Source of the DNA: an uncultured Alphaproteobacteria bacterium
GTDB lineage: Bacteria; Pseudomonadota; Alphaproteobacteria; GCA-2731375
Length of the DNA: 64,000 nt
Assembly: GCA_951812805.1 (NCBI GenBank)
Contig: CATOSZ010000005.1
Location: 496,001-560,000, forward strand
Direction: 5' to 3'
The notes beneath the pieces were generated by a model. It was given only the letters and a program-made list of their open reading frames with translations, had not been told where the DNA came from and ran no database searches. Shown here in pieces: positions 1 through 64,000 of this stretch; within the stretch, counting starts at the first letter, position 1; every line of letters begins with the position of its first letter. The translations under genes were made by a program, and so were the position numbers.

Positions 1-166
1 CCCGCTCACCGGCTATGTCGAGATGCGCTACGACGACGAGCAGAAGCGCGTCGTCTACGAGCCGGTGAAGCTGACGCAGGAGTTCCGCTCCTTCGATTTC
101 CTGAGCCCTTGGGAAGGTGCCGACTATATCCTTCCCGGCGACGAAAAGGCCGAGGAGCAGGGCTGA
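1..166 (+). CDS. nuoC: NADH-quinone oxidoreductase subunit C, 3' end only
   Basis: This is the last 54 codons of NuoC, entering from the left edge (reading frame from base 2, stop TGA 164-166). NuoC is part of the hydrophilic connecting arm of respiratory complex I, on the cytoplasmic face of the inner membrane. The visible tail is typical of the family: it begins [13 protein letters not shown] and includes the [11 protein letters not shown] and FDFLSPWEG segments, which are characteristic of alphaproteobacterial and mitochondrial 30-kDa subunits. The stop overlaps the nuoD start (TGATG), so the two are translationally coupled. The N-terminal part and the operon promoter are outside the window. 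Confidence 0.93.
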
Positions 167-1344
167 TGGCCGAAGTCGAAATCAAGAACCTGACGATGAA
201 CTTCGGGCCGCAGCACCCGGCCGCGCACGGTGTCTTGCGTCTGGTGCTGGAACTGGACGGTGAGATCGTCGAGCGCGCCGATCCGCACATCGGCCTGCTG
301 CACCGCGGCACCGAGAAGCTGATCGAGTACAAGACCTATTTGCAGGCCGTGCCCTATTTCGACCGCCTCGATTACGTGGCGCCGATGAGCCAGGAGCATG
401 CCTACGCGCTGGCCGTGGAAAAGCTGCTGCAAATCGAGGTGCCGCCCCGGGGCCAGGCGGTCCGGGTGCTGTTCGCGGAAGTCTCGCGGATCCTGAACCA
501 CTTGTTGAACATCACGACGCAGGCGATCGACGTCGGCGCGATCACGCCGGCGCTCTGGGGCTTCGAGGAGCGCGAGCTGCTGATGGAGTTCTACGAGCGG
601 GTCTCCGGCGCGCGGCTGCATGCGGCCTACTTCCGCCCGGGCGGCGTACACCAGGACCTGCCCGCCGGCCTCGCCGACGATATCCTGCGCTACTGCGAGA
701 ACTTCGACAAATTCATCGTCGACGTCGAAGGCCTGCTGACGGAGAACCGCATCTTCCGCCAGCGCAACGCGGATATCGGTATCGTTTCCGCTAAGGACGC
801 GATGGACTGGGGTTTCACCGGCGTGATGCTGCGCGGCTCCGGCGTGCCGTGGGATCTGCGCAAGTCGCAACCCTACGACGGCTACGAGCAGTACGACTTC
901 GACATTCCGGTCGGCAAGAACGGCGATTGCTTCGACCGCTATCTCTGCCGGATCGAGGAGATGCGCCAGTCCTGTCGTATCATCAAGCAGGTGATCGAGA
1001 CGATGCCGGACGGCGCCGTCGCGACCGACGACCGCAAGGTCGTGCCGCCGAACCGTGGCGAGATGAAGCAGTCGATGGAAGCCCTCATCCATCACTTCAA
1101 GCTCTATACCGAGGGCTATCACGTGCCGGCGGGCGAGACCTATACGGCGGTCGAGGCGCCGAAGGGCGAATTCGGCGTCTATCTCGTCTCGGACGGTACC
1201 AACATGCCGCATCGCTGCAAGATCCGCGCGCCGGGCTTTTCCCATCTCCAGGCGCTCGATTTCCTGTGCCGCGGCCATCAGCTGGCCGATACGGTGGCGC
1301 TGATCGGCAGCCTCGATATCGTCTTCGGGGAGATCGACAGATGA
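166..1344 (+). CDS. nuoD: NADH-quinone oxidoreductase subunit D
   Basis: NuoD (392 aa) is the 49-kDa subunit of complex I. With NuoB it forms the quinone-reduction pocket at the base of the peripheral arm. The sequence shows the family hallmarks [10 protein letters not shown] at residues 13-22 and [12 protein letters not shown] at 41-52, and ends with the conserved [12 protein letters not shown]. Length matches the stand-alone NuoD of alphaproteobacteria rather than the NuoCD fusion of enterobacteria. The reading frame is open from base 109, but the ATG at 166 is chosen because it overlaps the nuoC stop and gives the standard N-terminus MAEVEIKN. Its end overlaps nuoE by four bases (ATGA). 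Confidence 0.97.
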
Positions 1345-1943
1345 CGGCCGTGGCCGAACAGATGGACGCGTTCACCTTCTCGGAGGAGAACCGGGCGCAG
1401 GCGGAGGCGGTGATCCAGCGTTATCCGCCCGGTCGGCAGGCGAGCGCGGTGATGCCGCTGCTGGATCTGGCGCAACGCCAGAACGATGGATGGCTGCCCC
1501 GCGCGGCGATGCATCACATCGCCGAAATGCTGGAGATGCCGCGGATCCGGGTCTACGAGGTCGCGACGTTCTACACGATGTACAACCTGGCGCCGGTCGG
1601 CAAATACCGGGTGCAGGTCTGTACGACGACGCCCTGCTGGCTGCGCGGCTCCGACGACGTGGTGGCGGCCTGCAAGGCCAAGCTCGGCATCGGCTTCGGC
1701 GAGACGACGGCGGACGGCCTGTTCACCCTGCAGGAGGTCGAATGTCTCGGCGCCTGCGTCAACGCGCCGATGATCCAGGTCAACGACGAGTACTACGAGG
1801 ACCTGGACGGCCCCCGTACCGAGGCGGTCCTCGACGCGCTGGCCAAGGGCGAGACGCCCGCGCCCGGCCCGCAGAACAGCCGGCACACGTCGGAGCCGGA
1901 AGGCGGTCCGACGACGCTCGAAGCTTTCCGGGGTGACGACTGA
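1341..1943 (+). CDS. nuoE: NADH-quinone oxidoreductase subunit E
   Basis: NuoE (200 aa) is the 24-kDa thioredoxin-fold subunit of the NADH dehydrogenase module and carries the [2Fe-2S] centre N1a. The four ligands are visible as Cys94, Cys99, Cys135 and Cys139 (CTTTPC and ECLGAC). After about residue 170 there is a low-complexity Pro/Gly/Glu tail, common in alphaproteobacterial NuoE. The ATG at 1341 overlaps the nuoD stop, and the reading frame ends in a TGATG overlap with nuoF. The upstream open frame from base 849 is a shadow within nuoD. Confidence 0.96.
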
Positions 1944-3229
1944 TGTTGAGCGATTCCGACCGCATCTTCACCAATCTCTATGGCTTCCAGGACTGGGGCC
2001 TGAAGGGCGCCCAGGCCCGCGGCGATTGGGACGGCACCAAGGCGCTGATGGAGCGGGGCCAGGACGAGATCGTCGACGAGATCAAGGCTTCCGGCCTGCG
2101 CGGGCGTGGCGGCGCCGGCTTCCCGACCGGCCTGAAGATGTCCTTCATGCCGAAGGAGAACGACGGCCGCCCCTCCTACCTCGTGGTCAACGCCGACGAG
2201 GGCGAGCCCGGGACCTGCAAGGACCGCGACATCATGCGCCACGACCCGCACAAGCTGGTCGAGGGCTGCTTGCTGGCGGGCTACGCGATGCGCGCGGTCG
2301 CCGCCTACATCTACATCCGGGGCGAGTTCCACACCGAGGCCAACAACCTCGAGGCGGCGATCCAGCAGGCCCGCGACGCCGGCCTGCTCGGCCGCAATGC
2401 CTGCGGGTCGGGCTACAACTTCGACGTCTTCGTGCATCGCGGTGCCGGCGCCTATATCTGCGGCGAGGAAACCGCGCTGATCGAGAGCCTGGAGGGCAAG
2501 AAGGGCCAGCCGCGGCTGAAGCCGCCGTTCCCGGCCGGTGTCGGCGTCTGGGGTTGTCCGACCACCGTCAACAACGTCGAGAGCATCGCCGTCATTCCCA
2601 CCATCCTGCGCCGCAGTGCTGCCTGGTTCGCCGGCATCGGGCGGGAGAACAATACCGGGACCAAGATCTTTTGCATTTCAGGCCACGTCGAACGGCCGTG
2701 CAATGTGGAGGAGGAGATGGGCATCCCGATGCGCGAGCTGATCGAGAAGCACGCGGGCGGGGTGCGCGGCGGCTGGGACAACTTGCAGGCGGTCATTCCG
2801 GGCGGCGCCTCGGTGCCGATCCTGCCGAAGTCGATCTGCGACAACCAGCTGATGGATTTCGACAGCCTGCGCGAGGTGAAGTCGGGCCTGGGCACCGCCG
2901 CCGTCATCGTCATGGACAAGTCGACGGACGTGGTGCGCGCGATCGCCCGGCTCTCGCAGTTCTACAAGCACGAATCCTGCGGCCAGTGCACGCCCTGCCG
3001 CGAGGGCACCGGCTGGATGTGGCGGGTGATGGAACGGCTGGTCCGCGGCGAGGCCGAGGTCGCCGAGATCGACCTGCTGCTCGAGGTCACCTACCAGGTC
3101 GAGGGGCACACCATCTGCGCCCTCGGCGATGCCGCCGCCTGGCCCATCCAGGGCCTGATCCGACATTTCCGGCCGGAGATCGAGGCCCGCATCCTCGATG
3201 CCCGCCAGCCCGCCGACGCCGCCGACTGA
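1943..3229 (+). CDS. nuoF: NADH-quinone oxidoreductase subunit F
   Basis: NuoF (428 aa) is the 51-kDa flavoprotein subunit that binds NADH and FMN and holds the [4Fe-4S] cluster N3. The glycine-rich nucleotide-binding motif [10 protein letters not shown] is at residues 54-63, and the FMN-region motif [13 protein letters not shown] follows in the middle. Cluster ligands Cys346, Cys349 and Cys352 lie in [12 protein letters not shown], with the fourth in the TICALGDA segment near the C-terminus. Length is normal for the family. The ATG overlaps the nuoE stop by one base (TGATG), and an 11-bp gap separates it from nuoG. Confidence 0.97.
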
Positions 3230-3240
3230 GGGATAGGACC

Positions 3241-5301
3241 ATGCCCACGCTCACCATCGACGGCCAGGAAATCACGGTCGAGCCCGGCAGCACGATCCTG
3301 CAGGCCTGCGAGGCCGCGGGCGCCGAAGTGCCGCGCTTTTGCTATCACGACCGCTTGTCGATCGCCGGCAACTGCCGCATGTGCCTGGTGGAGATGGAAC
3401 GCTCGCCCAAGCCCGTGGCCTCGTGCGCCATGCCGGCGGGCGACAACATGGTGATCAAGACCAACACGCCGCTGGTCAAGAAGGCGCGCCAGGGGGTGAT
3501 GGAGTTCCTGCTGATCAACCATCCACTGGACTGTCCGATCTGCGACCAGGGCGGCGAGTGCGATTTGCAGGACCAGGCGATGGCTTACGGCCACGACCGC
3601 AGCCGCTACGAGGAGAACAAGCGCGCGGTCGAGGACAAGTATCTCGGCCCCCTGGTCAAGACGATCATGACCCGGTGCATTCATTGCACCCGCTGCATCC
3701 GCTTCATCACCGAGATCGCCGGCATCGAGGAACTCGGCGCCACGGGCCGGGGCGAGGACATGGAGATCACGACTTATGTCGAGGCCGCGCTGTCGAGCGA
3801 GCTGTCCGGCAACATCGTCGATCTCTGCCCGGTCGGCGCGCTGACCTCCAAGCCCTACGCGTTCGCCGCCCGGCCGTGGGAGTTGCGCAAGACCGAGTCG
3901 ATCGACGTGCACGACGCGGTCGGCTCGAACATCCGCGTCGACACCCGCGGGCGCGAGGTCATGCGCGTGCTGCCCCGCCTGCACGAGGACGTGAACGAGG
4001 AGTGGATCTCCGACAAGACCCGCCACGCCGTCGACGGCCTCGGTCGCCAGCGGATCGACCGGCCCTATGTCCGCTTCGGCGGCCGGCTAAAGCCCGCGAC
4101 CTGGGGCGAGGCGTTCCGCGTCGCCACGCGGCGCCTCGGCGACTGTGCGGGCGACAAGCTCGCCTTCATCATCGGCGACATGGTCGATGCGGAGACGATG
4201 ACCGCGGTTCGAGACCTGGCCGATGCGCTCGGGTGTCCGAACGTCGACTGCCGCCAGGACGGCGCCAAGGTCGGCGGGGGCGCGAGCGCCGGCTGGCGCT
4301 TCAACACGACCATCGCCGGGATCGAGGAGGCCGACGCGCTGCTGCTGGTCGGCACCAACCCGCGTTGGGAAGCCTCGCTCGTCAACGCCCGCATCCGCAA
4401 GCGCTGGCTGCAGGGCGGCTTCAAGGTCGGCCTGGTCGGCGAGGCGGTCGATCTCACCTACGACTACGAACATGTCGGCGCCAGCCCGGACGAGTTGAAG
4501 GCGATCGCCGAGGGCAGCCATCCCTTCGCCGAGGTGCTGCGGGCGGCGGAACGGCCGATGGTGATCGTCGGCTCCGGGGCGCTGGCCCGGCCCGACGGCG
4601 CGGCGATCCTGGATTGCGCGCGCGGCCTCGCCGAGGCGAGCGGCATGGTGAGCGACGAGTGGAACGGCTTCAATGTCCTGCACACCGCGGCCAGCCGGGT
4701 CGCGGGCCTGGAACTCGGCCTGCTGCCGGGCGAGGGCGGGCGCGACGTCGAAGGCATTCTCGCCGGCGCGGAAGCCGGCGAGATCGACGTCGTCTGGCTG
4801 ATCGGCGCGGACGAGATCGACACCGCGCGCCTCGCCAAGGCGACGGTGATCTATCAGGGCCACCATGGCGACGCCGGCGCGCATGTCGCCGATGTGGTGC
4901 TGCCGGGCGCGGCCTATACCGAAAAGGACGGCACCTGGGTCAACACCGAGGGCCGGGTCCAGCACGGCCGCCGCGCCGCCTTCCCGCCGGGGGAAGCGCG
5001 GGAGGACTGGGCCATCCTGCGGGCGCTGTCGGCCGAGCTCGGCAAGCCGCTGCCCTACGACGACCTGGGCGCACTGCGGGCCGCCATGCTCGAGCGGGCG
5101 CCCGGCCTGGCCGAAGTCGACGTGGCGCGGCCGGGTGAGTGGGGCGCCTTCGGGTCGGCCGGCGAGATGGGCGGCCAGCCTTTCGCCGGCCCGGTCGATG
5201 ACTTCTACCTGACGAACGCGATCTGCCGCGCCTCCACCGTGATGGCGGAGTGCAGCCGGATGTTCGTCGCCGGCGAGGAGGCGACGGGGACCGATGGCTG
5301 A
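3241..5301 (+). CDS. nuoG: NADH-quinone oxidoreductase subunit G
   Basis: NuoG (686 aa) is the 75-kDa iron-sulfur subunit that passes electrons from NuoF toward the quinone site. Ligands are all visible: the [2Fe-2S] centre N1b at Cys34, Cys45, Cys48 and Cys62; N5 at His94, Cys98, Cys101 and Cys107; N4 at Cys146, Cys149, Cys152 and Cys196. The rest is a molybdopterin-oxidoreductase-like fold without visible cofactor ligands, as usual in this family. The frame is open far upstream in the shadow of nuoF. The ATG at 3241 ([11 protein letters not shown]) is the family start, preceded by a GGGATAGGACC Shine-Dalgarno region. The stop overlaps nuoH by 8 bp. Confidence 0.97.
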
Positions 5302-6319
5302 GTTCTGGTCCGAGTATCTCCTGCCGGGAATCGTCATTCTGGTACAGATCCTGGCGATCGTGGTGCCGTTGCTGCTGGCCGTCGCCTTCATGACCTATTT
5401 CGAGCGCAAGGTGATGGCGGCGATGCAGCTGCGGATGGGCCCGAACGTGGTCGGTCCCTTCGGCCTGCTCCAGCCCATGGCCGACGGCATCAAGCTGATG
5501 TTCAAGGAGACGGTGTTCCCGACCGGCGCGAACAAGGTCGTCTTCGTGCTGGCGCCGATGCTGACCTTCATCCTCGGCATGGTCGCCTGGGCGGTCATCC
5601 CGTTCGGCGAGGGTATCGTGCTCTCCGACATCAACGTCGGAATCCTCTATCTCTTCGCGATCTCCAGCCTCGGCGTCTACGGCATCATCATGGCGGGCTG
5701 GGCGTCGAACTCGAAGTATCCCTTCCTCGGCGCGTTGCGCTCGGCCGCCCAGATGGTGAGCTACGAGGTTTCCATCGGTTTCGTCATCATCACCGTGCTG
5801 CTCTGCGTCGGCTCGCTGAACCTTTCCGATATCGTCGAATCCCAGCGTGGCGGCATCATCGGCGGCTGGTACTGGTTGCCGCTGCTGCCGATGTTCGTGA
5901 TCTTCTTCATCTCGGCGCTGGCCGAGACCAACCGTCATCCCTTCGACCTGCCCGAGGCGGAAGCGGAGCTGGTGGCGGGCTATCAGGTCGAATATTCGTC
6001 GATGACCTTCGCGATGTTCTTCCTCGGCGAATACGCCAACATGATCCTGATGAGCGGGATGACCGCGGTATTGTTCCTCGGCGGCTGGTTGCCGCCGATC
6101 GACATCGCGCCGTTCAATTGGATCCCCGGTCCGATCTGGTTCTTCGCCAAGATCGGCGTGCTGCTCTTCGTCTTCGTCTGGGTCCGCGCCACCCTGCCGC
6201 GCTATCGCTACGACCAGTTGATGCGGCTCGGCTGGAAGGTGTTCCTGCCGTTCTCGCTGTTCTGGGTGATGGCGACCGCGGCGGTCCTGATGGCCTTCGA
6301 TCTGGCGCCGGCACCATGA
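5294..6319 (+). CDS. nuoH: NADH-quinone oxidoreductase subunit H
   Basis: NuoH (341 aa, about eight membrane helices) is the ND1-type membrane subunit that contacts the peripheral arm and forms the entrance to the quinone chamber. Diagnostic segments are [17 protein letters not shown] near residues 36-52, [12 protein letters not shown], and the acidic loop [24 protein letters not shown]. All are intact. It starts 8 bp inside nuoG and ends just before a 40-bp junction to nuoI, which contains a 15-codon ORF (separate entry). Confidence 0.97.
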
Positions 6320-6363
6320 GCGCGATGCGGCCCCGAAACAACGCGCGGGAGGCGCGGACATGA
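6316..6363 (+). other. 15-codon ORF bridging nuoH and nuoI
   Basis: ATG at 6316 overlaps the nuoH stop and the ORF ends TGA 6361-6363, overlapping the nuoI ATG (both four-base ATGA overlaps). The product would be [15 protein letters not shown]. It has no recognisable function and may be chance, or a coupling ORF that carries ribosomes from nuoH to nuoI. nuoI also has its own Shine-Dalgarno (GGGAGG), which lies inside this ORF. Confidence 0.25.
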
Positions 6364-6848
6364 GCTTGATCAGCCAAGGCGCCAAGGCGATCCTGTTGGG
6401 CGAGATCCTGAAAGGGATGGGCCTGACCTTCAAATACATGTTCCGCAAGCGGGCGACGGTGAACTATCCCTACGAGAAGGGGCCGCTCAGCCCGCGCTTC
6501 CGGGGCGAGCATGCGCTGCGTCGCTATCCCAACGGGGAGGAGCGCTGCATCGCCTGCAAGCTGTGCGAGGCGATCTGCCCGGCCCAGGCCATCACCATCG
6601 AGGCGGAACCGCGCGAGGACGGCAGCCGGCGGACCACCCGCTACGACATCGACATGACGAAATGCATCTACTGCGGCTTCTGCCAGGAGGCCTGCCCGGT
6701 GGATGCCATCGTCGAGGGACCGAACTTCGAATTCGCCACCGAGACCCGGGAGGAGCTGTTCTACGACAAGGACCGGCTGCTGCGGAACGGGGAACGCTGG
6801 GAGAACGAGATCGGCCAGAACATCGCGCTGGACGCGCCCTATCGTTGA
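6360..6848 (+). CDS. nuoI: NADH-quinone oxidoreductase subunit I
   Basis: NuoI (162 aa) is the 23-kDa (TYKY) subunit of complex I, holding two [4Fe-4S] clusters (N6a and N6b) at the base of the peripheral arm. Two ferredoxin motifs are visible: Cys63, Cys66, Cys69, Cys73 ([12 protein letters not shown]) and Cys102, Cys105, Cys108, Cys112 ([12 protein letters not shown]). The amphipathic N-terminus before residue 35 is the membrane-apposed segment. Length is standard for alphaproteobacteria. The start is supported by GGGAGG about eight bases upstream. Confidence 0.97.
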
Positions 6849-6867
6849 GGCCGGGGAGACGGTGAGT

Positions 6868-6912
6868 ATGACGCGGACGACCGCACAGCCAAGCGGAGGC
6901 ATGACGGCATGA
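6868..6912 (+). other. 14-codon ORF bridging nuoI and nuoJ
   Basis: The ORF ([14 protein letters not shown]) begins 19 bp after the nuoI stop with GGGGAGA upstream, and ends in an ATGA overlap with nuoJ. It mirrors the mini-ORF between nuoH and nuoI. Function unknown. A chance ORF or a translational-coupling element are both possible. Confidence 0.25.
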
Positions 6913-7526
6913 TTATCGCCGGCATCACCTTCTACGCGCTCGCCGCCGTGGCGGTCGCCGCCGGCCTCATGGTCATATCGGCGCGCAATCCCGTGCATTC
7001 GGTCTTGTTCCTGATCCTGACCTTTTTCACCGCCGCCGGCCTTTTCGTGCTGATGGGGGCGGAGTTCCTGGCGATGATCCTGGTCGTCGTCTACGTCGGG
7101 GCGGTCGCGGTTTTGTTCCTCTTCGTCGTGATGATGCTGGACGTCGATTTCGTGCAGCTGCGCGAGGGCTTCCTGCAGTATCTGCCGGTCGGCGGCATCA
7201 TCGGTCTGGTGATGCTGGTGGAGCTGATCCTGATCCTCGGCACCGCGGTCGGGTCGCCGGAGATCTCGGCCGGCAAGGCCGGCGTGCCGATCCCGGCCGT
7301 CGAGGAGGTCTCCAACACCAAGGCGCTCGGCCAGGTGATCTATACGAAATACGTCTATGTCTTCCAGGCGGCGGGCATGCTGCTGCTGATCGCCATGGTC
7401 GGCGCCATCGTGCTGACGCTGCGCGCGCGGCCGGGCGTGCGCAAGCAATCGATCGCGGCGCAGGTCGGGCGGAGCCGCGAGGACTCGGTCGAGGTCCGCA
7501 AGGTCGAGCCGGGACAGGGGGTCTGA
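6909..7526 (+). CDS. nuoJ: NADH-quinone oxidoreductase subunit J
   Basis: NuoJ (205 aa) is the ND6-type membrane subunit of complex I, lying between the quinone chamber and the antiporter-like subunits. Five hydrophobic segments are visible. The signature [20 protein letters not shown] and the following segment [29 protein letters not shown] (here beginning MGAEF) are typical. The C-terminal 30 residues are charged and cytoplasmic. RBS CGGAGG lies nine bases upstream of ATG 6909. A four-base gap separates it from nuoK. Confidence 0.95.
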
Positions 7527-7530
7527 CGCG

Positions 7531-7854
7531 ATGCTGGCAACCCTCTTCGAGATCGGCCTCGGCCACTATCTGACCGTCGCGGCGATCCTCTTCACGCTCG
7601 GCATCTTCGGCATCTTCCTCAACCGGAAGAACGTCATCATCATCTTGATGTCGATCGAGCTGATGCTGCTGGCGGTCAATATCAACTTCGTCGCCTTCTC
7701 GACCCATCTCGGCGATCTCGTCGGCCAGGTCTTCGCCATGTTCGTGCTGACCGTGGCGGCGGGCGAGGCGGCGATCGGCCTGGCGATCCTGGTCGTTTAC
7801 TTCCGCAATCGCGGCTCGATCGAGGTCGAGGACATCAACCTGATGAAGGGCTGA
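7531..7854 (+). CDS. nuoK: NADH-quinone oxidoreductase subunit K
   Basis: NuoK (107 aa) is the ND4L-type membrane subunit with three helices. The two membrane glutamates important for proton pumping in this family are present, in the segments [11 protein letters not shown] (helix 2) and [12 protein letters not shown] (helix 3). Length is normal (100-110 aa). It sits in the conserved J-K-L order with gaps of only 4 and 8 bp. Confidence 0.96.
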
Positions 7855-7862
7855 GGCGGAGC

Positions 7863-9797
7863 ATGTACTACCTCATCGTCTTCCTGCCGCTTCTGGCCTC
7901 GATCATCGCCGGCTTCGGCGGCCGCGTGATCGGCGACCGGGGCGCGCAATGGGCAACCTGCGGCGCGGTCGGTCTCGGCGCCCTGCTCTCGCTCTATGCC
8001 TTTTTCGACGTCGCCATCCAGGGCAACGTCACCAAGTTGGAACTCTTCACCTGGATCGACAGCGGCAGCTTCGAGGTCGACTGGGCGATCCGCATCGACC
8101 AGCTGACGGCGGTCATGCTGGTCGTGGTGAACGTGGTCTCCGCCCTCGTGCATATCTATTCCGTCGGCTACATGAGCCACGATCCGCACATCCCGCGCTT
8201 CATGAGCTATCTCTCGCTCTTCACCTTCGCGATGCTGATGCTGATCACGGCGGACAACTTCCTCCAGCTCTTCATGGGCTGGGAGGGGGTCGGCCTCGCC
8301 TCCTACCTGCTGATCGGCTTCTGGTACGAGAAGCCGACGGCCAACGCCGCGGCGATCAAGGCCTTCCTGGTCAACCGGGTCGGCGACTTCGGCTTCGCGC
8401 TCGGCATCATGGCCGTGTTCATGGTCTTCGGCTCGGTCGACTTCGACACGGTGTTCGCCGCCTCGCCCGAGATGCAGGGCAAGACCTTCGAGTTCCTCAG
8501 CATCGATTTCGACCTGATGACCATCATCTGCGTGCTGCTGTTCATCGGCGCCATGGGCAAGTCGGCCCAGGTGCCGCTGCACACCTGGCTGCCGGACGCG
8601 ATGGAGGGGCCGACGCCGGTCTCCGCGCTGATCCACGCGGCGACCATGGTGACGGCGGGCGTCTTCATGGTCGCGCGCTGCTCGCCGATGTTCGAGTTCT
8701 CCTCGACCGCCCTGGTCATCGTCACGGTGGTCGGCGCCTTCACCGCCTTCTTCGCCGCGACCATCGGCCTGGTGCAGAACGACATCAAGCGGGTCGTCGC
8801 CTACTCGACCTGCAGCCAGCTCGGCTACATGTTCTTCGCCTGCGGCGTCGGCGCCTATCCGGCGGCGATCTTCCATCTGTTCACCCACGCCTTCTTCAAG
8901 GCGCTGCTGTTCCTGGGCTCCGGCTCGGTCATCCACGCCCTGCAGGACGAGCAGGACCTGCGAAAGATGGGCGGCCTGCGCAAGGTCATGCCCTGGACCT
9001 ACTGGACGATGTGGGCGGGTACATTAGCGCTCGCCGGGATCCCCCTCTTCGCCGGCTTCTATTCCAAGGACATGATCCTGGAGAGCGCCTTCGCAAGGGC
9101 CACCGGCGCCGGCGAGTTCGCCTACTGGATGGGCCTTATCGGCGCACTGATGACCGCCTTCTATTCCTGCCGCCTGATGTTCATGACCTTCCATGGCGAA
9201 CCGCGCGGTCCGAAAGAGGTGATGGACCACGCGCACGAAAGCCCGCCGGTGATCCTGATCCCGCTGGTCATCCTGGCCATCGGCGCGGTCGGTGCCGGTT
9301 TCGTCTTCAGCGGCTATTTCGTCGGCGACGGTCACGCGGCGTTCTGGGGCACATCGATCCTGATGCTGGGCGAGGACAATATCCTGGAGGCCGCGCACCA
9401 CGTGCCCTTCTGGGTGAAGGCGTTGCCGCTCGTCGCCGCCGTCTCCGGCATCGCCATCGCCGCGCTCTGCTATCTCTGGAAGACCGGCATTCCGGGCCGT
9501 GTCGCGACCTTCAACCGGGATGCCCACCAGTTCCTGCTGAACAAGTGGTATTTCGACGAGCTGTTCGACCTGCTGCTGGTGCGCTCCTCCAAGTGGCTCG
9601 GCTACCAGCTGTGGAAGATCGGTGACAGACAGATCATCGACGGCTTCGGCCCCGATGGCGTCTCGGCGACGGTGATCCGCATCGCGCGCCGCGCCGCGGC
9701 CCTGCAGACCGGCTTCGTCTATCACTATGCCTTCGCCATGCTGCTGGGCGTCGCGATCTTCACCACCTGGTACTTCCTGACGGCGTGGGGAGGTTGA
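7863..9797 (+). CDS. nuoL: NADH-quinone oxidoreductase subunit L
   Basis: NuoL (644 aa) is the distal antiporter-like proton-pumping subunit of complex I, with about 16 helices including the long lateral helix at the C-terminus. Diagnostic segments include [18 protein letters not shown] (carrying the key membrane glutamate), [35 protein letters not shown], and the [15 protein letters not shown] region. Length is at the long end but normal for alphaproteobacteria. The start ATG 7863 gives [14 protein letters not shown], and GGCGGAGC lies upstream. Confidence 0.96.
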
Positions 9798-9802
9798 GCG
9801 CG

Positions 9803-11338
9803 ATGACCGATTGGCCGCTTCTCTCCCTCGTCGTCTTCCTGCCGCTGGCGGGCGTCGCCTTCATCCTGGTCGGGGGCCTGACCACCAAGGACGAGGAGAT
9901 CGCCGCGCGCAACGCCCGCAATGGCGCGCTCTGGGCCTCCGCCGCGACCTTCCTGGTTTCGCTGCTGATCTGGGCGAGCTTCGACAATTCGACCGCCGCC
10001 TTCCAGTTCGAGGAACGCCACGAGTGGCTGGCCCCCGGCATCGCCTACCGGCTGGGCGTCGACGGCATCTCCATGCTCTTCATCGTGCTGACCGGCCTGT
10101 TGACGCCGATCTGCATCCTCGCGAGCTGGGAGACGATCAAGACCCGCGTGCCCGAATACATGATCGCCTTCCTGGTGCTGGAGACGATGATGATGGGCGT
10201 GTTCTGCGCCCTCGACTTCGTGCTGTTCTACCTGTTCTTCGAGGGTGGCTTGATCCCGATGTTCCTGATCATCGGTATCTGGGGCGGGCCGCGGCGGATC
10301 TACTCCACCTTCAAGTTCTTCCTCTATACCCTGCTCGGCTCGGTCCTGCTGCTGCTCGCGCTCGCCTACATGTACGTGACCGTCGGCACCACCGACATCC
10401 CGAGCCTGATGGAGCATCAGTTCGCCGCCGAGGTGCAGACCTGGCTCTGGCTGGCGCTGTTCGCCTCCTTCGCGGTGAAGGTGCCGATGTGGCCGGTCCA
10501 CACCTGGCTGCCCGACGCCCATGTCGAGGCGCCGACCGCGGGCTCGGTCGTGCTGGCCGGCGTGCTGTTGAAGATGGGCGGCTACGGCCTGCTGCGCTTC
10601 TCGATCCCGATGCTGCCGCTCGCCAGCGAGTATTTCATTCCCCTGGTCTTCGCGCTCTCCGTCGTGGCGGTGATCTACACCTCCCTGGTGGCGCTGATGC
10701 AGGAGGACATGAAGAAGCTGATCGCCTATTCCTCCGTCGCCCACATGGGCTTCGTCACCGTCGGCATCTTCAGCTTCACCACCCAGGGCGTCGAGGGCGG
10801 CATCGTGCAGATGCTGAGCCACGGCATCGTCTCGGCCGCGCTGTTCCTCTGCGTCGGCGTGGTCTACGACCGCATGCACAGCCGGATGATCGCCGACTAC
10901 GGCGGCCTGGTGAACCGGATGCCGAAATACGCCTTCGTCTTCGCCGTCTTCATGCTGGCCTCCGTCGGTCTGCCGGGAACCAGCGGCTTCGTCGGCGAGT
11001 TCCTGGTGCTGGTCGGTGTCTTCCAGGCCTCGACCTGGGTCGCGGCCCTGGTCTCGACCGGCATGATCCTGGGCGCGGCCTACATGCTCTGGCTCTATCG
11101 CCGGGTGATCTTCGGCAAGCTGGAAAAGGAAAACCTGAAGGCGATCCTCGATCTCAGCCCGCGCGAGGTGTTGATCTTCGCACCGCTGGTCGTCGTCGCC
11201 CTCTTCATGGGCATCTATCCGACACCCTTCCTCGACGTGATGCATGTCTCCGTCGAGAACCTGTTGCAGCAATACCAGGGCGCCCTGCAGGCGGCCGAGG
11301 CGGCCAGCCAGGCGGCGACGCAACTGGCGGCGAAATAG
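9803..11338 (+). CDS. nuoM: NADH-quinone oxidoreductase subunit M
   Basis: NuoM (511 aa) is the second antiporter-like proton-pumping subunit (ND4 type), with about 14 helices. Visible landmarks are [17 protein letters not shown], the pump region [37 protein letters not shown], and [15 protein letters not shown]. The frame is open from 9785, but ATG 9803 ([15 protein letters not shown]) fits the family and lies five bases after the nuoL stop. A 12-bp gap separates it from nuoN. Confidence 0.96.
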
Positions 11339-11350
11339 GACGACGAACGC

Positions 11351-12796
11351 ATGGTGACCGACACCCACCTCTACGCCGCCGCCACGCCGGAGATCTTCAT
11401 GGCCTGCGCGGCCATGGTGCTGCTGATGCTGGGCGTCTTCCGTGGCGACGGCGATACCCGGCTCGTCTCCTGGCTCGCGGTCGCCGCCATGGCGGTCGCC
11501 TTCGCGCTGGTCTGGATGATGCCGGGCGAACGGGTGATCACCTTCTCCGGCGGCTTCATCGTCGACGGCTTCGCCAACTTTGCTAAGCTGTTGATCCTGC
11601 TGGCCGCAGCAATCGGCCTGATCATGTCGATGGGCTATGTCCGGGCCGAGAAGATGGAGCGGTTCGAATTCCCCGTGCTCATCCTGCTCGCCACGCTCGG
11701 CATGATGATGATGGTCTCGGCCAACGACCTGATTTCGCTCTATATGGGGCTTGAGATCCAGAGCCTCGCGCTCTATGTCGTCGCCGCCATCAAGCGGGAT
11801 TCACATCGCTCCAGCGAGGCCGGCCTCAAGTATTTCGTCCTGGGCGCACTGTCCTCGGGCATGCTGCTCTACGGCTGCTCGATGATCTACGGCTTCTCCG
11901 GCTCGACCAACTTCCAGGCCATCGCCGCCCATGTCGGCGAGTCCGGGCAGATTTCCGTCGGCCTGATCGTCGGCATCGCCTTCCTGACCGCGGGCCTCGC
12001 CTTCAAGGTGTCGGCCGTGCCCTTCCACATGTGGACGCCCGACGTCTACGAGGGGGCACCGACGCCGATCACCGCCTTCTTCGCCGTGGCGCCGAAGATC
12101 GCCGCCATCGTCCTGTTCATGCGGGCGATGATCGCGCCCTTCGCCGAGGCGACGGCCGACTGGCAGCAGATCGTCGTCTTCATTTCCATGGCTTCGATGG
12201 TGCTGGGTGCCTTTGCGGCGATCTGGCAGACCAACATCAAACGGCTGATGGCCTACAGCTCGATCGGTCACATCGGCTTCGCGCTGATGGGGCTGGCGGC
12301 CGGTACGGCGGACGGCGTGCGCGCGACCCTCGTCTACATGGCGATCTATCTCTTCATGAACGTCGGCACCTTCGCCGCGATCCTCTGCATGCGCCGGCGC
12401 GAGGGCATGGTGGAGGGGATCCAGGATCTCGCCGGGCTCGACCGCAACGACCGGCCGATGGCGCTGGCCCTGTTGATCTTCATGTTCTCGATGGCGGGCG
12501 TGCCGGCGGCGGCCGGCTTCTTCGGCAAGTTCTACGTCTTCATGGCGGCGGTCGACGCCGGGCTCTACGGCCTGGCCGTCGTCGGCGTGCTGGCCAGCGT
12601 GGTGGCGGCCTTCTATTACCTGAGGATCGTCAAGATCATGTATTTCGACGATCCGGCCGAGCCGTTCGTCAAGCCGATCGGGCCCGAGATGAAGGTGATC
12701 CTGACGGTGACCAGCCTCTTCGTCGTCTTCTTCGCCGTCTATCCCGCCCCGCTGCTTGAGGGGGCCCAGGCCGCGGCCGCCGCGTTGATGCCCTGA
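11351..12796 (+). CDS. nuoN: NADH-quinone oxidoreductase subunit N
   Basis: NuoN (481 aa) is the ND2-type antiporter-like subunit that completes the complex I membrane arm. About 14 hydrophobic segments are present. Conserved landmarks are [47 protein letters not shown], and [17 protein letters not shown]. It is the last nuo gene. birA follows five bases after its stop, so the non-respiratory genes downstream are probably co-transcribed, an arrangement common in alphaproteobacteria. Confidence 0.96.
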
Positions 12797-12801
12797 GGCG
12801 G

Positions 12802-13545
12802 ATGACGGCGCTTCCGGGCTTCTTTCACCGCATCGATCACGCCAGCCTCGCCAGCACCAACGACGAGGCGCTGCGTCTCGCCCGGGCCGGCGCCGGCGAG
12901 GGCACGCTGGTGACCGCCGGGCGCCAGACCGGCGGGCGGGGCCGGCGCGGTCGGCAGTGGCAGTCGCCCGAGGGCAATCTCTACGCCTCTTTCCTGCTTC
13001 ATCCCGGCCGGCCGCTGGCCGAGGCCGCCCTGCTGTCCTTCGTCGCCGCCCTCGCCGTCATCGGTGCCGTCGACCGCTGGTGTCCTGCGGGCGACAGCGA
13101 ACTCAGCTGGCCGAACGACGTCCATGTGCGGGGCGCTAAGATCTCGGGCATCCTGCTCGAAAGCGTGGCGCTGGACCCGGACCCGGGCATCGTCGTCGGC
13201 ATCGGCGTCAACGTCGCGCATCATCCCGACCTGGCGGAACGGCCCACCACCTCGCTGCATGCCTTCGGCCACGCCGCGGCGGACCGGGAAACCGTGCTGG
13301 GCGACGTGGCGTCGGGACTGTTGCTTTGGTATGAACGCTGGCGCGAGGCGGGCTTCGGTCCGGTTCGCGATGCCTGGCTCGCCCGCGCGCGGGGCGTTGG
13401 CGCGGGAATCGTCGCCCGTGTCGGCCAGGGAGAACTACGCGGCACCTTCACCGACCTGGACGAGAGCGGCGCGCTGGTCCTGGTCACCGCCGAGGGGGCG
13501 ACCCACCGGGTCACCGCCGGCGATGTCTTCTTCGAGGTTGCGTGA
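12802..13545 (+). CDS. birA: Biotin--[acetyl-CoA-carboxylase] ligase
   Basis: This 247-aa enzyme activates biotin to biotinoyl-AMP and attaches it to a lysine of biotin-dependent carboxylases in the cytoplasm. The adenylate-binding loop GRGRRGR is at residues 45-51, and the active-site segment SWPNDVHVRGAKISGILLE at about 102-120 contains the likely catalytic Lys113. A small C-terminal SH3-like domain follows. The N-terminal DNA-binding helix-turn-helix of the enterobacterial bifunctional BirA is absent, so this is a ligase only. Position between nuoN and coaX is the common alphaproteobacterial order. Confidence 0.93.
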   Translation: MTALPGFFHRIDHASLASTNDEALRLARAGAGEGTLVTAGRQTGGRGRRGRQWQSPEGNLYASFLLHPGRPLAEAALLSFVAALAVIGAVDRWCPAGDSELSWPNDVHVRGAKISGILLESVALDPDPGIVVGIGVNVAHHPDLAERPTTSLHAFGHAAADRETVLGDVASGLLLWYERWREAGFGPVRDAWLARARGVGAGIVARVGQGELRGTFTDLDESGALVLVTAEGATHRVTAGDVFFEVA

Positions 13546-13551
13546 GGTCCC

Positions 13552-14322
13552 ATGCTGCTCGCGATCAATGCCAACAACACCAACACCAAATTCTCCGTCT
13601 ATGACGGCGAGCGGGCGATCGGCGAGTGGCGCCAGCGCACCTCGGCCCAGCGTACCGGCGACGAGCACGCCGTCTGGCTGCTCCAGCTCATGCAGCTCGA
13701 GGGGATCGAGCCGAAAAGCATTGCGGGAGCGATCATCGCGACGGCGGTGCCGCAGGCCCTGTTCAACCTGCGTCGTCTCTGCACCCGCTATCTCGATTGC
13801 GAGCCGGTGGTGATCGGCGAAGAGGGCTGCGACCTCGGCATCGAGGTCCTGGCGACACCGCCGGTCGGCGCCGACCGCATCGCCAATACGGTGGGCGCCG
13901 GCGTCATGTACCCGGGTCGCGCGATGGTCGTCATCGACTTCGGCACCGCGACCACCTTCGACGTGGTCGACGAGGACGGCAACTACCGCGGCGGCGTCAT
14001 CGCGCCCGGCATCAACCTCAGCCTCGAAGCCCTGCACAATTCCACCGCCCTGCTGCCCCGCGTCATCGTCGAGAAGCCCGACCATGTCATCGGCACGGAC
14101 ACCGTCGCCTGCATGCATTCCGGCGTCTATTGGGGCTATGTCGGCCTGATCGAGGGCATCGTCGGGCGGGTCAAGAGCGAGTTCGGCCGACCGATGGGCG
14201 TGGTGTCGACCGGCGGCCTGGCGCCGCTTTTCGAGGGCGTCACCGAGGTCTTCGAGCATCTTGCCCCCGACATCACCATGCGTGGCCTGGTCGAGATCTA
14301 CGCGCGGAGCACGCATGGCTAA
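13552..14322 (+). CDS. coaX: Type III pantothenate kinase
   Basis: CoaX (256 aa) phosphorylates pantothenate in the first step of coenzyme A synthesis. It is a member of the ASKHA fold. Visible motifs are the phosphate loop near residues 4-14, GADR at 106-109 with the expected catalytic Asp108, and DFGTATTFD at 129-137. The first motif reads INANNTNT, where many family members have DxGNT: the usual acidic residue 6 is Asn and the glycine is also Asn. The rest of the fold looks intact, so I expect a working enzyme or a lineage-specific variant. The last eight bases overlap the RNase J gene. Confidence 0.9.
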   Translation: MLLAINANNTNTKFSVYDGERAIGEWRQRTSAQRTGDEHAVWLLQLMQLEGIEPKSIAGAIIATAVPQALFNLRRLCTRYLDCEPVVIGEEGCDLGIEVLATPPVGADRIANTVGAGVMYPGRAMVVIDFGTATTFDVVDEDGNYRGGVIAPGINLSLEALHNSTALLPRVIVEKPDHVIGTDTVACMHSGVYWGYVGLIEGIVGRVKSEFGRPMGVVSTGGLAPLFEGVTEVFEHLAPDITMRGLVEIYARSTHG

Positions 14323-15997
14323 GACTGCACGTCTCGACGCCTGGTCGCCCGACGACCTGATCTTCTTGCCGCTTGGCGGGGCGGGGGAGATCGGCATGAA
14401 CCTCAACCTCTATGGCCATGCCGGCAAATGGCTGATGGTCGATCTCGGCATCACCTTCGGCGACGACACGACGCCGGGCGTCGACCTGATCACGCCGGAC
14501 CCGACCTTCATCGCCGAGCGACGGGATGACCTGCTGGGCCTCGTCCTCACCCATGCGCACGAGGATCATCTGGGCGCGGTGCCCCATCTCTGGCCGCGCC
14601 TGCGCTGTCCGGTCTATGCGACGCCCTTCACCGCCCGGGTGCTGCGGCGCAAGCTGATCGAGCATGGCCTGGAGGACGAGGTGCCGGTGCATATCGTGCC
14701 GCTCGGCGGCGAGGTCGTCCTGCCGCCCTTCGACATCACCTTCATGGCGATCACCCATTCGATCCTGGAGCCGAACGCGCTGGCCATTCGCACGCCGGCG
14801 GGCACGGTGCTGCACACCGGCGATTGGAAACTCGACCCCGAACCGCTGGTGAGCGCGCCGACCGACGAGGCCGCCTTCCGCGCCGTCGGCGATGCGGGCG
14901 TCGTCGCCATGGTCTGCGATTCGACCAATGCCCTGGTCGACGGCACCTCCGGCTCGGAAGCCGGCGTGCGGCAGCGGCTGATCGACCTGGTCGGGACCAA
15001 GACCGGCCGCGTCGCGATCACCACCTTCGCCTCCAACGTCGCCCGCATCAAGACGATGGCCGAGGTCGCCCGGGCGCACGACCGCCATTTGATCGTCGTC
15101 GGCCGTTCGCTCTGGCGGATGATCGAGGCGGCGCGCGAGACTGGCTATATGGATGATCTCGGCCCGGTCCTGGACGACCGGGAAGGCGGCTATCTGCCGC
15201 CGGAGAAGGTCCTCTATCTCTGTACCGGCTGCCAGGGGGAGCCGCGCGGCGCCATGGCGCGGATCGCCGGCGGGTCGCACCCGGAAGTGACGCTGGGGAC
15301 GGGGGACTGCGTCATCTTCTCCTCCCGCATCATCCCCGGTAACGAGCGGGCCATCGGCCGCATGCACAACCAATTGGTCGAGGCCGGGATCGACGTGGTG
15401 TCCGAACGCGACGCCGACGTCCACGTCTCCGGCCATCCCTGCCGGGACGAGCTGGCGGCGATGTACCGCTGGGTGCGCCCCCGCATCGCGGTGCCGGTCC
15501 ACGGCGAGATGCGCCATATGCGCGCCCATGCCGGCCTCGCCCGCAGCCTGCAGGTCCCCCATGCCGTGATCGCCGCCAACGGCCAGGTCCTGCGGCTGGA
15601 CGCCGATGCGCCGGAGATCGTCGGCGAGGTCCAATCGGGACGCTTGCTGATCGACGGCAGCCGGCTGGTGGAGAACTCCGACGGCGCGCTTCGCGATCGC
15701 CGGCGGCTGATGTTCAATGGCACGATCGTCACGACCCTGGTGGTCGACGAGGCGGGGGAACTGCTGGCCGACCCCTCGGTCGTCTTGCAGGGCCTGCCCG
15801 GCTGTGGTGACGGCGGCCCGTTGCCGGACATGGTCGAAGAAGCGATCGACACGGCCGTCGAGCGGCTGGGCCGGGGTGCGCGGCGCCATGACGAGCGGAT
15901 CGAGGAAGCCGCGCGGGTCGCGGCCCGGCGCTGCGTGAGGGCGTTCTGCGGCAAGCGGCCGGTGACCGAGGTGCGCGTGCTGCGCCTGGAAGACTAG
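14315..15997 (+). CDS. rnj: Ribonuclease J (metallo-beta-lactamase / beta-CASP RNase)
   Basis: A 560-aa ribonuclease J that degrades and matures RNA in the cytoplasm through 5'-exonuclease and endonuclease activity. The N-terminal metallo-beta-lactamase domain shows the metal motif HAHEDHLGAV, with His80, His82, Asp84 and His85. The beta-CASP insert follows (CDSTNALVDG, STNA type; TFASNVARIKTMAEVA). The motifs SGHPCRDEL and PVHGEMRHMRAHAGLA are further metal and substrate elements. The C-terminal 100 residues form the family's small dimer/tail domain. ATG 14315 overlaps the end of coaX by 8 bp. The earlier in-frame start at 14261 would lie deep in coaX and is not used. Confidence 0.94.
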   Translation: MAKTARLDAWSPDDLIFLPLGGAGEIGMNLNLYGHAGKWLMVDLGITFGDDTTPGVDLITPDPTFIAERRDDLLGLVLTHAHEDHLGAVPHLWPRLRCPVYATPFTARVLRRKLIEHGLEDEVPVHIVPLGGEVVLPPFDITFMAITHSILEPNALAIRTPAGTVLHTGDWKLDPEPLVSAPTDEAAFRAVGDAGVVAMVCDSTNALVDGTSGSEAGVRQRLIDLVGTKTGRVAITTFASNVARIKTMAEVARAHDRHLIVVGRSLWRMIEAARETGYMDDLGPVLDDREGGYLPPEKVLYLCTGCQGEPRGAMARIAGGSHPEVTLGTGDCVIFSSRIIPGNERAIGRMHNQLVEAGIDVVSERDADVHVSGHPCRDELAAMYRWVRPRIAVPVHGEMRHMRAHAGLARSLQVPHAVIAANGQVLRLDADAPEIVGEVQSGRLLIDGSRLVENSDGALRDRRRLMFNGTIVTTLVVDEAGELLADPSVVLQGLPGCGDGGPLPDMVEEAIDTAVERLGRGARRHDERIEEAARVAARRCVRAFCGKRPVTEVRVLRLED

Positions 15998-16010
15998 GGA
16001 AGGGCAAAAG

Positions 16011-16415
16011 ATGATCGGACGATTGAATCACGTGGCCATCGTGGTGCCGGACCTGGGCGCCGCCAGCGCCGTCTACCGCGATACCCTCGGCGCGACGATA
16101 TCCGCACCCGCGGCCCTGCCCGAGCATGGCGTGACCACCGTCTTCGTCGAGCTGGACAACACCAAGATCGAGTTGCTGGAGCCGCTTGGCGACGGCTCGC
16201 CCATCGCCGGCTTCCTGGAGCGCAATCCGGCGGGCGGCATGCACCATGTCTGCTACGAGGTGGACGACATCATCGCCGCACGCGACCGCCTTGCGGGCGA
16301 GGGCGCGCGGGTTCTGGGCGACGGCGAGCCGCGCACCGGCGCCCATGGCAAGCCGGTGCTGTTCCTCCATCCCAAGGACTTCTGCGGCACATTGGTCGAG
16401 CTGGAGCAGGTCTGA
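16011..16415 (+). CDS. mce: Methylmalonyl-CoA epimerase
   Basis: A 134-aa vicinal-oxygen-chelate protein that interconverts (2S)- and (2R)-methylmalonyl-CoA, linking propionyl-CoA carboxylation to methylmalonyl-CoA mutase. Start IGRLNHVAIVVPDL, middle GGMHHVCYEVDDI and end GTLVELEQV are the standard family segments. They supply the metal ligands His7, a central histidine and the C-terminal glutamate. Length is exactly typical. It lies 13 bp after rnj and just ahead of the DUF1467 gene, a conserved alphaproteobacterial neighbourhood. Confidence 0.93.
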   Translation: MIGRLNHVAIVVPDLGAASAVYRDTLGATISAPAALPEHGVTTVFVELDNTKIELLEPLGDGSPIAGFLERNPAGGMHHVCYEVDDIIAARDRLAGEGARVLGDGEPRTGAHGKPVLFLHPKDFCGTLVELEQV

Positions 16416-16419
16416 GCCG

Positions 16420-16677
16420 ATGTCTCTCGCCAGCGGTCTTCTGGTCTACGCGCTGATCTGGGGCATCGTCTTCTTCATGGTGCTGCCCGTCGGCGTGCGC
16501 ACGGCGGAGGAGGCGGGCGAGGCGTTGGAGCCGGGTCATGCGGAAAGCGCGCCGGTCAAGCCCCGGCTCTGGCTCAAGGCCGGCGCGACAAGCCTGATCG
16601 CGGCCGCGCTTTGGGGCGTCTTCTATGTCGTGCACAAGTACGATCTGCTCGGATTCGATGACTTCGTCGGTCGCTAG
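16420..16677 (+). CDS. DUF1467 family small membrane protein
   Basis: An 85-aa protein with two predicted membrane helices (about residues 6-25 and 53-73) joined by a charged loop. The pattern ALIWGIVFFMVLPVGVRT followed by a second helix and a basic linker is the DUF1467 signature. Function is unknown, although the gene is consistently found next to mce and proS in alphaproteobacteria. ATG 16420 lies four bases after the mce stop. Here it is the last gene of the + strand run: the proS gene expected downstream is replaced by an insertion sequence. Confidence 0.85.
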   Translation: MSLASGLLVYALIWGIVFFMVLPVGVRTAEEAGEALEPGHAESAPVKPRLWLKAGATSLIAAALWGVFYVVHKYDLLGFDDFVGR

Positions 16678-16785
16678 CAAAAGTGATTCGAGGGTGATTC
16701 GCGGCGAAATGGTCGCGTCGGTGGGAGTCCGACAGGTATTTCGCAAGCCTTTGGAAGTTGGTTAAAGTGGGGTTAAATATCTGAA

Positions 16786-16805
16786 TGCAAGACGTTTTTC
16801 TTGCA
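16786..16805 (+). terminator. Possible terminator hairpin after the nuo-DUF1467 operon
   Basis: A perfect 7-bp stem (TGCAAGA / TCTTGCA) with a 6-base loop, followed by a T-rich stretch (CTTTGTTTAC), lies about 110 bases after the DUF1467 stop in a noticeably AT-rich gap. The stem is not GC-rich, so efficiency is uncertain. The gap 16678-16837 also contains the 8-bp word GTGATTCG twice (near 16683-16701) and nothing else I can identify. Confidence 0.35.
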
Positions 16806-16837
16806 CTTTGTTTACTTCGATATTTGGCTTTTGTTGT

Positions 16838-18046
16838 CAGGGCAATCGCATTTCAGAATTTGCCGAGGAGTGACAGGAGATAGTCGTTGTTCCAAGCGGC
16901 GATTTTGAACTTGGCGCGCAGCGAGTCTTTTCGTGGATCCTTTCGCATGACATTGAGCGCCATGTGGCGCAGGACGGCGAGATTGTGCGGTCCATTGTCC
17001 TTGCGGGTTCTGTCTTGGTCTTCGTTCATTTGGACATCGAGGCACCAGTGCAGGCGGTTTTCGACCCCCCAGTGCGCCCGGGCAACGGGATTGAAGCGCT
17101 CGGCGTCGAGCGGCTGGCTGAGCAGGTAGTAGGCGGTTTCGCTCGACGTCTTCTCCGCGCACTCGCGGGTCCGGGTGACTTTGGCGACCGCCTTCAGGCC
17201 CGGCCAATGATGGCGCTCTTGCAGCCACTCGACGTGGCTGGAGACGAGAGCGGCACGGGTCTCGATGCGGCCATGATCGCCATCGACCGTGGTGTCGGTG
17301 GTGGTCGCTTCGGCTTTCGGATCGTCGAGGAAGGTTCTCACGTCGTCATGCAGCGTGCCTTGATTGCCCTTCAACGCCAGGGCGTAGTCACCCCCCTGCT
17401 CGATAATCTGGCTGGCGATGGCGCGCTGGCAATTGAGGGCGTCCACGGTCACGATCGTCCCCTCGAGGCTCAATAGTTTCAACAGCTTCGGCACGGCGGT
17501 GATCTCGTTGGACTTGGCGTCGGTGGCGACTTGCCCCAACACCAGCCGCTGATCACAGCCCCAGGCCGAGACCATATGCAGCGCCGACGTGCCGCTCGCC
17601 TTGTCGTAGGATCGCCGCACCACCTTGCCGTCGATCGCAATGACCCCTTGGCAGGTCTCGGAAAAGCGCGCCATGAAGCGCTGGAAGCAGGCGCCGAACG
17701 CCTCCGGATCCAGCAACCGGAACACCCGGCTGAAGGTGTCGTGGCTCGGCACGCCATGTTCGAGTACGAGAAATTCCCGCAGGAACGCCTCCTTTTCACG
17801 CGCGAAGATCGCCATGTCGACCGCCGTCTGACCGCCCGAGAGGACCGTGCACAGGGCGATCGTCAAGATCTCCAGCAGATCGTGACGCCCGGCATTGCCA
17901 GTCCGCGGATCCTCGAGACCCTCAAAGCACTCCAGAAAGCCTTCCATCGCAACCTCCACCCGTGAAAAGACCGGGTAGAATCGATTCGCGCCAATACCTC
18001 AAGATCAAACACGCACGTCAAGGCAATTCCAAATGCGATTCCCCTG
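16838..18046 (-). mobile_element. Complete ISAs1-family insertion sequence, copy 1 (1209 bp)
   Basis: The element is bounded by imperfect terminal inverted repeats. The left end reads CAGGGCAATCGCATTT, and the right end read on the opposite strand is CAGGGGAATCGCATTT (one mismatch in 16). It encodes one transposase on the - strand. Length and ends are the same as the copy at 38223-39431. The right end is joined directly to a 923-bp fragment of the same element. No matching 8-10 bp target duplication is visible on the outer flanks of the pair (left flank CTTTTGTTGT, right flank GATTTGGCTG). Confidence 0.9.
16853..17947 (-). CDS. ISAs1-family transposase (copy 1, intact)
   Basis: A 364-aa DDE transposase of the ISAs1 (H-repeat-associated) type. 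Family features are an N-terminal domain with EDPRTGNAGRHDLLEILTIALC, the IDGK segment (Asp106), VDALNCQ (Asp169), DHGRIETR and the late glutamate Glu296 in HWGVENRLHW. Together Asp106, Asp169 and Glu296 are the likely catalytic triad. The frame also has a GTG four codons upstream, but ATG 17947 has GGAGG five bases before it and is preferred. The stop codon lies inside the left terminal repeat. The protein is identical to that of the copy at 38 kb, implying recent activity. Confidence 0.92.
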   Translation of the reverse strand: MEGFLECFEGLEDPRTGNAGRHDLLEILTIALCTVLSGGQTAVDMAIFAREKEAFLREFLVLEHGVPSHDTFSRVFRLLDPEAFGACFQRFMARFSETCQGVIAIDGKVVRRSYDKASGTSALHMVSAWGCDQRLVLGQVATDAKSNEITAVPKLLKLLSLEGTIVTVDALNCQRAIASQIIEQGGDYALALKGNQGTLHDDVRTFLDDPKAEATTTDTTVDGDHGRIETRAALVSSHVEWLQERHHWPGLKAVAKVTRTRECAEKTSSETAYYLLSQPLDAERFNPVARAHWGVENRLHWCLDVQMNEDQDRTRKDNGPHNLAVLRHMALNVMRKDPRKDSLRAKFKIAAWNNDYLLSLLGKF

Positions 18047-18870
18047 AGGTAGTAGGCGGTTTCGCTCGACGTCTTCTCCGCGCACTCGCGGGTCCGGGTG
18101 ACTTTGGCGACCGCCTTCAGGCCCGGCCAATGATGGCGCTCTTGCAGCCACTCGACGTGGCTGGAGACGAGAGCGGCACGGGTCTCGATGCGGCCATGAT
18201 CGCCATCGACCGTGGTGTCGGTGGTGGTCGCTTCGGCTTTCGGATCGTCGAGGAAGGTTCTCACGTCGTCATGCAGCGTGCCTTGATTGCCCTTCAACGC
18301 CAGGGCGTAGTCACCCCCCTGCTCGATAATCTGGCTGGCGATGGCGCGCTGGCAATTGAGGGCGTCCACGGTCACGATCGTCCCCTCGAGGCTCAATAGT
18401 TTCAACAGCTTCGGCACGGCGGTGATCTCGTTGGACTTGGCGTCGGTGGCGACTTGCCCCAACACCAGCCGCTGATCACAGCCCCAGGCCGAGACCATAT
18501 GCAGCGCCGACGTGCCGCTCGCCTTGTCGTAGGATCGCCGCACCACCTTGCCGTCGATCGCAATGACCCCTTGGCAGGTCTCGGAAAAGCGCGCCATGAA
18601 GCGCTGGAAGCAGGCGCCGAACGCCTCCGGATCCAGCAACCGGAACACCCGGCTGAAGGTGTCGTGGCTCGGCACGCCATGTTCGAGTACGAGAAATTCC
18701 CGCAGGAACGCCTCCTTTTCACGCGCGAAGATCGCCATGTCGACCGCCGTCTGACCGCCCGAGAGGACCGTGCACAGGGCGATCGTCAAGATCTCCAGCA
18801 GATCGTGACGCCCGGCATTGCCAGTCCGCGGATCCTCGAGACCCTCAAAGCACTCCAGAAAGCCTTCCAT
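18047..18870 (-). pseudogene. ISAs1-family transposase fragment (N-terminal 274 residues)
   Basis: The reading frame is identical to the intact transposase through the AYYL segment, then leaves the element at the copy 1/copy 2 junction and continues into unrelated frame in the right end of copy 1. The last 90 residues are missing, including Glu296 of the DDE triad, so the product should be inactive. The start and its Shine-Dalgarno are retained, so a truncated protein with the DNA-binding half could still be made and might interfere with transposition. Confidence 0.88.
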
Positions 18871-18969
18871 CGCAACCTCCACCCGTGAAAAGACCGGGTA
18901 GAATCGATTCGCGCCAATACCTCAAGATCAAACACGCACGTCAAGGCAATTCCAAATGCGATTCCCCTG
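18047..18969 (-). mobile_element. Truncated ISAs1-family element, copy 2 (923-bp fragment)
   Basis: This segment repeats 17124-18046 in direct orientation, so it is an abutting tandem duplication of the right three quarters of the IS. It keeps the right terminal repeat (ending near 18969) but has lost the left repeat and the first 286 bp. The junction is immediate: the right end of copy 1 (…CCCCTG at 18046) runs straight into internal IS sequence AGGTAGTAGG. This could arise by insertion of one copy into another followed by recombination over the shared left part. Confidence 0.9.
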
Positions 18970-18988
18970 GATTTGGCTGTCTGGGCGC

Positions 18989-19042
18989 TTGACGGCCAAT
19001 GAGAACCAAACTAGAACATACACGAACGTTTCGCATTTGTTC
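18989..19042 (+). promoter_or_regulatory. lexA promoter with two LexA operator boxes
   Basis: A -35 like TTGACG (18989-18994) and a -10 like TAGAAC (19012-19017) are separated by 17 bases. Overlapping the -10 is GAACCAAACTAGAAC (19003-19017), a perfect alphaproteobacterial SOS box (GTTC-N7-GTTC read on the other strand). A second box, GTTTCGCATTTGTTC (19028-19042), has one mismatch. Such boxes are known to bind LexA in alphaproteobacteria; autoregulation here is inferred. The IS right end is only 20 bp upstream of the -35, yet both boxes are intact. Confidence 0.85.
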
Positions 19043-19078
19043 CATATCTTGTGCATGCGACAGGGGGCGAAGGCCAAG

Positions 19079-19768
19079 ATGTTGACGAAAAAACAGCACG
19101 AACTACTGATCTTCATCGACAAACACCTGCGGGAGCATGGAATCTCCCCTTCTTTCGATGAAATGAAGCAGGCTTTGGACCTGAAAAGCAAAAGCGGCAT
19201 CCATCGCCTGATCACCGCCTTGGAAGAACGGGGTTTCATTCGCCGCATGGCGCATCGCGCCCGCGCGTTGGAGGTCGTCAAACTGCCCGAGGCCGTGGTG
19301 CCGGAGGCACGCAAGGGCTTCCAGCCCTCCGTCGTCGAGGGGGGACTCAACGGCGCCGCGCCGCCGGCCCGCGAAGCGGACGATTCCCTGGTCTCGATGC
19401 CGCTTTATGGCCGCATCGCCGCGGGCGCACCGATCGAAGCGTTGAGCGACCCCTGCAGCTCGATCACCGTGCCGTCCGGGATGTTGAGTTCGGGCGAACA
19501 TTTCGCGCTGGAAGTGGCCGGCGATTCCATGGTCGAGGCCGGAATTCTCGACGGCGATACGGCGATCATCGAGCGTTGCGAGACGGCAGAGAACGGCACC
19601 ATCATCGTCGCCCTGGTCGATCGTGAGGAGGCGACCCTCAAACGGTTGCGCCGAAAGGGGAATTCCGTAGCGCTGGAGCCGGCGAACCAGGGCTACGAAA
19701 CGCGGATCTTTCCCCCGGACCGGGTCAATATCCAGGGCCGTTTGATCGGCCTGATCCGCCGCTACTGA
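19079..19768 (+). CDS. lexA: LexA repressor
   Basis: LexA (229 aa) represses the SOS regulon and cleaves itself when stimulated by RecA filaments on DNA damage. The N-terminal winged-helix domain ([17 protein letters not shown]…) is followed by a linker of about 35 residues. The S24 protease domain carries the cleavage site Ala115-Gly116 ([12 protein letters not shown]), catalytic Ser150 (GDSMVEAG) and Lys188 (ATLKRL). The frame is open to 18956, but ATG 19079 gives the family N-terminus. It is preceded by two SOS boxes. Its end overlaps convergent comEC by 7 bp. The moaC/moeA genes often found upstream are absent here. Confidence 0.96.
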
Positions 19769-21846
19769 CCGCGCGCGGGCACCCAGGGGCGCTCGCCCCT
19801 GAGATCGCGGCTCGACACCACCCGATCGCCACCCGCCGTATCGAACCAGATCGCGTGCGGGCCTTCGCGCCAGAAATCGAACCGGTCAAGGGTCAACCGG
19901 GCCCCGGGACAGGACGGGATCGGCATCGACGCCACGACGATGCCGCCGGGCGTACAATCATCCCACAGGGCCTGGGCGTCACGAACATGGGCGATTTCGA
20001 TGTTCTCGCGCCGGGCGATGCAACCGAGCGTATCGCAGCGCCAGGCCCCCGGTGCGGCGAACGCGCTCTCGCCCGCGCGGCGGAGCCAGACCTCGGGGCC
20101 ATGGCCACGCGCCCCGGGACGGGAGGCGTGCAAACGGCCCTCGCCGTCGGCGATCGCCACGAGTTCGCCACGCCGGTCGATCAACAGATCCGGCGGCCGG
20201 GCGAAGGTTGGCAGGACCAACCCCACGGCCACCGCCAGCACCCCGCATAGTCGCCAGCGTCGGCGCCAAAGACACAACCAAAGGCCGCCGAGCGCCACCA
20301 GCGGCAGGGACCAGGGGGCGACGGCGGCGACCTGCGCCGTGGCGCCGGGCAGCTCGGCCACCCATCGGGCCGTCGCCAGCACCGCGTCGATCCCCCAGCC
20401 CATCAAGGCGAGCGGCACCGCCTCCAGACCGAGCGGCATCGCCGCATAGGCGAGCACCGCCCAGGGCATGATCCAACTGGCCATCGCCGGCACCGCGAAA
20501 AGATTGGCCAGCAGGCCGTAGTGGGCGATCCGGTTGAAATGAAAGGCGGCGAAGGGGCCGGTCGCGAGCGAAGCGATCACCGTCGTCAAGGCGACGCCGG
20601 CGACATAAATGGCAATCCGCCGCCCCGGGCCGCCGCCGCGTCGCCAGGCGGCGAGCGCCGGCCCGAAGGCCTCGTAACCGGCGACCAGTGCGACCACGGC
20701 CGCGAAGGACATCTGGAAACTGACCGAGAGAAGGCTTTCCGGGCGCAACAGCAGGATCACCGTCGCGGCGAGCGCCACCAGCCGCATCGATATCGCCCGG
20801 CGGTCCGCCATGACGGCGAGCAGCACCAGCGCAGTCATCATGAAGGCGCGTTGCGTCGGCACCGTCGCGCCGGTCAGGACCAGGTAGCAGAAGGCGCCGA
20901 GAAGCGCGGCCAGGGCCGCCCATTTCTTGATCGGCCAGCGCAACGCCACGGCGGGAACGGCCGCGAGCGCGGCGCGGATGCCGACGAACAGCACCATCGC
21001 GACGAGGCCGATGTGAAGGCCGGAGATCGCCAGCAGATGCGCCAGGCCGGAATCGCGCAGGTCGTCCAAAACCCCCGCCGGGATGGCACCGCGATCCCCG
21101 GTCATCAGCGCGGCGGCGACGCCGCCCGTGGGTCCGGGCAGAGCCGCGCGCGCCCGGGTCGAAATCTCCGCGCGCCAGGTCGCGACCGCGACACGCCAGT
21201 CTCCGCCGTTCTCCGCTCGGTCCGCCAGCCGTTCCGAGGCGGCGATGGCGTAACCGACGGCGCCGAGCCGGTCGAAAAAGGCCGCGCGCGCGAAGTCGAA
21301 AGCCCCCGGCGCCGCCGGCCCGGGCGGCGGCAGCAGCACGGCGCGGAGACGGATACGTTCACCCACGCGGGGTGGCGTCGCCCCCGGACGGCGGAGCGTC
21401 ACGCGCACCTTGGCCGGCGTTCGATCCGCCGTCAGCCGATCGAGGCTGAGGTCGCCCAGAACCACGCGCAGGCCCGAGCCCTTTGCCGCGACCTCCAGAA
21501 CCCGTCCCTCCAGCGAAATCGGCCCGAGACGCTTGTGCAGGACCGGCGCGTCGACCGCGGCGGTGCGCCAGAGCGCCGCCTGGAAGCCGACGGCGCCGGC
21601 GAGCAGGGCGAGCGAGAGCACCAACGCCGCGCCGCCCCGGCGGGCCAGCAGCACGGCGAACAGGCCGGCGGCGAGCACCAGCGGACCCCAATGCCCGTCG
21701 GGCTCCCGCGGCAGGGCGAAATAGATGCCGATACCGGTGCCGATGGCGACCGGTATCCAGAGGACGAGACGCGCACGCTCCGCCGTCAGCACCGCCTCCA
21801 GGACGGCGCCGATCCGAGCTTGCTTCAGGCGGCTTTCGAGGGACAT
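19762..21846 (-). CDS. comEC: ComEC/Rec2-family membrane protein
   Basis: A 694-aa polytopic inner-membrane protein of the ComEC/Rec2 family, the channel for DNA uptake in competent bacteria. Landmarks are the N-terminal OB-like soluble region ([20 protein letters not shown]), the competence domain segment [17 protein letters not shown], and [20 protein letters not shown]. The C-terminus (from about residue 580) is a shortened, beta-lactamase-position domain without the metal motifs of full-length ComEC, as in many alphaproteobacteria. ATG 21846 is chosen; a GTG at 21915 is possible. It is divergent from gltX and convergent with lexA. The long open frame antisense to it is a codon-bias artefact. 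Confidence 0.88.
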
Positions 21847-21867
21847 CGTCCGGACCCTATCGTCCCG

Positions 21868-21888
21868 CTCCCTGGTTGTGCTAGGGAG
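21868..21888. promoter_or_regulatory. Inverted repeat in the comEC-gltX divergent promoter gap
   Basis: The 87-bp gap between the divergent starts of comEC and gltX contains arms CTCCCT and AGGGAG separated by nine bases. It could be an operator shared by the two promoters. I could not assign convincing -35/-10 elements. Confidence 0.25.
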
Positions 21889-21933
21889 TGTGCCGCTCCC
21901 GACCCCGTCTGTCACCCGCCCGGATCATCGCCC

Positions 21934-23337
21934 ATGACCGTCGTCACCCGTTTCGCCCCCTCCCCCACCGGGTTCCTGCACATCGGCGGTGCCCGCACGG
22001 CACTCTTCAACTGGCTGTTCGCGCGCCACCACGGCGGCGCGTTCCGCCTGCGGATCGAGGATACGGACCGCGCCCGCTCCAGCGAGGCGGCGGTACACGC
22101 CATCCGCGACGGCCTGGAATGGCTGGGGCTGGCGTGGGACGGCGAGGCCGTTTCCCAGTTCGCCGGCGCCGCCCGCCATGGCGAGGTGGCGCGGGAGCTG
22201 CTGGCGCGCGGTGCGGCCTATCGCTGCTGGGCCAGCACGGAGGAGCTCGCCGAAATGCGTGCGGCGGCGAAGGCCGAGGGCCGGACCCGGCTCTACGATG
22301 GGCGCTGGCGGAATCGTGATCCGGCCGAGGCGCCCGTCGGCGTCGACCCGGTCATCCGCATCAAGGCGCCGCGTGAGGGCGAAACCGTCGTCCACGACCT
22401 GGTCCAGGGCGACGTGGTGACCCGCAACGAACAGCTCGACGACATGGTGCTGCTGCGGGCCGACGGCACGCCGACCTACATGCTGGCCGTCGTCGTCGAC
22501 GACCACGACATGGGCGTCAGCCATGTGATCCGGGGCGACGACCACCTGACCAACGCGGGACGCCAGTTGATGATCTACCAGGCCATGGACTGGACGCCGC
22601 CCGCCTTCGCCCATATCCCGCTGATCCATGGCGAGGACGGCGCCAAGCTGTCGAAACGCCACGACGCGCTGGCCGTGCAGGACTATCGCGACAAGGGCTA
22701 TCTGCCCGACGCGATTTGCAACTACCTGCTACGGCTCGGCTGGAGCCACGGCGACGACGAAATCTTCAGCCGCGCCCAGGCCACCGAATGGTTCTCGCTC
22801 GATGCCGTCAACAAGGGGGCGGCACGCTTCGACTACGCCAAGCTCGATTCAATCAACGCCCATTACCTGCGGAATGCCGAGGTGGGCGAGTTGCTGCCAC
22901 CCTTGCTGGCAGCGATCGAGGCGGACACGGGCGCAAGCCCGGGAACGGAAGCGACGGGCCGGATCGAGCGGGCGCTTCCTGCCCTCACGCAACGCGCCAA
23001 AACTCTTGTCGAACTCGTTGATAAAGCAGCATTTTGCCTGGATGAAAGACCCCTTGTGCCTGAGGAGAAGGCGGCCAAGACGCTGGCCGATCCATCAGGT
23101 CGCGCGCTGCTCGCCGCGCTGCGCGAGGACCTGGCGGCAACGCCGTGGACGCCGGAGGATTTGGAAGCCGCGGTAAAGGGTTTCGTCGAGGCGCGTGAGT
23201 TGAAACTGGGCAAAGTCGCCCAACCGCTCCGCGCCGCGCTCACCGGCCGTGCGGTTTCGCCTGGAATCTACGATGTGCTCTGGTCACTTGGTCGCGAGGA
23301 AAGCCTTGCGCGGTTGGATGATGTGAACGCCGATTAA
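21934..23337 (+). CDS. gltX: Glutamyl-tRNA synthetase
   Basis: GltX (467 aa) charges tRNA-Glu with glutamate in the cytoplasm; many alphaproteobacteria use such enzymes also to charge tRNA-Gln. The class I motifs are present: [17 protein letters not shown] (HIGH-type) at residues 8-24 and AKLSKRHDA (KMSKS-type) in the middle, then the anticodon-binding C-terminal domain. The open frame continues upstream antisense to comEC for over 1.4 kb, but ATG 21934 ([13 protein letters not shown]) is the family start. gltX-gltA order next to comEC and lexA is conserved in alphaproteobacteria. Confidence 0.96.
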
Positions 23338-23349
23338 TCTGGTTTTTCA

Positions 23350-23363
23350 AAGCGTTAACGCTT
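23350..23363. promoter_or_regulatory. Perfect 14-bp palindrome after gltX
   Basis: AAGCGTTAACGCTT begins 12 bases after the gltX stop, in the 189-bp gap before gltA. A 5-bp stem with a TTAA loop could form, but no U-tract follows in the + direction, so an intrinsic terminator is unlikely. A dimeric repressor site is an alternative. The rest of the gap contains an A7 run near 23383 and the gltA promoter. Confidence 0.35.
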
Positions 23364-23436
23364 CTACGCAAGCCTCTACCTGAAAAAAAGCAGAGCTCTC
23401 GGCGCCTGGGCCATTCCCGCCCGCGCCGCCATTGCC

Positions 23437-23442
23437 TATAAT
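23437..23442 (+). promoter_or_regulatory. Putative gltA promoter -10 element
   Basis: A consensus TATAAT lies 85 bases upstream of the gltA ATG. The hexamer 17 bases before it (TTCCCG, 23414-23419) is a poor -35, so an activator may be needed. The GC-rich leader after it would be about 75 bases. Confidence 0.5.
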
Positions 23443-23526
23443 GCGGCCAGAGGATTCATCGAGCCGCCGGCGCCTCGCCTCGCGCGAGGTCTGTTCCGCG
23501 GTGCTTCAAGCAAACGGGACCGAAGT

Positions 23527-24822
23527 ATGACCGAAAAAGTCACCCTGAACGACGCCACCACGAATTCCGGCTACGATCTTCCCCTGATGAGCGGCTCGAT
23601 GGGCCCCAAGGTGATCGACATTCGCCGTCTCTATGCCGAAACCGGGCATTTCACCTACGATCCGGGTTTCGTCGCCACGGCCAGTTGCGAGAGCAAGATC
23701 ACCTACATCGACGGTGACGAAGGGGTGCTGTTGCATCGCGGCTATTCGATCGACGAGCTGGCGGAGCACAGCGACTTCATGGAGGTCTGCTACCTGCTCC
23801 TGCACGGTGAGCTGCCGAACCGGGACGAGAAGGACACCTTCGTCTCCAACATCACCAACCACACCATGATCCACGAACAGCTGGTGCAGTTCTTCCGCGG
23901 CTTCCGTCGCGACGCGCACCCGATGGCGATCATGGTCGGTGTCGTCGGCGCGCTTTCCGCCTTCTATCACGACAGCCTGGATATCGACGATCCGCACCAC
24001 CGCATGATCGCGAGCCATCGGCTGATCGCCAAGATGCCGACCATCGCGGCCATGGCCTACAAGTATTCCGTCGGCCAGCCCTTCCTGACGCCGCGCAACG
24101 ACCAGAGCTATGCGGAAAACTTCCTGCGCATGACCTTCGGCGTGCCGGCGGAGGACTGGAAGCCCAATCCGGTGCTGACCAAGGCGATGGACCGGATCTT
24201 CATCCTGCATGCCGACCACGAACAGAACGCCTCGACCTCGACGGTGCGCCTCGCCGGTTCCTCCGGCGCCAATCCGTTCGCCTGCATCGCGGCCGGCATC
24301 GCCTGCCTGTGGGGGCCGAGCCATGGCGGTGCCAACGAGGCGGTGTTGAACATGCTGGACGAGATCGGCAGCGTCGACAATGTCGCGGAGATGTTGAACC
24401 GGGCCAAGGACAAGGACGATCCGTTCCGCCTCATGGGCTTCGGCCATCGGGTCTACAAGAACTACGACCCGCGCGCCAAGGTGATGCAGCAGACCTGCCA
24501 CGAGGTGCTGGACGAGTTGGGCGTGAAGAACGAGCCGATGCTGAAACTGGCGATGGAGCTGGAGAAGATCGCGCTGGAGGACAGCTATTTCGTCGAGCGT
24601 CAGCTCTACCCCAACGTCGACTTCTATTCGGGCATCATCCTGAAGGCGATGGGCTTCCCGACCTCGATGTTCACGTCGATCTTCGCGCTGGCACGCACCG
24701 TCGGCTGGATCGCCCAATGGAACGAGATGGTCGAGGATCCGGTGCAGAAGATCGGTCGGCCGCGGCAGATCTACACGGGCGAGGGCCCGCGCAAGTACGT
24801 ACCCTTGCATCAGCGGGGCTGA
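23527..24822 (+). CDS. gltA: Citrate synthase
   Basis: GltA (431 aa) condenses acetyl-CoA and oxaloacetate to citrate, the entry step of the TCA cycle. Catalytic and substrate segments are visible: [42 protein letters not shown] and PNVDFYSGI, supplying the two active-site histidines and the aspartate. It is the large, type II (hexameric, Gram-negative) class by length. The ATG is preceded by a good promoter-like TATAAT. A small ORF follows after 27 bp. Confidence 0.97.
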
Positions 24823-24849
24823 GGCGGGACGGCGCGGGGTGGCGAAGTG

Positions 24850-25050
24850 ATGAACCGTCGGGCGGATACCCGCCGCCGGGTCATGGCCCCGCCCGCGCGC
24901 TCGGCCCGCGACTATTGGCGAGGGCGGCGATCCGCCCGCCCCGTCGCCGCCAACGACAATACGGCGCCGCCGGGGCGGCGACCGGGTCCGCTCGGCATGC
25001 TTCTCTTCGGATTGATCGCGCTCGGCTGCTGTCTCGCCTTGGGTCTTTGA
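24850..25050 (+). CDS. Small basic protein with C-terminal membrane helix (hypothetical)
   Basis: A 66-aa ORF just downstream of gltA. The first 45 residues are rich in Arg and Pro and contain a VAANDNTAPPG segment of a kind seen in short alphaproteobacterial proteins. The last 18 residues (LGMLLFGLIALGCCLALGL) form one hydrophobic helix, suggesting a tail-anchored membrane protein. It has a GGGGTGGCG sequence upstream as a weak ribosome site and ends 10 bp from convergent fabZ. No known family is recognised, and it could be a chance ORF in GC-rich DNA. Confidence 0.4.
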   Translation: MNRRADTRRRVMAPPARSARDYWRGRRSARPVAANDNTAPPGRRPGPLGMLLFGLIALGCCLALGL

Positions 25051-25060
25051 CGACGGCGCC

Positions 25061-25549
25061 CTATTCGTCGAGCAACATGGCAGCGAACTTGGCCTCGGCC
25101 GCGCGCTTGCCGTCGACCAGCACGTTGCCGGAGAACTTCCAAACGTTTCGCCGTGCCTGCACCTTCTGAACGTCGATATGCATGACGTCGCCGGGACGTA
25201 CCGGGCGTCGGAACCGACAATCATCGATCGACATGAAATAGACGTGCCGCCCCTCCGCCTCGGCGCCGAGGGTGTGGACCACCAGCACCGCTGCGGTCTG
25301 GGCCATCGCCTCGACGATCAGCACCCCCGGCATTACCGGCATGCCGGGGAAATGCCCCTGGAATTGTGGCTCGTTCATCGTGACGTTCTTGATGCCACGC
25401 GCGCTCTCACCGGGGACGATGGCCTCCACCCGGTCGATCAACAACAGCGGGTAGCGATGCGGGATCATCTCCATGATCCGCATGATGTCGATGACGTCGT
25501 CGCCCGCCGCTGCCGCTTCCTCGTCCGCCACGACCTTCTCCCGTGTCAT
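25061..25549 (-). CDS. fabZ: 3-hydroxyacyl-[acyl-carrier-protein] dehydratase FabZ
   Basis: FabZ (162 aa) dehydrates 3-hydroxyacyl-ACP in fatty-acid synthesis. The hot-dog fold signature MIPHRYPLLLIDRV is at residues 28-41, and the active-site segment QGHFPGMPVMPGVLIVEAMAQ carries His66 and Glu80. The first 18 residues are an acidic extension. Its start overlaps the ompH stop (ATGA). In most Gram-negatives fabZ is flanked by lpxD upstream and lpxA downstream; neither is here. It ends instead against the convergent small ORF after gltA. Confidence 0.95.
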   Translation of the reverse strand: MTREKVVADEEAAAAGDDVIDIMRIMEMIPHRYPLLLIDRVEAIVPGESARGIKNVTMNEPQFQGHFPGMPVMPGVLIVEAMAQTAAVLVVHTLGAEAEGRHVYFMSIDDCRFRRPVRPGDVMHIDVQKVQARRNVWKFSGNVLVDGKRAAEAKFAAMLLDE

Positions 25550-26103
25550 TTTGTGGCCGGTTTCGCGACCTTCACCTTGGGGACCGTCTTGTCCAACCGC
25601 GCCACCACCTGGCGGGTGATGTCATAGCCGTCGAGCTTGATGAAGACGTGCCGGTTGTCGATGACCAGGTTGTAGCCGAGTTCTTTCGACATCTGATCGA
25701 TCAGCTTCCATAAGGGCTTGCGCAGTTCCGCCATGGCCTTGTTGTATGCCGTGTCGAGAGCTTTGGTGCGCCGGTTGACCTTGCGCTGCAGGGCGATAAC
25801 CCGCTTTTCGAAGGCCGTCCGTCGTTTGGCGAACGCCGCCGGCGCCAAAGATGCGCGCTGGCGCTTCAGCGTCGCCTCTTCTTCCTTCAACTTGCCTTCG
25901 GCCTTTTTGATGTCCGCCTGGTAGGCGCTGCGATACCCGTCGATCTGCCGGCGAATATCCTTGGCCGCGGCGCTGTCGCGCATGACCGTATCGATATCGA
26001 GAATACCGATGCGGGCCTCGGGCAGCTTCTGGGCGCCGGCGACCGCGGGCAGCAGCGCCAGCAGCAGCGCCAGTACCAGGCCCCGTCTGAACCCGCGTTT
26101 CAT
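25546..26103 (-). CDS. OmpH/Skp-family periplasmic chaperone
   Basis: A 185-aa exported protein of the OmpH/Skp family, a periplasmic chaperone that holds unfolded outer-membrane proteins before BamA. The N-terminus is a signal peptide (basic MKRGFRRG, then a Leu/Ala core ending AVAGA). Residues about 50-125 are a highly charged, Lys/Arg/Glu/Ala-rich coiled coil, as expected for the tentacle helices. GTG 26118, with GAGG upstream, is an alternative start adding five residues. It lies directly after bamA, separated by 15 bp, and overlaps fabZ by 4 bp. Confidence 0.88.
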   Translation of the reverse strand: MKRGFRRGLVLALLLALLPAVAGAQKLPEARIGILDIDTVMRDSAAAKDIRRQIDGYRSAYQADIKKAEGKLKEEEATLKRQRASLAPAAFAKRRTAFEKRVIALQRKVNRRTKALDTAYNKAMAELRKPLWKLIDQMSKELGYNLVIDNRHVFIKLDGYDITRQVVARLDKTVPKVKVAKPATK

Positions 26104-26118
26104 CCCGTTCGCGCCCAC

Positions 26119-28392
26119 CTAGAACCTCGTGCCGAAGCTGAAACGAAAGAATTCTTCCTGATCGAAACTCTCCTGCAGGAGCGCCTGGGCGAAATCCATA
26201 CGGATCGGCCCGAAGGGCGATCGCCAGGAGATGCCGACACCGACCGACATCCGGAGGTTGGAGGAATCACGCAACCCGGTGCCGGCGACGTCGATGTCAA
26301 AGAGCGTGCCGATATCGGAAAAGATTCGACCCGACACACCGAGGTCGCGGAAGATATCGATGGGCACTCGCAATTCCGCCGTGCCGATCGCGAAGATATT
26401 GCCACCCAGCGCGTCGTCCGCCGCCACGTCGCGCGGCCCGACGCCGCCCGACGAGAAGCCGCGGAAATTATCGCCGCCGACGAAGAAGCGATTGATGATG
26501 CCGATGTCGTCGTCGATCCCCATGATGTGACCGGCGTCGCCATAGAAGCCGAGCACCCATTCGTCGGTGAAGGGATAGAAGTAGGAGGCCTTGCCGGTCG
26601 TCTGGATGTAGAACGTATCGCCGCCCAGGCCCGCGAACTCCTGCCCGCCACTGATGCGATATCCGCGGGTCGGCAGGAACCGGTCGTTCGTCGTATCGTA
26701 GGCGAGCGTATAGCCGATCGACGAGGTGACGCTTTCCCCCGCCTCCGCCTGGATGAAGGGGGAGGCATCGAGATTGATGTCGTTGATGTCATCGATGCGC
26801 AAGCCGTAGTTGAGCGAGGCGCGCAGCTGCTCGGTGATGTCGAAGGCGGTGCGAAGTCGGCCGCCGGTCAAGCGCTGGTCGAAGGAACTACGATCCTGCA
26901 GGTCGCGCCGGGTGTGGAAGAGATCGAAACCCGCCGCGAGTTCGCGGTCGAGGAAATAAGGTTCCGTGAACGACAGATCGATCTGCTGGCGGCGGAAGGA
27001 GGCGGCGACGGAAACCCGAAGGTCCTGGCCGCGCCCGAGCAGGTTGCGCTCGCGTATCGAGACATCGCCGATCAGCGCTTCCGCACTCGAGAACCCGGCA
27101 CCGAAAGACAGCTCCCCGGTCGAACGTTCCTGCACGTCGAGATTGACGATCACCCGGTCCGGCTGGCTGCCGGGCTGGCGGGTCAGTTCCACCCGATCGA
27201 AGAAACCGAGGCCGCGAACCCGCTGGCGGGTCCGGCGATACTTCGAGGTATCGAAGGCATCGCCCTCGGCAAAGCGGAACTCTCGCCGGATGACTTTGTC
27301 CAGGGTGCGAACGTTGCCGGTGATGTTGATCCGCTCGACATAGACGCGCGGGCCTTCCTTCACCTCGTAGAGCACGGAAATGGTCAGGTCTTCGCGGTTC
27401 CGCTTGATCCGCGGCCGGACCTCGACGAAGGCATAGCCCAGGCGACCGAGCGCGTCGGCGATGGCGACGCGTGAATCCTCGATGCCCGAGGCGTTGAACC
27501 GCTCCCCCTCGATCGTCGTCAGTTCGCCGCGCAGCTGTTCGACGTCCAGGTTCTTCAAGGTCGTCGTCAGGTCGATTACGCCGAAGTTGTAGGGCTCACC
27601 CTCGTCGATGGAGAAGGTGATGAAGAAGGCGGTCCGGTCGGCGGTGAGTTCGGCGACCGAAGAAAGAACGCGGAAATCGGCAAAACCTTCGTCGCGATAG
27701 TGACGGCGAAGCTGATCGCGGTCGAGGGTCAGGCGATCTGGATCATAGGAATCGGCCGAACTCAGGAAGCGGTACCAGGCGGTTTCCTTGGTGACGATGA
27801 CGTCGCGCAGATCACCGTCGTCGAAGGCCCGATTGCCGATGAAGTCGATCTTGCCGACGCCGGTGAGCGGTCCCTCGTTGATCTCGAAAGCAACGTCGAC
27901 CCGGTTCTGCTCGAGGTTGATGATCTTCGGCTCGACCGTGGCAGCGAACCTGCCGGAGCGGCGATAGAGCTGGATGATCCGATTGGCGCCCGCCTGAATC
28001 TTCGCCCGGGTATAGACCTCGCGCGGGCGCAGCGACACTTCCTGGGTCATGGTCTCGTCTGGGATCCGCTTGTTGCCCTCGAAGGCAATCCGGTTGATCA
28101 CCGGGTTTTCCAGGACAGAGACGACCAGGACATCGCCCTGCAGGCGAAACAGCACGTCCGCGAACAGGCCCGAATCGAATAGTGCCTTCAGCGAGCGGTC
28201 GGCGCGGCCGGCGTCGTAGCGATCGCCCGGCGCCAACAGCATGCGCGAGAGCACGGTGTCCGCCTCGATGCGGTTGTTGCCCTCGACCCTGATCTCGCGA
28301 ATGACGGACCCTTGCGAGCGGACCTCGCCGATGCCCGCGGCCAGGATCGTGACTGCGGCCAGAATTGCGACGATGGTGGCGCGTAGCTTCAT
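26119..28392 (-). CDS. bamA: Outer membrane protein assembly factor BamA
   Basis: BamA (757 aa) is the essential beta-barrel insertase of the outer membrane. It has a signal peptide (to about residue 30), five POTRA repeats covering about residues 30-350 (REIRVEGNNRIEADTVLSRM; RIAFEGNKRIPDE; GVGKIDFIGNRAF; FGVIDLTTTLKNLD; YVERINITGNVRTLD), and a C-terminal 16-strand barrel. The lid-lock loop RGF motif is visible in FVGGDNFRGFSSGGVGPRD, and the protein ends with the aromatic signature FSFGTRF. The reading frame is open 624 bp upstream into rseP, but ATG 28392, preceded by GGGAGGAG, gives the proper signal peptide. Confidence 0.96.
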   Translation of the reverse strand: MKLRATIVAILAAVTILAAGIGEVRSQGSVIREIRVEGNNRIEADTVLSRMLLAPGDRYDAGRADRSLKALFDSGLFADVLFRLQGDVLVVSVLENPVINRIAFEGNKRIPDETMTQEVSLRPREVYTRAKIQAGANRIIQLYRRSGRFAATVEPKIINLEQNRVDVAFEINEGPLTGVGKIDFIGNRAFDDGDLRDVIVTKETAWYRFLSSADSYDPDRLTLDRDQLRRHYRDEGFADFRVLSSVAELTADRTAFFITFSIDEGEPYNFGVIDLTTTLKNLDVEQLRGELTTIEGERFNASGIEDSRVAIADALGRLGYAFVEVRPRIKRNREDLTISVLYEVKEGPRVYVERINITGNVRTLDKVIRREFRFAEGDAFDTSKYRRTRQRVRGLGFFDRVELTRQPGSQPDRVIVNLDVQERSTGELSFGAGFSSAEALIGDVSIRERNLLGRGQDLRVSVAASFRRQQIDLSFTEPYFLDRELAAGFDLFHTRRDLQDRSSFDQRLTGGRLRTAFDITEQLRASLNYGLRIDDINDINLDASPFIQAEAGESVTSSIGYTLAYDTTNDRFLPTRGYRISGGQEFAGLGGDTFYIQTTGKASYFYPFTDEWVLGFYGDAGHIMGIDDDIGIINRFFVGGDNFRGFSSGGVGPRDVAADDALGGNIFAIGTAELRVPIDIFRDLGVSGRIFSDIGTLFDIDVAGTGLRDSSNLRMSVGVGISWRSPFGPIRMDFAQALLQESFDQEEFFRFSFGTRF

Positions 28393-28415
28393 CTCTCCTC
28401 CCGCAGCCGGCCCGT

Positions 28416-29819
28416 TCACGAAAAGATGCCGGCGACGAAGTCGACGATACGCAGCTGCACCAGATCGTTCCAGGTCACGAATATGGCCAAGCTCAATATC
28501 ACCACCAGCCCGAAACGGAAAGCGTACTCCTGCATCCGCTCGGTCAACGGGCGCCCCCGCACCGCCTCGAAGGCGTACAACAGCAGATGACCGCCGTCGA
28601 GCACCGGAATGGGGAACAAATTGATCAGCCCCAGGTTCAGCGACAGCAGGACGGAGAGCATGATGAACTGCTCCCAGCCGCCCTTCGCCGCCCGCCCCGA
28701 GACATGGGCGATGCGAATCGGCCCACCGAGATCCTCGGTCCCCCGGTCCCCCGTGATCACCTGCCCGAGATAGTCGACGGTCTGATCGACCAGCTCGACG
28801 GAGTACGCGACCGCCCGGGGCACGGATTCGGTCAGCCCCAGCTGTACGGGCGGCGGCGGCGCGCCACGGATGCCGATCAGCCAGCGTGCCTCGCCGCCCT
28901 CGACGAGGACCGTCTGTTCCGCCGCCACGTCGAGCTGCACGATGTCTTCGCCCCGGCGGACCTCGACCGCCAGCCGCCGCCCCTTGCTGGCCCGCACGAT
29001 GTCCTGCAACTGCCAAAAGACGTCGACGGCGACACCGTCCACGGCGAGGATGGCGTCGCCCGGCTGGAATCCGGCCCGCTCGGCCGGGCTGCCCTCGCGC
29101 ACGCCGCCGACGAGGGGCGGTGTCGCCGCGATCAGGCCGATGTCGCCGATCGTGCGTTCGACGCCGTCCAGGCGGTCCGTCGTCAGCGGGGCCGGGGTCA
29201 ACGTAAGATCGAGGCGCCGGTCGCCGCGCCGCACCTCGAGGGCCAGCGCCCGACCCGGATTCATCAGCGCGATCTGCGCCACGTCCTCGAACCGACGCAC
29301 GCTGCGCCCGTCGAGAGTGGCGATGACGTCGCCGCGCTCCAGCCCCGCCGCCGCCGCCGCACCTTCCGGTACCACATAGCCGACCTCCGGCCGGGTCACC
29401 CGGTCGCCGAAGGTCATGAAGACGATGGCCAGGACGATCACCGCGTAGATCAGGTTCGCGGCGGGACCGGCCGCGACGATCAAGGTGCGTTGCCAGAGCT
29501 TCTTGTGATGGAAGGCGACCGCGCGTTCGCCCTCATCGAGGCCGTCGAGAAACTCGCCGCTCGGCGCGCTGGTGGCGTTCAGGTCGCCGAAAAACTTCAC
29601 ATAGCCGCCAAGCGGCAGCCAGGAGATCTTCCAGCGCGTGCCATGCCGGTTCGTCCAGCCGTAGATTTCACGACCAAAGCCGATGGAGAAGGTGTCGACC
29701 TTCACGCCGCACCAGCGGGCCACCAGGTAGTGCCCCATCTCGTGCACATAGACGAGCACCGTCAGCAGCACCACGAACGGCACCACGATGGTCAACGCAT
29801 CGAACAGGAATTCCAGCAC
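28416..29819 (-). CDS. rseP: Site-2 intramembrane metalloprotease RseP
   Basis: RseP (467 aa) is an inner-membrane zinc protease that cleaves anti-sigma factors and leftover signal peptides within the membrane. The zinc motif HEMGH is at residues 26-30 in the first helix. Two PDZ domains lie in the periplasmic region at about 125-200 and 215-300 (GLERGDVIATLDG; GFQPGDAILAVDG). The conserved LFPIPVLDGGHLL in a late helix supplies the third zinc ligand. Position between dxr and bamA is the standard envelope cluster order. Confidence 0.95.
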   Translation of the reverse strand: MLEFLFDALTIVVPFVVLLTVLVYVHEMGHYLVARWCGVKVDTFSIGFGREIYGWTNRHGTRWKISWLPLGGYVKFFGDLNATSAPSGEFLDGLDEGERAVAFHHKKLWQRTLIVAAGPAANLIYAVIVLAIVFMTFGDRVTRPEVGYVVPEGAAAAAGLERGDVIATLDGRSVRRFEDVAQIALMNPGRALALEVRRGDRRLDLTLTPAPLTTDRLDGVERTIGDIGLIAATPPLVGGVREGSPAERAGFQPGDAILAVDGVAVDVFWQLQDIVRASKGRRLAVEVRRGEDIVQLDVAAEQTVLVEGGEARWLIGIRGAPPPPVQLGLTESVPRAVAYSVELVDQTVDYLGQVITGDRGTEDLGGPIRIAHVSGRAAKGGWEQFIMLSVLLSLNLGLINLFPIPVLDGGHLLLYAFEAVRGRPLTERMQEYAFRFGLVVILSLAIFVTWNDLVQLRIVDFVAGIFS

Positions 29820-29833
29820 GCCGCCAGCGCCTC

Positions 29834-31030
29834 CTAGGCCCGTCCCGAGGGCGGCGAAATCATCGCGCCGGCGATGCGGCGCGACTCCCGATCGACCACC
29901 AACACGTCATCGAGCCCGTTGATCGCGATACGCGGCATGGCCGAAAGCGTCGCTTCGACCGTGGCGATGATATCGGTGAAGCCGATGCGACGCTCCAGGA
30001 ACGCGGCCACGGCGACCTCGTTCGCGCCGTTCAGAATGATCGGCGCGGCACCGCCGGCCTCCATGGCTTCGCGTGCCAGGCGCAAGGCGGGAAACCGGAC
30101 CTCGTCCGGGGACTGGAATGTCAAGGTGCCGATCCGGGCGAGATCGAGACGGGCCGACGGCGTGGCGATACGATCGGGCCAGGCCAGCGTATAGGCGATC
30201 GGCGTGCGCATGTCCGGCTCACCCAGTTGCGCCAGCACCGAGCCGTCGACATAGCCGACCATCGAGTGGATCACCGACTGCGGGTGCATCAGCACTTCGA
30301 TCTGGTGCGGCGCCACCGGGAAGAGGTGATGGGCCTCGATCATCTCGAGGCCCTTGTTCATCATGGTCGCACTGTCGACCGAGATCTTGGCGCCCATGTC
30401 CCAGTTGGGATGCGCGACCGCCTGCTCGGGCGTGACCTGGGACAGCTCGGCGACATCGGTATTCAAAAACGGGCCGCCCGACGCGGTCAGGACGATGCGT
30501 TCCACGCGTTCGAGACGCTCGAAGTCGAAGACCTGAAAGATCGCGTTGTGCTCCGAGTCGACCGGCAACAGGGTCGCCTCGCTGTCCCGGACCTCGTCCA
30601 GCATCAGCTCGCCTGCGCAGACCAGGCATTCCTTGTTGGCGAGCGCGACGACGGCGCCCCGGCGCACCGCGGCGAGCGTCGGCGCCAGGCCGGCCGCGCC
30701 AACGATGCCGGCCATCACCCATTCCGAGGGCCGTGTCGCCGCTTCGACCAAGGCGCTGGTCCCGGCGGCGACCTCGGTGCCGCTGCCCCAAAGGCTGTCC
30801 TTCAGGTCCTTGTAGAGGCTTTCATCGCCGACGACGGCGAGCTTCGCCTCGACATTGCGGGCCTGCTCCGCCAACGCGTCCACGCTGCGAAACGCCGTCA
30901 AGACCTCGACGTCGTAGGCCTCGGGATCGCGGGCCACGAGATCGAGGGTACTGCACCCGATCGATCCGGTCGCCCCGAGAATGGACAGGCGGCGTGGCGC
31001 CCCCTCCGCGCCGCCAAACGAGAGGCTCAT
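29834..31030 (-). CDS. dxr: 1-deoxy-D-xylulose 5-phosphate reductoisomerase
   Basis: Dxr (398 aa) converts DXP to 2-C-methyl-D-erythritol 4-phosphate with NADPH, the first committed step of the MEP isoprenoid pathway. The nucleotide motif SILGATGSIGCSTLDL is at about residues 16-31. ANKECLVCAGEL, LPVDSEHNAIFQ (metal-binding acidic residues) and the catalytic region NWDMGAKISVDSATMMNKGLE are all present. The frame is open farther upstream, but ATG 31030 overlaps the cdsA stop and gives [19 protein letters not shown]. Downstream uppS/cdsA products use the isoprenoid and lipid precursors of the same cluster. Confidence 0.96.
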   Translation of the reverse strand: MSLSFGGAEGAPRRLSILGATGSIGCSTLDLVARDPEAYDVEVLTAFRSVDALAEQARNVEAKLAVVGDESLYKDLKDSLWGSGTEVAAGTSALVEAATRPSEWVMAGIVGAAGLAPTLAAVRRGAVVALANKECLVCAGELMLDEVRDSEATLLPVDSEHNAIFQVFDFERLERVERIVLTASGGPFLNTDVAELSQVTPEQAVAHPNWDMGAKISVDSATMMNKGLEMIEAHHLFPVAPHQIEVLMHPQSVIHSMVGYVDGSVLAQLGEPDMRTPIAYTLAWPDRIATPSARLDLARIGTLTFQSPDEVRFPALRLAREAMEAGGAAPIILNGANEVAVAAFLERRIGFTDIIATVEATLSAMPRIAINGLDDVLVVDRESRRIAGAMISPPSGRA

Positions 31031-31872
31031 GTCAGCCCTCCTCCCCCAATCAAAACGAATGCCGCCACCATCGGCGCGACGAACAGCAGACCGTCCACCC
31101 GGTCCCATATGCCCCCATGGCCCGGGATGAGGTGGCCGCTGTCCTTGACATTGAAATGGCGCTTCACGGCACTTTCCGCTAGGTCTCCCGCTTGCGCTAC
31201 TACCGCGAGCACGATACCGAGCGCGCACAACACAGACGCCGCGGCTACCATGAGCCAAGGTGAAAGCGCGAGTCCCGCCAGCGCCGCGCCAACGATCCCG
31301 CCGCCGAGCCCCGCCCAGGTCTTCTTCGGACTGATACGCGGTGCCAGCTTCGGCCCACCGATCGAGCGCCCGGCGAAATAGGCCAGGCTGTCACAGGCCC
31401 AAACCGCGAGCATGACCCAGAGAACAAGCAGCAGGCCGTCGCCCGGCAGCTGCCGGAGGTAGACGAGAGCCAGGCAGGGCAGCCCGATCCAGAACGCGCC
31501 CAACGCCCCCCAGCGCGCTGCTGCACCCAGCAGATGCCAGCTCAGCGCACCGAGAAGCACGCCCGCCAGCACCACCAGGAGAGCCCAGCCCGGCATCCCC
31601 AATGGCACCAGGACCGTGGCCGCCACAGGCGCCCAGGCCAACGAGATCATTGCCGTCGTTCCCGTAACCCGCCCGGTCATCGTGCCCCATTCACGTGCCA
31701 TCAAGGCGGCGCCCAAGGCCACGAAGGCGGCAAAGAACCAGCCCCCCGCCCAGATCAGCGCCAGGGCCACGGGCGCGAGGACGAGCGCCGCCAGCACCCG
31801 CGTGCGCAGCGACGAGCCCGCGGGCGCGGCCCTAGGTGGCGCCGTATCGCCGTTCACGGCGATGGAACTCAT
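31027..31872 (-). CDS. cdsA: Phosphatidate cytidylyltransferase
   Basis: CdsA (281 aa) makes CDP-diacylglycerol from phosphatidic acid and CTP at the inner membrane. At least seven hydrophobic helices are visible. The CDS signature is intact near the C-terminus: [20 protein letters not shown] continuing to [13 protein letters not shown] 31872 lies inside the end of uppS (41-bp overlap), which is somewhat long but gives the best N-terminus. The stop overlaps dxr by four bases. Confidence 0.94.
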
Positions 31873-32560
31873 GTATGGCCTCGCGAAGACTGTCCTTGGT
31901 GAAATCCGGCCAGAGCGTGTCCATGAAGACCAACTCTGCATAAGCCGCCTGCCACAGCAGGAAGTTGGAAAGCCGTTGTTCACCGCTGGTGCGAATGACG
32001 AGATCGGGGTCCGGCACGCCCGTCGTGTGCAGTTGGCGGGCAAAGACATCCTCGTCGATGTCTTCCGACGCCAGACGCCCGGCGCGTACCTCTTCGGCGA
32101 GCGCCCTGGTGGCCCGGAGAATTTCGGCGTGCGCGCCGTAGTTGAGGGCGATCACCAGCGTCAGCCCGCCGTTGCCCCGAGTGGTGTCCTCGGCCTCCTC
32201 GATGAGATCTACGATATCCTTTGCCAGCCGGTCCCGATCGCCGATAAATCGGATCCGCACGTCGTTCTGATGTAACCGCGCGAGCTCGCGACGGAGATAG
32301 AGCCGCAACAGCCCCATAAGGTCGCCGACCTCCGCCGGCGGCCGCTTCCAGTTTTCCGACGAAAAGGCATAGAGGGTCAGAAAGTCGATGCCGAGCTCGC
32401 CTGCCGCCTCGACCGTGCGGCGTACGGACTCGGCGCCGCGCTGGTGTCCGGCGATCCGCGGCAAGCCGCGCGCCTTGGCCCAACGCCCATTGCCATCCAT
32501 GATAATGGCGACATGGCGCGGCGGGGTCGACGCTTCGGTCTGCGGGGACGGATTGGCCAT
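31832..32560 (-). CDS. uppS: Isoprenyl transferase (undecaprenyl diphosphate synthase)
   Basis: UppS (242 aa) is a cis-prenyltransferase that extends farnesyl diphosphate to the C55 carrier lipid used in peptidoglycan and polysaccharide synthesis. The first motif [20 protein letters not shown] is at residues 16-35 with the catalytic aspartate in [29 protein letters not shown] and [19 protein letters not shown] are also intact. Four bases separate its start from the frr stop. The frr-uppS-cdsA-dxr-rseP order is widely conserved. Confidence 0.96.
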
Positions 32561-32563
32561 GGC

Positions 32564-33121
32564 TTAGACCTGCATGATCTCCTTTTCCTTCTCCTCGAGA
32601 AGGCTGTCGATGTCGGCGATGATGCCGTCGGTCATGGCCTGGACGTCGTCGCCATAGGCGCGCTGCTCGTCCTGGCTGATGTCGCCGTCCTTTTCCAGGC
32701 GCTTCAGCTTGTCCATGCCGTCGCGCCGAACGTTGCGCACGGCGATGCGCGCCTGCTCCGCATAGCGGCTGGCGACCTTGCTCAGCTCGCCGCGCCGCTC
32801 CTCCGTCAACTCCGGGATCGGCAGGCGGAGGGACTGGCCGTCCATCACCGGGTTGAGTCCGAGGCCGGAATTCCGGATCGCCTTCTCGACGGCGCCGACC
32901 AGGCTGTTGTCCCAGACCTGGATGGTAATCATGCGCGGCTCCGGCACGTTGACCGTGCCGACCTGGTTCAACGGCATCTGCGAGCCGTAGGCCTCGACCA
33001 CGATCGGGTCCATCAGGCTCGCCGAGGCGCGGCCCGTGCGCAGGCCCCCGAACTCTGTGCGCAAGACCTCGAGGGCGCCGTTCATGCGTCGTTTCAGATC
33101 GTCAATATCCGGATCCGCCAT
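32564..33121 (-). CDS. frr: Ribosome recycling factor
   Basis: Frr (185 aa) splits post-termination ribosomes together with EF-G. The sequence is a full-length two-domain RRF: triple-helix bundle segments [20 protein letters not shown] and the C-terminal helix [24 protein letters not shown], with the beta domain in [23 protein letters not shown] between. Length is exactly the family norm. It is 3 bp after pyrH and 4 bp before uppS. Confidence 0.97.
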
Positions 33122-33124
33122 GCT

Positions 33125-33895
33125 CTATCCTCCCCCTCCGACGATGGTGAAGCGCCCGCCGCCGGCAACCACGGCCTTGAAGGCGCCGGGCTCGCGAACG
33201 GAAAAAACCAGTATGGGGATGTCGTTCTCCCGCGCCAGCGAAATCGCCGAGGCGTCCATGACCTTCAGGTCGCGCGCCAGCACCTCGTGGAAGGTCAAAC
33301 GCTCGAACCGCTTGGCGTCGGGATCGAGTTTCGGGTCGGCACTGTAGACACCGTCCACCTGCGTGCCCTTCAGCAGCGCGTCGCAGCCCATTTCCGCCGC
33401 GCGTAGCGCCGCCGTCGTGTCCGTGGTGAAAAACGGATTGCCGGTCCCGGCGGCGAAGATCACCACCCGTCCATGCTCCATGTGCCGCATGGCGCGGCGG
33501 CGGATATAGGGCTCGCACACCGTGTCCATCGGGATCGCCGATTGCACGCGCGTGTCGAGGCCGGCCTGTTCCAGGGCGTTCTGTAGCGCCAGCGCGTTGA
33601 TGACGGTCGCCAGCATGCCCATGTAGTCGGCATTCGCCCGCGACATGCCGAGCGTCGCACCGGAAACGCCCCGGAAGATATTGCCGCCGCCGATCACCAG
33701 ACAGACCTGAACGCCCAGCGCCTGCACGTCGCGGACCTCTTCGGCGACCCGGCGGGCCACCTCGTAATCGATCCCGTATTCCGAAGCGCCCATCAAGGCT
33801 TCGCCGGATACCTTCAGCAGGACGCGGCGATAGCGGGGAGTCCCCGATACCGCGTCCGCTGTGGTCTCGGCTGGTGACGGATCGCTACGTGGCAT
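33125..33895 (-). CDS. pyrH: UMP kinase
   Basis: PyrH (256 aa) phosphorylates UMP to UDP, and is the bacterial amino-acid-kinase-fold type. Motifs visible are [71 protein letters not shown] and [14 protein letters not shown]. The 20 residues before the first strand are an unconserved extension. ATG 33895 is chosen because GGGAGG lies seven bases upstream. A longer frame to 33994 has no such site. The 153-bp gap to tsf has no clear hairpin. Confidence 0.95.
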
Positions 33896-34048
33896 GGAGC
33901 CTCCCTTCGGGCCGGAGTTCAGTACGCCTGCCTGTCCTCCCCCGGACGCGTGGAACGGACGTTTCGCCTCTTTCACCGCAGAATCGGGAATCACACCTGA
34001 CGAGACAAAGCTTACACGAAATCGGAAACGCCGCGAAGACGATGCCGC

Positions 34049-34945
34049 CTAGTCTTCCTCCGCTGCCGGCTCGATCCCGTCTCCGAGGACGAAGCGCTCG
34101 AATCCGGCCACCTTGATCTCCGCGCCGATATCCGTCGCCGCTGCCTCCAGCGCCTTGCCGACCGTCAGGTCGCCGTCATGCACCCAGGTCTGCTCCAACA
34201 GGACGGAGTCCTGGTAGAACTTGCGCATCCGGCCGTCGACCATCTTCTGGATGATCTCCTCCGGCCGGCCGCTCTCGCGCGCCTGCTCCGTGAGCACCGC
34301 GCGCTCGCGCTCAACCACATCGGCCGAGAGGGAGGCGACGTCGACCGATTGCGGGGCGGAGGCGGCGACATGCATGGCAACCTGCTTGGCCAGGGCCTCC
34401 AGCGGTTCGGCCGCGCCCTCGCTCTCCAGGCCGACCAGAACGCCGATCCGGCCAAGGCCGGGCTTCACCGCCGAGTGGACGTAGCTGCCGACGACGCCGG
34501 CGCCGACGGCGACGCTCGTCGCCCGGCGGACCTGGAGGTTCTCGCCGATCATGCCGATCAGCCGGGTTACCTCTTCCTCGACGCTATGGCCGGCGCCCGG
34601 ATACGCCGTGCCCTTCAAGGCGTCCGTGTCGCCCTCGCAGCCGTTCACCAGATCGGCGACACCGTCGACGAAGGCCTGGAAATCATCGTTGCGCGCGACG
34701 AAGTCGGTCTCGGAGTTGATCTCGACCATGCCGCCGCGCCCGTTCTCGACGCGGACGGCGATCAGGCCCTCGGCGGCGACCCGGCCCGCCTTCTTCGCCG
34801 CCGCGGCGAGGCCCTTGGCCCGCAGCCAGTCGGTCGCGGCTTCGAGGTCGCCCTCGGTTTCCGCCAGGGCCTTCTTGCAATCCATCATGCCGGCCCCGGT
34901 CTGATCGCGCAGCGCCTTCACTTGCGCCGCCGTGATCTGTGTCAT
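34049..34945 (-). CDS. tsf: Elongation factor Ts
   Basis: EF-Ts (298 aa) is the guanine-nucleotide exchange factor of EF-Tu. The N-terminal UBA-like domain VKALRDQTGAGMMDCKKALAETEGD is at residues 9-33. The core domain contains NSETDFVARNDDFQ and the exchange-region element MHVAASAPQSVD. Length is normal. It is 58 bp downstream of rpsB, with which it forms the conserved rpsB-tsf pair. Confidence 0.97.
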   Translation of the reverse strand: MTQITAAQVKALRDQTGAGMMDCKKALAETEGDLEAATDWLRAKGLAAAAKKAGRVAAEGLIAVRVENGRGGMVEINSETDFVARNDDFQAFVDGVADLVNGCEGDTDALKGTAYPGAGHSVEEEVTRLIGMIGENLQVRRATSVAVGAGVVGSYVHSAVKPGLGRIGVLVGLESEGAAEPLEALAKQVAMHVAASAPQSVDVASLSADVVERERAVLTEQARESGRPEEIIQKMVDGRMRKFYQDSVLLEQTWVHDGDLTVGKALEAAATDIGAEIKVAGFERFVLGDGIEPAAEED

Positions 34946-35003
34946 GTCTCGTCCCCTGATTTCTCTAAGGTCTATGGGAAAATCGAAGCGTCGTCCGCCG
35001 GGC

Positions 35004-35951
35004 TCAGCCCGCCGGCTTCTCCGCCTCCACGGGCGCGGCTTCCGCCGCCGGTGCGGCCTCGGCCACGGCCGGCGCGGCTTCCGGCTCGGCTGGCGCTTCG
35101 GCAGCCGGTGCGGCTTCAGGCTCGGCCGGTGCTTCGACAGCCGGTGCGGCTTCAGGCTCGGCCGGTGCGGCCTCGGCCTCCGCCGGCGCCTCCTCGATCA
35201 TGACCTCTTCCGGCAATTCCGCCGAGGCGCCGATGTCGACGCCGGAGGCGACCTGTTCGTGCTGCAGGCCCGAAATCACCGAGCGGGACACCAGATCGAG
35301 GTAGAGCTCGATCGCACGGCCCGCGTCGTCGTTGCCGGGCACCGGATAGGTCACCATGTCCGGATCGACGTTGGTGTCGACGATGCCGATCGTGGGAATG
35401 CCGAGCTTGCGGGCCTCCTTCACGGCGATCTCTTCCTTGATGATGTCGATCACGAACAGCATGTCCGGCAGGCCGCCCATGTCCTTGATGCCGCCCAGGG
35501 CCCGGTCGAGCTTTTCACGCTCCCGGGTCAGCTGCAGCAGCTCCTTCTTGGTGAAGCCCTGGTTGTCGCCATCCATCTGCTCGTCCAGCTCACGCAGGCG
35601 GCGGATCGAGTTGGAGATCGTCTTCCAGTTGGTCAACATGCCGCCGAGCCAGCGATGGTTGACGTAGTACTGTCCACAGCGGCTCGCCGCGTCCGCGACC
35701 ATGGTCGAGGCCTGGCGCTTGGTGCCGACGAACAGCAGCCGACCGCCGCCGCCGATGGTCTCGCGCACCTGGACCAGTGCCTGGTGCAGCATCGGCACGG
35801 TCTCGCGAAGGTCGAGGATGTGGATGTTGTTGCGGGCACCAAAGATGAAAGGCTTCATCTTCGGGTTCCAGCGGTGCGTTTGGTGGCCGAAGTGCACGCC
35901 GGCCTCGAGCAGCTGGCGCATGGTGAAGTCGGGCAGTTGGGCAACGCTCAT
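35004..35951 (-). CDS. rpsB: 30S ribosomal protein S2 with Ala/Glu/Pro-rich C-terminal extension
   Basis: S2 (315 aa) sits on the back of the 30S subunit. The conserved body covers residues 1-235 ([66 protein letters not shown]). Residues from about 240 to the end are a low-complexity tail built of near repeats of [11 protein letters not shown]. Alphaproteobacterial S2 often carries a variable acidic tail; this one is long, with internal DNA repeats at 35030-35190. ATG 35951 gives [10 protein letters not shown]; the frame upstream to 36050 is leader. Confidence 0.95.
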
Positions 35952-36077
35952 GTCGTTTCTCCGGTTGTCTCCGCCACGGGGCTGTAATTCGCGCCGTCGC
36001 AACGGGCGAACACCGGAAGGCGGCGGGGGCTGTCTGTCCCGCGCGCGCATACCCCGTGTGAGGTTTCAGATGGCCGC

Positions 36078-36106
36078 GATATAGCCCGGTTCGCGATGTT
36101 TCGCAA
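36078..36106 (-). promoter_or_regulatory. Putative rpsB-tsf promoter
   Basis: On the - strand, TTGCGA (36106-36101) and TATATC (36083-36078) are separated by exactly 17 bases, giving a good sigma-70 type promoter. Transcription would begin near 36071, leaving a 5' leader of about 120 bases before the rpsB ATG, long enough for the autoregulatory leader known in other bacteria. The promoter lies just beyond the tatC end. Confidence 0.6.
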
Positions 36107-36122
36107 GCCGTTCGTGAACGGC
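36107..36122 (-). terminator. Hairpin between tatC and the rpsB promoter
   Basis: GCCGTTC and GAACGGC form a 7-bp inverted repeat with a 2-base centre, 11 bases after the tatC stop and abutting the rpsB -35. No U-tract follows, so termination would be weak or factor-assisted. Confidence 0.35.
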
Positions 36123-36132
36123 GCCGACCGGC

Positions 36133-36969
36133 CTACAGGTTGCGGTCGGCTTCCTCGCGGGCTTGCGCACGTTTCTTCTCGACGATTCTGGTGCCGATGA
36201 TCGAAATCTCGTACAGCACCAGGATCGGCAGGCCGAGGCCGATCTGGCTGATGATGTCGGGCGGCGTGAGGAAAGCGGCAACCATGAAGGTGATAACGAT
36301 GGCGTATTTCCGTTTGGCCGCGAGCCCGGCCGACGTCGCCAGACCGACCCGCGCCATCAGCATCAACAGGACAGGTAACTGGAAGGAAATACCAAACGCG
36401 AGGATCAGCTTCATCACCAACGAGAGATACTCGCCGACTCTGAGTTCTGCCTCGATGGGCAGCATGCCCTCGCCACCGGCGGTCTCAAAACTGAGAAAGA
36501 ACCGCCAAGCGAGCGGGAAGATCAGGTAGTAGACCAGCGACGCACCAAGGGTAAACAGAACCGGCGTGGCCAGCAGGAAGGGTAGAAAAGCACGTTTCTC
36601 ATTACGATAGAGGCCCGGTGCGACGAAAGCCCAGAGCTGGCCGACGATAAGGGGGAAAGAAATGCAGACGGCCGCGAAGAAGGAGACCTTGAGATAGGTG
36701 AAGAACGTTTCGGTCAAGCCCGTGGCGATCAGCCGGCGATTTTCCTGCCCCTCGAAAATGTCGGCCAGAGGCTGCACCAGAAAGCCGTAAATCTCTTCAC
36801 TCACCAGATAACAGGCGCCGAAGGCCACCGTCAGGGCGACGAAGGAATAGAGCAGGCGCTGGCGCAGCTCGACCAGATGCTCCAGCAGCGGCATCCGGTT
36901 GGCTTCGACCTCTTCCGCGCCCTCCGGCGTGCCTGAATGGTCTTCGAGGTCCTTCGGCTCGTCGCTCAC
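36133..36969 (-). CDS. tatC: Sec-independent protein translocase subunit TatC
   Basis: TatC (278 aa) is the core receptor of the twin-arginine translocase, which exports folded proteins across the inner membrane. It has six hydrophobic helices. The N-terminal signature MPLLEHLVELRQRLLYSF at about residues 27-44 includes the conserved glutamate and arginine that recognise twin-arginine signals; FFTYLKVSFFAAVCISFPLIVGQLWAFVAPGLYRNEK follows. The first 25 residues are an acidic extension. Order tatA-tatB-tatC with gaps of 43 and 7 bp. Confidence 0.95.
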   Translation of the reverse strand: MSDEPKDLEDHSGTPEGAEEVEANRMPLLEHLVELRQRLLYSFVALTVAFGACYLVSEEIYGFLVQPLADIFEGQENRRLIATGLTETFFTYLKVSFFAAVCISFPLIVGQLWAFVAPGLYRNEKRAFLPFLLATPVLFTLGASLVYYLIFPLAWRFFLSFETAGGEGMLPIEAELRVGEYLSLVMKLILAFGISFQLPVLLMLMARVGLATSAGLAAKRKYAIVITFMVAAFLTPPDIISQIGLGLPILVLYEISIIGTRIVEKKRAQAREEADRNL

Positions 36970-36976
36970 CGGTCCC

Positions 36977-37468
36977 TCACGTCCCGGTCCGCGCGCTCTC
37001 GGGATCGCTCGGGCCCGGCCGCTCCCCCGCCACTTCCATCTCGGCCGGATCGGCGTCTACGGCCCACTCCCCCCCACCGGGCGGCGTGGAGTCGGCTTCC
37101 GTATCGGGCGCGGGGGGAGAGTGCAGCAGCTCGCTCGCCGGGGGCGCCGTGCGCGGCCTGTCCGCCTCGTCATCGTACGACGCGGCGAACGGCCCCTCGT
37201 GGCCGCCGGTCGGATCGATGCTGTTGTCGAAATCGGTCATGTCGTCGAGATCGCCGCGCGCCAGCTTCTTGGCGTCCTCGCGGATCTCCTCCAGCTCCGA
37301 TTCCCGGATCATGTCGTCCATGGAATTCTGGAACTCACGCGCCACGCCCTTCACCTTGCCGACCCACTGGCCGGCGGTGCGCAGCGCACGCGGCAAGTCC
37401 TTCGGCCCGATGACGACCAAGGCCACCATCGCGACGAGCAGCATTTCCATCCAGCCGATATCGAGCAT
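36977..37468 (-). CDS. tatB: Sec-independent protein translocase subunit TatB
   Basis: TatB (163 aa) pairs with TatC to bind twin-arginine signal peptides. One short N-terminal membrane helix (MLDIGWMEMLLVAMVALVVIGPKDLPRAL) carries the Gly-Pro hinge. A charged amphipathic helix follows to about residue 75, then an unstructured Pro/Asp/Glu-rich tail typical of TatB. The MLDIGW start is the alphaproteobacterial TatB hallmark that separates it from TatA. Confidence 0.93.
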   Translation of the reverse strand: MLDIGWMEMLLVAMVALVVIGPKDLPRALRTAGQWVGKVKGVAREFQNSMDDMIRESELEEIREDAKKLARGDLDDMTDFDNSIDPTGGHEGPFAASYDDEADRPRTAPPASELLHSPPAPDTEADSTPPGGGEWAVDADPAEMEVAGERPGPSDPESARTGT

Positions 37469-37511
37469 GGCCCGTCGCTCCGCCCGGCGCGCCGCCCCTC
37501 GGGGCCGCGGC

Positions 37512-37724
37512 TCAGCTCTTCGCCGCTTCGTCCTTCCCGGTCGTCTGGGCGGTGTCGATCGTCTCCTGGCGGGCCTGGGCGACCGTGTCGTCCTCGCGCA
37601 TGCCCTTCTTGAAGCTCTTGATGCCGCGCGCGACGTCGCCCATCAGCTCCGAGATCTTGCCCCGGCCGAACAGCAACACCACCAGCACGAGCACGATGGC
37701 GATCTGCCAAAAACTCGGTGTCAT
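37512..37724 (-). CDS. tatA: Sec-independent protein translocase subunit TatA
   Basis: TatA (70 aa) forms the size-variable conduit of the Tat system. It has the short membrane helix [28 protein letters not shown], with the hinge FGRGK, and the amphipathic helix [11 protein letters not shown], with the conserved FKKG. ATG 37724 is the family start; the open frame upstream to 37901 has no matching sequence. The leader upstream contains a 10-bp inverted repeat (separate entry). It is divergent from the amidotransferase gene. Confidence 0.93.
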
Positions 37725-37758
37725 CCGCGAAACTCCTGATTCCGTGAGGTTTTCGCCC

Positions 37759-37800
37759 CGTTGCGCCGCACTATGGCAGAAAGCCCTGGACGGCGCAACG
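37759..37800. promoter_or_regulatory. 10-bp inverted repeat in the tatA leader
   Basis: CGTTGCGCCG (37759-37768) and CGGCGCAACG (37791-37800) are perfect inverted arms separated by 22 bases, in the 175-bp gap between divergent tatA and the amidotransferase gene. The near arm is 35 bases before the tatA ATG. It could fold in the tatA mRNA leader or be a two-site operator. Confidence 0.45.
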
Positions 37801-38212
37801 AAACCGCCCGGGACGATTTTGATCTTTGCCGCCGGTGCCCAATAATGACGCTTCGGCCGGCAAGTTCCCCGCCGCCCTGTCATAAGGACGAGAGCCGCCA
37901 TGTGCCGTGCATTGGTCTACCTGGGCGAGCCCGTGCTGCTCGACCACCTGCTCTACCAGCCGGACAGCTCGCTGGTGAAACAGTCCTACATGCCGCGGAT
38001 GCTGCCCATGCTCAACCTCGCGGGCTTCGGAATGATGGCCTGGGATCGCGCCTCGATCAACTCGGAGTTGCCGTACCGCTACAAGACGACGACCCTGCCG
38101 GTCTTCGACAGCAACCTGAAGTTCCTCTCCAACAAGATCGAGGCCAACTGTTTCCTCGGCCATGTCCGCGGCGTCGTGCTCGACAGTGCCGTCACCATCA
38201 ACGAGCACAACG

Positions 38213-38222
38213 TGCATCCCTT
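38213..38222. repeat. Target-site duplication, left copy (TGCATCCCTT)
   Basis: The 10-bp word TGCATCCCTT lies directly left of the IS and again directly right of it at 39432-39441. Ten bases is within the 8-10 bp known for ISAs1-family elements. The flanking bases G and C would extend identity to 12 bp, because they coincide with the first and last base of the IS ends. Confidence 0.9.
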
Positions 38223-39431
38223 CAGGGCAATCGCATTTCAGAATTTGCCGAGGAGTGACAGGAGATAGTCGTTGTTCCAAGCGGCGATTTTGAACTTGGC
38301 GCGCAGCGAGTCTTTTCGTGGATCCTTTCGCATGACATTGAGCGCCATGTGGCGCAGGACGGCGAGATTGTGCGGTCCATTGTCCTTGCGGGTTCTGTCT
38401 TGGTCTTCGTTCATTTGGACATCGAGGCACCAGTGCAGGCGGTTTTCGACCCCCCAGTGCGCCCGGGCAACGGGATTGAAGCGCTCGGCGTCGAGCGGCT
38501 GGCTGAGCAGGTAGTAGGCGGTTTCGCTCGACGTCTTCTCCGCGCACTCGCGGGTCCGGGTGACTTTGGCGACCGCCTTCAGGCCCGGCCAATGATGGCG
38601 CTCTTGCAGCCACTCGACGTGGCTGGAGACGAGAGCGGCACGGGTCTCGATGCGGCCATGATCGCCATCGACCGTGGTGTCGGTGGTGGTCGCTTCGGCT
38701 TTCGGATCGTCGAGGAAGGTTCTCACGTCGTCATGCAGCGTGCCTTGATTGCCCTTCAACGCCAGGGCGTAGTCACCCCCCTGCTCGATAATCTGGCTGG
38801 CGATGGCGCGCTGGCAATTGAGGGCGTCCACGGTCACGATCGTCCCCTCGAGGCTCAATAGTTTCAACAGCTTCGGCACGGCGGTGATCTCGTTGGACTT
38901 GGCGTCGGTGGCGACTTGCCCCAACACCAGCCGCTGATCACAGCCCCAGGCCGAGACCATATGCAGCGCCGACGTGCCGCTCGCCTTGTCGTAGGATCGC
39001 CGCACCACCTTGCCGTCGATCGCAATGACCCCTTGGCAGGTCTCGGAAAAGCGCGCCATGAAGCGCTGGAAGCAGGCGCCGAACGCCTCCGGATCCAGCA
39101 ACCGGAACACCCGGCTGAAGGTGTCGTGGCTCGGCACGCCATGTTCGAGTACGAGAAATTCCCGCAGGAACGCCTCCTTTTCACGCGCGAAGATCGCCAT
39201 GTCGACCGCCGTCTGACCGCCCGAGAGGACCGTGCACAGGGCGATCGTCAAGATCTCCAGCAGATCGTGACGCCCGGCATTGCCAGTCCGCGGATCCTCG
39301 AGACCCTCAAAGCACTCCAGAAAGCCTTCCATCGCAACCTCCACCCGTGAAAAGACCGGGTAGAATCGATTCGCGCCAATACCTCAAGATCAAACACGCA
39401 CGTCAAGGCAATTCCAAATGCGATTCCCCTG
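38223..39431 (-). mobile_element. Complete ISAs1-family insertion sequence, copy 3 (1209 bp)
   Basis: Same length, same ends (CAGGGCAATCG left; CAGGGGAATCG right, other strand) and same encoded transposase as copy 1 at 16838. It has inserted in the amidotransferase gene, and the transposase is read opposite to the host gene. Intact duplicated target and identical sequence point to a recent event. Confidence 0.95.
38238..39332 (-). CDS. ISAs1-family transposase (copy 3, intact)
   Basis: A 364-aa transposase identical in sequence to that of copy 1, with Asp106, Asp169 and Glu296 all present. ATG 39332 has GGAGG five bases upstream; a GTG at 39344 is the alternative. The stop lies inside the left inverted repeat. 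Two identical full-length copies in 64 kb suggest several more in the genome and ongoing transposition. Confidence 0.92.
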   Translation of the reverse strand: MEGFLECFEGLEDPRTGNAGRHDLLEILTIALCTVLSGGQTAVDMAIFAREKEAFLREFLVLEHGVPSHDTFSRVFRLLDPEAFGACFQRFMARFSETCQGVIAIDGKVVRRSYDKASGTSALHMVSAWGCDQRLVLGQVATDAKSNEITAVPKLLKLLSLEGTIVTVDALNCQRAIASQIIEQGGDYALALKGNQGTLHDDVRTFLDDPKAEATTTDTTVDGDHGRIETRAALVSSHVEWLQERHHWPGLKAVAKVTRTRECAEKTSSETAYYLLSQPLDAERFNPVARAHWGVENRLHWCLDVQMNEDQDRTRKDNGPHNLAVLRHMALNVMRKDPRKDSLRAKFKIAAWNNDYLLSLLGKF

Positions 39432-39441
39432 TGCATCCCTT
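39432..39441. repeat. Target-site duplication, right copy (TGCATCCCTT)
   Basis: Second copy of the 10-bp duplication flanking IS copy 3. It is also the point where the amidotransferase reading frame resumes. Confidence 0.9.
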
Positions 39442-40041
39442 CTGGTATGCCGGCTGCAAACTCGCGCTCGCCCACAATGGCGATCTCCATCGCTTCGACG
39501 AGATGCGCGACGATCTCCGCCTGCACATCCGCCCCGAGATCGCCCAGCATATCTCCGGTTCGACCGACAGCGAGTGGATCTATGCCGTCCTGCTCTCTCA
39601 GCTCGCCGATCCGGGTGCCTTTCAAAGCAGCGACCAGATCCGCAGGGCCGTCGACAAGACCCTGGCGATCATCGCCCGGGTGCGCGACGCACGCGGCATC
39701 GATACCGCATCGTCCGCCAACCTGTTCATCTCGGACGGCCGGCAAATCTTCGCGGTGCGCTTCTGCTGCGACTTCGGCTGCTATCCCACGCACGACCCGA
39801 CCCGGATCCACGAGGCGAACCTCAACTATCTCAGCCTCTGGTACACCTCGGGCCAGGAGTACGGCTTCTATGACGACGAATGGCAGATGGTCGGCGGTGC
39901 CGCCGCCGCGGACTCGGTCATGGTCGCCTCAGAACCGCTGACCAGCGACGTCGCCAAATGGCTGGAAGTGCCGGAGTACGGCATCCTGCACACCGAGCGG
40001 GCGAACGGCCACGCCGTGACCGAGATCCACTACGTCGATTT

Positions 40042-41040
40042 TTAGAGTGTCTTGCTCCGGGGCGTGCGCAGGACATGGCGCTGGCTCACCAGCATGGCCA
40101 GCAGATTGTCTGCCGTCTTCAGCTGCGAAAGCTGATCCTCGCTCACCAGGTTCTGGAACTTGAGGCAGCCGGGCGTCGTACCGTGAAACAGCGCCTCGAA
40201 GTTCTCCCTGTCGAGGGCGAGCAGGAGAGAGGGCGAGCGGCAGCGCGCATCGCTGCCGTATGCTCGCCCGGAGATCAGGGCGTTGCCGCCGACCAGGCGG
40301 CCCGGCCCCAGCACCGCCAGCTGGTAGCGCCGGTCGCGCATGAGGGCGCGCTCGACCGCACCGCGCAAGACCAGACAGCACGCATCGGCCGCGTCGCCCT
40401 CGCGCCAGAGAAAGTCGCCCCTCGCCGGCTCCAGAATGCGCCCGCGTTCGAGCAGGGCGTCGATCTCGGCCGCCTTGAAACCCTCGAAACAGGGCATGAC
40501 CGAAAGCAGGGGGAGAAAGTTCCGGGGCAGCGACGCCGCCGCCGGTTCGCCATCGCCGGCGTCCGCGCGCCGGGGCCGGTAGGTGCCGCAGTCCCATTCC
40601 TCGACGATCCGCCCCTGCAGATCGTCCAGCCGTTTCGTCATCGTGGTGCTGATGGCGCGCAGGATCTTGAAGGCGGCGGCGCTCAACTGGTCGACGGCGG
40701 CGTGGAAGAAGTGGAACGAAACGGTGAGCAGACGGGAGGGTCGACGCGCCCGCACCGTCGCGGTCCGCGTGCCGCTGTCGACAAGGGCCATCTCGCCGAT
40801 GAGGGCGCCGGGCGCAATCACGCCGAGCAGCGTCTCTCCGCCGCCCGGCAGGGCCTTCACGGCCTCCAGCTCGCCCTCGATCAGGAAACAGGCGGCCCTC
40901 GCCGCCTGGCCCTCGCGATAGAGCAGTTCCCCGGTATCGATCTCAGCCTCGGCGAAACAACCGGCGATCTCCAGCAGCTCCGCCTCCGCCAGATCGCCAA
41001 ACATGGGAAGCGCGCACAGCACACGAACCTCGACGGTCAT
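40042..41040 (-). CDS. Protein with two cyclic-nucleotide-binding domains
   Basis: A 332-aa soluble protein made of two CNBD/Crp-like beta-roll domains. Domain 1 (about residues 8-125) has FLIEGELEAVKALPGGGETLLGVIAPGALIGEMALVDSGTRTATVRA, which fits the phosphate-binding cassette (G-E-M-A-L then R-T-A-T). Domain 2 (about 175-295) has WREGDAADACCLVLRGAVERAL and a degenerate cassette (LVGGNALISGRAYGSDARC). I see no HTH, kinase or channel part, so output is by protein contact or unknown. It starts 4 bp after the desulfurase gene stop, so the two are co-transcribed. Its stop overlaps that of the convergent amidotransferase. Confidence 0.82.
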   Translation of the reverse strand: MTVEVRVLCALPMFGDLAEAELLEIAGCFAEAEIDTGELLYREGQAARAACFLIEGELEAVKALPGGGETLLGVIAPGALIGEMALVDSGTRTATVRARRPSRLLTVSFHFFHAAVDQLSAAAFKILRAISTTMTKRLDDLQGRIVEEWDCGTYRPRRADAGDGEPAAASLPRNFLPLLSVMPCFEGFKAAEIDALLERGRILEPARGDFLWREGDAADACCLVLRGAVERALMRDRRYQLAVLGPGRLVGGNALISGRAYGSDARCRSPSLLLALDRENFEALFHGTTPGCLKFQNLVSEDQLSQLKTADNLLAMLVSQRHVLRTPRSKTL

Positions 41041-41044
41041 GGGG

Positions 41045-42502
41045 TCACGCACTCTTGCGCGTTTCGGCCTCCCTCTCCTCGTCGATTCTGCGCAACTGCG
41101 ACAGGATCTCCGGCAGATGTTCGAAGAGGTAGTCGATGTCCTCCTTCGTCGTCTCGTGGCCGAAGCTGAAACGGATCGTGCCGTATTCGTTGGCATCGAG
41201 GCCGATCGCCTGCAACACATGGCTGACTTTGTCGTCACCGGCGCTGCACGCCGAGCCGGCCGAGACGTAGACGCCGATCTGGTCGAAGCTCAACAGCAGC
41301 GAGCCGCTGTCGACACCGGGAAAGCCGACCGAGAGGTTGTGCGGCAGGCGCGCGTCCATGCAGCCGTTGACGATAGCGCCCGGTACCGTTTCCTCCAGGC
41401 GGGAGAGGAAGCGGTGGCGCAGGAAGTCGAACTTGGCGTTCTGTTCCGCCATTTCCACGCGGGCGAGCTTGGCGGCGAGGCCGAGGGCTAGAATACCGGC
41501 AACGTTCTCGGTGCCCGAACGCAGTCCCTTTTCCTGCCCGCCGCCGTCGATCTGCGGCTGCAGCTTGACCTCGGGATTGAGATAGAGCGCGCCGACGCCC
41601 TTCGGCGCATAGATCTTGTGGCCGGAGATGGTCAGCATGTCGATGTTCATCTCGCCCGGATACAGCCGGATCTTGCCGAAGGCCTGAATGGCGTCCACGT
41701 GGAAGGGAACGCCGCGGTCGCGGCAGACGGCACCGATCTCGGCGACCGGATAGACCGTGCCGATCTCGTTGTTGGCGGCCATGATCGAGACCAGGATCGT
41801 ATCATCGCGGATCGCCGCGGCGACGTCCGCGGCCTGCAAGGTCCCGTCGGCGGCGACGGGCAGGAAGCTCACGCTATAGCCGCGCCCTTCCAGAATACGA
41901 AGCGTGTCGAGGACCGAGGGATGCTCGACATTGGTCGTGATGATGTGGCCGCCTGGATGCTGCTCGGCGATCCCCTTGATCGCCAGGTTGTTGGCTTCCG
42001 TACCGGAACCGGTGAAGAACAGATCTTTCGGCTCGACCTTCAGGCACTTGGCGATGCGCCGGCGGGCCCGGTGCAGCACGTCGTAGGCCAGCCCGCCGAT
42101 ACCGTAGGAACTGCTGGGATTGCCGAAGGAGCGCGTGTCCTGGAAGAACGCAATCAGCGCGTCGGCGACTTCGCGACGGATCGGCGTCGTGGCGTTGTTG
42201 TCGAGATAGACCTCGCGCGGATTGTCGATCTCGATCGTCGCCATCGGCTTGCATCCCTTGTCCGTCGTCTGGATGGGGATGCCGACCCAGGTGTAGACCG
42301 AGGTCAGACCGTTGGGAAAAATATCCTCGATGACCTCGCGCCCGACCCCGGTATTGCGGCCGATGTTGGTATAGAGCGGCCCGACCCGGCGCTCCCGGTA
42401 GTAGCCCCAGGCGTATTCCAGGACGCTCAGATGCTCGGGCGAGAGCTGGGTGCCCGTCGCCTTCGCCATCTGGTGACAACGCATTTTCGCAAGCGCATGC
42501 AT
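41045..42502 (-). CDS. DsrC/TusE-like domain fused to NifS/IscS-type cysteine desulfurase
   Basis: A 485-aa fusion. Residues about 19-86 resemble the sulfur-relay protein DsrC/TusE: LSPEHLSVLEYAWGYY, the GP turn, IFPNG, and the C-terminal motif GIPIQTTDKGC, whose Cys84 corresponds to the single persulfide-carrying cysteine of TusE. Residues about 95-475 are a class V PLP desulfurase: EVYLDNNATTP, NVEHPS (His193), SGHKIYAPKGVG (PLP Lys296) and AGSACSAGDDKVSHVL (catalytic Cys419). Cys84 sits immediately before the catalytic domain, so persulfide could pass in cis. The start is firm: GAGGAG lies eight bases before ATG 42502. It lies between a DUF169 gene and the CNBD gene. The domain assignment comes from motif reading; the relay role is inference. 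Confidence 0.85.
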   Translation of the reverse strand: MHALAKMRCHQMAKATGTQLSPEHLSVLEYAWGYYRERRVGPLYTNIGRNTGVGREVIEDIFPNGLTSVYTWVGIPIQTTDKGCKPMATIEIDNPREVYLDNNATTPIRREVADALIAFFQDTRSFGNPSSSYGIGGLAYDVLHRARRRIAKCLKVEPKDLFFTGSGTEANNLAIKGIAEQHPGGHIITTNVEHPSVLDTLRILEGRGYSVSFLPVAADGTLQAADVAAAIRDDTILVSIMAANNEIGTVYPVAEIGAVCRDRGVPFHVDAIQAFGKIRLYPGEMNIDMLTISGHKIYAPKGVGALYLNPEVKLQPQIDGGGQEKGLRSGTENVAGILALGLAAKLARVEMAEQNAKFDFLRHRFLSRLEETVPGAIVNGCMDARLPHNLSVGFPGVDSGSLLLSFDQIGVYVSAGSACSAGDDKVSHVLQAIGLDANEYGTIRFSFGHETTKEDIDYLFEHLPEILSQLRRIDEEREAETRKSA

Positions 42503-42537
42503 GGCACTCTCCTCGGCATGGTCTTCGTCGATTCCGA

Positions 42538-42564
42538 CCCGGCCGACATCTCGTGCCGGCCGGG
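42538..42564 (-). other. Hairpin between the DUF169 and desulfurase genes
   Basis: Arms CCCGGCCG and CGGCCGGG pair perfectly over 8 bp with an 11-base loop, in the 88-bp gap between the two genes. No U-tract follows, so it more likely stabilises mRNA or attenuates than fully terminates. Confidence 0.4.
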
Positions 42565-42590
42565 CCTATCGTCGGTGATAATAGACGGCT

Positions 42591-43472
42591 CTAGGCCTGC
42601 GCGCTCGCCCCGGCACCGGGATACATCGGGAAGGGAAAACCACCCTTGGAATCCTCCATGCCCTGAATAACGTCCCGCCAAACCGTGTAGGGCATACCGA
42701 TCCCCATGCGGTCGGCCTCGAACTCAGCGATCAGTCGCGCACCGAGACAGAAGGTCGAGACATTCATCTGCTGCGTCAGATACGGCCGGACGATGAGGTC
42801 GGAGTTGACCACGCGCAAGCCTCCCATGGAGGCGTTGACCCGGTTGCCGGTGTGGAACTGATAGGCCTGGATAATGCGCGTCAGCTCGACCGGCCGCACC
42901 GACATCACCACGACGTCCGGCTCGACGTCCGCATCCTCGAAGTCAAGGGCATAAAGAAACACTGCCTGGGTGGTCGCCGGCTGGATAGCCGTCATGTCGT
43001 CCATCGCCCGCCGCGCCGTTTCCGGGCTGTCGTAGCGGCCTGTGTCATCGCCGCCGAACAGCGCGAAATCGGGCCGGCCAGCCGCCGTGCAGGCATAGAC
43101 GGTGCCGTCCGAGAAATCCTTCGGCGTCGGCGGTACGAAGTGTTCCTTGTCGCTGGTCTGCGACTTCATGATATCGGTATAAACGAGGGATTCACCCATC
43201 GGCTTATCTTGATTGCGGTCCACCAGGCCGAAGGTGATCGCTGCGGCAACGCAGCCGATTGACTTGGGCGTCAGCAGCACGGAATCACCGAAACTCGCCT
43301 GCCGCATGCTCTGACAACTCGTAAGCGTCAGGCCGACCGGCTCATAGTCCAGCACGCCCTGCGGAATGTCGTCGCCTTCCTGATAGAACTTGACGCAGGC
43401 GGTCGGCACCTCCAACCCCTCAACGCCCAGCGCCGCAATCATACGATCGTAGTCGTCAGTCACCTGTGTCAT
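42591..43472 (-). CDS. DUF169 family protein
   Basis: A 293-aa soluble protein of the DUF169 (COG2043) family. The characteristic features are a CVKFYQEGDDIPQG segment near the N-terminus, then LTSCQSMRQASFGDSVLLTPKSIGCVAAAITFGL at about residues 50-83 with two conserved cysteines, and a second conserved stretch RPVELTRIIQAYQFHTGNRVNASMGG. Function is unknown. The cysteines suggest metal, Fe-S or sulfur chemistry, but this is inference. ATG 43472 has GGAGG eight bases upstream; a TTG farther up is not needed. It is the first gene of a three-gene run with the desulfurase fusion and the CNBD protein. Base composition is less GC-rich than its neighbours. Confidence 0.8.
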   Translation of the reverse strand: MTQVTDDYDRMIAALGVEGLEVPTACVKFYQEGDDIPQGVLDYEPVGLTLTSCQSMRQASFGDSVLLTPKSIGCVAAAITFGLVDRNQDKPMGESLVYTDIMKSQTSDKEHFVPPTPKDFSDGTVYACTAAGRPDFALFGGDDTGRYDSPETARRAMDDMTAIQPATTQAVFLYALDFEDADVEPDVVVMSVRPVELTRIIQAYQFHTGNRVNASMGGLRVVNSDLIVRPYLTQQMNVSTFCLGARLIAEFEADRMGIGMPYTVWRDVIQGMEDSKGGFPFPMYPGAGASAQA

Positions 43473-43522
43473 AAGCCACCCCTCCAAAAAATTACCACGT
43501 CGCGGGAAGCATAACGGCGCAA

Positions 43523-43563
43523 ATAATACATAGTCTTCACAATTTAGAGATCAGCGATAGTCT
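43523..43563 (-). promoter_or_regulatory. Putative promoter region of the DUF169-desulfurase-CNBD operon
   Basis: The 112-bp gap upstream of DUF169 is the most AT-rich stretch of this region. On the - strand it contains TATTAT (43528-43523), 50 bases before the start codon, as a possible -10, with no clear -35. Upstream are two direct copies of AGACTAT (43536-43530 and 43563-43557), 27 bases apart, which could be activator sites. Confidence 0.35.
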
Positions 43564-43584
43564 GCCAATAGCAGTTGCCGAGAC

Positions 43585-44640
43585 CTAGTCGTCCTCGCGC
43601 GGAAAGACGAAGGTCTGTTCCGGGTCCAGGGCCAGGCCGACGGTATCGCCGACCGCCGGCAAGGCACGGCGCGGGACGCGGCAGCGCAGTTGGCACTGCT
43701 GCCCCTCGACGGCGAGCTCGACGATGCCGTAGGGGCCGAGGGAGCGGGCCTGCACGACCCGGGCCGGATGGCCGTTCGCACCGTTTTCGCCGAGGCGCAC
43801 CGCCTCGGGCCGGGCCAGCACTTCGACCGGCGTGCCGCAGGCGATCTCCTGGGTTTCGAGGCACCCGGCGGGCGTGAAGATCTGTCCGCCCGGCTCGACA
43901 TCCGCGTGCAGGACGTTCAGTTCGCTGAAGAATTCGGCGATGAAACGATCGGCCGGCCGGCGATAGAGATCGTCGGGCGTGCCTTCCTGGATGATCCGCC
44001 CGCCCCGCATGACGGCGATGCGATCGGCCATGCGCATCGCCTCATCGGGATCGTGGGTCACCATCAAGGTCGCGGCGCCCTCGTCGCCGAGCAGGCTCAG
44101 CATGTCCTCGCGCACCGCGTCGCGCAGCCGCACGTCGAGGCCGGAGAACGGTTCGTCCATCAACATCACCGCCGGCTTCGGCGCCAGGGCCCGGGCCAGC
44201 GCCACGCGCTGCTGCTCGCCGCCCGACAGCGTATGCGGATAGGTCTCCGCCCGATCCTCGAGACGCAGGCGCCGCAACAGGTCGAGGGCGAGCGCGCGGC
44301 GCGCCGCCTTGTCCCGGCCCTCGATGCCGAAGCACACGTTCTCCAGGACGTTCAAATGCGGGAAGAGGGCGAAATCCTGGAACACCATGCCGATGCCGCG
44401 GCCCTCCGGCGGCAGCTCGCGGCCGGGCCGCGCCACCTCGGCGCCGCCGACGATCACTCGGCCGATCTGCAACGGCTCCAACCCCGCGGCGATGCGAAGC
44501 GTCGTCGTCTTGCCGCACCCAGACGGGCCGAGCAGGCAGACCAGCTCGCCGGGTGCGACCTCGAGGGTGAGGTCGGTGACGACGGACACGCCCTCATAGG
44601 CGTGACAAATCCCCTCCAGTCGGATGCCGCCCTCGGTCAT
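43585..44640 (-). CDS. ABC transporter ATP-binding protein, FbpC/PotA-like
   Basis: A 351-aa cytoplasmic ATPase of the iron(III)/polyamine-type importer class. Walker A GPSGCGKTT is at residues 38-46, the Q-loop in MVFQDFALFPHL, signature LSGGEQQR, Walker B VMLMDEP and the switch region VTHDPDEA follow in order. The C-terminal 100 residues are a TOBE domain with GCLETQEIACGTPVEVLARPEAVRLG. No permease or binding-protein gene is nearby, so the transporter and substrate are unknown; ferric iron is the best guess from similarity. Its start overlaps scpB by four bases. Confidence 0.85.
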   Translation of the reverse strand: MTEGGIRLEGICHAYEGVSVVTDLTLEVAPGELVCLLGPSGCGKTTTLRIAAGLEPLQIGRVIVGGAEVARPGRELPPEGRGIGMVFQDFALFPHLNVLENVCFGIEGRDKAARRALALDLLRRLRLEDRAETYPHTLSGGEQQRVALARALAPKPAVMLMDEPFSGLDVRLRDAVREDMLSLLGDEGAATLMVTHDPDEAMRMADRIAVMRGGRIIQEGTPDDLYRRPADRFIAEFFSELNVLHADVEPGGQIFTPAGCLETQEIACGTPVEVLARPEAVRLGENGANGHPARVVQARSLGPYGIVELAVEGQQCQLRCRVPRRALPAVGDTVGLALDPEQTFVFPREDD

Positions 44641-45329
44641 GGCGTTTCGGCCTCCGGCTCGCGCACCGCCGTCTCGTCGTCCCCGTCTTCGATTCCGTCT
44701 TCGATTTCGTCTTCGATCTCGGTTTCTTCGTCGTCCCCGTCTTCATCCTCGAGCGGATCCTCGCCCGCGTCGGCACCGGCGACGGGGAACGGCGGCGGCG
44801 TCGCGTCGAGCAGGCCGGCGGCCTTCAATTCCGCCAGCCCCGGCAGCGCCTTCAGATCCTCCAGATCGAAATGCACGAGAAAATCGTCGGTCGTCCCGTA
44901 GGTCACCGGGCGCCCCGGCACGCGCTTGCGCCCGCGCGGCCGCACCCAGCCGATCTCCATCAAGATGTCCAGCGTCCCCTTCGACAGGCCGACGCCGCGC
45001 ACCTCCTCGATCTCCGCCCGGGTGATCGGCTGGTGGTAGGCGATGATCGCCAGGGTCTCCAACGCCGCCTTCGACAGCTTGCGGGGCTCGCGCCGGTGCA
45101 TCTCCAACAGATAGCGCAGGTCCGCCGCCGTGCGGAACGCCCATTTGCCGGCGACCTGAATCAGGTTGATGCCGCGGCCGTCATACTCGTCGCGGAGCGC
45201 GGAGAGGACCGCCGTCACGTCCGTCTCCTCCGGCAGCCGGCCGGCGAGCGAGGCCTCGTCCAACGGCTCTTCCGCCGCGAACAGCAGGGCCTCGACCATC
45301 CGTATTTCCGTCGGCGCCAGCGCACTCAC
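44637..45329 (-). CDS. scpB: Segregation and condensation protein B
   Basis: ScpB (230 aa) is the winged-helix kite subunit that joins ScpA and SMC in chromosome condensation. The conserved start MVEALLFAAEEPLDEASLA, the central LSKAALETLAIIAYHQPITRAEIEEVRGVG and TLDILMEIGWVRPRGRKRVPGRPVTYGTTDDFL are intact. The C-terminal 50 residues are almost all Glu/Asp, a low-complexity acidic tail. ATGA overlaps link it to scpA before and the ABC ATPase after. In many alphaproteobacteria tatA follows scpB; here it does not. Confidence 0.94.
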   Translation of the reverse strand: MSALAPTEIRMVEALLFAAEEPLDEASLAGRLPEETDVTAVLSALRDEYDGRGINLIQVAGKWAFRTAADLRYLLEMHRREPRKLSKAALETLAIIAYHQPITRAEIEEVRGVGLSKGTLDILMEIGWVRPRGRKRVPGRPVTYGTTDDFLVHFDLEDLKALPGLAELKAAGLLDATPPPFPVAGADAGEDPLEDEDGDDEETEIEDEIEDGIEDGDDETAVREPEAETP

Positions 45330-46123
45330 ACCTCGCCCTCCCCCGTCGCCTTGACGAAGATCGGCCCGAAGGTCTGGCCCTGGCGCAGTGACACGCGGCC
45401 GTCGCGGGCGAGTTCGAGCGTCGCGGCAAAGGTGGAGGCGAGCGCACTCCGCCGATCGAAGCCGCTACGGACATCGTCGGGCAGGAAGGCTTCCAGGCTC
45501 GCCCAGTCCGGCATGTCGCCCAACAGGGCGCGCAGCCGTTGCAGCGCCTGGTCCATGGAATAGGCACGCGGCGGGCTCATGTGCAGGGCGGTGACCTTGC
45601 CGCGCACGGCTTGGCCGGCATAGGCCTGCATCAACTCAAAGAGCGAACAGTCCCACTCCGTCTCGCGGATCACCCGCACGCCTTCCGGCGCGCCCCGGAA
45701 ATGGACGTCGATGCCGGTGCGGTCGCGGGCGAGCAACAGGTCCATGACCTTGCGCATGGCCTCCAGCCGCTCCAACTGGAACTGCAGGCGATGGGCCATC
45801 TCCTCGCCCGACGGCTCCTCGTCGGACGAGGTGGCCGGCAGCAGGATGCGGGATTTCAGGTAGGCGAGCCAGGCCGCCATCACCAGATAGTCGGCCGCGA
45901 CCTCGAGGCGCAGGCGGCGGGCCGCCTGGATATAGGCGAGATACTGCTCGGCCAGCATGAGGATCGAGATGTTGGTGAGGTCGACCTTCTGCTGCCGTGC
46001 CAGGGTCAGCAACAGGTCGAGCGGGCCCTCGAAGCCCTCCAGGTCGACAACGAAGGCGCCCTTGGCCGCCGGCCCGTCGGCCGGATCCTCCTCGAAGCCT
46101 TCGATATGCGTCACGTTGCTCAT
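45326..46123 (-). CDS. scpA: Segregation and condensation protein A
   Basis: ScpA (265 aa from ATG 46123) is the kleisin that bridges the SMC heads. The N-terminal kleisin motif VDLEGFEGPLDLLLTLARQQKVDLTNISI and YLVMAAWLAYLKSRILLP are diagnostic. The C-terminal winged helix contains STFAATLELARDGRVSLRQGQTFGPIFV. A GTG at 46141, overlapping the stop of the upstream peptidase gene, would add six residues and is a real alternative. The stop overlaps scpB by four bases. Confidence 0.93.
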   Translation of the reverse strand: MSNVTHIEGFEEDPADGPAAKGAFVVDLEGFEGPLDLLLTLARQQKVDLTNISILMLAEQYLAYIQAARRLRLEVAADYLVMAAWLAYLKSRILLPATSSDEEPSGEEMAHRLQFQLERLEAMRKVMDLLLARDRTGIDVHFRGAPEGVRVIRETEWDCSLFELMQAYAGQAVRGKVTALHMSPPRAYSMDQALQRLRALLGDMPDWASLEAFLPDDVRSGFDRRSALASTFAATLELARDGRVSLRQGQTFGPIFVKATGEGEV

Positions 46124-46137
46124 GGCCCACCGATATA

Positions 46138-46821
46138 TCACGCCAGCCCGGTAACTGTGGCGACAATTCTATAGAGCCAAGCGACCACGGGCCAGACGAC
46201 TTCGGCGAGCGGATTCCAGTCATGGCCCAGCTGACGCCCGAGCAGGGGTACGATGAACAGCAGGCCGAGCAGGACCAGCATGCCGTGCCGCTCCAGGCGC
46301 GCGACCTTCACGTCCAGGGGATGGGGCAACAGGCCGACCAGCACGCGACCCCCGTCGAGCGGCGGGATCGGCAGCATGTTGAAAACCGCCAAGACCAGGT
46401 TCAGCAGCACCATGTTCTGCAGGTTGGCCACCACCCAGACGCCGGCCTCACCGCCGATCCAGGGCGCGACATGCAGCAGCAGGGCGGCGGCGAGGGCCAG
46501 CACCATATTGGCGAGCGGCCCGGCGGCGGCGACGATGATCATGTCGCGCTTGGGCTGGCGCAGGCGGCCGAAGACCACGGGAACGGGCTTGGCGTAGCCG
46601 AACAGCACCGGCGCCTTCAGCAACAGCAACAACCCCGGCAGCAAGATCGTGCCGAAGGGATCGATGTGCTTGACCGGATTGAGGCTGAGGCGACCGGCCC
46701 GCGCCGCCGTATCGTCGCCTCGCCAGTTGGCCGCATAGGCGTGCGCCGCCTCGTGCAGGGTGATCGCCAGCAGGATCGGCAGCAGCCAGATCGAGACGAG
46801 ATGGAGGGTTTCTTCCATCAT
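46138..46821 (-). CDS. M50-family (site-2 protease-like) membrane metallopeptidase
   Basis: A 227-aa polytopic protein of the compact S2P/FtsH-associated M50B type. The zinc motif HEAAH is near residue 20 in the first helix (LLAITLHEAAHAYAAN). The third ligand lies in NMLPIPPLDGGRVLVGLLP. About six hydrophobic segments and no PDZ domain, unlike RseP in this window. The substrate is unknown. ATG 46821 overlaps the nagZ stop by four bases. A position between nagZ and scpA is common in alphaproteobacteria. Confidence 0.9.
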   Translation of the reverse strand: MMEETLHLVSIWLLPILLAITLHEAAHAYAANWRGDDTAARAGRLSLNPVKHIDPFGTILLPGLLLLLKAPVLFGYAKPVPVVFGRLRQPKRDMIIVAAAGPLANMVLALAAALLLHVAPWIGGEAGVWVVANLQNMVLLNLVLAVFNMLPIPPLDGGRVLVGLLPHPLDVKVARLERHGMLVLLGLLFIVPLLGRQLGHDWNPLAEVVWPVVAWLYRIVATVTGLA

Positions 46822-47849
46822 GCCGCACTCTCCCGCAGCCAGTTTCTGAATTTCGCCTCGCCTTCCGCCCGATCGAACGGTTCGGGCGGCGCGAGCCGGG
46901 CAAGCGCCGCCGCGGCGCGCGCCGACGCGGCGGGCGTCATGGACCCCGTCGCCTCGATCACCCGGTCCATTTCCCGGGCGTCGCCGTTGCAATGCAATAC
47001 GACGTCGCAACCGGCTGCGAGCGCGCCGTGCGCACGATCCCCGATGGCTCCGCCAAGCGCGCCCATCGAGATGTCATCCGACATCAACAGCCCGTCAAAA
47101 CCCATGTGACCGCGGATAACCTCGTCGATCATCCGCGGCGAGAGGGTCGCCGGGCGTTCCGCGTCGATCTCGTCGAAGCGAATATGCGCCGTCATCGCCA
47201 ACGGCAGATCGGCGAGCGCCTTGAACGGCGCGAAGTCGAGCGCTTCCAAGGCGTGCCGGTCTTCCGTTACGACCGGCAACTCGTCGTGGCTGTCGACCCG
47301 GGTCCGGCCATGACCGGGCAGATGCTTCATCACCGGCAGCACGCCACCGGCCAGCAGCCCCTCCGCCTGCGCCCGGCCGAGCCGCGCGACCAGCGCGGGA
47401 TCGCGCGCAAAGGCCCTGTCGCCGATCACCCGGTGCGTGGCCGCGTCGGCGACGTCGAGGCAGGGCAGGCAATCGACGTTGATGGCGAGGTCGGCGAGGT
47501 CGTCGGCGATCAGACGCGCCCCCAGACGCACCATCTCGACGGCGCCTTCAGGGTCCCTGGCGGCGCCATCGCCAAATCGCCGGGCCGGGGGATACTCGGG
47601 CCAATGCGGCGGGCGCAGACGCTGCACCCGCCCGCCTTCCTGGTCGATCAGGACCGGCGCGTCGGGGCGGCCGACGCTGGCGCGGAGCGCCTCGACCAGG
47701 GCACGGACCTGCGCCGGCGTCTCGCAATTGCGCGCGAAGAGGATGAAGCCCCAGGGGTTCGCCGCGCGAAACAGCGCCGCCTCCCCCGCCGTCAATTCGG
47801 GCCCGGCGCAGCCGAGGATCACCGCGCGCGCGGCGTCAATAGCGGACAA
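46818..47849 (-). CDS. nagZ: Beta-N-acetylhexosaminidase (peptidoglycan recycling)
   Basis: NagZ (343 aa) is a glycoside hydrolase family 3 enzyme that removes N-acetylglucosamine from anhydro-muropeptides in the cytoplasm. The family motif KHLPGHGRTRVDSHDELP carries the Asp-His dyad, DQEGGRVQRL lies upstream, and LLMSDDISMGAL contains the nucleophilic aspartate. Length is typical. The start lies 14 bp inside the end of the SPOR gene. With anmK at 52-53 kb the window holds two recycling steps. Confidence 0.94.
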   Translation of the reverse strand: MSAIDAARAVILGCAGPELTAGEAALFRAANPWGFILFARNCETPAQVRALVEALRASVGRPDAPVLIDQEGGRVQRLRPPHWPEYPPARRFGDGAARDPEGAVEMVRLGARLIADDLADLAINVDCLPCLDVADAATHRVIGDRAFARDPALVARLGRAQAEGLLAGGVLPVMKHLPGHGRTRVDSHDELPVVTEDRHALEALDFAPFKALADLPLAMTAHIRFDEIDAERPATLSPRMIDEVIRGHMGFDGLLMSDDISMGALGGAIGDRAHGALAAGCDVVLHCNGDAREMDRVIEATGSMTPAASARAAAALARLAPPEPFDRAEGEAKFRNWLRESAA

Positions 47850-48693
47850 CGATACAATCCTGGTTGCGCGACTTCAGGGACTGGCAGGCGACGCGCGCGG
47901 TCGCCTCGCTCGGAAACGGTCCGGCCAGCAGGCGATGAAAGATGCCCTTTTCACCGACGGTGATCCGTAGGACCTTGACCCGGAGCTTGCCGAGAATCTT
48001 GACGTGCGTGCCTTTCAAGGTCTTCCACAAGGGCGGGATGGCGTTGGGATTGCGCAGTGCGGCCAGTTGCAGGCCGAACGAGCCGCTCGGCAGGCTCTTT
48101 GGCCGCCGCGTCGGCATCGGCGGCAGCCGGCTCGCGGTCTTCTCCTCCTCCGCGGCGCGGGCAGCGGGTTTCACCGCCGGCGTGATCGGCGACGACGCGG
48201 CCTCGTCGCTTTCCGGCCCCGCGGGCTTTGCGTCCGGTACCCGCGGCGGGACCACAGTGGTGGTGCCGACTTTCACGGTCTTGGTCTCGGTCGGCGTCGG
48301 TTCGGCCGGCGCGGCCTCGGGCGCCGGTTTGGGGATGGGGGCCTCCGCGCCCGGCAACAGCCGTTCGACTTTCTGGCCGGGCGCCGCGCGGGTCATCCGG
48401 TCATAGACCAGCTTGTCCTGGTTCGGCACCTGCATGCCGCCGGGGGTTTCCGGCTTCAACCGGGTCGGTCCTTCCAGGGCGCGAACGATCTTCACCTCAT
48501 CGTCTCCGCACGTCCCCGCGACCATCCCTTGCCGGTAGGCCCAACCGATCGAGCCCGCGAAGGCGGCGAGCGCCAGGACACCGATGATGATCGGCAATCG
48601 TTTGCCATAGGCATTGCGCGGCGCACGACGAGAGGGTGGCGCTGGGCGTTCCAGCGGCGCATCCAGACCCTCGCCCGCGTGCTCCGAAGCCAT
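47836..48693 (-). CDS. SPOR-domain membrane protein
   Basis: A 285-aa single-pass inner-membrane protein. A cytoplasmic Pro/Arg-rich start is followed by one helix (about residues 33-52: LPIIIGVLALAAFAGSIGWAY). A long Pro/Ala/Glu/Thr linker follows, and a C-terminal SPOR domain (about 205-285: FGLQLAALRNPNAIPPLW… to the end) should bind denuded peptidoglycan at the septum. It lies between argS and nagZ, the usual alphaproteobacterial place for such a cell-division-associated protein. The exact role is unknown. Confidence 0.87.
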   Translation of the reverse strand: MASEHAGEGLDAPLERPAPPSRRAPRNAYGKRLPIIIGVLALAAFAGSIGWAYRQGMVAGTCGDDEVKIVRALEGPTRLKPETPGGMQVPNQDKLVYDRMTRAAPGQKVERLLPGAEAPIPKPAPEAAPAEPTPTETKTVKVGTTTVVPPRVPDAKPAGPESDEAASSPITPAVKPAARAAEEEKTASRLPPMPTRRPKSLPSGSFGLQLAALRNPNAIPPLWKTLKGTHVKILGKLRVKVLRITVGEKGIFHRLLAGPFPSEATARVACQSLKSRNQDCIVVRY

Positions 48694-48696
48694 CGC

Positions 48697-50451
48697 CTAT
48701 CGCATCTCCTCCGCCGGTTCGACGCCGAGTATGGCGAGACCGGACGCGATCACCGTCCGGGCCGCCTCCAGCAAGGCCAGTCGTGCCGAAGTCAACACGA
48801 CATCCTCGCCGATGATAAAGCGAAGCGACGGATCTTCATTGCCACGGTTCCACAAGCCATGGAAGGACGCCGCCACGTCGTGGAGATAAAAGGCTATTCG
48901 ATGCGGCTCGTGCGCCAGCGCCGCCGCCTCGACGGTGCGCGGCCAGCGCGCGATCTGCTTCACCAGGTCGAGTTCGGCCGAATCGGAAAGGCGCGCGAGA
49001 TCCGCGTCGGCGAGGCCCGCCGGTGAAAGATCCACCTCGGGGAACGTTTCGGCGGCGTTGCGCATGACGGAGCGGATCCGGGCGTGCGCATACTGCACAT
49101 AGAACACCGGGTTGTCCTTCGACTGTTCGCGCACCCGGGCGAGGTCGAAATCCAGCGGCGCGTCGTTCTTGCGGGTCAGCATGATGAAGCGGACGACGTC
49201 GCGACCGACCTCGTCGACCAGCTGGCGCAAGGTCACGAAGTCGCCGGCCCGCTTCGACATCTTCGCCGGCTCGCCGTCGCGCAGCAGGCGGACCAGCTGG
49301 CAGATGCGGACGTCGAGGTCCGCCTCGCCTTCCGATACCGCGGTGACGGCGGCCCGCATGCGCTTGACATAGCCGCCGTGATCCGCACCCCAGACGTCGA
49401 TCTGCCGCTTGAAGCCGCGCTTGTATTTGTCGAAGTGATAGGCGATGTCGGCCGCGAAATAGGTATAGCTGCCGTCCGACTTCTTGAGCGGCCGGTCCAC
49501 GTCGTCGCCGAACTCCGAGGCCTTGAACAGCGTCTGCGGCCGCGGCTCCCAGTCGTCGGGCTTCTTGCCCTTGGGCGGCTCCAGAACGCCGATGTAGATC
49601 AGTCCGCGGGCCTCCAGCCCGGCCAGCACCTCGTCGATGCGGCCATCGAGATGCAGCTGGTTCTCCGAGAAATAGACGTCCTGCACGATGCCGATCGTCG
49701 CCAGATCCTCGCGCACCAGCGCCATCATCTCGACGACGGCCCGGCGGCGGAACGGCTCCAGCCATTCCGCCTCGTCGACGCCAAGCCATTTGTCGCCGTC
49801 GCTCCCGGCGATGGCGCGCCCCACCGGCACCAGATAGTCGCCCGGATACAAGCCTTCGGGGATGTCGCCGATGGCCTCGCCGAGAGCCTCGCGGTAGCGC
49901 AGATGGACCGAGCGGGCGAGCGCGGTGATCTGGCTGCCGGCATCGTTGATGACGTATTCCTTGGTGACGGTGAAGCCCGCCTTGGCGAGCAGGGCGGCGA
50001 GCGCATCGCCGAACACCGCGCCGCGGACATGCCCGACATGCAGCGGGCCGGTCGGATTGGCCGAGACATACTCGACATTGACCGCCTCGCCGGCGCCGAT
50101 ATCGCCGTCGCCGAAGGCGATGCCCCGGTCCAGCACGGCGGGAATGCAGCGCCGCCACGCGCCCTCGGCCAGGCGCAGGTTGATGAAGCCCGGGCCGGCC
50201 ACATCGACGCTCTCGATATCGCCATGATCCGTCAGCGCTTCGGCCAGCGGTTCGGCCAGGTCGCGCGGCTTCATCCGCGCCTGCTTGGCGAGCGCGAGGG
50301 CGGCATTGGTCGCGAGATCACCCTGGCTCGCATCGCGCGGCGCCTGGACCTGCACGCCGGAGAGATCGAGCGCGTCGGGCAGCTGACCCGCGGTGCCGAG
50401 GCGGGTGATTTCCGCCGCCACCAGGGCGCGGATGTCGGCATAGATGTCCAT
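48697..50451 (-). CDS. argS: Arginyl-tRNA synthetase
   Basis: ArgS (584 aa) is a class I synthetase that charges tRNA-Arg. The N-terminal additional domain (residues 1-110) is followed by the HIGH-type motif [20 protein letters not shown] and, later, the KMSKS-type [13 protein letters not shown]. The C-terminal all-helical anticodon domain ends with [27 protein letters not shown], the expected terminus. The start abuts the dgt stop without any gap. Length is normal. Confidence 0.96.
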
Positions 50452-51612
50452 TCAATCGTTCCCGGAGGGCGAGGCGTTCCGTGCGTGCTCGGCGAAGGCG
50501 TAACGATCCGTCATGCCGGCGATGAAGTCGGCGACGACGCGGGCCGGACCCGAGGCGGCCGAAGCGGCGTGTGCCCGCCATTCCGGCGGCATCCGGTCCG
50601 GCTCGGCGGTATACAGTTCGAACAGCTCCCTGACAACGCGCTTGGCATCGTCCCGGCGATGGGTCACCCGCGCGTGGCGGTACATCCGTTCATGCAGAAA
50701 GGCCTTCAACTCCCGGTCGCCTGCGACCATGGCCTCGGAAAAGCCGATCAGAAAGCCGTCGAGACGGCGGACATCGCCCGCCGTCTCCGGCCGATGCTCG
50801 GCGATACGCTGGCGGCTCTCGGCCAAAAGGTCCTCGACCATGTGGTTGATCATGCGCCGCACCACCTCGTGGTTCATGCGGGCGGGTTCGATCTCGCCGT
50901 ATCGCGCGCGAACCTCGGCCAGCACAGGCGCCACGAGGGCCAGTTCCGCCGCCTCGTCCAAGGTGAAGAGTTCCGCGCGCAAGCCGTCGTCCAGATCGTG
51001 GTTGTTGTAGGCGATGTCGTCGGCGAGCGAGGCGACCTGCGCCTCCGGTCCCGGGTAGGTATGCAGTTCCAGGTCGTCCTCCGCGACATACTCCTGGATC
51101 GCGAGCGGGATCGGGCCACTCAGCGGTCCGTTGTGCTTGACGGTGCCTTCCAGGGTTTCCCAAGTCAGGTTCAGGCCGTCGAAATCGGCATAGCGCCGTT
51201 CCAGCCGGGTGACGATCTTCAAGGTCTGCGCGTTGTGATCGAAGCCGCCGTGATCGGCCATCAGTTCCGCCAGCACATCCTCGCCCGCATGGCCGAAGGG
51301 GGTGTGGCCGAGGTCGTGCGCGAGGGCCAGGGTTTCCGCCAGGTCGGTATCGAGGCCGAGGGAGCGGGCCAGCGAGCGGGCGATCTGCGCCACCTCCAGG
51401 CTGTGCGTCAGGCGCGTGCGATAGTGATCGCCCTCGTGATAGACGAAGACCTGGGTCTTGTACTGCAGGCGCCGGAAGGCGGCCGAATGGATGATGCGAT
51501 CGCGATCGCGCTGATAGATCGTGCGGGTGGGACTCTCCACCTCCGAGACCCGGCGGCCGCGGCTGTCGGCAACCCGCGTGCGGAAGGGGACGAGTGGTGG
51601 CACCTCTTGCAT
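50452..51612 (-). CDS. Deoxyguanosinetriphosphate triphosphohydrolase-like protein
   Basis: A 386-aa HD-superfamily dNTP triphosphohydrolase that hydrolyses dNTPs to nucleoside and tripolyphosphate. The metal motif runs over RTRLTHSLEVAQIARSLAR, the HD pair in ALAHDLGHTPFGHAGED, and the later aspartate in LADDIAYNNHDLDDGL. It belongs to the shorter type 2 subfamily found in alphaproteobacteria, always next to argS. Divergent from erpA. Confidence 0.93.
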   Translation of the reverse strand: MQEVPPLVPFRTRVADSRGRRVSEVESPTRTIYQRDRDRIIHSAAFRRLQYKTQVFVYHEGDHYRTRLTHSLEVAQIARSLARSLGLDTDLAETLALAHDLGHTPFGHAGEDVLAELMADHGGFDHNAQTLKIVTRLERRYADFDGLNLTWETLEGTVKHNGPLSGPIPLAIQEYVAEDDLELHTYPGPEAQVASLADDIAYNNHDLDDGLRAELFTLDEAAELALVAPVLAEVRARYGEIEPARMNHEVVRRMINHMVEDLLAESRQRIAEHRPETAGDVRRLDGFLIGFSEAMVAGDRELKAFLHERMYRHARVTHRRDDAKRVVRELFELYTAEPDRMPPEWRAHAASAASGPARVVADFIAGMTDRYAFAEHARNASPSGND

Positions 51613-51657
51613 GCACGCAAGCTAGTCCTTCACCCTGCCGGCTTCAATGCACGACGA

Positions 51658-51686
51658 TTGACAGCACCCCCACCACGGACCATATC
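51658..51686 (+). promoter_or_regulatory. Putative erpA promoter
   Basis: A consensus -35 TTGACA (51658-51663) lies 17 bases before CATATC (51681-51686), a moderate -10. The start of transcription would be near 51693, about 40 bases before the erpA ATG. It lies in the 120-bp gap divergent from dgt. Confidence 0.55.
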
Positions 51687-51732
51687 CTAGGGTGTCGCAC
51701 CGGCCAGAAGGCCCGGCAGGGAAGCAAACGAG

Positions 51733-52074
51733 ATGTCGAGCACCGAAACCTCCGTCACCGTATCCGCCAGCGCCGCCAAGCGCATCGGGCAGCTGATCAG
51801 CGCCGAGGGGCGCGAAGACCTGAAGCTGCGCGTGCAGGTCACCGGCGGCGGCTGCTCCGGCTTCCAGTATAATTTCGACTTCGACGAAAGAATCGCCGAG
51901 GACGACGTGGTGATCGAGCGTGACGGTGTGTCCGTTCTGGTCGATTCGCTCAGCCTCGAATATATGGCCGGCTCCGAGATCGACTTCGTCGACGACCTGA
52001 TCGGCGCCGCCTTCCGCATCGTCAACCCGAATGCGACCGCGTCCTGCGGCTGCGGCACCTCCTTCTCGATCTAA
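51733..52074 (+). CDS. erpA: Iron-sulfur cluster insertion protein ErpA (A-type carrier)
   Basis: A 113-aa A-type carrier that delivers Fe-S clusters to target enzymes. The three ligand cysteines are Cys41 ([10 protein letters not shown]), Cys105 and Cys107 ([11 protein letters not shown]). The [29 protein letters not shown] centre fits ErpA rather than IscA. It lies alone between dgt and convergent anmK, with its own promoter. Complex I genes in this window are plausible clients. Confidence 0.93.
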
Positions 52075-52081
52075 CGCCGCC

Positions 52082-53146
52082 TCACACCCGGTGAAGACGC
52101 CCGCCCGGCAAGGCCCGGGGCACGCCGGTCGTGCCGGGATAGCTGAGCGGCAACCCACGCAGTGACCGCACGGCCATGAAGGCGAAGGCCTCGGCCTCCA
52201 GCGCGTCGCCACGCCAACCGACCGCTTCGACCGGCACGACCTCGACGCCGAGGGCTTCGGCGAGCCCCGCCATCAGATGGGGATTGTGGCGGCCGCCGCC
52301 GGTGACCAGCCAGCGCGACGGGGCGCTCGGCAGATGCGCGCGGGCGCGGGCGATCGCCTGAACGGTGAAGGCGGCGAGGGTTGCCGCGCCGTCGGCGGCG
52401 TCGAGCGTGCGAACCGGCGCCGAATCGAAGTGATCGCGGTCGAGGGACTTGGGCGCCGGGCGATCGAAATAGTCGTTCGCCAGCAGCGCCTGCAGCGCGG
52501 CGCCATCGACACGGCCGGCGGCGGCGAGGCGTCCATCCAGATCCAGCCGCCGATCCGCCCGGGCCCGCACCCAATCGTCGATCAGCGCGTTGCCCGGACC
52601 GGTGTCGAAGGCGATCAGGTCGTCCGCGCCGGGCCCGATCCAGGTGACGTTGGCGACACCGCCGATGTTCACCACCGCCAGCGGTAGGGCTTCGCCAGCG
52701 GCGAGCGCGCGGTGATAGACCGGCGCGAGCGGCGCCCCCTCCCCGCCCGCCGCCACGTCGGCGCTGCGAAAGTCGTCGATGACGTCGATGCCGATCTCCC
52801 GGGCGAGCGCTGCGCCGTCGCCGATCTGCCAGGTCCGGCCCAGGGCGGGCTCGTGCAGGATGGTCTGTCCGTGAAAGCCGACGAGATCCACGTCGCCATG
52901 GTCGAGGTCGTGCGCGGCGAGGAAACGGCGCACCGCGTGGGCATGGGCCGCCGTCACCAGGGCCGAGGCACCGTCGATGTCGCCCCGGCCGCCGAAGACG
53001 GCGCGGACCGCCTCCCGCGTCGCGCCGTCGTGCTCGTAGCAGGCCCAGGGGCCATCGGCGTCGACCGCCTCGCCGTCGGTCCGGATCAAGGCGACGTCGA
53101 TCCCGTCGACGGAGGTCCCGCTCATCAAGCCGATCGCGCGTAGCAT
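52082..53146 (-). CDS. anmK: Anhydro-N-acetylmuramic acid kinase
   Basis: AnmK (354 aa) cleaves and phosphorylates 1,6-anhydro-MurNAc to MurNAc-6-phosphate in peptidoglycan recycling. The ASKHA-fold phosphate motif [18 protein letters not shown] is at residues 4-21. [42 protein letters not shown] and [13 protein letters not shown] are all present. It ends 7 bp from convergent erpA. A longer frame over the same bases is a shadow. Confidence 0.93.
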
Positions 53147-53226
53147 GTGCCTTCACCATTGAGGGGGGCGCCCAGTCATGCTACGTGGGCCGCCCGATAG
53201 CCGCAGACAGTAAAGCCTTTCGCGCC

Positions 53227-54483
53227 ATGAGCCGAGCCCACGCCTCCACCTTCATCTCCGCGATGGTCAATCGCGGCTACCTGCACCAGTGCACCGATCT
53301 GGAGGCGCTGGACGAGAAGGCCGTCTCGGAACGCATCGTCGCCTACATCGGCTACGACTGCACGGCAAACAGCCTGCATGTCGGCAATCTCGTCTCGATC
53401 ATGATGCTGCGCCACTTGCAGCGCGCCGGGCACAAGCCGATCGTGTTGATGGGCGGCGGCACGACGCGGGTCGGGGACCCCTCCGGCAAGGACGAACAAC
53501 GCCGCCTGCTTTCCGATGCCGACATTCAGGCCAACATGGACGGCATCAAGGGCGTGTTCGAGAAGTTCCTCGACTTCGGCGACGGGCCGGGCGACGCCGT
53601 CATGGTGAACAACGCCGACTGGCTCGACACGCTCGAATACATCCCCTTCCTGCGCGACTACGGCCGCCACTTCTCGGTCAACCGCATGCTCGGCTTCGAC
53701 AGCGTGAAGCTGCGCCTCGAACGCGAGCAGCCGCTGAGTTTCCTCGAATTCAACTACATGATCCTCCAGGCCTACGACTTCCTGGAACTCAGCCGGCGCC
53801 ACGACTGCACGCTGCAGATGGGCGGCTCGGACCAATGGGGCAACATCGTCAACGGGGTCGAGTTGGGCCGCCGGGTCGACGGCACCCCGCTCTTCGGGCT
53901 GACGACGCCGCTGATCGCCACCGCGTCCGGCGCCAAGATGGGCAAGACGGCGGAAGGGGCCATCTGGCTCAACGCGGATCTCTGTGCGCCCTACGACTAC
54001 TGGCAGTTCTGGCGCAACACCGAAGACGGCGACGTCGGCCGCTTTCTACGCCTCTACACCGAATTGCCGGAAGACGAGATCGCCCGCCTGGAAGCGCTGG
54101 AGGGGGCCGAGATCAACGAGGCCAAGAAGCGCCTGGCGACGGCGGCCACCGCGCTGCTGCACGGCGCCGAGGCTGCCGCTGCCGCCGAGCAGACCGCACT
54201 AGAAACCTTCGAGGGCGGCGGCCGCGGCGAGGAGCTGCCGAGCTTCGAGGTCACCCGCGCCGATCTGGACGCCGGCGTCGTCATGTTCCGCCTGATGGTG
54301 GACGCGGGCCTCTGTGCCTCGAACGGCGAAGCCCGGCGCCTGATCAAGGGCGGTGGCGCCCGCCTGAACGACGCGCCCGTGCGCGAGGAAATGCGCGAGG
54401 TGACGCTCGACGATTTCGACGGCGACGGTGTGGCCAAGCTGAGCGCCGGCCGAAAACGCCACGCGCTGATCCGCGCCGTTTAG
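53227..54483 (+). CDS. tyrS: Tyrosyl-tRNA synthetase
   Basis: TyrS (418 aa) charges tRNA-Tyr. The HIGH-type motif is [16 protein letters not shown] at about residues 46-61, and the KMSKS-type motif reads [15 protein letters not shown]. The amino-acid site [16 protein letters not shown] and [10 protein letters not shown] are intact. A C-terminal S4 RNA-binding domain covers about residues 350-415. ATG 53227 ([21 protein letters not shown]) is preferred. A GTG at 53185 and an ATG at 53263 are alternatives; none has a strong Shine-Dalgarno. Confidence 0.95.
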
Positions 54484-54492
54484 GCCGATCGC

Positions 54493-55290
54493 CTAGTGCG
54501 CGAGGATCTGGCTTAGGAACAGCTTGGTGCGGTCGCTCTGCGGGTTCTCGAAGAACTCGTGCGGGGTGTTCTGCTCGACGATCTCGCCCTCGTCCATGAA
54601 GATCACCCGGTCGGCAACGCGGTTGGCGAAACCCATTTCGTGGGTGACGCAGAGCATGGTCATGCCGGTATCGGCGAGTTCGATCATCACCTCCAGAACC
54701 TCGGCGATCATTTCGGGGTCGAGGGCCGAGGTCGGCTCGTCGAACAGCATGATGCGCGGGCGCATGCAAAGTGCGCGGGCGATCGCAACGCGCTGCTGCT
54801 GACCGCCGGAGAGCTGCCCCGGGTACTTTTCCGCCTGCTCGGGGATGCGGACGCGGGTGAGATACTCCATCGCCAGTTCCTCGGCTTCCGCCTTCGGCAT
54901 CTTGCGCACCCAGATCGGCGCCAGCGTGCAGTTCTGCAACACGCTCAAGTGCGGAAACAGATTGAAGGACTGGAAGACCATGCCGACTTCGCTGCGGATC
55001 TGGTCGATGTTCTTCAGGTTGGTGTCGAGGGTGACGCCATCGATTTCGATATCGCCCTGTTGATGCTCCTCCAACCGGTTCATGCAGCGGATCAGCGTCG
55101 ACTTGCCCGAGCCGGACGGCCCGCAGATGACGATCCGCTCGCCCTTGTGCACCGACAGGTTGATGTCTTTCAGGACATGGAACTGGCCGAACCATTTGTT
55201 CATGGCCCGGATATCGATGATGACCTCCGTCGAGGCGGCGGAAGCGAGCGCTTCCTTGTCGCGGATCGACTGGACTTCAACCGTGCTCAT
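54493..55290 (-). CDS. aapP: General L-amino acid ABC transporter, ATP-binding protein
   Basis: AapP (265 aa) powers uptake of a broad range of L-amino acids. Walker [12 protein letters not shown]-loop [11 protein letters not shown], signature LSGGQQQR, Walker [13 protein letters not shown] and the switch THEMGF are all present, as in the GlnQ family. ATG 55290 has GGAGG eight bases upstream; a TTG farther up is rejected. It is the last gene of the aapJQMP operon and converges with tyrS. Confidence 0.94.
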
Positions 55291-55315
55291 GGCCTTGGCC
55301 TCCAAATTGCCGCGT

Positions 55316-56638
55316 CTAGCGGTGGTCGGTGTTCAACTTCCGCTCGAGATGCTGGCTGTACTTCGACATGCTGAAACAGATGATGAAGAAGATCAGCGCG
55401 CCGACGAACATCGGTTCCTTGTGCAGGCCGCGCCAAGGCACGTCCTGGCTCGCCGCCTGGATCATGTTGAGGATGTCGAAGAGGCCGATGATCGTCACCA
55501 GCGTCGTGTCCTTCAACAGGCCGATCAAGTTGCCGACGATGTTCGGGATCATGAACTTCAAGGCTTGCGGCATGATGATGAAACCCATCATCCGCCAATA
55601 GCCGAGGCCCATGGCATGCGCCGCCTCGTACTGTCCCTTCGGGATCGCCTGCAGGCCGCCACGCACGATCTCCGCCATGTAGCAGGCAGCGAACAGACAA
55701 ACCGCGACGATCACCTGCACCAGCTTGTTGAGGGTGAAGCCCTCGGGCAGGAACAGCGGAAACATCGTCGTCGCCATGAACAGAATGGTGATCAACGGCA
55801 CCGAGCGGAAGACCTCGATGAAGGTGGTGCAGAGCACCCGGATCACCGGCAACTGCGAGCGCCGGCCGAGCGCTAAAACGATGCCCGCGGGCAGCGCCGT
55901 GGTAATGCCGATGCCGGAGATCACCAGCGTTAGGAAGAGACCGCCCCACCTGACCCAGGATACGGTGGGCACTTCCCACTGGGCCTGCGCCATGAAGGCG
56001 ATGGCCACGGCAGCGAGCGCCGCGATGATCAGCAGATTGCGCTGGAGCTTGTCGCCGGCGCCGGACACCCCGGTCAGCCTCAGCAAGGTCCGGGCGAGGG
56101 AGCCGCCGCTCGTCACGCCGATCACCGCGTGCACGATCACGCCGATGAAAGAGACGATGGCGATCGAGACCATCACCTGCAGGAACAGGCTCTTGTCGCC
56201 GCCCATGAACAGATAGCCGGCGAAGAAGGGATAGAAGGCCACGACACTCGCCGCGATGCCGATCTTGCCTTGAACCCGGGGCAGCCACAACGGAACCATC
56301 CACAACACCAGGACGATCACGCCGAAATTGATCCGCCAGCGTTCGTCGAGCGGATAACGGCCATAGATGAAGCCTTCGAACCAGGCGAAAACACCGGCCC
56401 AGCAGGCCCCGTTCGGGTTCTTGTCCAGACATTCCCGCCGGGTTTCCGCGACCCAAACGGCATCCGCGATGCCCCATTGGTAGAGTCCGGCCGCCACCAG
56501 ATAGATGATGTAGAGGCCGAGAGCGGTCAGGATCACGTTGTACCAGGTGGAGAACAGGTTCTCCTTCAGCCAACGAATCGGATCGACTTTTTCCTTCGGC
56601 TGCTGGGCGCTGATGCCCGGTTCTGCGGCGGCAACCAT
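55316..56638 (-). CDS. aapM: General L-amino acid ABC transporter, permease AapM
   Basis: AapM (440 aa) is one of two permeases of the Aap importer. The N-terminal half holds a set of extra helices and an insert with two cysteines ([14 protein letters not shown]), typical of AapM. The C-terminal half is the His/Glu/Gln/Arg/opine-type permease core with the EAA loop [32 protein letters not shown]. Two bases separate it from aapQ, and aapP follows after 25 bp. Confidence 0.93.
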
Positions 56639-56639
56639 C

Positions 56640-57839
56640 TCAACGCTCCCTCAACTGGACGCGGCGGTTGTAGATATTCAGCAGGCCGGAAATCGTCAGG
56701 CTCACCGTCATGTAGAACAGCATGGTGAGTGCCACGATCTCGATCGCATAACCCGACTGGTTGAGCGAGGTCTGCATGAACAGCGCGACGACGTCGGGAT
56801 AGCCGATCGCGACCGCCAACGAGGAGTTCTTGACCACGTTCATCCAGATGCTGATCAGCGGCGGGATGATCGCCCGCATGGCTTGCGGGATGACCACCAG
56901 GCTCAGTGTCTTGCCGGGCCGGAGGCCAAGCGAGAACGCGGCCTCGGTCTGGCCCCTGTGCACCGATTGAATGCCGGCACGCACCGATTCGCCGATATAG
57001 GCCGAATGATAGATCACCAGGGCTACCAGCAGCGCCAGGAACGCCGGCGGCACCCGGGCGCCGCCCTGGAAATTGAACCCCTGCAGCGAGGGCACATCCC
57101 AGGTCATCGGCGAGCCGGTCACCAGGAAGACCAGCGACGGCAACACGATGAAGATCGCCAGGCCGGCCCAGACGGCCGGGAACTGCTGGCCCGTCGCCGC
57201 CTGCCGGGTCTTCGCCCACTTGCGTACGGTGAAGGCGGCGACCAGGGCGACGACGATGGCGACGAAGGTCGCCCACATCATTTCCCCGAAGATCGGGCTC
57301 GGATTGTAGAAGCCGCGATTGTTCAGGAAGGAAACACCGACACCGAACATGTCGAGGCTTTGCTTGGGGCGCGGCAGCAACGAGAAGATCCCGAGATACC
57401 AGAACAGGATCTGCATCAGCAGCGGCGTGTTGCGCAGGATCTCGACATAGGCCGAGGCCATCTTCGAGACCAGCCAGTTCGACGACAGCCGCATGATCCC
57501 CATGAAGAAGCCGAGGACCGTCGCCAGAACGATGGCGATCAGCGAGACGAACAGCGTGTTCAGCATACCGACGACGAACACCCGACCATAGGTGTGGCCG
57601 GCGGAGTAATCGATCAGCGTGAAGTCTGTATCGAAGCCGGCGGTGAGCCAGATGAAGTCGAAGCCGGAGCTCATGCCCCGGCTTTCGAGGTTACGCGTCG
57701 TGTTGTCGAAGAGATACCAGGCCACGTAGGCCACCACGACGCCGGTTACCAGCTGGTAGAAAACCGAGCGAAAACGCTCGTCGTGGATAAAGGCCAGTCC
57801 ACCGCCCCCAGTGGATGGCGCCTTGTCGATCGTTGCCAT
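56640..57839 (-). CDS. aapQ: General L-amino acid ABC transporter, permease AapQ
   Basis: AapQ (399 aa) is the partner permease. Landmarks are an N-terminal helix (FYQLVTGVVVAYVAWYLF), the NTLFVSLIAIVLATVLGFFMGIMRLSSNWL entry to the core, a large periplasmic insert and the EAA loop TEAAFSLGLRPGKTLSLVVIPQAMRAIIPPLIS. It is separated from aapJ by a strong hairpin, and its expression is probably set below that of the binding protein. Confidence 0.93.
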   Translation of the reverse strand: MATIDKAPSTGGGGLAFIHDERFRSVFYQLVTGVVVAYVAWYLFDNTTRNLESRGMSSGFDFIWLTAGFDTDFTLIDYSAGHTYGRVFVVGMLNTLFVSLIAIVLATVLGFFMGIMRLSSNWLVSKMASAYVEILRNTPLLMQILFWYLGIFSLLPRPKQSLDMFGVGVSFLNNRGFYNPSPIFGEMMWATFVAIVVALVAAFTVRKWAKTRQAATGQQFPAVWAGLAIFIVLPSLVFLVTGSPMTWDVPSLQGFNFQGGARVPPAFLALLVALVIYHSAYIGESVRAGIQSVHRGQTEAAFSLGLRPGKTLSLVVIPQAMRAIIPPLISIWMNVVKNSSLAVAIGYPDVVALFMQTSLNQSGYAIEIVALTMLFYMTVSLTISGLLNIYNRRVQLRER

Positions 57840-57890
57840 GTTGCGCGCCGCCGTTCGCTTTATTCTTCAGGAAATAGCGGGTCGAGACGA

Positions 57891-57922
57891 ACGCGGCGCC
57901 CGGGCGAACCCGGACGCCGCGT
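57891..57922 (-). terminator. Strong stem-loop between aapJ and aapQ
   Basis: A 14-bp stem (one T-G wobble) closed by a TTCG (UUCG) tetraloop begins eight bases after the aapJ stop on the - strand. No U-tract follows. In binding-protein operons such structures protect the upstream mRNA and reduce downstream transcription, giving excess binding protein. That role is inferred here. Confidence 0.75.
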
Positions 57923-57930
57923 CCCGCGTC

Positions 57931-58971
57931 TCAACGGAACGGCGGGGAGTACTGCAGCCCACCCTGGGTCCACAGCGCGTTCGGCGAACCGGCGCGATCG
58001 ATGCCGATGCCGAGCTTGCCGCCACCCATGTAGGCCTCATAGACCTCACCATAGTTGCCGACCTGCTTGATGACGTTGTAGGCCCAATCCTTGGAAAGGC
58101 CGAGGCCCTTCTCCAGATTGCCCTCGGCGCCGAGCATGCGGCCGACGCTGGGGTTCGGCGGATTCTTCCGCATCTCGTCGACGTTCTTCGAGTTGATGCC
58201 GAGTTCCTCGGCATTGATCAGCGCATAGACCGTCCACTTGACGATATCCATCCACTGCGAGTCGTTCTGCCGGACGACGGGGCCCAACGGCTCCTTCGAG
58301 ATCGTCTCGGGCAGGATCACATGCTCACCGGGATTGGCGAACTTGGCCTTGGACGAGGCCAGGCCCGACTTGTCGTTGGTGATCGCGTCGCAACCGCCCT
58401 GCAGGTAGGTGTCGTCGCGGACGTTGTTGTCCTCGAAGGTGACCGCCTGGATCTTCAGGTTGTTCTTGCGGTTGTAGTCGGCGAGGTTCAGTTCCGTCGT
58501 CGTGCCGGTCAGCACGCAGACCGTGGCGCCCTTCAGTTCCAGCGCGCTCTTGATGCCGCTGCCCTTGGGAACCATGAAGCCCTGGCCGTCGTAGAAGTTG
58601 ATCGCCGTGAAGTCGAGGCCGAGCTGCGTGTCGCGCAGCAACGTCCAGGTCGTGGTGCGCGAGAGCACATCCGACTCACCGTTGGCCATCGCGGTGAAGC
58701 GCGCCTGGGTGCTGACCGACTGGATCTCGAGCTTGTTCTTGTCGCCGAGCACGGCGGCGGCAATCGCCTGGCAGACGGCCACATCGCTGCCGTACCAGTT
58801 GCCCTGCGCATCGAGATTGTAGAAGCCCGGCGACGGCTTGCCGACCTGGCAGCGCAAGATGTCCCGCTTTTTGACGATTTCCAGTGTGCTCTCGGCCGAG
58901 GCACCTGTCGTGCCGACGGCGAGCATTCCGGCCGCGGCGGCAAACGCTGCGGCGAATTTGACCAGTTTCAT
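57931..58971 (-). CDS. aapJ: General L-amino acid ABC transporter, periplasmic binding protein
   Basis: AapJ (346 aa) captures amino acids in the periplasm for AapQMP. A signal peptide covers residues 1-26 (MKLVKFAAAFAAAAGMLAVG…ASA). The SBP family 3 fold follows, with LRCQVGKPSPGFYNLDAQGNWYGSDVAVCQAIAAAVLGD, RTTTWTLLRDTQLGLDF and the conserved cysteines of this subgroup. ATG 58971 has GGGAGGA upstream; the longer frame to 59016 spoils the signal peptide. It is first in the operon; the 152-bp gap upstream contains no promoter I can assign with confidence. Confidence 0.94.
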   Translation of the reverse strand: MKLVKFAAAFAAAAGMLAVGTTGASAESTLEIVKKRDILRCQVGKPSPGFYNLDAQGNWYGSDVAVCQAIAAAVLGDKNKLEIQSVSTQARFTAMANGESDVLSRTTTWTLLRDTQLGLDFTAINFYDGQGFMVPKGSGIKSALELKGATVCVLTGTTTELNLADYNRKNNLKIQAVTFEDNNVRDDTYLQGGCDAITNDKSGLASSKAKFANPGEHVILPETISKEPLGPVVRQNDSQWMDIVKWTVYALINAEELGINSKNVDEMRKNPPNPSVGRMLGAEGNLEKGLGLSKDWAYNVIKQVGNYGEVYEAYMGGGKLGIGIDRAGSPNALWTQGGLQYSPPFR

Positions 58972-59123
58972 GGACTTACGTCCTCCCCTAGGTACCCTCT
59001 CGTCCCAACGGGGCAACCCCTAACGTCCCCCGACAAGAGGTCAATGAGAAAACCCTAACCATGGATGTCCTGGCCCGCAACAAAAAACTCGATCACGTAA
59101 ACGCTAGGTTTTACAAATATGTA

Positions 59124-59336
59124 TCATTTGCTTTTCACCCGCTCCTCGCACTCGAAGCGCTTGTCGTAGGCGCGCGGGTTCTGCGTCTTCAACCCTTCCT
59201 GGATGGCCTCCGCCCGCATCTTGCTGCGCTCGCAGGCTGGAAGCGTCGGATAGGGCACGGAGGCCCAACCATCCAGGGTATCTCCGCGCACCCATTCACC
59301 TTGCATCAGCAGGAAGACCACAAGCATGTATTTCAT
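59124..59336 (-). CDS. Small exported protein (hypothetical)
   Basis: A 70-aa ORF that starts with a short hydrophobic segment (MKYMLVVFLLMQGEWV), likely a signal peptide or membrane anchor. A mainly charged remainder follows with one cysteine in PTLPACERSK and one in KRFECEER, so a disulfide is possible in the periplasm. No known family recognised. The start at 59336 is one choice; a TTG at 59366 would remove the signal-like N-terminus. It is divergent from the GMC oxidoreductase gene (92-bp gap) and lies upstream of aapJ. Confidence 0.5.
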   Translation of the reverse strand: MKYMLVVFLLMQGEWVRGDTLDGWASVPYPTLPACERSKMRAEAIQEGLKTQNPRAYDKRFECEERVKSK

Positions 59337-59428
59337 CTTTCGACCCGTCCGCGCTGGAATTGCCAACCGGGGCGAAAGCTAGCGTATTATCCGCGCCGAC
59401 GACAGGATCGGTTTCGGGGAGAGGCGAC

Positions 59429-61045
59429 ATGGCGGACGACAGAATCGAGGCGGGCACGTTCGACTATGTGGTGGTCGGCGCCGGCTCGGCCGGCTGCGTG
59501 CTGGCCAACCGGCTCTCCGCCGATCCCCGCAACCGGGTGCTGCTGCTCGAGGCCGGCGGCAAGGACGACTACATCTGGATCCACATCCCCGTCGGCTATC
59601 TCTACACCATGAACAACCCCCGCACCGACTGGTGCATGATGACCGAGGAGGTCCCGGGCCTGAACGGCCGCGCCCTGAACTACCCGCGCGGCAAGACGCT
59701 CGGCGGCTGCAGCTCGATCAACGGCATGCTCTATCTGCGCGGCCAGGCGCGCGATTACGACCTCTGGCGCCAGCTCGGCAACACGGGATGGGGCTGGGAC
59801 GACGTGCTGCCCTACTTCCTGAAATCCGAAGACAACGTCGATGGCCAAAGCGAGTTTCACGGCAGCGGCGGCGAACTGCGGGTCGAGGACATGCGCCTGT
59901 CGTGGGAGATCCTCGACGCCTTCCGCGAGGCCGCGGCCGAGGCAGGCCTGCCCAAGACGGACGATTTCAACCGCGGCGACAACGAAGGCGTCGGCTATTT
60001 CAAGGTGCACCAGAAGAAGGGCGTGCGTTGGAACAACTCGAAGGCCTTCCTGCGCCCCGTGCTGCACCGCGAGAACCTGGAATTGAAGATCAAGGCGCAG
60101 GCGACCGGCATCGAGATCGAAGAGGGGCGGGCCTGTGGCCTGCGCTTCAACCTCGACGGCCGCCCGGCCCGGGCCGAAATTCGCGGCGAGCTGATCCTGG
60201 CGAGCGGGGCCATCGGTTCCCCGCAGTTGCTGCAGGCCTCCGGCATCGGGCCGGGACAGGTCCTGCGTGACCACGGCGTCGAGGTGTGCCACGAGTTGTC
60301 GGGCGTCGGCGAGAACCTGCAGGACCACCTGCAGCTGCGCCTGATCTACAAGGTCGCCAACACGGTGACCTTGAACGAACGGGCCAACAATCCGCTGAGC
60401 CGGGTGATGATGGGGATCCAGTACGCGCTCTTCCGCCGCGGGCCGCTGACCATGTCGCCGAGCCAGCTCGGCGCCTTCGCCAAGAGCGATTCCAGCTTCG
60501 ATACCGCGAACCTCGAATATCACATCCAGCCGCTCAGCACGGACAAGCTGGGCGATGCGCTGCATCCCTTCCCGGGCTTCACCGCGTCCGTGTGCAATCT
60601 TCGCCCCGAGAGCCGGGGCCACGTCCGCATCGCCTCGCCCGATCCGACGGCCCGCCCGGAGATCCAGCCGAACTACCTTTCGGCCGCGAAGGACCGCCAG
60701 GTGGCGGCCGACGCCATCCGCGTGACCCGCGACATCTGCGCCCAACCGGCGCTCGCCCGCTTCCAGCCGGAGGAATACAAGCCCGGCCCGCATATCCAGA
60801 GTCAGGAGGAGCTGGAGCGCGAGGCGGGCAACATCGGCACGACCATCTTCCACCCGGTCGGCACCTGCAAGATGGGCGAGGACGAAGGCGCGGTCGTCGA
60901 CCCGCGGCTGCGCCTGCACGGCCTCGACGGCCTGCGCGTCGTCGACGCCTCGGTGATGCCGACCATCACCTCCGGCAATACCAACGCGCCGACGATCATG
61001 ATCGCCGAGAAGGCCTCGGACATGATCCTCACGGATCGGCGCTGA
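59429..61045 (+). CDS. GMC-family FAD-dependent oxidoreductase (choline/alcohol dehydrogenase-like)
   Basis: A 538-aa flavoprotein of the glucose-methanol-choline family. The FAD dinucleotide motif DYVVVGAGSAGCVLANRLS is at about residues 11-29. The first GMC signature is YPRGKTLGGCSSINGMLYLRG, and the second lies in GELILASGAIGSPQLLQASGIG. The active-site region is HPVGTCKMG and SGNTNAPTIMIAEKASDMI. The substrate cannot be told: choline dehydrogenase and other alcohol dehydrogenases share these motifs, and no betB or betI is near. ATG 59429 follows GGGGAGAG. Confidence 0.9.
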   Translation: MADDRIEAGTFDYVVVGAGSAGCVLANRLSADPRNRVLLLEAGGKDDYIWIHIPVGYLYTMNNPRTDWCMMTEEVPGLNGRALNYPRGKTLGGCSSINGMLYLRGQARDYDLWRQLGNTGWGWDDVLPYFLKSEDNVDGQSEFHGSGGELRVEDMRLSWEILDAFREAAAEAGLPKTDDFNRGDNEGVGYFKVHQKKGVRWNNSKAFLRPVLHRENLELKIKAQATGIEIEEGRACGLRFNLDGRPARAEIRGELILASGAIGSPQLLQASGIGPGQVLRDHGVEVCHELSGVGENLQDHLQLRLIYKVANTVTLNERANNPLSRVMMGIQYALFRRGPLTMSPSQLGAFAKSDSSFDTANLEYHIQPLSTDKLGDALHPFPGFTASVCNLRPESRGHVRIASPDPTARPEIQPNYLSAAKDRQVAADAIRVTRDICAQPALARFQPEEYKPGPHIQSQEELEREAGNIGTTIFHPVGTCKMGEDEGAVVDPRLRLHGLDGLRVVDASVMPTITSGNTNAPTIMIAEKASDMILTDRR

Positions 61046-61130
61046 CGGCGCCGCCGCCTTGGGCGTATGATGCGCCGCGCGGTGGGCCCAGGGGGGCCGG
61101 CGCCGCACCGAAATTCGAGGGAACGAGACC

Positions 61131-62309
61131 ATGAAGGACGAAAGCAAGATCGTCGTCGCCGGCCGGCATCCAGAGAAATACGAGGGCGCGGTCAATCCGC
61201 CCGTCTATCACGCCTCCACCATCGTCTCGAAGACAATGGCCGAATGGGAAGACTCGCGCCGCCGCCGCGAGGCCGGCGAGCGTGGCGTCTACTACGGCCG
61301 GGTCGGCACGCCGACCAGCTTCGCGCTGGAAGACTTTGTGACCGAGCTGGAGGGCGGCGATCACGCCCGCGTCTTCCCCTCCGGCATCGCCGCGATCGGC
61401 ACCGCGCTCACCGCCTATCTGAACGCGGGCGATCACATCCTGGTCGCCGACAACGTCTATGGCCCGTGCCGGCGGCTCTGCGAACGCTTCCTTGCCCGCT
61501 TCGGCGTCGAACACAGCTTCTTCGATCCGCTCGATCCCGGTTCGGTCGAGGGCCTGTTCCGCCCCAACACCAAGGTGCTCTACCTGGAAGCGCCCGGCTC
61601 CCTCACCTTCGAAATGCTCGACATTCCCCGCCTCGCCGCGCTTGGAAAGGCCAAGGGGGCTACGGTGATGATGGACAACACCTGGGCCTCCCCCCTCTTC
61701 TTCAAGCCCTTCGCCCATGGCGTCGACGTCTCGATCCATGCCGCGACGAAGTATCTGGTGGGCCACTCCGACGCCATGCTCGGCGTCGTCAGCTGCACCG
61801 ACGCGGCCTGGCCGCCGCTTGCCGAATGCGTCGTCGATCTCGGGCAGTGCGCCGGGCCGGACGACGTCTACCTCGGCCAGCGTGGCGCCCGCACGCTCGC
61901 CGTCCGCCTGGAACGCCACCAGCAGACTGCTCTGGCCCTCACCGATTTCTTCTGGTCACGCCCGGAGGTCGACTGCGTGATGTATCCGGGCCATCCCCGC
62001 GATCCGGGTCACGATCTCTGGAAGCGCGACTTCACCGGCGCCAGCGGCCTCTTCGGCATTACCCTGAAACCCTTGCCCGAGGCCGCGCTCCGCGCCTTCG
62101 TCGACCGGCTGCAATTCTTCCATCTGGGCGCCTCGTGGGGCGGCTATGAAAGCCTGATGCTGGTCACCCACCCCAACGACATGCGGTCGGTCTCGAAATG
62201 GCCCTATCCGGGCCCGACGCTCCGCTTCCATGCGGGACTGGAGGCGGCGGAGGACCTGATCCTCGACTTCGAGGCCGGCTTCCAGCAGATGCGGGCGGCC
62301 GCGGCCTGA
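61131..62309 (+). CDS. metC: Cystathionine beta-lyase or related trans-sulfuration PLP enzyme
   Basis: A 392-aa Cys/Met-metabolism PLP enzyme. The N-terminus [19 protein letters not shown] and the [22 protein letters not shown] segment fit the alphaproteobacterial cystathionine beta-lyase (MetC) type. The PLP lysine lies in [38 protein letters not shown] near the C-terminus is typical of beta-lyases. It would split cystathionine to homocysteine, pyruvate and ammonia for methionine synthesis. Related lyases are hard to separate by eye. hisI follows after two bases. Confidence 0.85.
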
Positions 62310-62311
62310 CC

Positions 62312-62734
62312 ATGGCGACGACACTTCAGCCCTCCGACGCCGCGATTTCGGCGACCCTCGCGGCGATCCGCTTCGACGCGGCGGGCCTGGTGCCGGCGAT
62401 CGCGCAGGCCGAGGATACGGGCGAGGTGTTGATGATGGCCTGGATGAACGGCGACGCGGTCGCGGAAACCCTGCGCACCGGCCGGGCCTGCTACTGGTCG
62501 CGTTCGCGCGGCGCGCTCTGGCGCAAGGGGGAGAGTTCCGGGCAGAGCCAGCATGTCGTCGACCTCAGGCTCGACTGCGACGGCGATACCTTATTGCTGC
62601 TGGTCCGCCAGAAGGGCGTCGCCTGCCATACCGGACGGCGAAGCTGCTTCTATCTGGCGCCGCGCGGCGATGCCGTGGCGGAGATCGCCGAGGTCCTCGT
62701 CCCGCCGGAGGAGCTTTATGGCGGCAAGGGCTAG
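62312..62734 (+). CDS. hisI: Phosphoribosyl-AMP cyclohydrolase
   Basis: HisI (140 aa) opens the purine ring of phosphoribosyl-AMP in step three of histidine synthesis. The signature [26 protein letters not shown], then [30 protein letters not shown], contain the zinc cysteines and magnesium aspartates. It is the single-domain form without HisE. ATG 62312 lies two bases after the upstream stop. It is not in a his operon. Its last 17 bp overlap modA. Confidence 0.94.
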
Positions 62735-63494
62735 AGGCGCGCTCTCCGCCGCGCTGCTGTTCTTCTTCGCGACCCTGGCCGCCGCCCGTGCCGAGCCCGT
62801 GACGATCTTCGCCGCTTCCAGCACGGCCGAACTGGTGACCGCGCTCGCCGCCCGCTTCGAGGCGGAGAGCGGCGCGGCCGTGCGCACCAATTTCGCCGCG
62901 AGTTCGACGCTCGCCCGCCAGATCGAAGGCGGTGCGCCGGCGCATGTCTACCTCTCCGCCGACCAGGCCTGGATGGACTACCTCCAGGCCCGCGGCCTGG
63001 TCGCCGCCGCCGACCGCCGGCCGTTCCTGCGGGGCGCCCTCGTCCTGGTACGACCGAAACGCGCCCGCCCCCTCCCCCGCCTCGCCGATCCCGGGTTTGT
63101 CGCGGCACTCGACGGTGGCCGGCTGGCGATCGGCGACCCCGCGCATGTCCCGGCGGGGCGCTATGCGGAGGCGGCGCTCCGCCATCTCGGTCTCTGGTCG
63201 GCGCTTCGCGAGCGCACGGCGCCCATGGGCTCGGTCCGCGAGGCCCTGGCCCTGGTCGCCCGCGGCGAAACCCCGGCCGGCATCGTCTACGCCACCGATG
63301 CCCGCATCACCGCCGACGTCGCGATCGCCGAAGAGATTCCGGCCGCGGCCCATCCCCCGATCCTCTATCCCATCGCCCGCCTCGCCCGGACCGCGAACGC
63401 CGCGGCCGATCGCTTCATGCGCTTCCTCGACGACCCCGACACGGCGCGGATCGCCGAGGCGCACGGCTTCCATCCCCTCGGACGCGGTGGCTAG
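62718..63494 (+). CDS. modA: Molybdate ABC transporter substrate-binding protein
   Basis: ModA (258 aa) binds molybdate (or tungstate) in the periplasm. A signal peptide covers about residues 1-25 ([25 protein letters not shown]). [54 protein letters not shown] follows, which is the oxyanion-binding core. ATG 62718 is firm: GGAGGAG sits five bases before it. It overlaps hisI. The transporter genes modB and modC would be expected next, but a transposable element begins right at the stop codon. Confidence 0.9.
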
Positions 63495-64000
63495 CAGCCT
63501 GTCGGACTTGAGCCGAGTTTCGAGATGAGATTCACTGTCACGGTCTGATTCTCTCCTGCGCGGTGATTTTGTGATGAGCAACTTTCGACAGGTTGACCGG
63601 GAGACCAGCTATCTTCTGCCGCCTTCGGTGGACGAATGGCTGCCTGATCGTCATCTGGCGCGCTTCGTGGTCGATGTGCTGGAGCAGCTGGATCTCTCTG
63701 CGTTCGTGAAGGCCTATCGTGGTTCGGGCTCGGCGGCGCATCACCCGAGCGTCCTGCTGGGCCTGCTGATCTACGGCTACGCGACGGGGGTGCATTCCAG
63801 CCGGAAGCTGGAGCGGGCGAGCTATGATTCGGTGGCCTTCCGCTTCATCGCGGCAAACGACCACCCCGACCACGACACGATCGCCACGTTCCGCCGTCGC
63901 TTCCTGCCGCTGATCGAGGGGCTGTTCGTGCAGGTTCTGCTGCTGGCGCGGCAGGCCGGCATGCTGCAACTGGGCACGGTGGCGCTGGACGGGACGAAGA
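63495..64000 (+). mobile_element. Left part of an IS1182-type insertion sequence (runs off window)
   Basis: The DNA after the modA stop is unlike a normal modA-modB junction, and 80 bases later an IS1182-type transposase begins. The left end probably lies at or just after 63495 (AGCAGCCTGTCGGACTT…), but the inverted repeat cannot be confirmed without the other end. Confidence 0.55.
63574..64000 (+). CDS. IS1182-family transposase, N-terminal part
   Basis: The first 142 codons of a transposase with the DUF772-type N-terminal domain: MSNFRQVDRETSYLLPPSVD, HHPSVLLGLLIYGYATGVHSSRKLERA and NDHPDHDTIATFRRRFLP are typical of the IS1182 group. The first catalytic aspartate is at the very edge (VALDGTK). 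The start ATG 63574 follows a GTG two codons' width earlier. The rest lies beyond the window, so whether it is intact is not visible. Confidence 0.85.
   Translation, partial: MSNFRQVDRETSYLLPPSVDEWLPDRHLARFVVDVLEQLDLSAFVKAYRGSGSAAHHPSVLLGLLIYGYATGVHSSRKLERASYDSVAFRFIAANDHPDHDTIATFRRRFLPLIEGLFVQVLLLARQAGMLQLGTVALDGTK

Follow-up and report, generated by a model that had tools for sequence, protein, structure and literature searches.

Introduction

Sulfur relays normally pass a persulfide between separate proteins. In class I cysteine desulfurases, a cysteine comes to bear this persulfide after the substrate cysteine has reacted on pyridoxal phosphate (PLP), and mobile loops of these enzymes reach acceptors directly. 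DsrC, which takes sulfur on an arm cysteine, consists of a helix-turn-helix-like helical core and a mobile arm. The E. coli IscS-TusA-TusBCD-TusE-MnmA relay has an IscS-type desulfurase as its first member and involves a TusE-family protein, and E. coli IscS, given cysteine, has been shown to persulfurate the penultimate cysteine of isolated DsrC in vitro (PMC3397948). A source and an acceptor of sulfur can also be found in one protein: a natural cysteine desulfurase-rhodanese fusion, CD-Rhd of Pseudorhodoferax, transfers sulfur (PMC8931425).

Here, we describe a locus of an uncultured alphaproteobacterium in which a DsrC/TusE-like domain precedes a desulfurase. It lies in a 64,000-nucleotide stretch of contig CATOSZ010000005.1, hereafter the window. 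Like CD-Rhd, the protein would combine a desulfurase and a sulfur acceptor in one chain; the acceptor of CD-Rhd is a rhodanese domain, whereas here it is a DsrC-like domain, accompanied by a fixed neighbor gene of the DUF169 family. An earlier sequence-only reading of the locus knew of no described system built in this way. For DsrC and a desulfurase this stands, as neither a DsrC-desulfurase fusion nor a DUF169-desulfurase pair is described in the literature searched, which had subscription papers outside its scope. The wider claim of novelty does not, since a desulfurase-rhodanese fusion has been described and assayed (PMC8931425); the principle of joining a desulfurase to an acceptor is therefore not new.

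Architecture of the fusion protein

The fusion is encoded on the minus strand (41045..42502) as 485 amino acids in an uninterrupted open reading frame, with an ATG start and no internal stops, and orthologous fusions occur at 15 other loci. Because the same fusion is found at 16 independent loci, an assembly or frameshift artifact is ruled out. Separate translation of the desulfurase from Met87 is likewise ruled out, since the fusions do not conserve this methionine and give no indication of an internal start.

Residues 98–485 (41048..42211, minus strand) form a predicted NifS/IscS-type class I desulfurase domain. Pfam Aminotran_5 (PF00266) spans residues 98–459 with an E-value of 1.2e-71, and the nearest desulfurase models are NifS and IscS, although the domain stays under both equivalog cut-offs (437 bits against 531 for the NifS model TIGR03402). 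It is about 40% identical to other alphaproteobacterial desulfurases. We built an AlphaFold2 model on a 15-row alignment (mean pLDDT 85), and Foldseek matched it to IscS, Nfs1, and NifS at a probability of 1.00, some of the matched chains coming from complexes of IscS with TusA or IscU. The residues named in the sequence-only reading are all present, namely Cys84, Lys296 in SGHK, and Cys419 in SAGSACSAG. Lys296 (41615..41617, minus strand), the predicted PLP Schiff-base lysine, is invariant in an S(G/A)HK motif, and Cys419 (41246..41248, minus strand), the predicted catalytic persulfide cysteine, is invariant in 15 of 15 proteins. Sequence and model thus bring together the PLP lysine, the mobile-loop cysteine, and the fold of a class I desulfurase, and the corresponding activity is predicted. 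In its whole fold, Lys296, and the Cys419 loop, the domain is like the NifS/IscS enzymes; it is unlike them in bearing the N-terminal DsrC-like domain and in its sub-cut-off equivalog scores.

The N-terminal DsrC relative

The DsrC/TusE-like domain covers residues 1–87 (42242..42502, minus strand). From the window sequence alone, the assignment to DsrC is sub-threshold: Pfam DsrC aligns with residues 9–67 at 18.9 bits, short of its 24.9-bit cut-off (E-value 0.002 when the domain is taken alone), and TIGR03342 gives 14.2 bits against 53.5. The Pfam gathering score is reached by 10 of the 15 fusion orthologues. Searched against the PDB as a single sequence, the N-terminal part matched DsrC of dissimilatory sulfite reductase (2v4j_C, E-value 4e-5), while an hmmsearch with the 15-orthologue profile placed DsrC chains at the top (2xsj_C at 7.5e-9 and 2v4j_C at 8.6e-8). 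Aligned by hhalign with an alignment of six canonical DsrC proteins, the fusion domain matched over 76 columns with a probability of 97.3% and an E-value of 2e-11. The profile match to DsrC/TusE that the sequence-only reading had proposed as a check is therefore found by both methods. The N-domain profile also matched about 90 further Desulfobacterota genomes (E-values 1e-9 to 1e-6), in short frames of the stand-alone DsrC type that score far under two fusions in the same search (133–159 bits). Early weak genome matches to the single sequence proved to be ordinary stand-alone DsrC/TusE or chance, and matches in viral contigs (L051 and L052) and to Crov588 in the PDB were chance or repeat matches.

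In the whole-protein model, the domain has helices at 3–16, 22–38, 44–51, 55–61, and 66–73, and confidence is low at 77–82, just before Cys84, and at 418–424, the Cys419 loop. Helices leading into an arm modeled with low confidence are what would be expected of a DsrC-like fold, and the model thus goes part of the way toward the fold suggested earlier.

With DsrC/TusE/DsvC (PF04358, TIGR03342) the domain shares the helical core, an FPxG...GIP arm, and one conserved cysteine after it. However, the N-terminal hairpin segment (EFNGKxFxVDEDGFL-type) is absent in all fusions, and the alignment begins at DsrC residue 22. CysB of the DsrC from DsrAB organisms is missing, with Tyr70/Thr71 at its place. 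The cysteine of DsrC/TusE is penultimate on a free C-terminus, whereas Cys84 is internal, with the desulfurase coming after it in all 16 proteins; the arm is also about 3 residues longer, placing Cys84 farther from GIP, and the geometry may therefore differ from that of DsrC/TusE. Finally, DsrC/TusE proteins stand alone, while this domain is fused. Judged by its sequence, the domain is a DsrC homologue in which the working parts of the arm appear to be kept, and it is not a canonical DsrC or TusE, because the hairpin segment, CysB, and the free C-terminus are all missing. In the tree, the fused N-domains form their own group (support 100/100) on a long branch. As a separate observation, G763 encodes proteins of 260–283 amino acids with two tandem DsrC domains (C3:19552-20292 and C45:121201-121938).

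Conservation of Cys84 and Cys419

Across 15 aligned whole proteins, no cysteine other than Cys84 and Cys419 is invariant. The Cys84 codon (42251..42253, minus strand; presumed persulfide acceptor) is kept in all 15 and in the sixteenth protein, from L098, so that conservation of Cys84, which the sequence-only reading had made a test of its proposal, extends to 16 of 16 homologues. That a DsrC-family relative is joined in cis to a desulfurase is thereby borne out by profile homology and by the invariance of both predicted sulfur-carrying cysteines. In the aligned set, the N-domain residues Met12, His24, Leu28, Tyr35, Val40-Gly41-Pro42, Phe62-Pro63, Gly65, Ser68 to Ile75, Ile77, Cys84, and Lys85 are invariant, and 14 of 15 fusions share a distance of 14 residues from Cys84 to VYxD, where the desulfurase starts. 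The N-domain is under purifying selection: its dN/dS is 0.05–0.09 between the window and L053 or L054 (dN 0.10–0.11 vs dS 1.3–1.9); for these pairs, the desulfurase domain gives a higher ratio.

This conservation could also be read in another way. The DsrC-like domain could be a docking or regulatory module that recruits the DUF169 protein (or DNA, in view of the helix-turn-helix-like DsrC core) and thereby takes the desulfurase to its client, with sulfur passing directly from Cys419 to the client and Cys84 acting as a redox switch or structurally. The VGP and SVYTWVGI motifs are, in the aligned set, conserved as strongly as Cys84, and class I mobile loops can deliver sulfur without an intermediate carrier. 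However, the site that corresponds to the sulfur-bearing cysteine of DsrC is without exception a cysteine, Cys84, and L098 retains it while Thr71 and Val73 vary. We therefore regard a docking role as unlikely, and favor one in which Cys84 carries sulfur.

From the chemistry of the two families, we infer a persulfide on Cys419 and its transfer to Cys84. The desulfurase domain would take sulfur from cysteine with PLP on Lys296, forming the persulfide on Cys419 in the mobile loop. The DsrC-like domain, on its short and near-fixed linker, would present Cys84 at its arm tip, and Cys84 could accept the sulfur of Cys419 in cis or across the dimer. Since donor and acceptor stand in one chain with a short fixed linker, transfer to Cys84 is the simplest reading. 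With a sulfur source, a DsrC-type carrier, and two invariant cysteines in one chain, the hand-over can be tested in a single purified protein.

The DUF169 partner gene and the spread of the pair

The sequence-only reading was right about the fusion itself but overlooked its neighbor. A DUF169 gene (42591..43472, minus strand, with the Met at 43472 and the stop at 42591-42593) lies directly upstream of the fusion and encodes 293 amino acids (PF02596, E-value 4e-35; 122 bits against a Pfam cut-off of 27). The same arrangement, on the same strand, is found at 16 of 16 loci. The gap is mostly 30 nt or less, or a 4-nt overlap, with wider gaps of 75 nt (L063), 88 nt (window), and 283 nt (L055). Divergence of the desulfurase and of DUF169 is correlated (Spearman 0.57, with none of 2,000 permutations as high), as is expected for linked genes from joint inheritance alone. 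The DUF169 family occurs in archaea and bacteria and has, to our knowledge, no known function; the invariant neighbor thus offers a handle on an uncharacterized family. A second DUF169 gene, unlinked to the fusion, is present in the same genome (G000:C4:25023-25652).

The fusion was searched for with a 51-residue piece of the N-domain against 85,000 species genomes, which gave at least 14 loci (L053–L066), all encoding the full fusion; a later profile search added L098 in G976 as the sixteenth fusion. At least 16 fusions are thus known including the window (at least 15 beyond it), in at least nine phyla: Pseudomonadota, Thermodesulfobacteriota, Planctomycetota (Scalindua), Chloroflexota, Nitrospirota, Myxococcota, Gemmatimonadota, Ignavibacteriota, and candidate division KSB1. 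Phyla were assigned from record titles and tree labels, and single labels may err because most carriers are metagenome-assembled genomes; the spread rests on no single label. The fusion desulfurase domains form one group in the tree (support 76/95). The gene is rare among relatives: it was found in none of 60 relatives of the host genome, in the window genome alone among 385 genomes of the host's class, in 2 of 297 genomes of the phylum of G757, and in 1 of 298 genomes of the class of G758 (both counts including the central genome). Rarity, scatter over phyla, and the constancy of the two-gene unit therefore point to a DUF169-fusion cassette that has probably spread horizontally.

Taking these findings together, we propose, at slightly better than even chances, that the pair is a horizontally spread two-gene sulfur-delivery unit in which Cys419 would hand sulfur to Cys84, which would pass it to DUF169. 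The Cys84 persulfide would be passed to the conserved cysteines of the DUF169 protein (Cys53, Cys74, and Cys242) or to a cofactor or substrate that this protein carries. That DUF169 is the recipient, and how it would use the sulfur, is our guess, DUF169 being named as next acceptor because of linkage alone. Cys53, Cys74, and Cys242 are invariant in the DUF169 partners, but they recur in part in DUF169 proteins unlinked to any fusion, and therefore are not special to the pair. The fuller proposal, that DUF169 and the fusion constitute an undescribed mobile two-component sulfur-transfer system with donor and carrier in one chain and DUF169 as the dedicated recipient, we hold more tentatively, at somewhat under an even chance. 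If true, the dedicated-recipient reading would give this DUF169 subfamily its first function.

The three DUF169 cysteines also raise the possibility of a desulfurase dedicated to Fe-S assembly, with DUF169 as a scaffold or Fe-S protein that holds a cluster by three cysteine ligands and receives its sulfur from the fusion. In the model of the window DUF169 protein (pLDDT 81), Cys53 is in helix 52–60, Cys74 is before 75–81, and Cys242 is before 243–247, so that all three would sit at or just before helix starts, as many cluster-ligand sites do; the closest desulfurase families, NifS and IscS, fit as well. The window DUF169 protein had no sequence match and no usable fold match in the PDB, and thus no fold match to any scaffold, nor was a further isc, nif, or suf gene recognized beside the pair. 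We consider Fe-S assembly improbable, more so than docking; it is compatible with our proposal of sulfur delivery from the fusion to DUF169, as a special case.

Relation to the Tus relay

In the sequence-only reading, the fusion was suggested to bypass TusA and TusBCD. The TusBCD part fits the carrier genomes, since TusB/DsrH is present in 2 of 16 and missing in the window genome, and stand-alone DsrC/TusE is missing in 8 of 15 carriers, including the window genome (98.5% complete), each single absence being weak evidence in draft genomes. Genome content lends no support to the TusA part, since 14 of 16 carrier genomes encode TusA. Nothing ties the fusion protein to the Tus pathway or to tRNA thiolation. 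Compared with the E. coli relay, donor and TusE-like carrier are here joined, TusB is mostly missing, and no link to mnmA is seen.

The fusion could nevertheless be imagined to stand in for TusE in 2-thiouridine synthesis, feeding MnmA directly, as TusB/DsrH is missing from most carriers and DsrC/TusE from many. However, the fusion gene occurs in few, scattered genomes, bacteria lacking Tus proteins generally produce thiouridine in its absence, and its invariant neighbor is DUF169, mnmA not having been recognized beside the fusion. We therefore consider this role very improbable.

Other genes around the pair

Apart from DUF169, no neighbor is widely common to the loci compared, and no isc, nif, suf, or mnmA gene was recognized adjoining the pair. 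A Desulfovibrio nitrate-resistance cluster includes a DUF169 gene (PMC4001038); a nitrate link for the DUF169-fusion pair is suggestive, but we rejected it, as neighbors are not consistent across loci. Upstream of the pair lie a response regulator with an NMT1-like and CheW chain in L057 (5124-7034), an NMT1-like binding protein in L066 (4038-4973), and a molybdopterin oxidoreductase with a PAS/GAF hybrid kinase in L055 (2353-6644). Together with the Desulfovibrio cluster, these genes give hints of anion sensing.

The next gene downstream of the fusion (40042..41040, minus strand) encodes a protein with two cyclic-nucleotide-binding (cNMP) domains (PF00027, two stretches), and its likely start is a few bases past the fusion stop. 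Besides the window, a homologue is found downstream of the fusion at the two closest loci, L053 and L054, only. Family 2 encapsulins have desulfurase cargo and a cNMP domain, and the downstream protein gives a score with their 2B shell model; however, Pfam recognizes nothing but the cNMP domain in it, and for this protein we set an encapsulin link aside. A plus-strand gene for a class II glutamine amidotransferase, located at 37900-40045 of the window, is apparently split by an insertion element, whose transposase is encoded at 38238-39344 on the minus strand (PF13808 and PF01609). In L053 and L054, a full-length homologue of this glutamine amidotransferase adjoins the cNMP gene.
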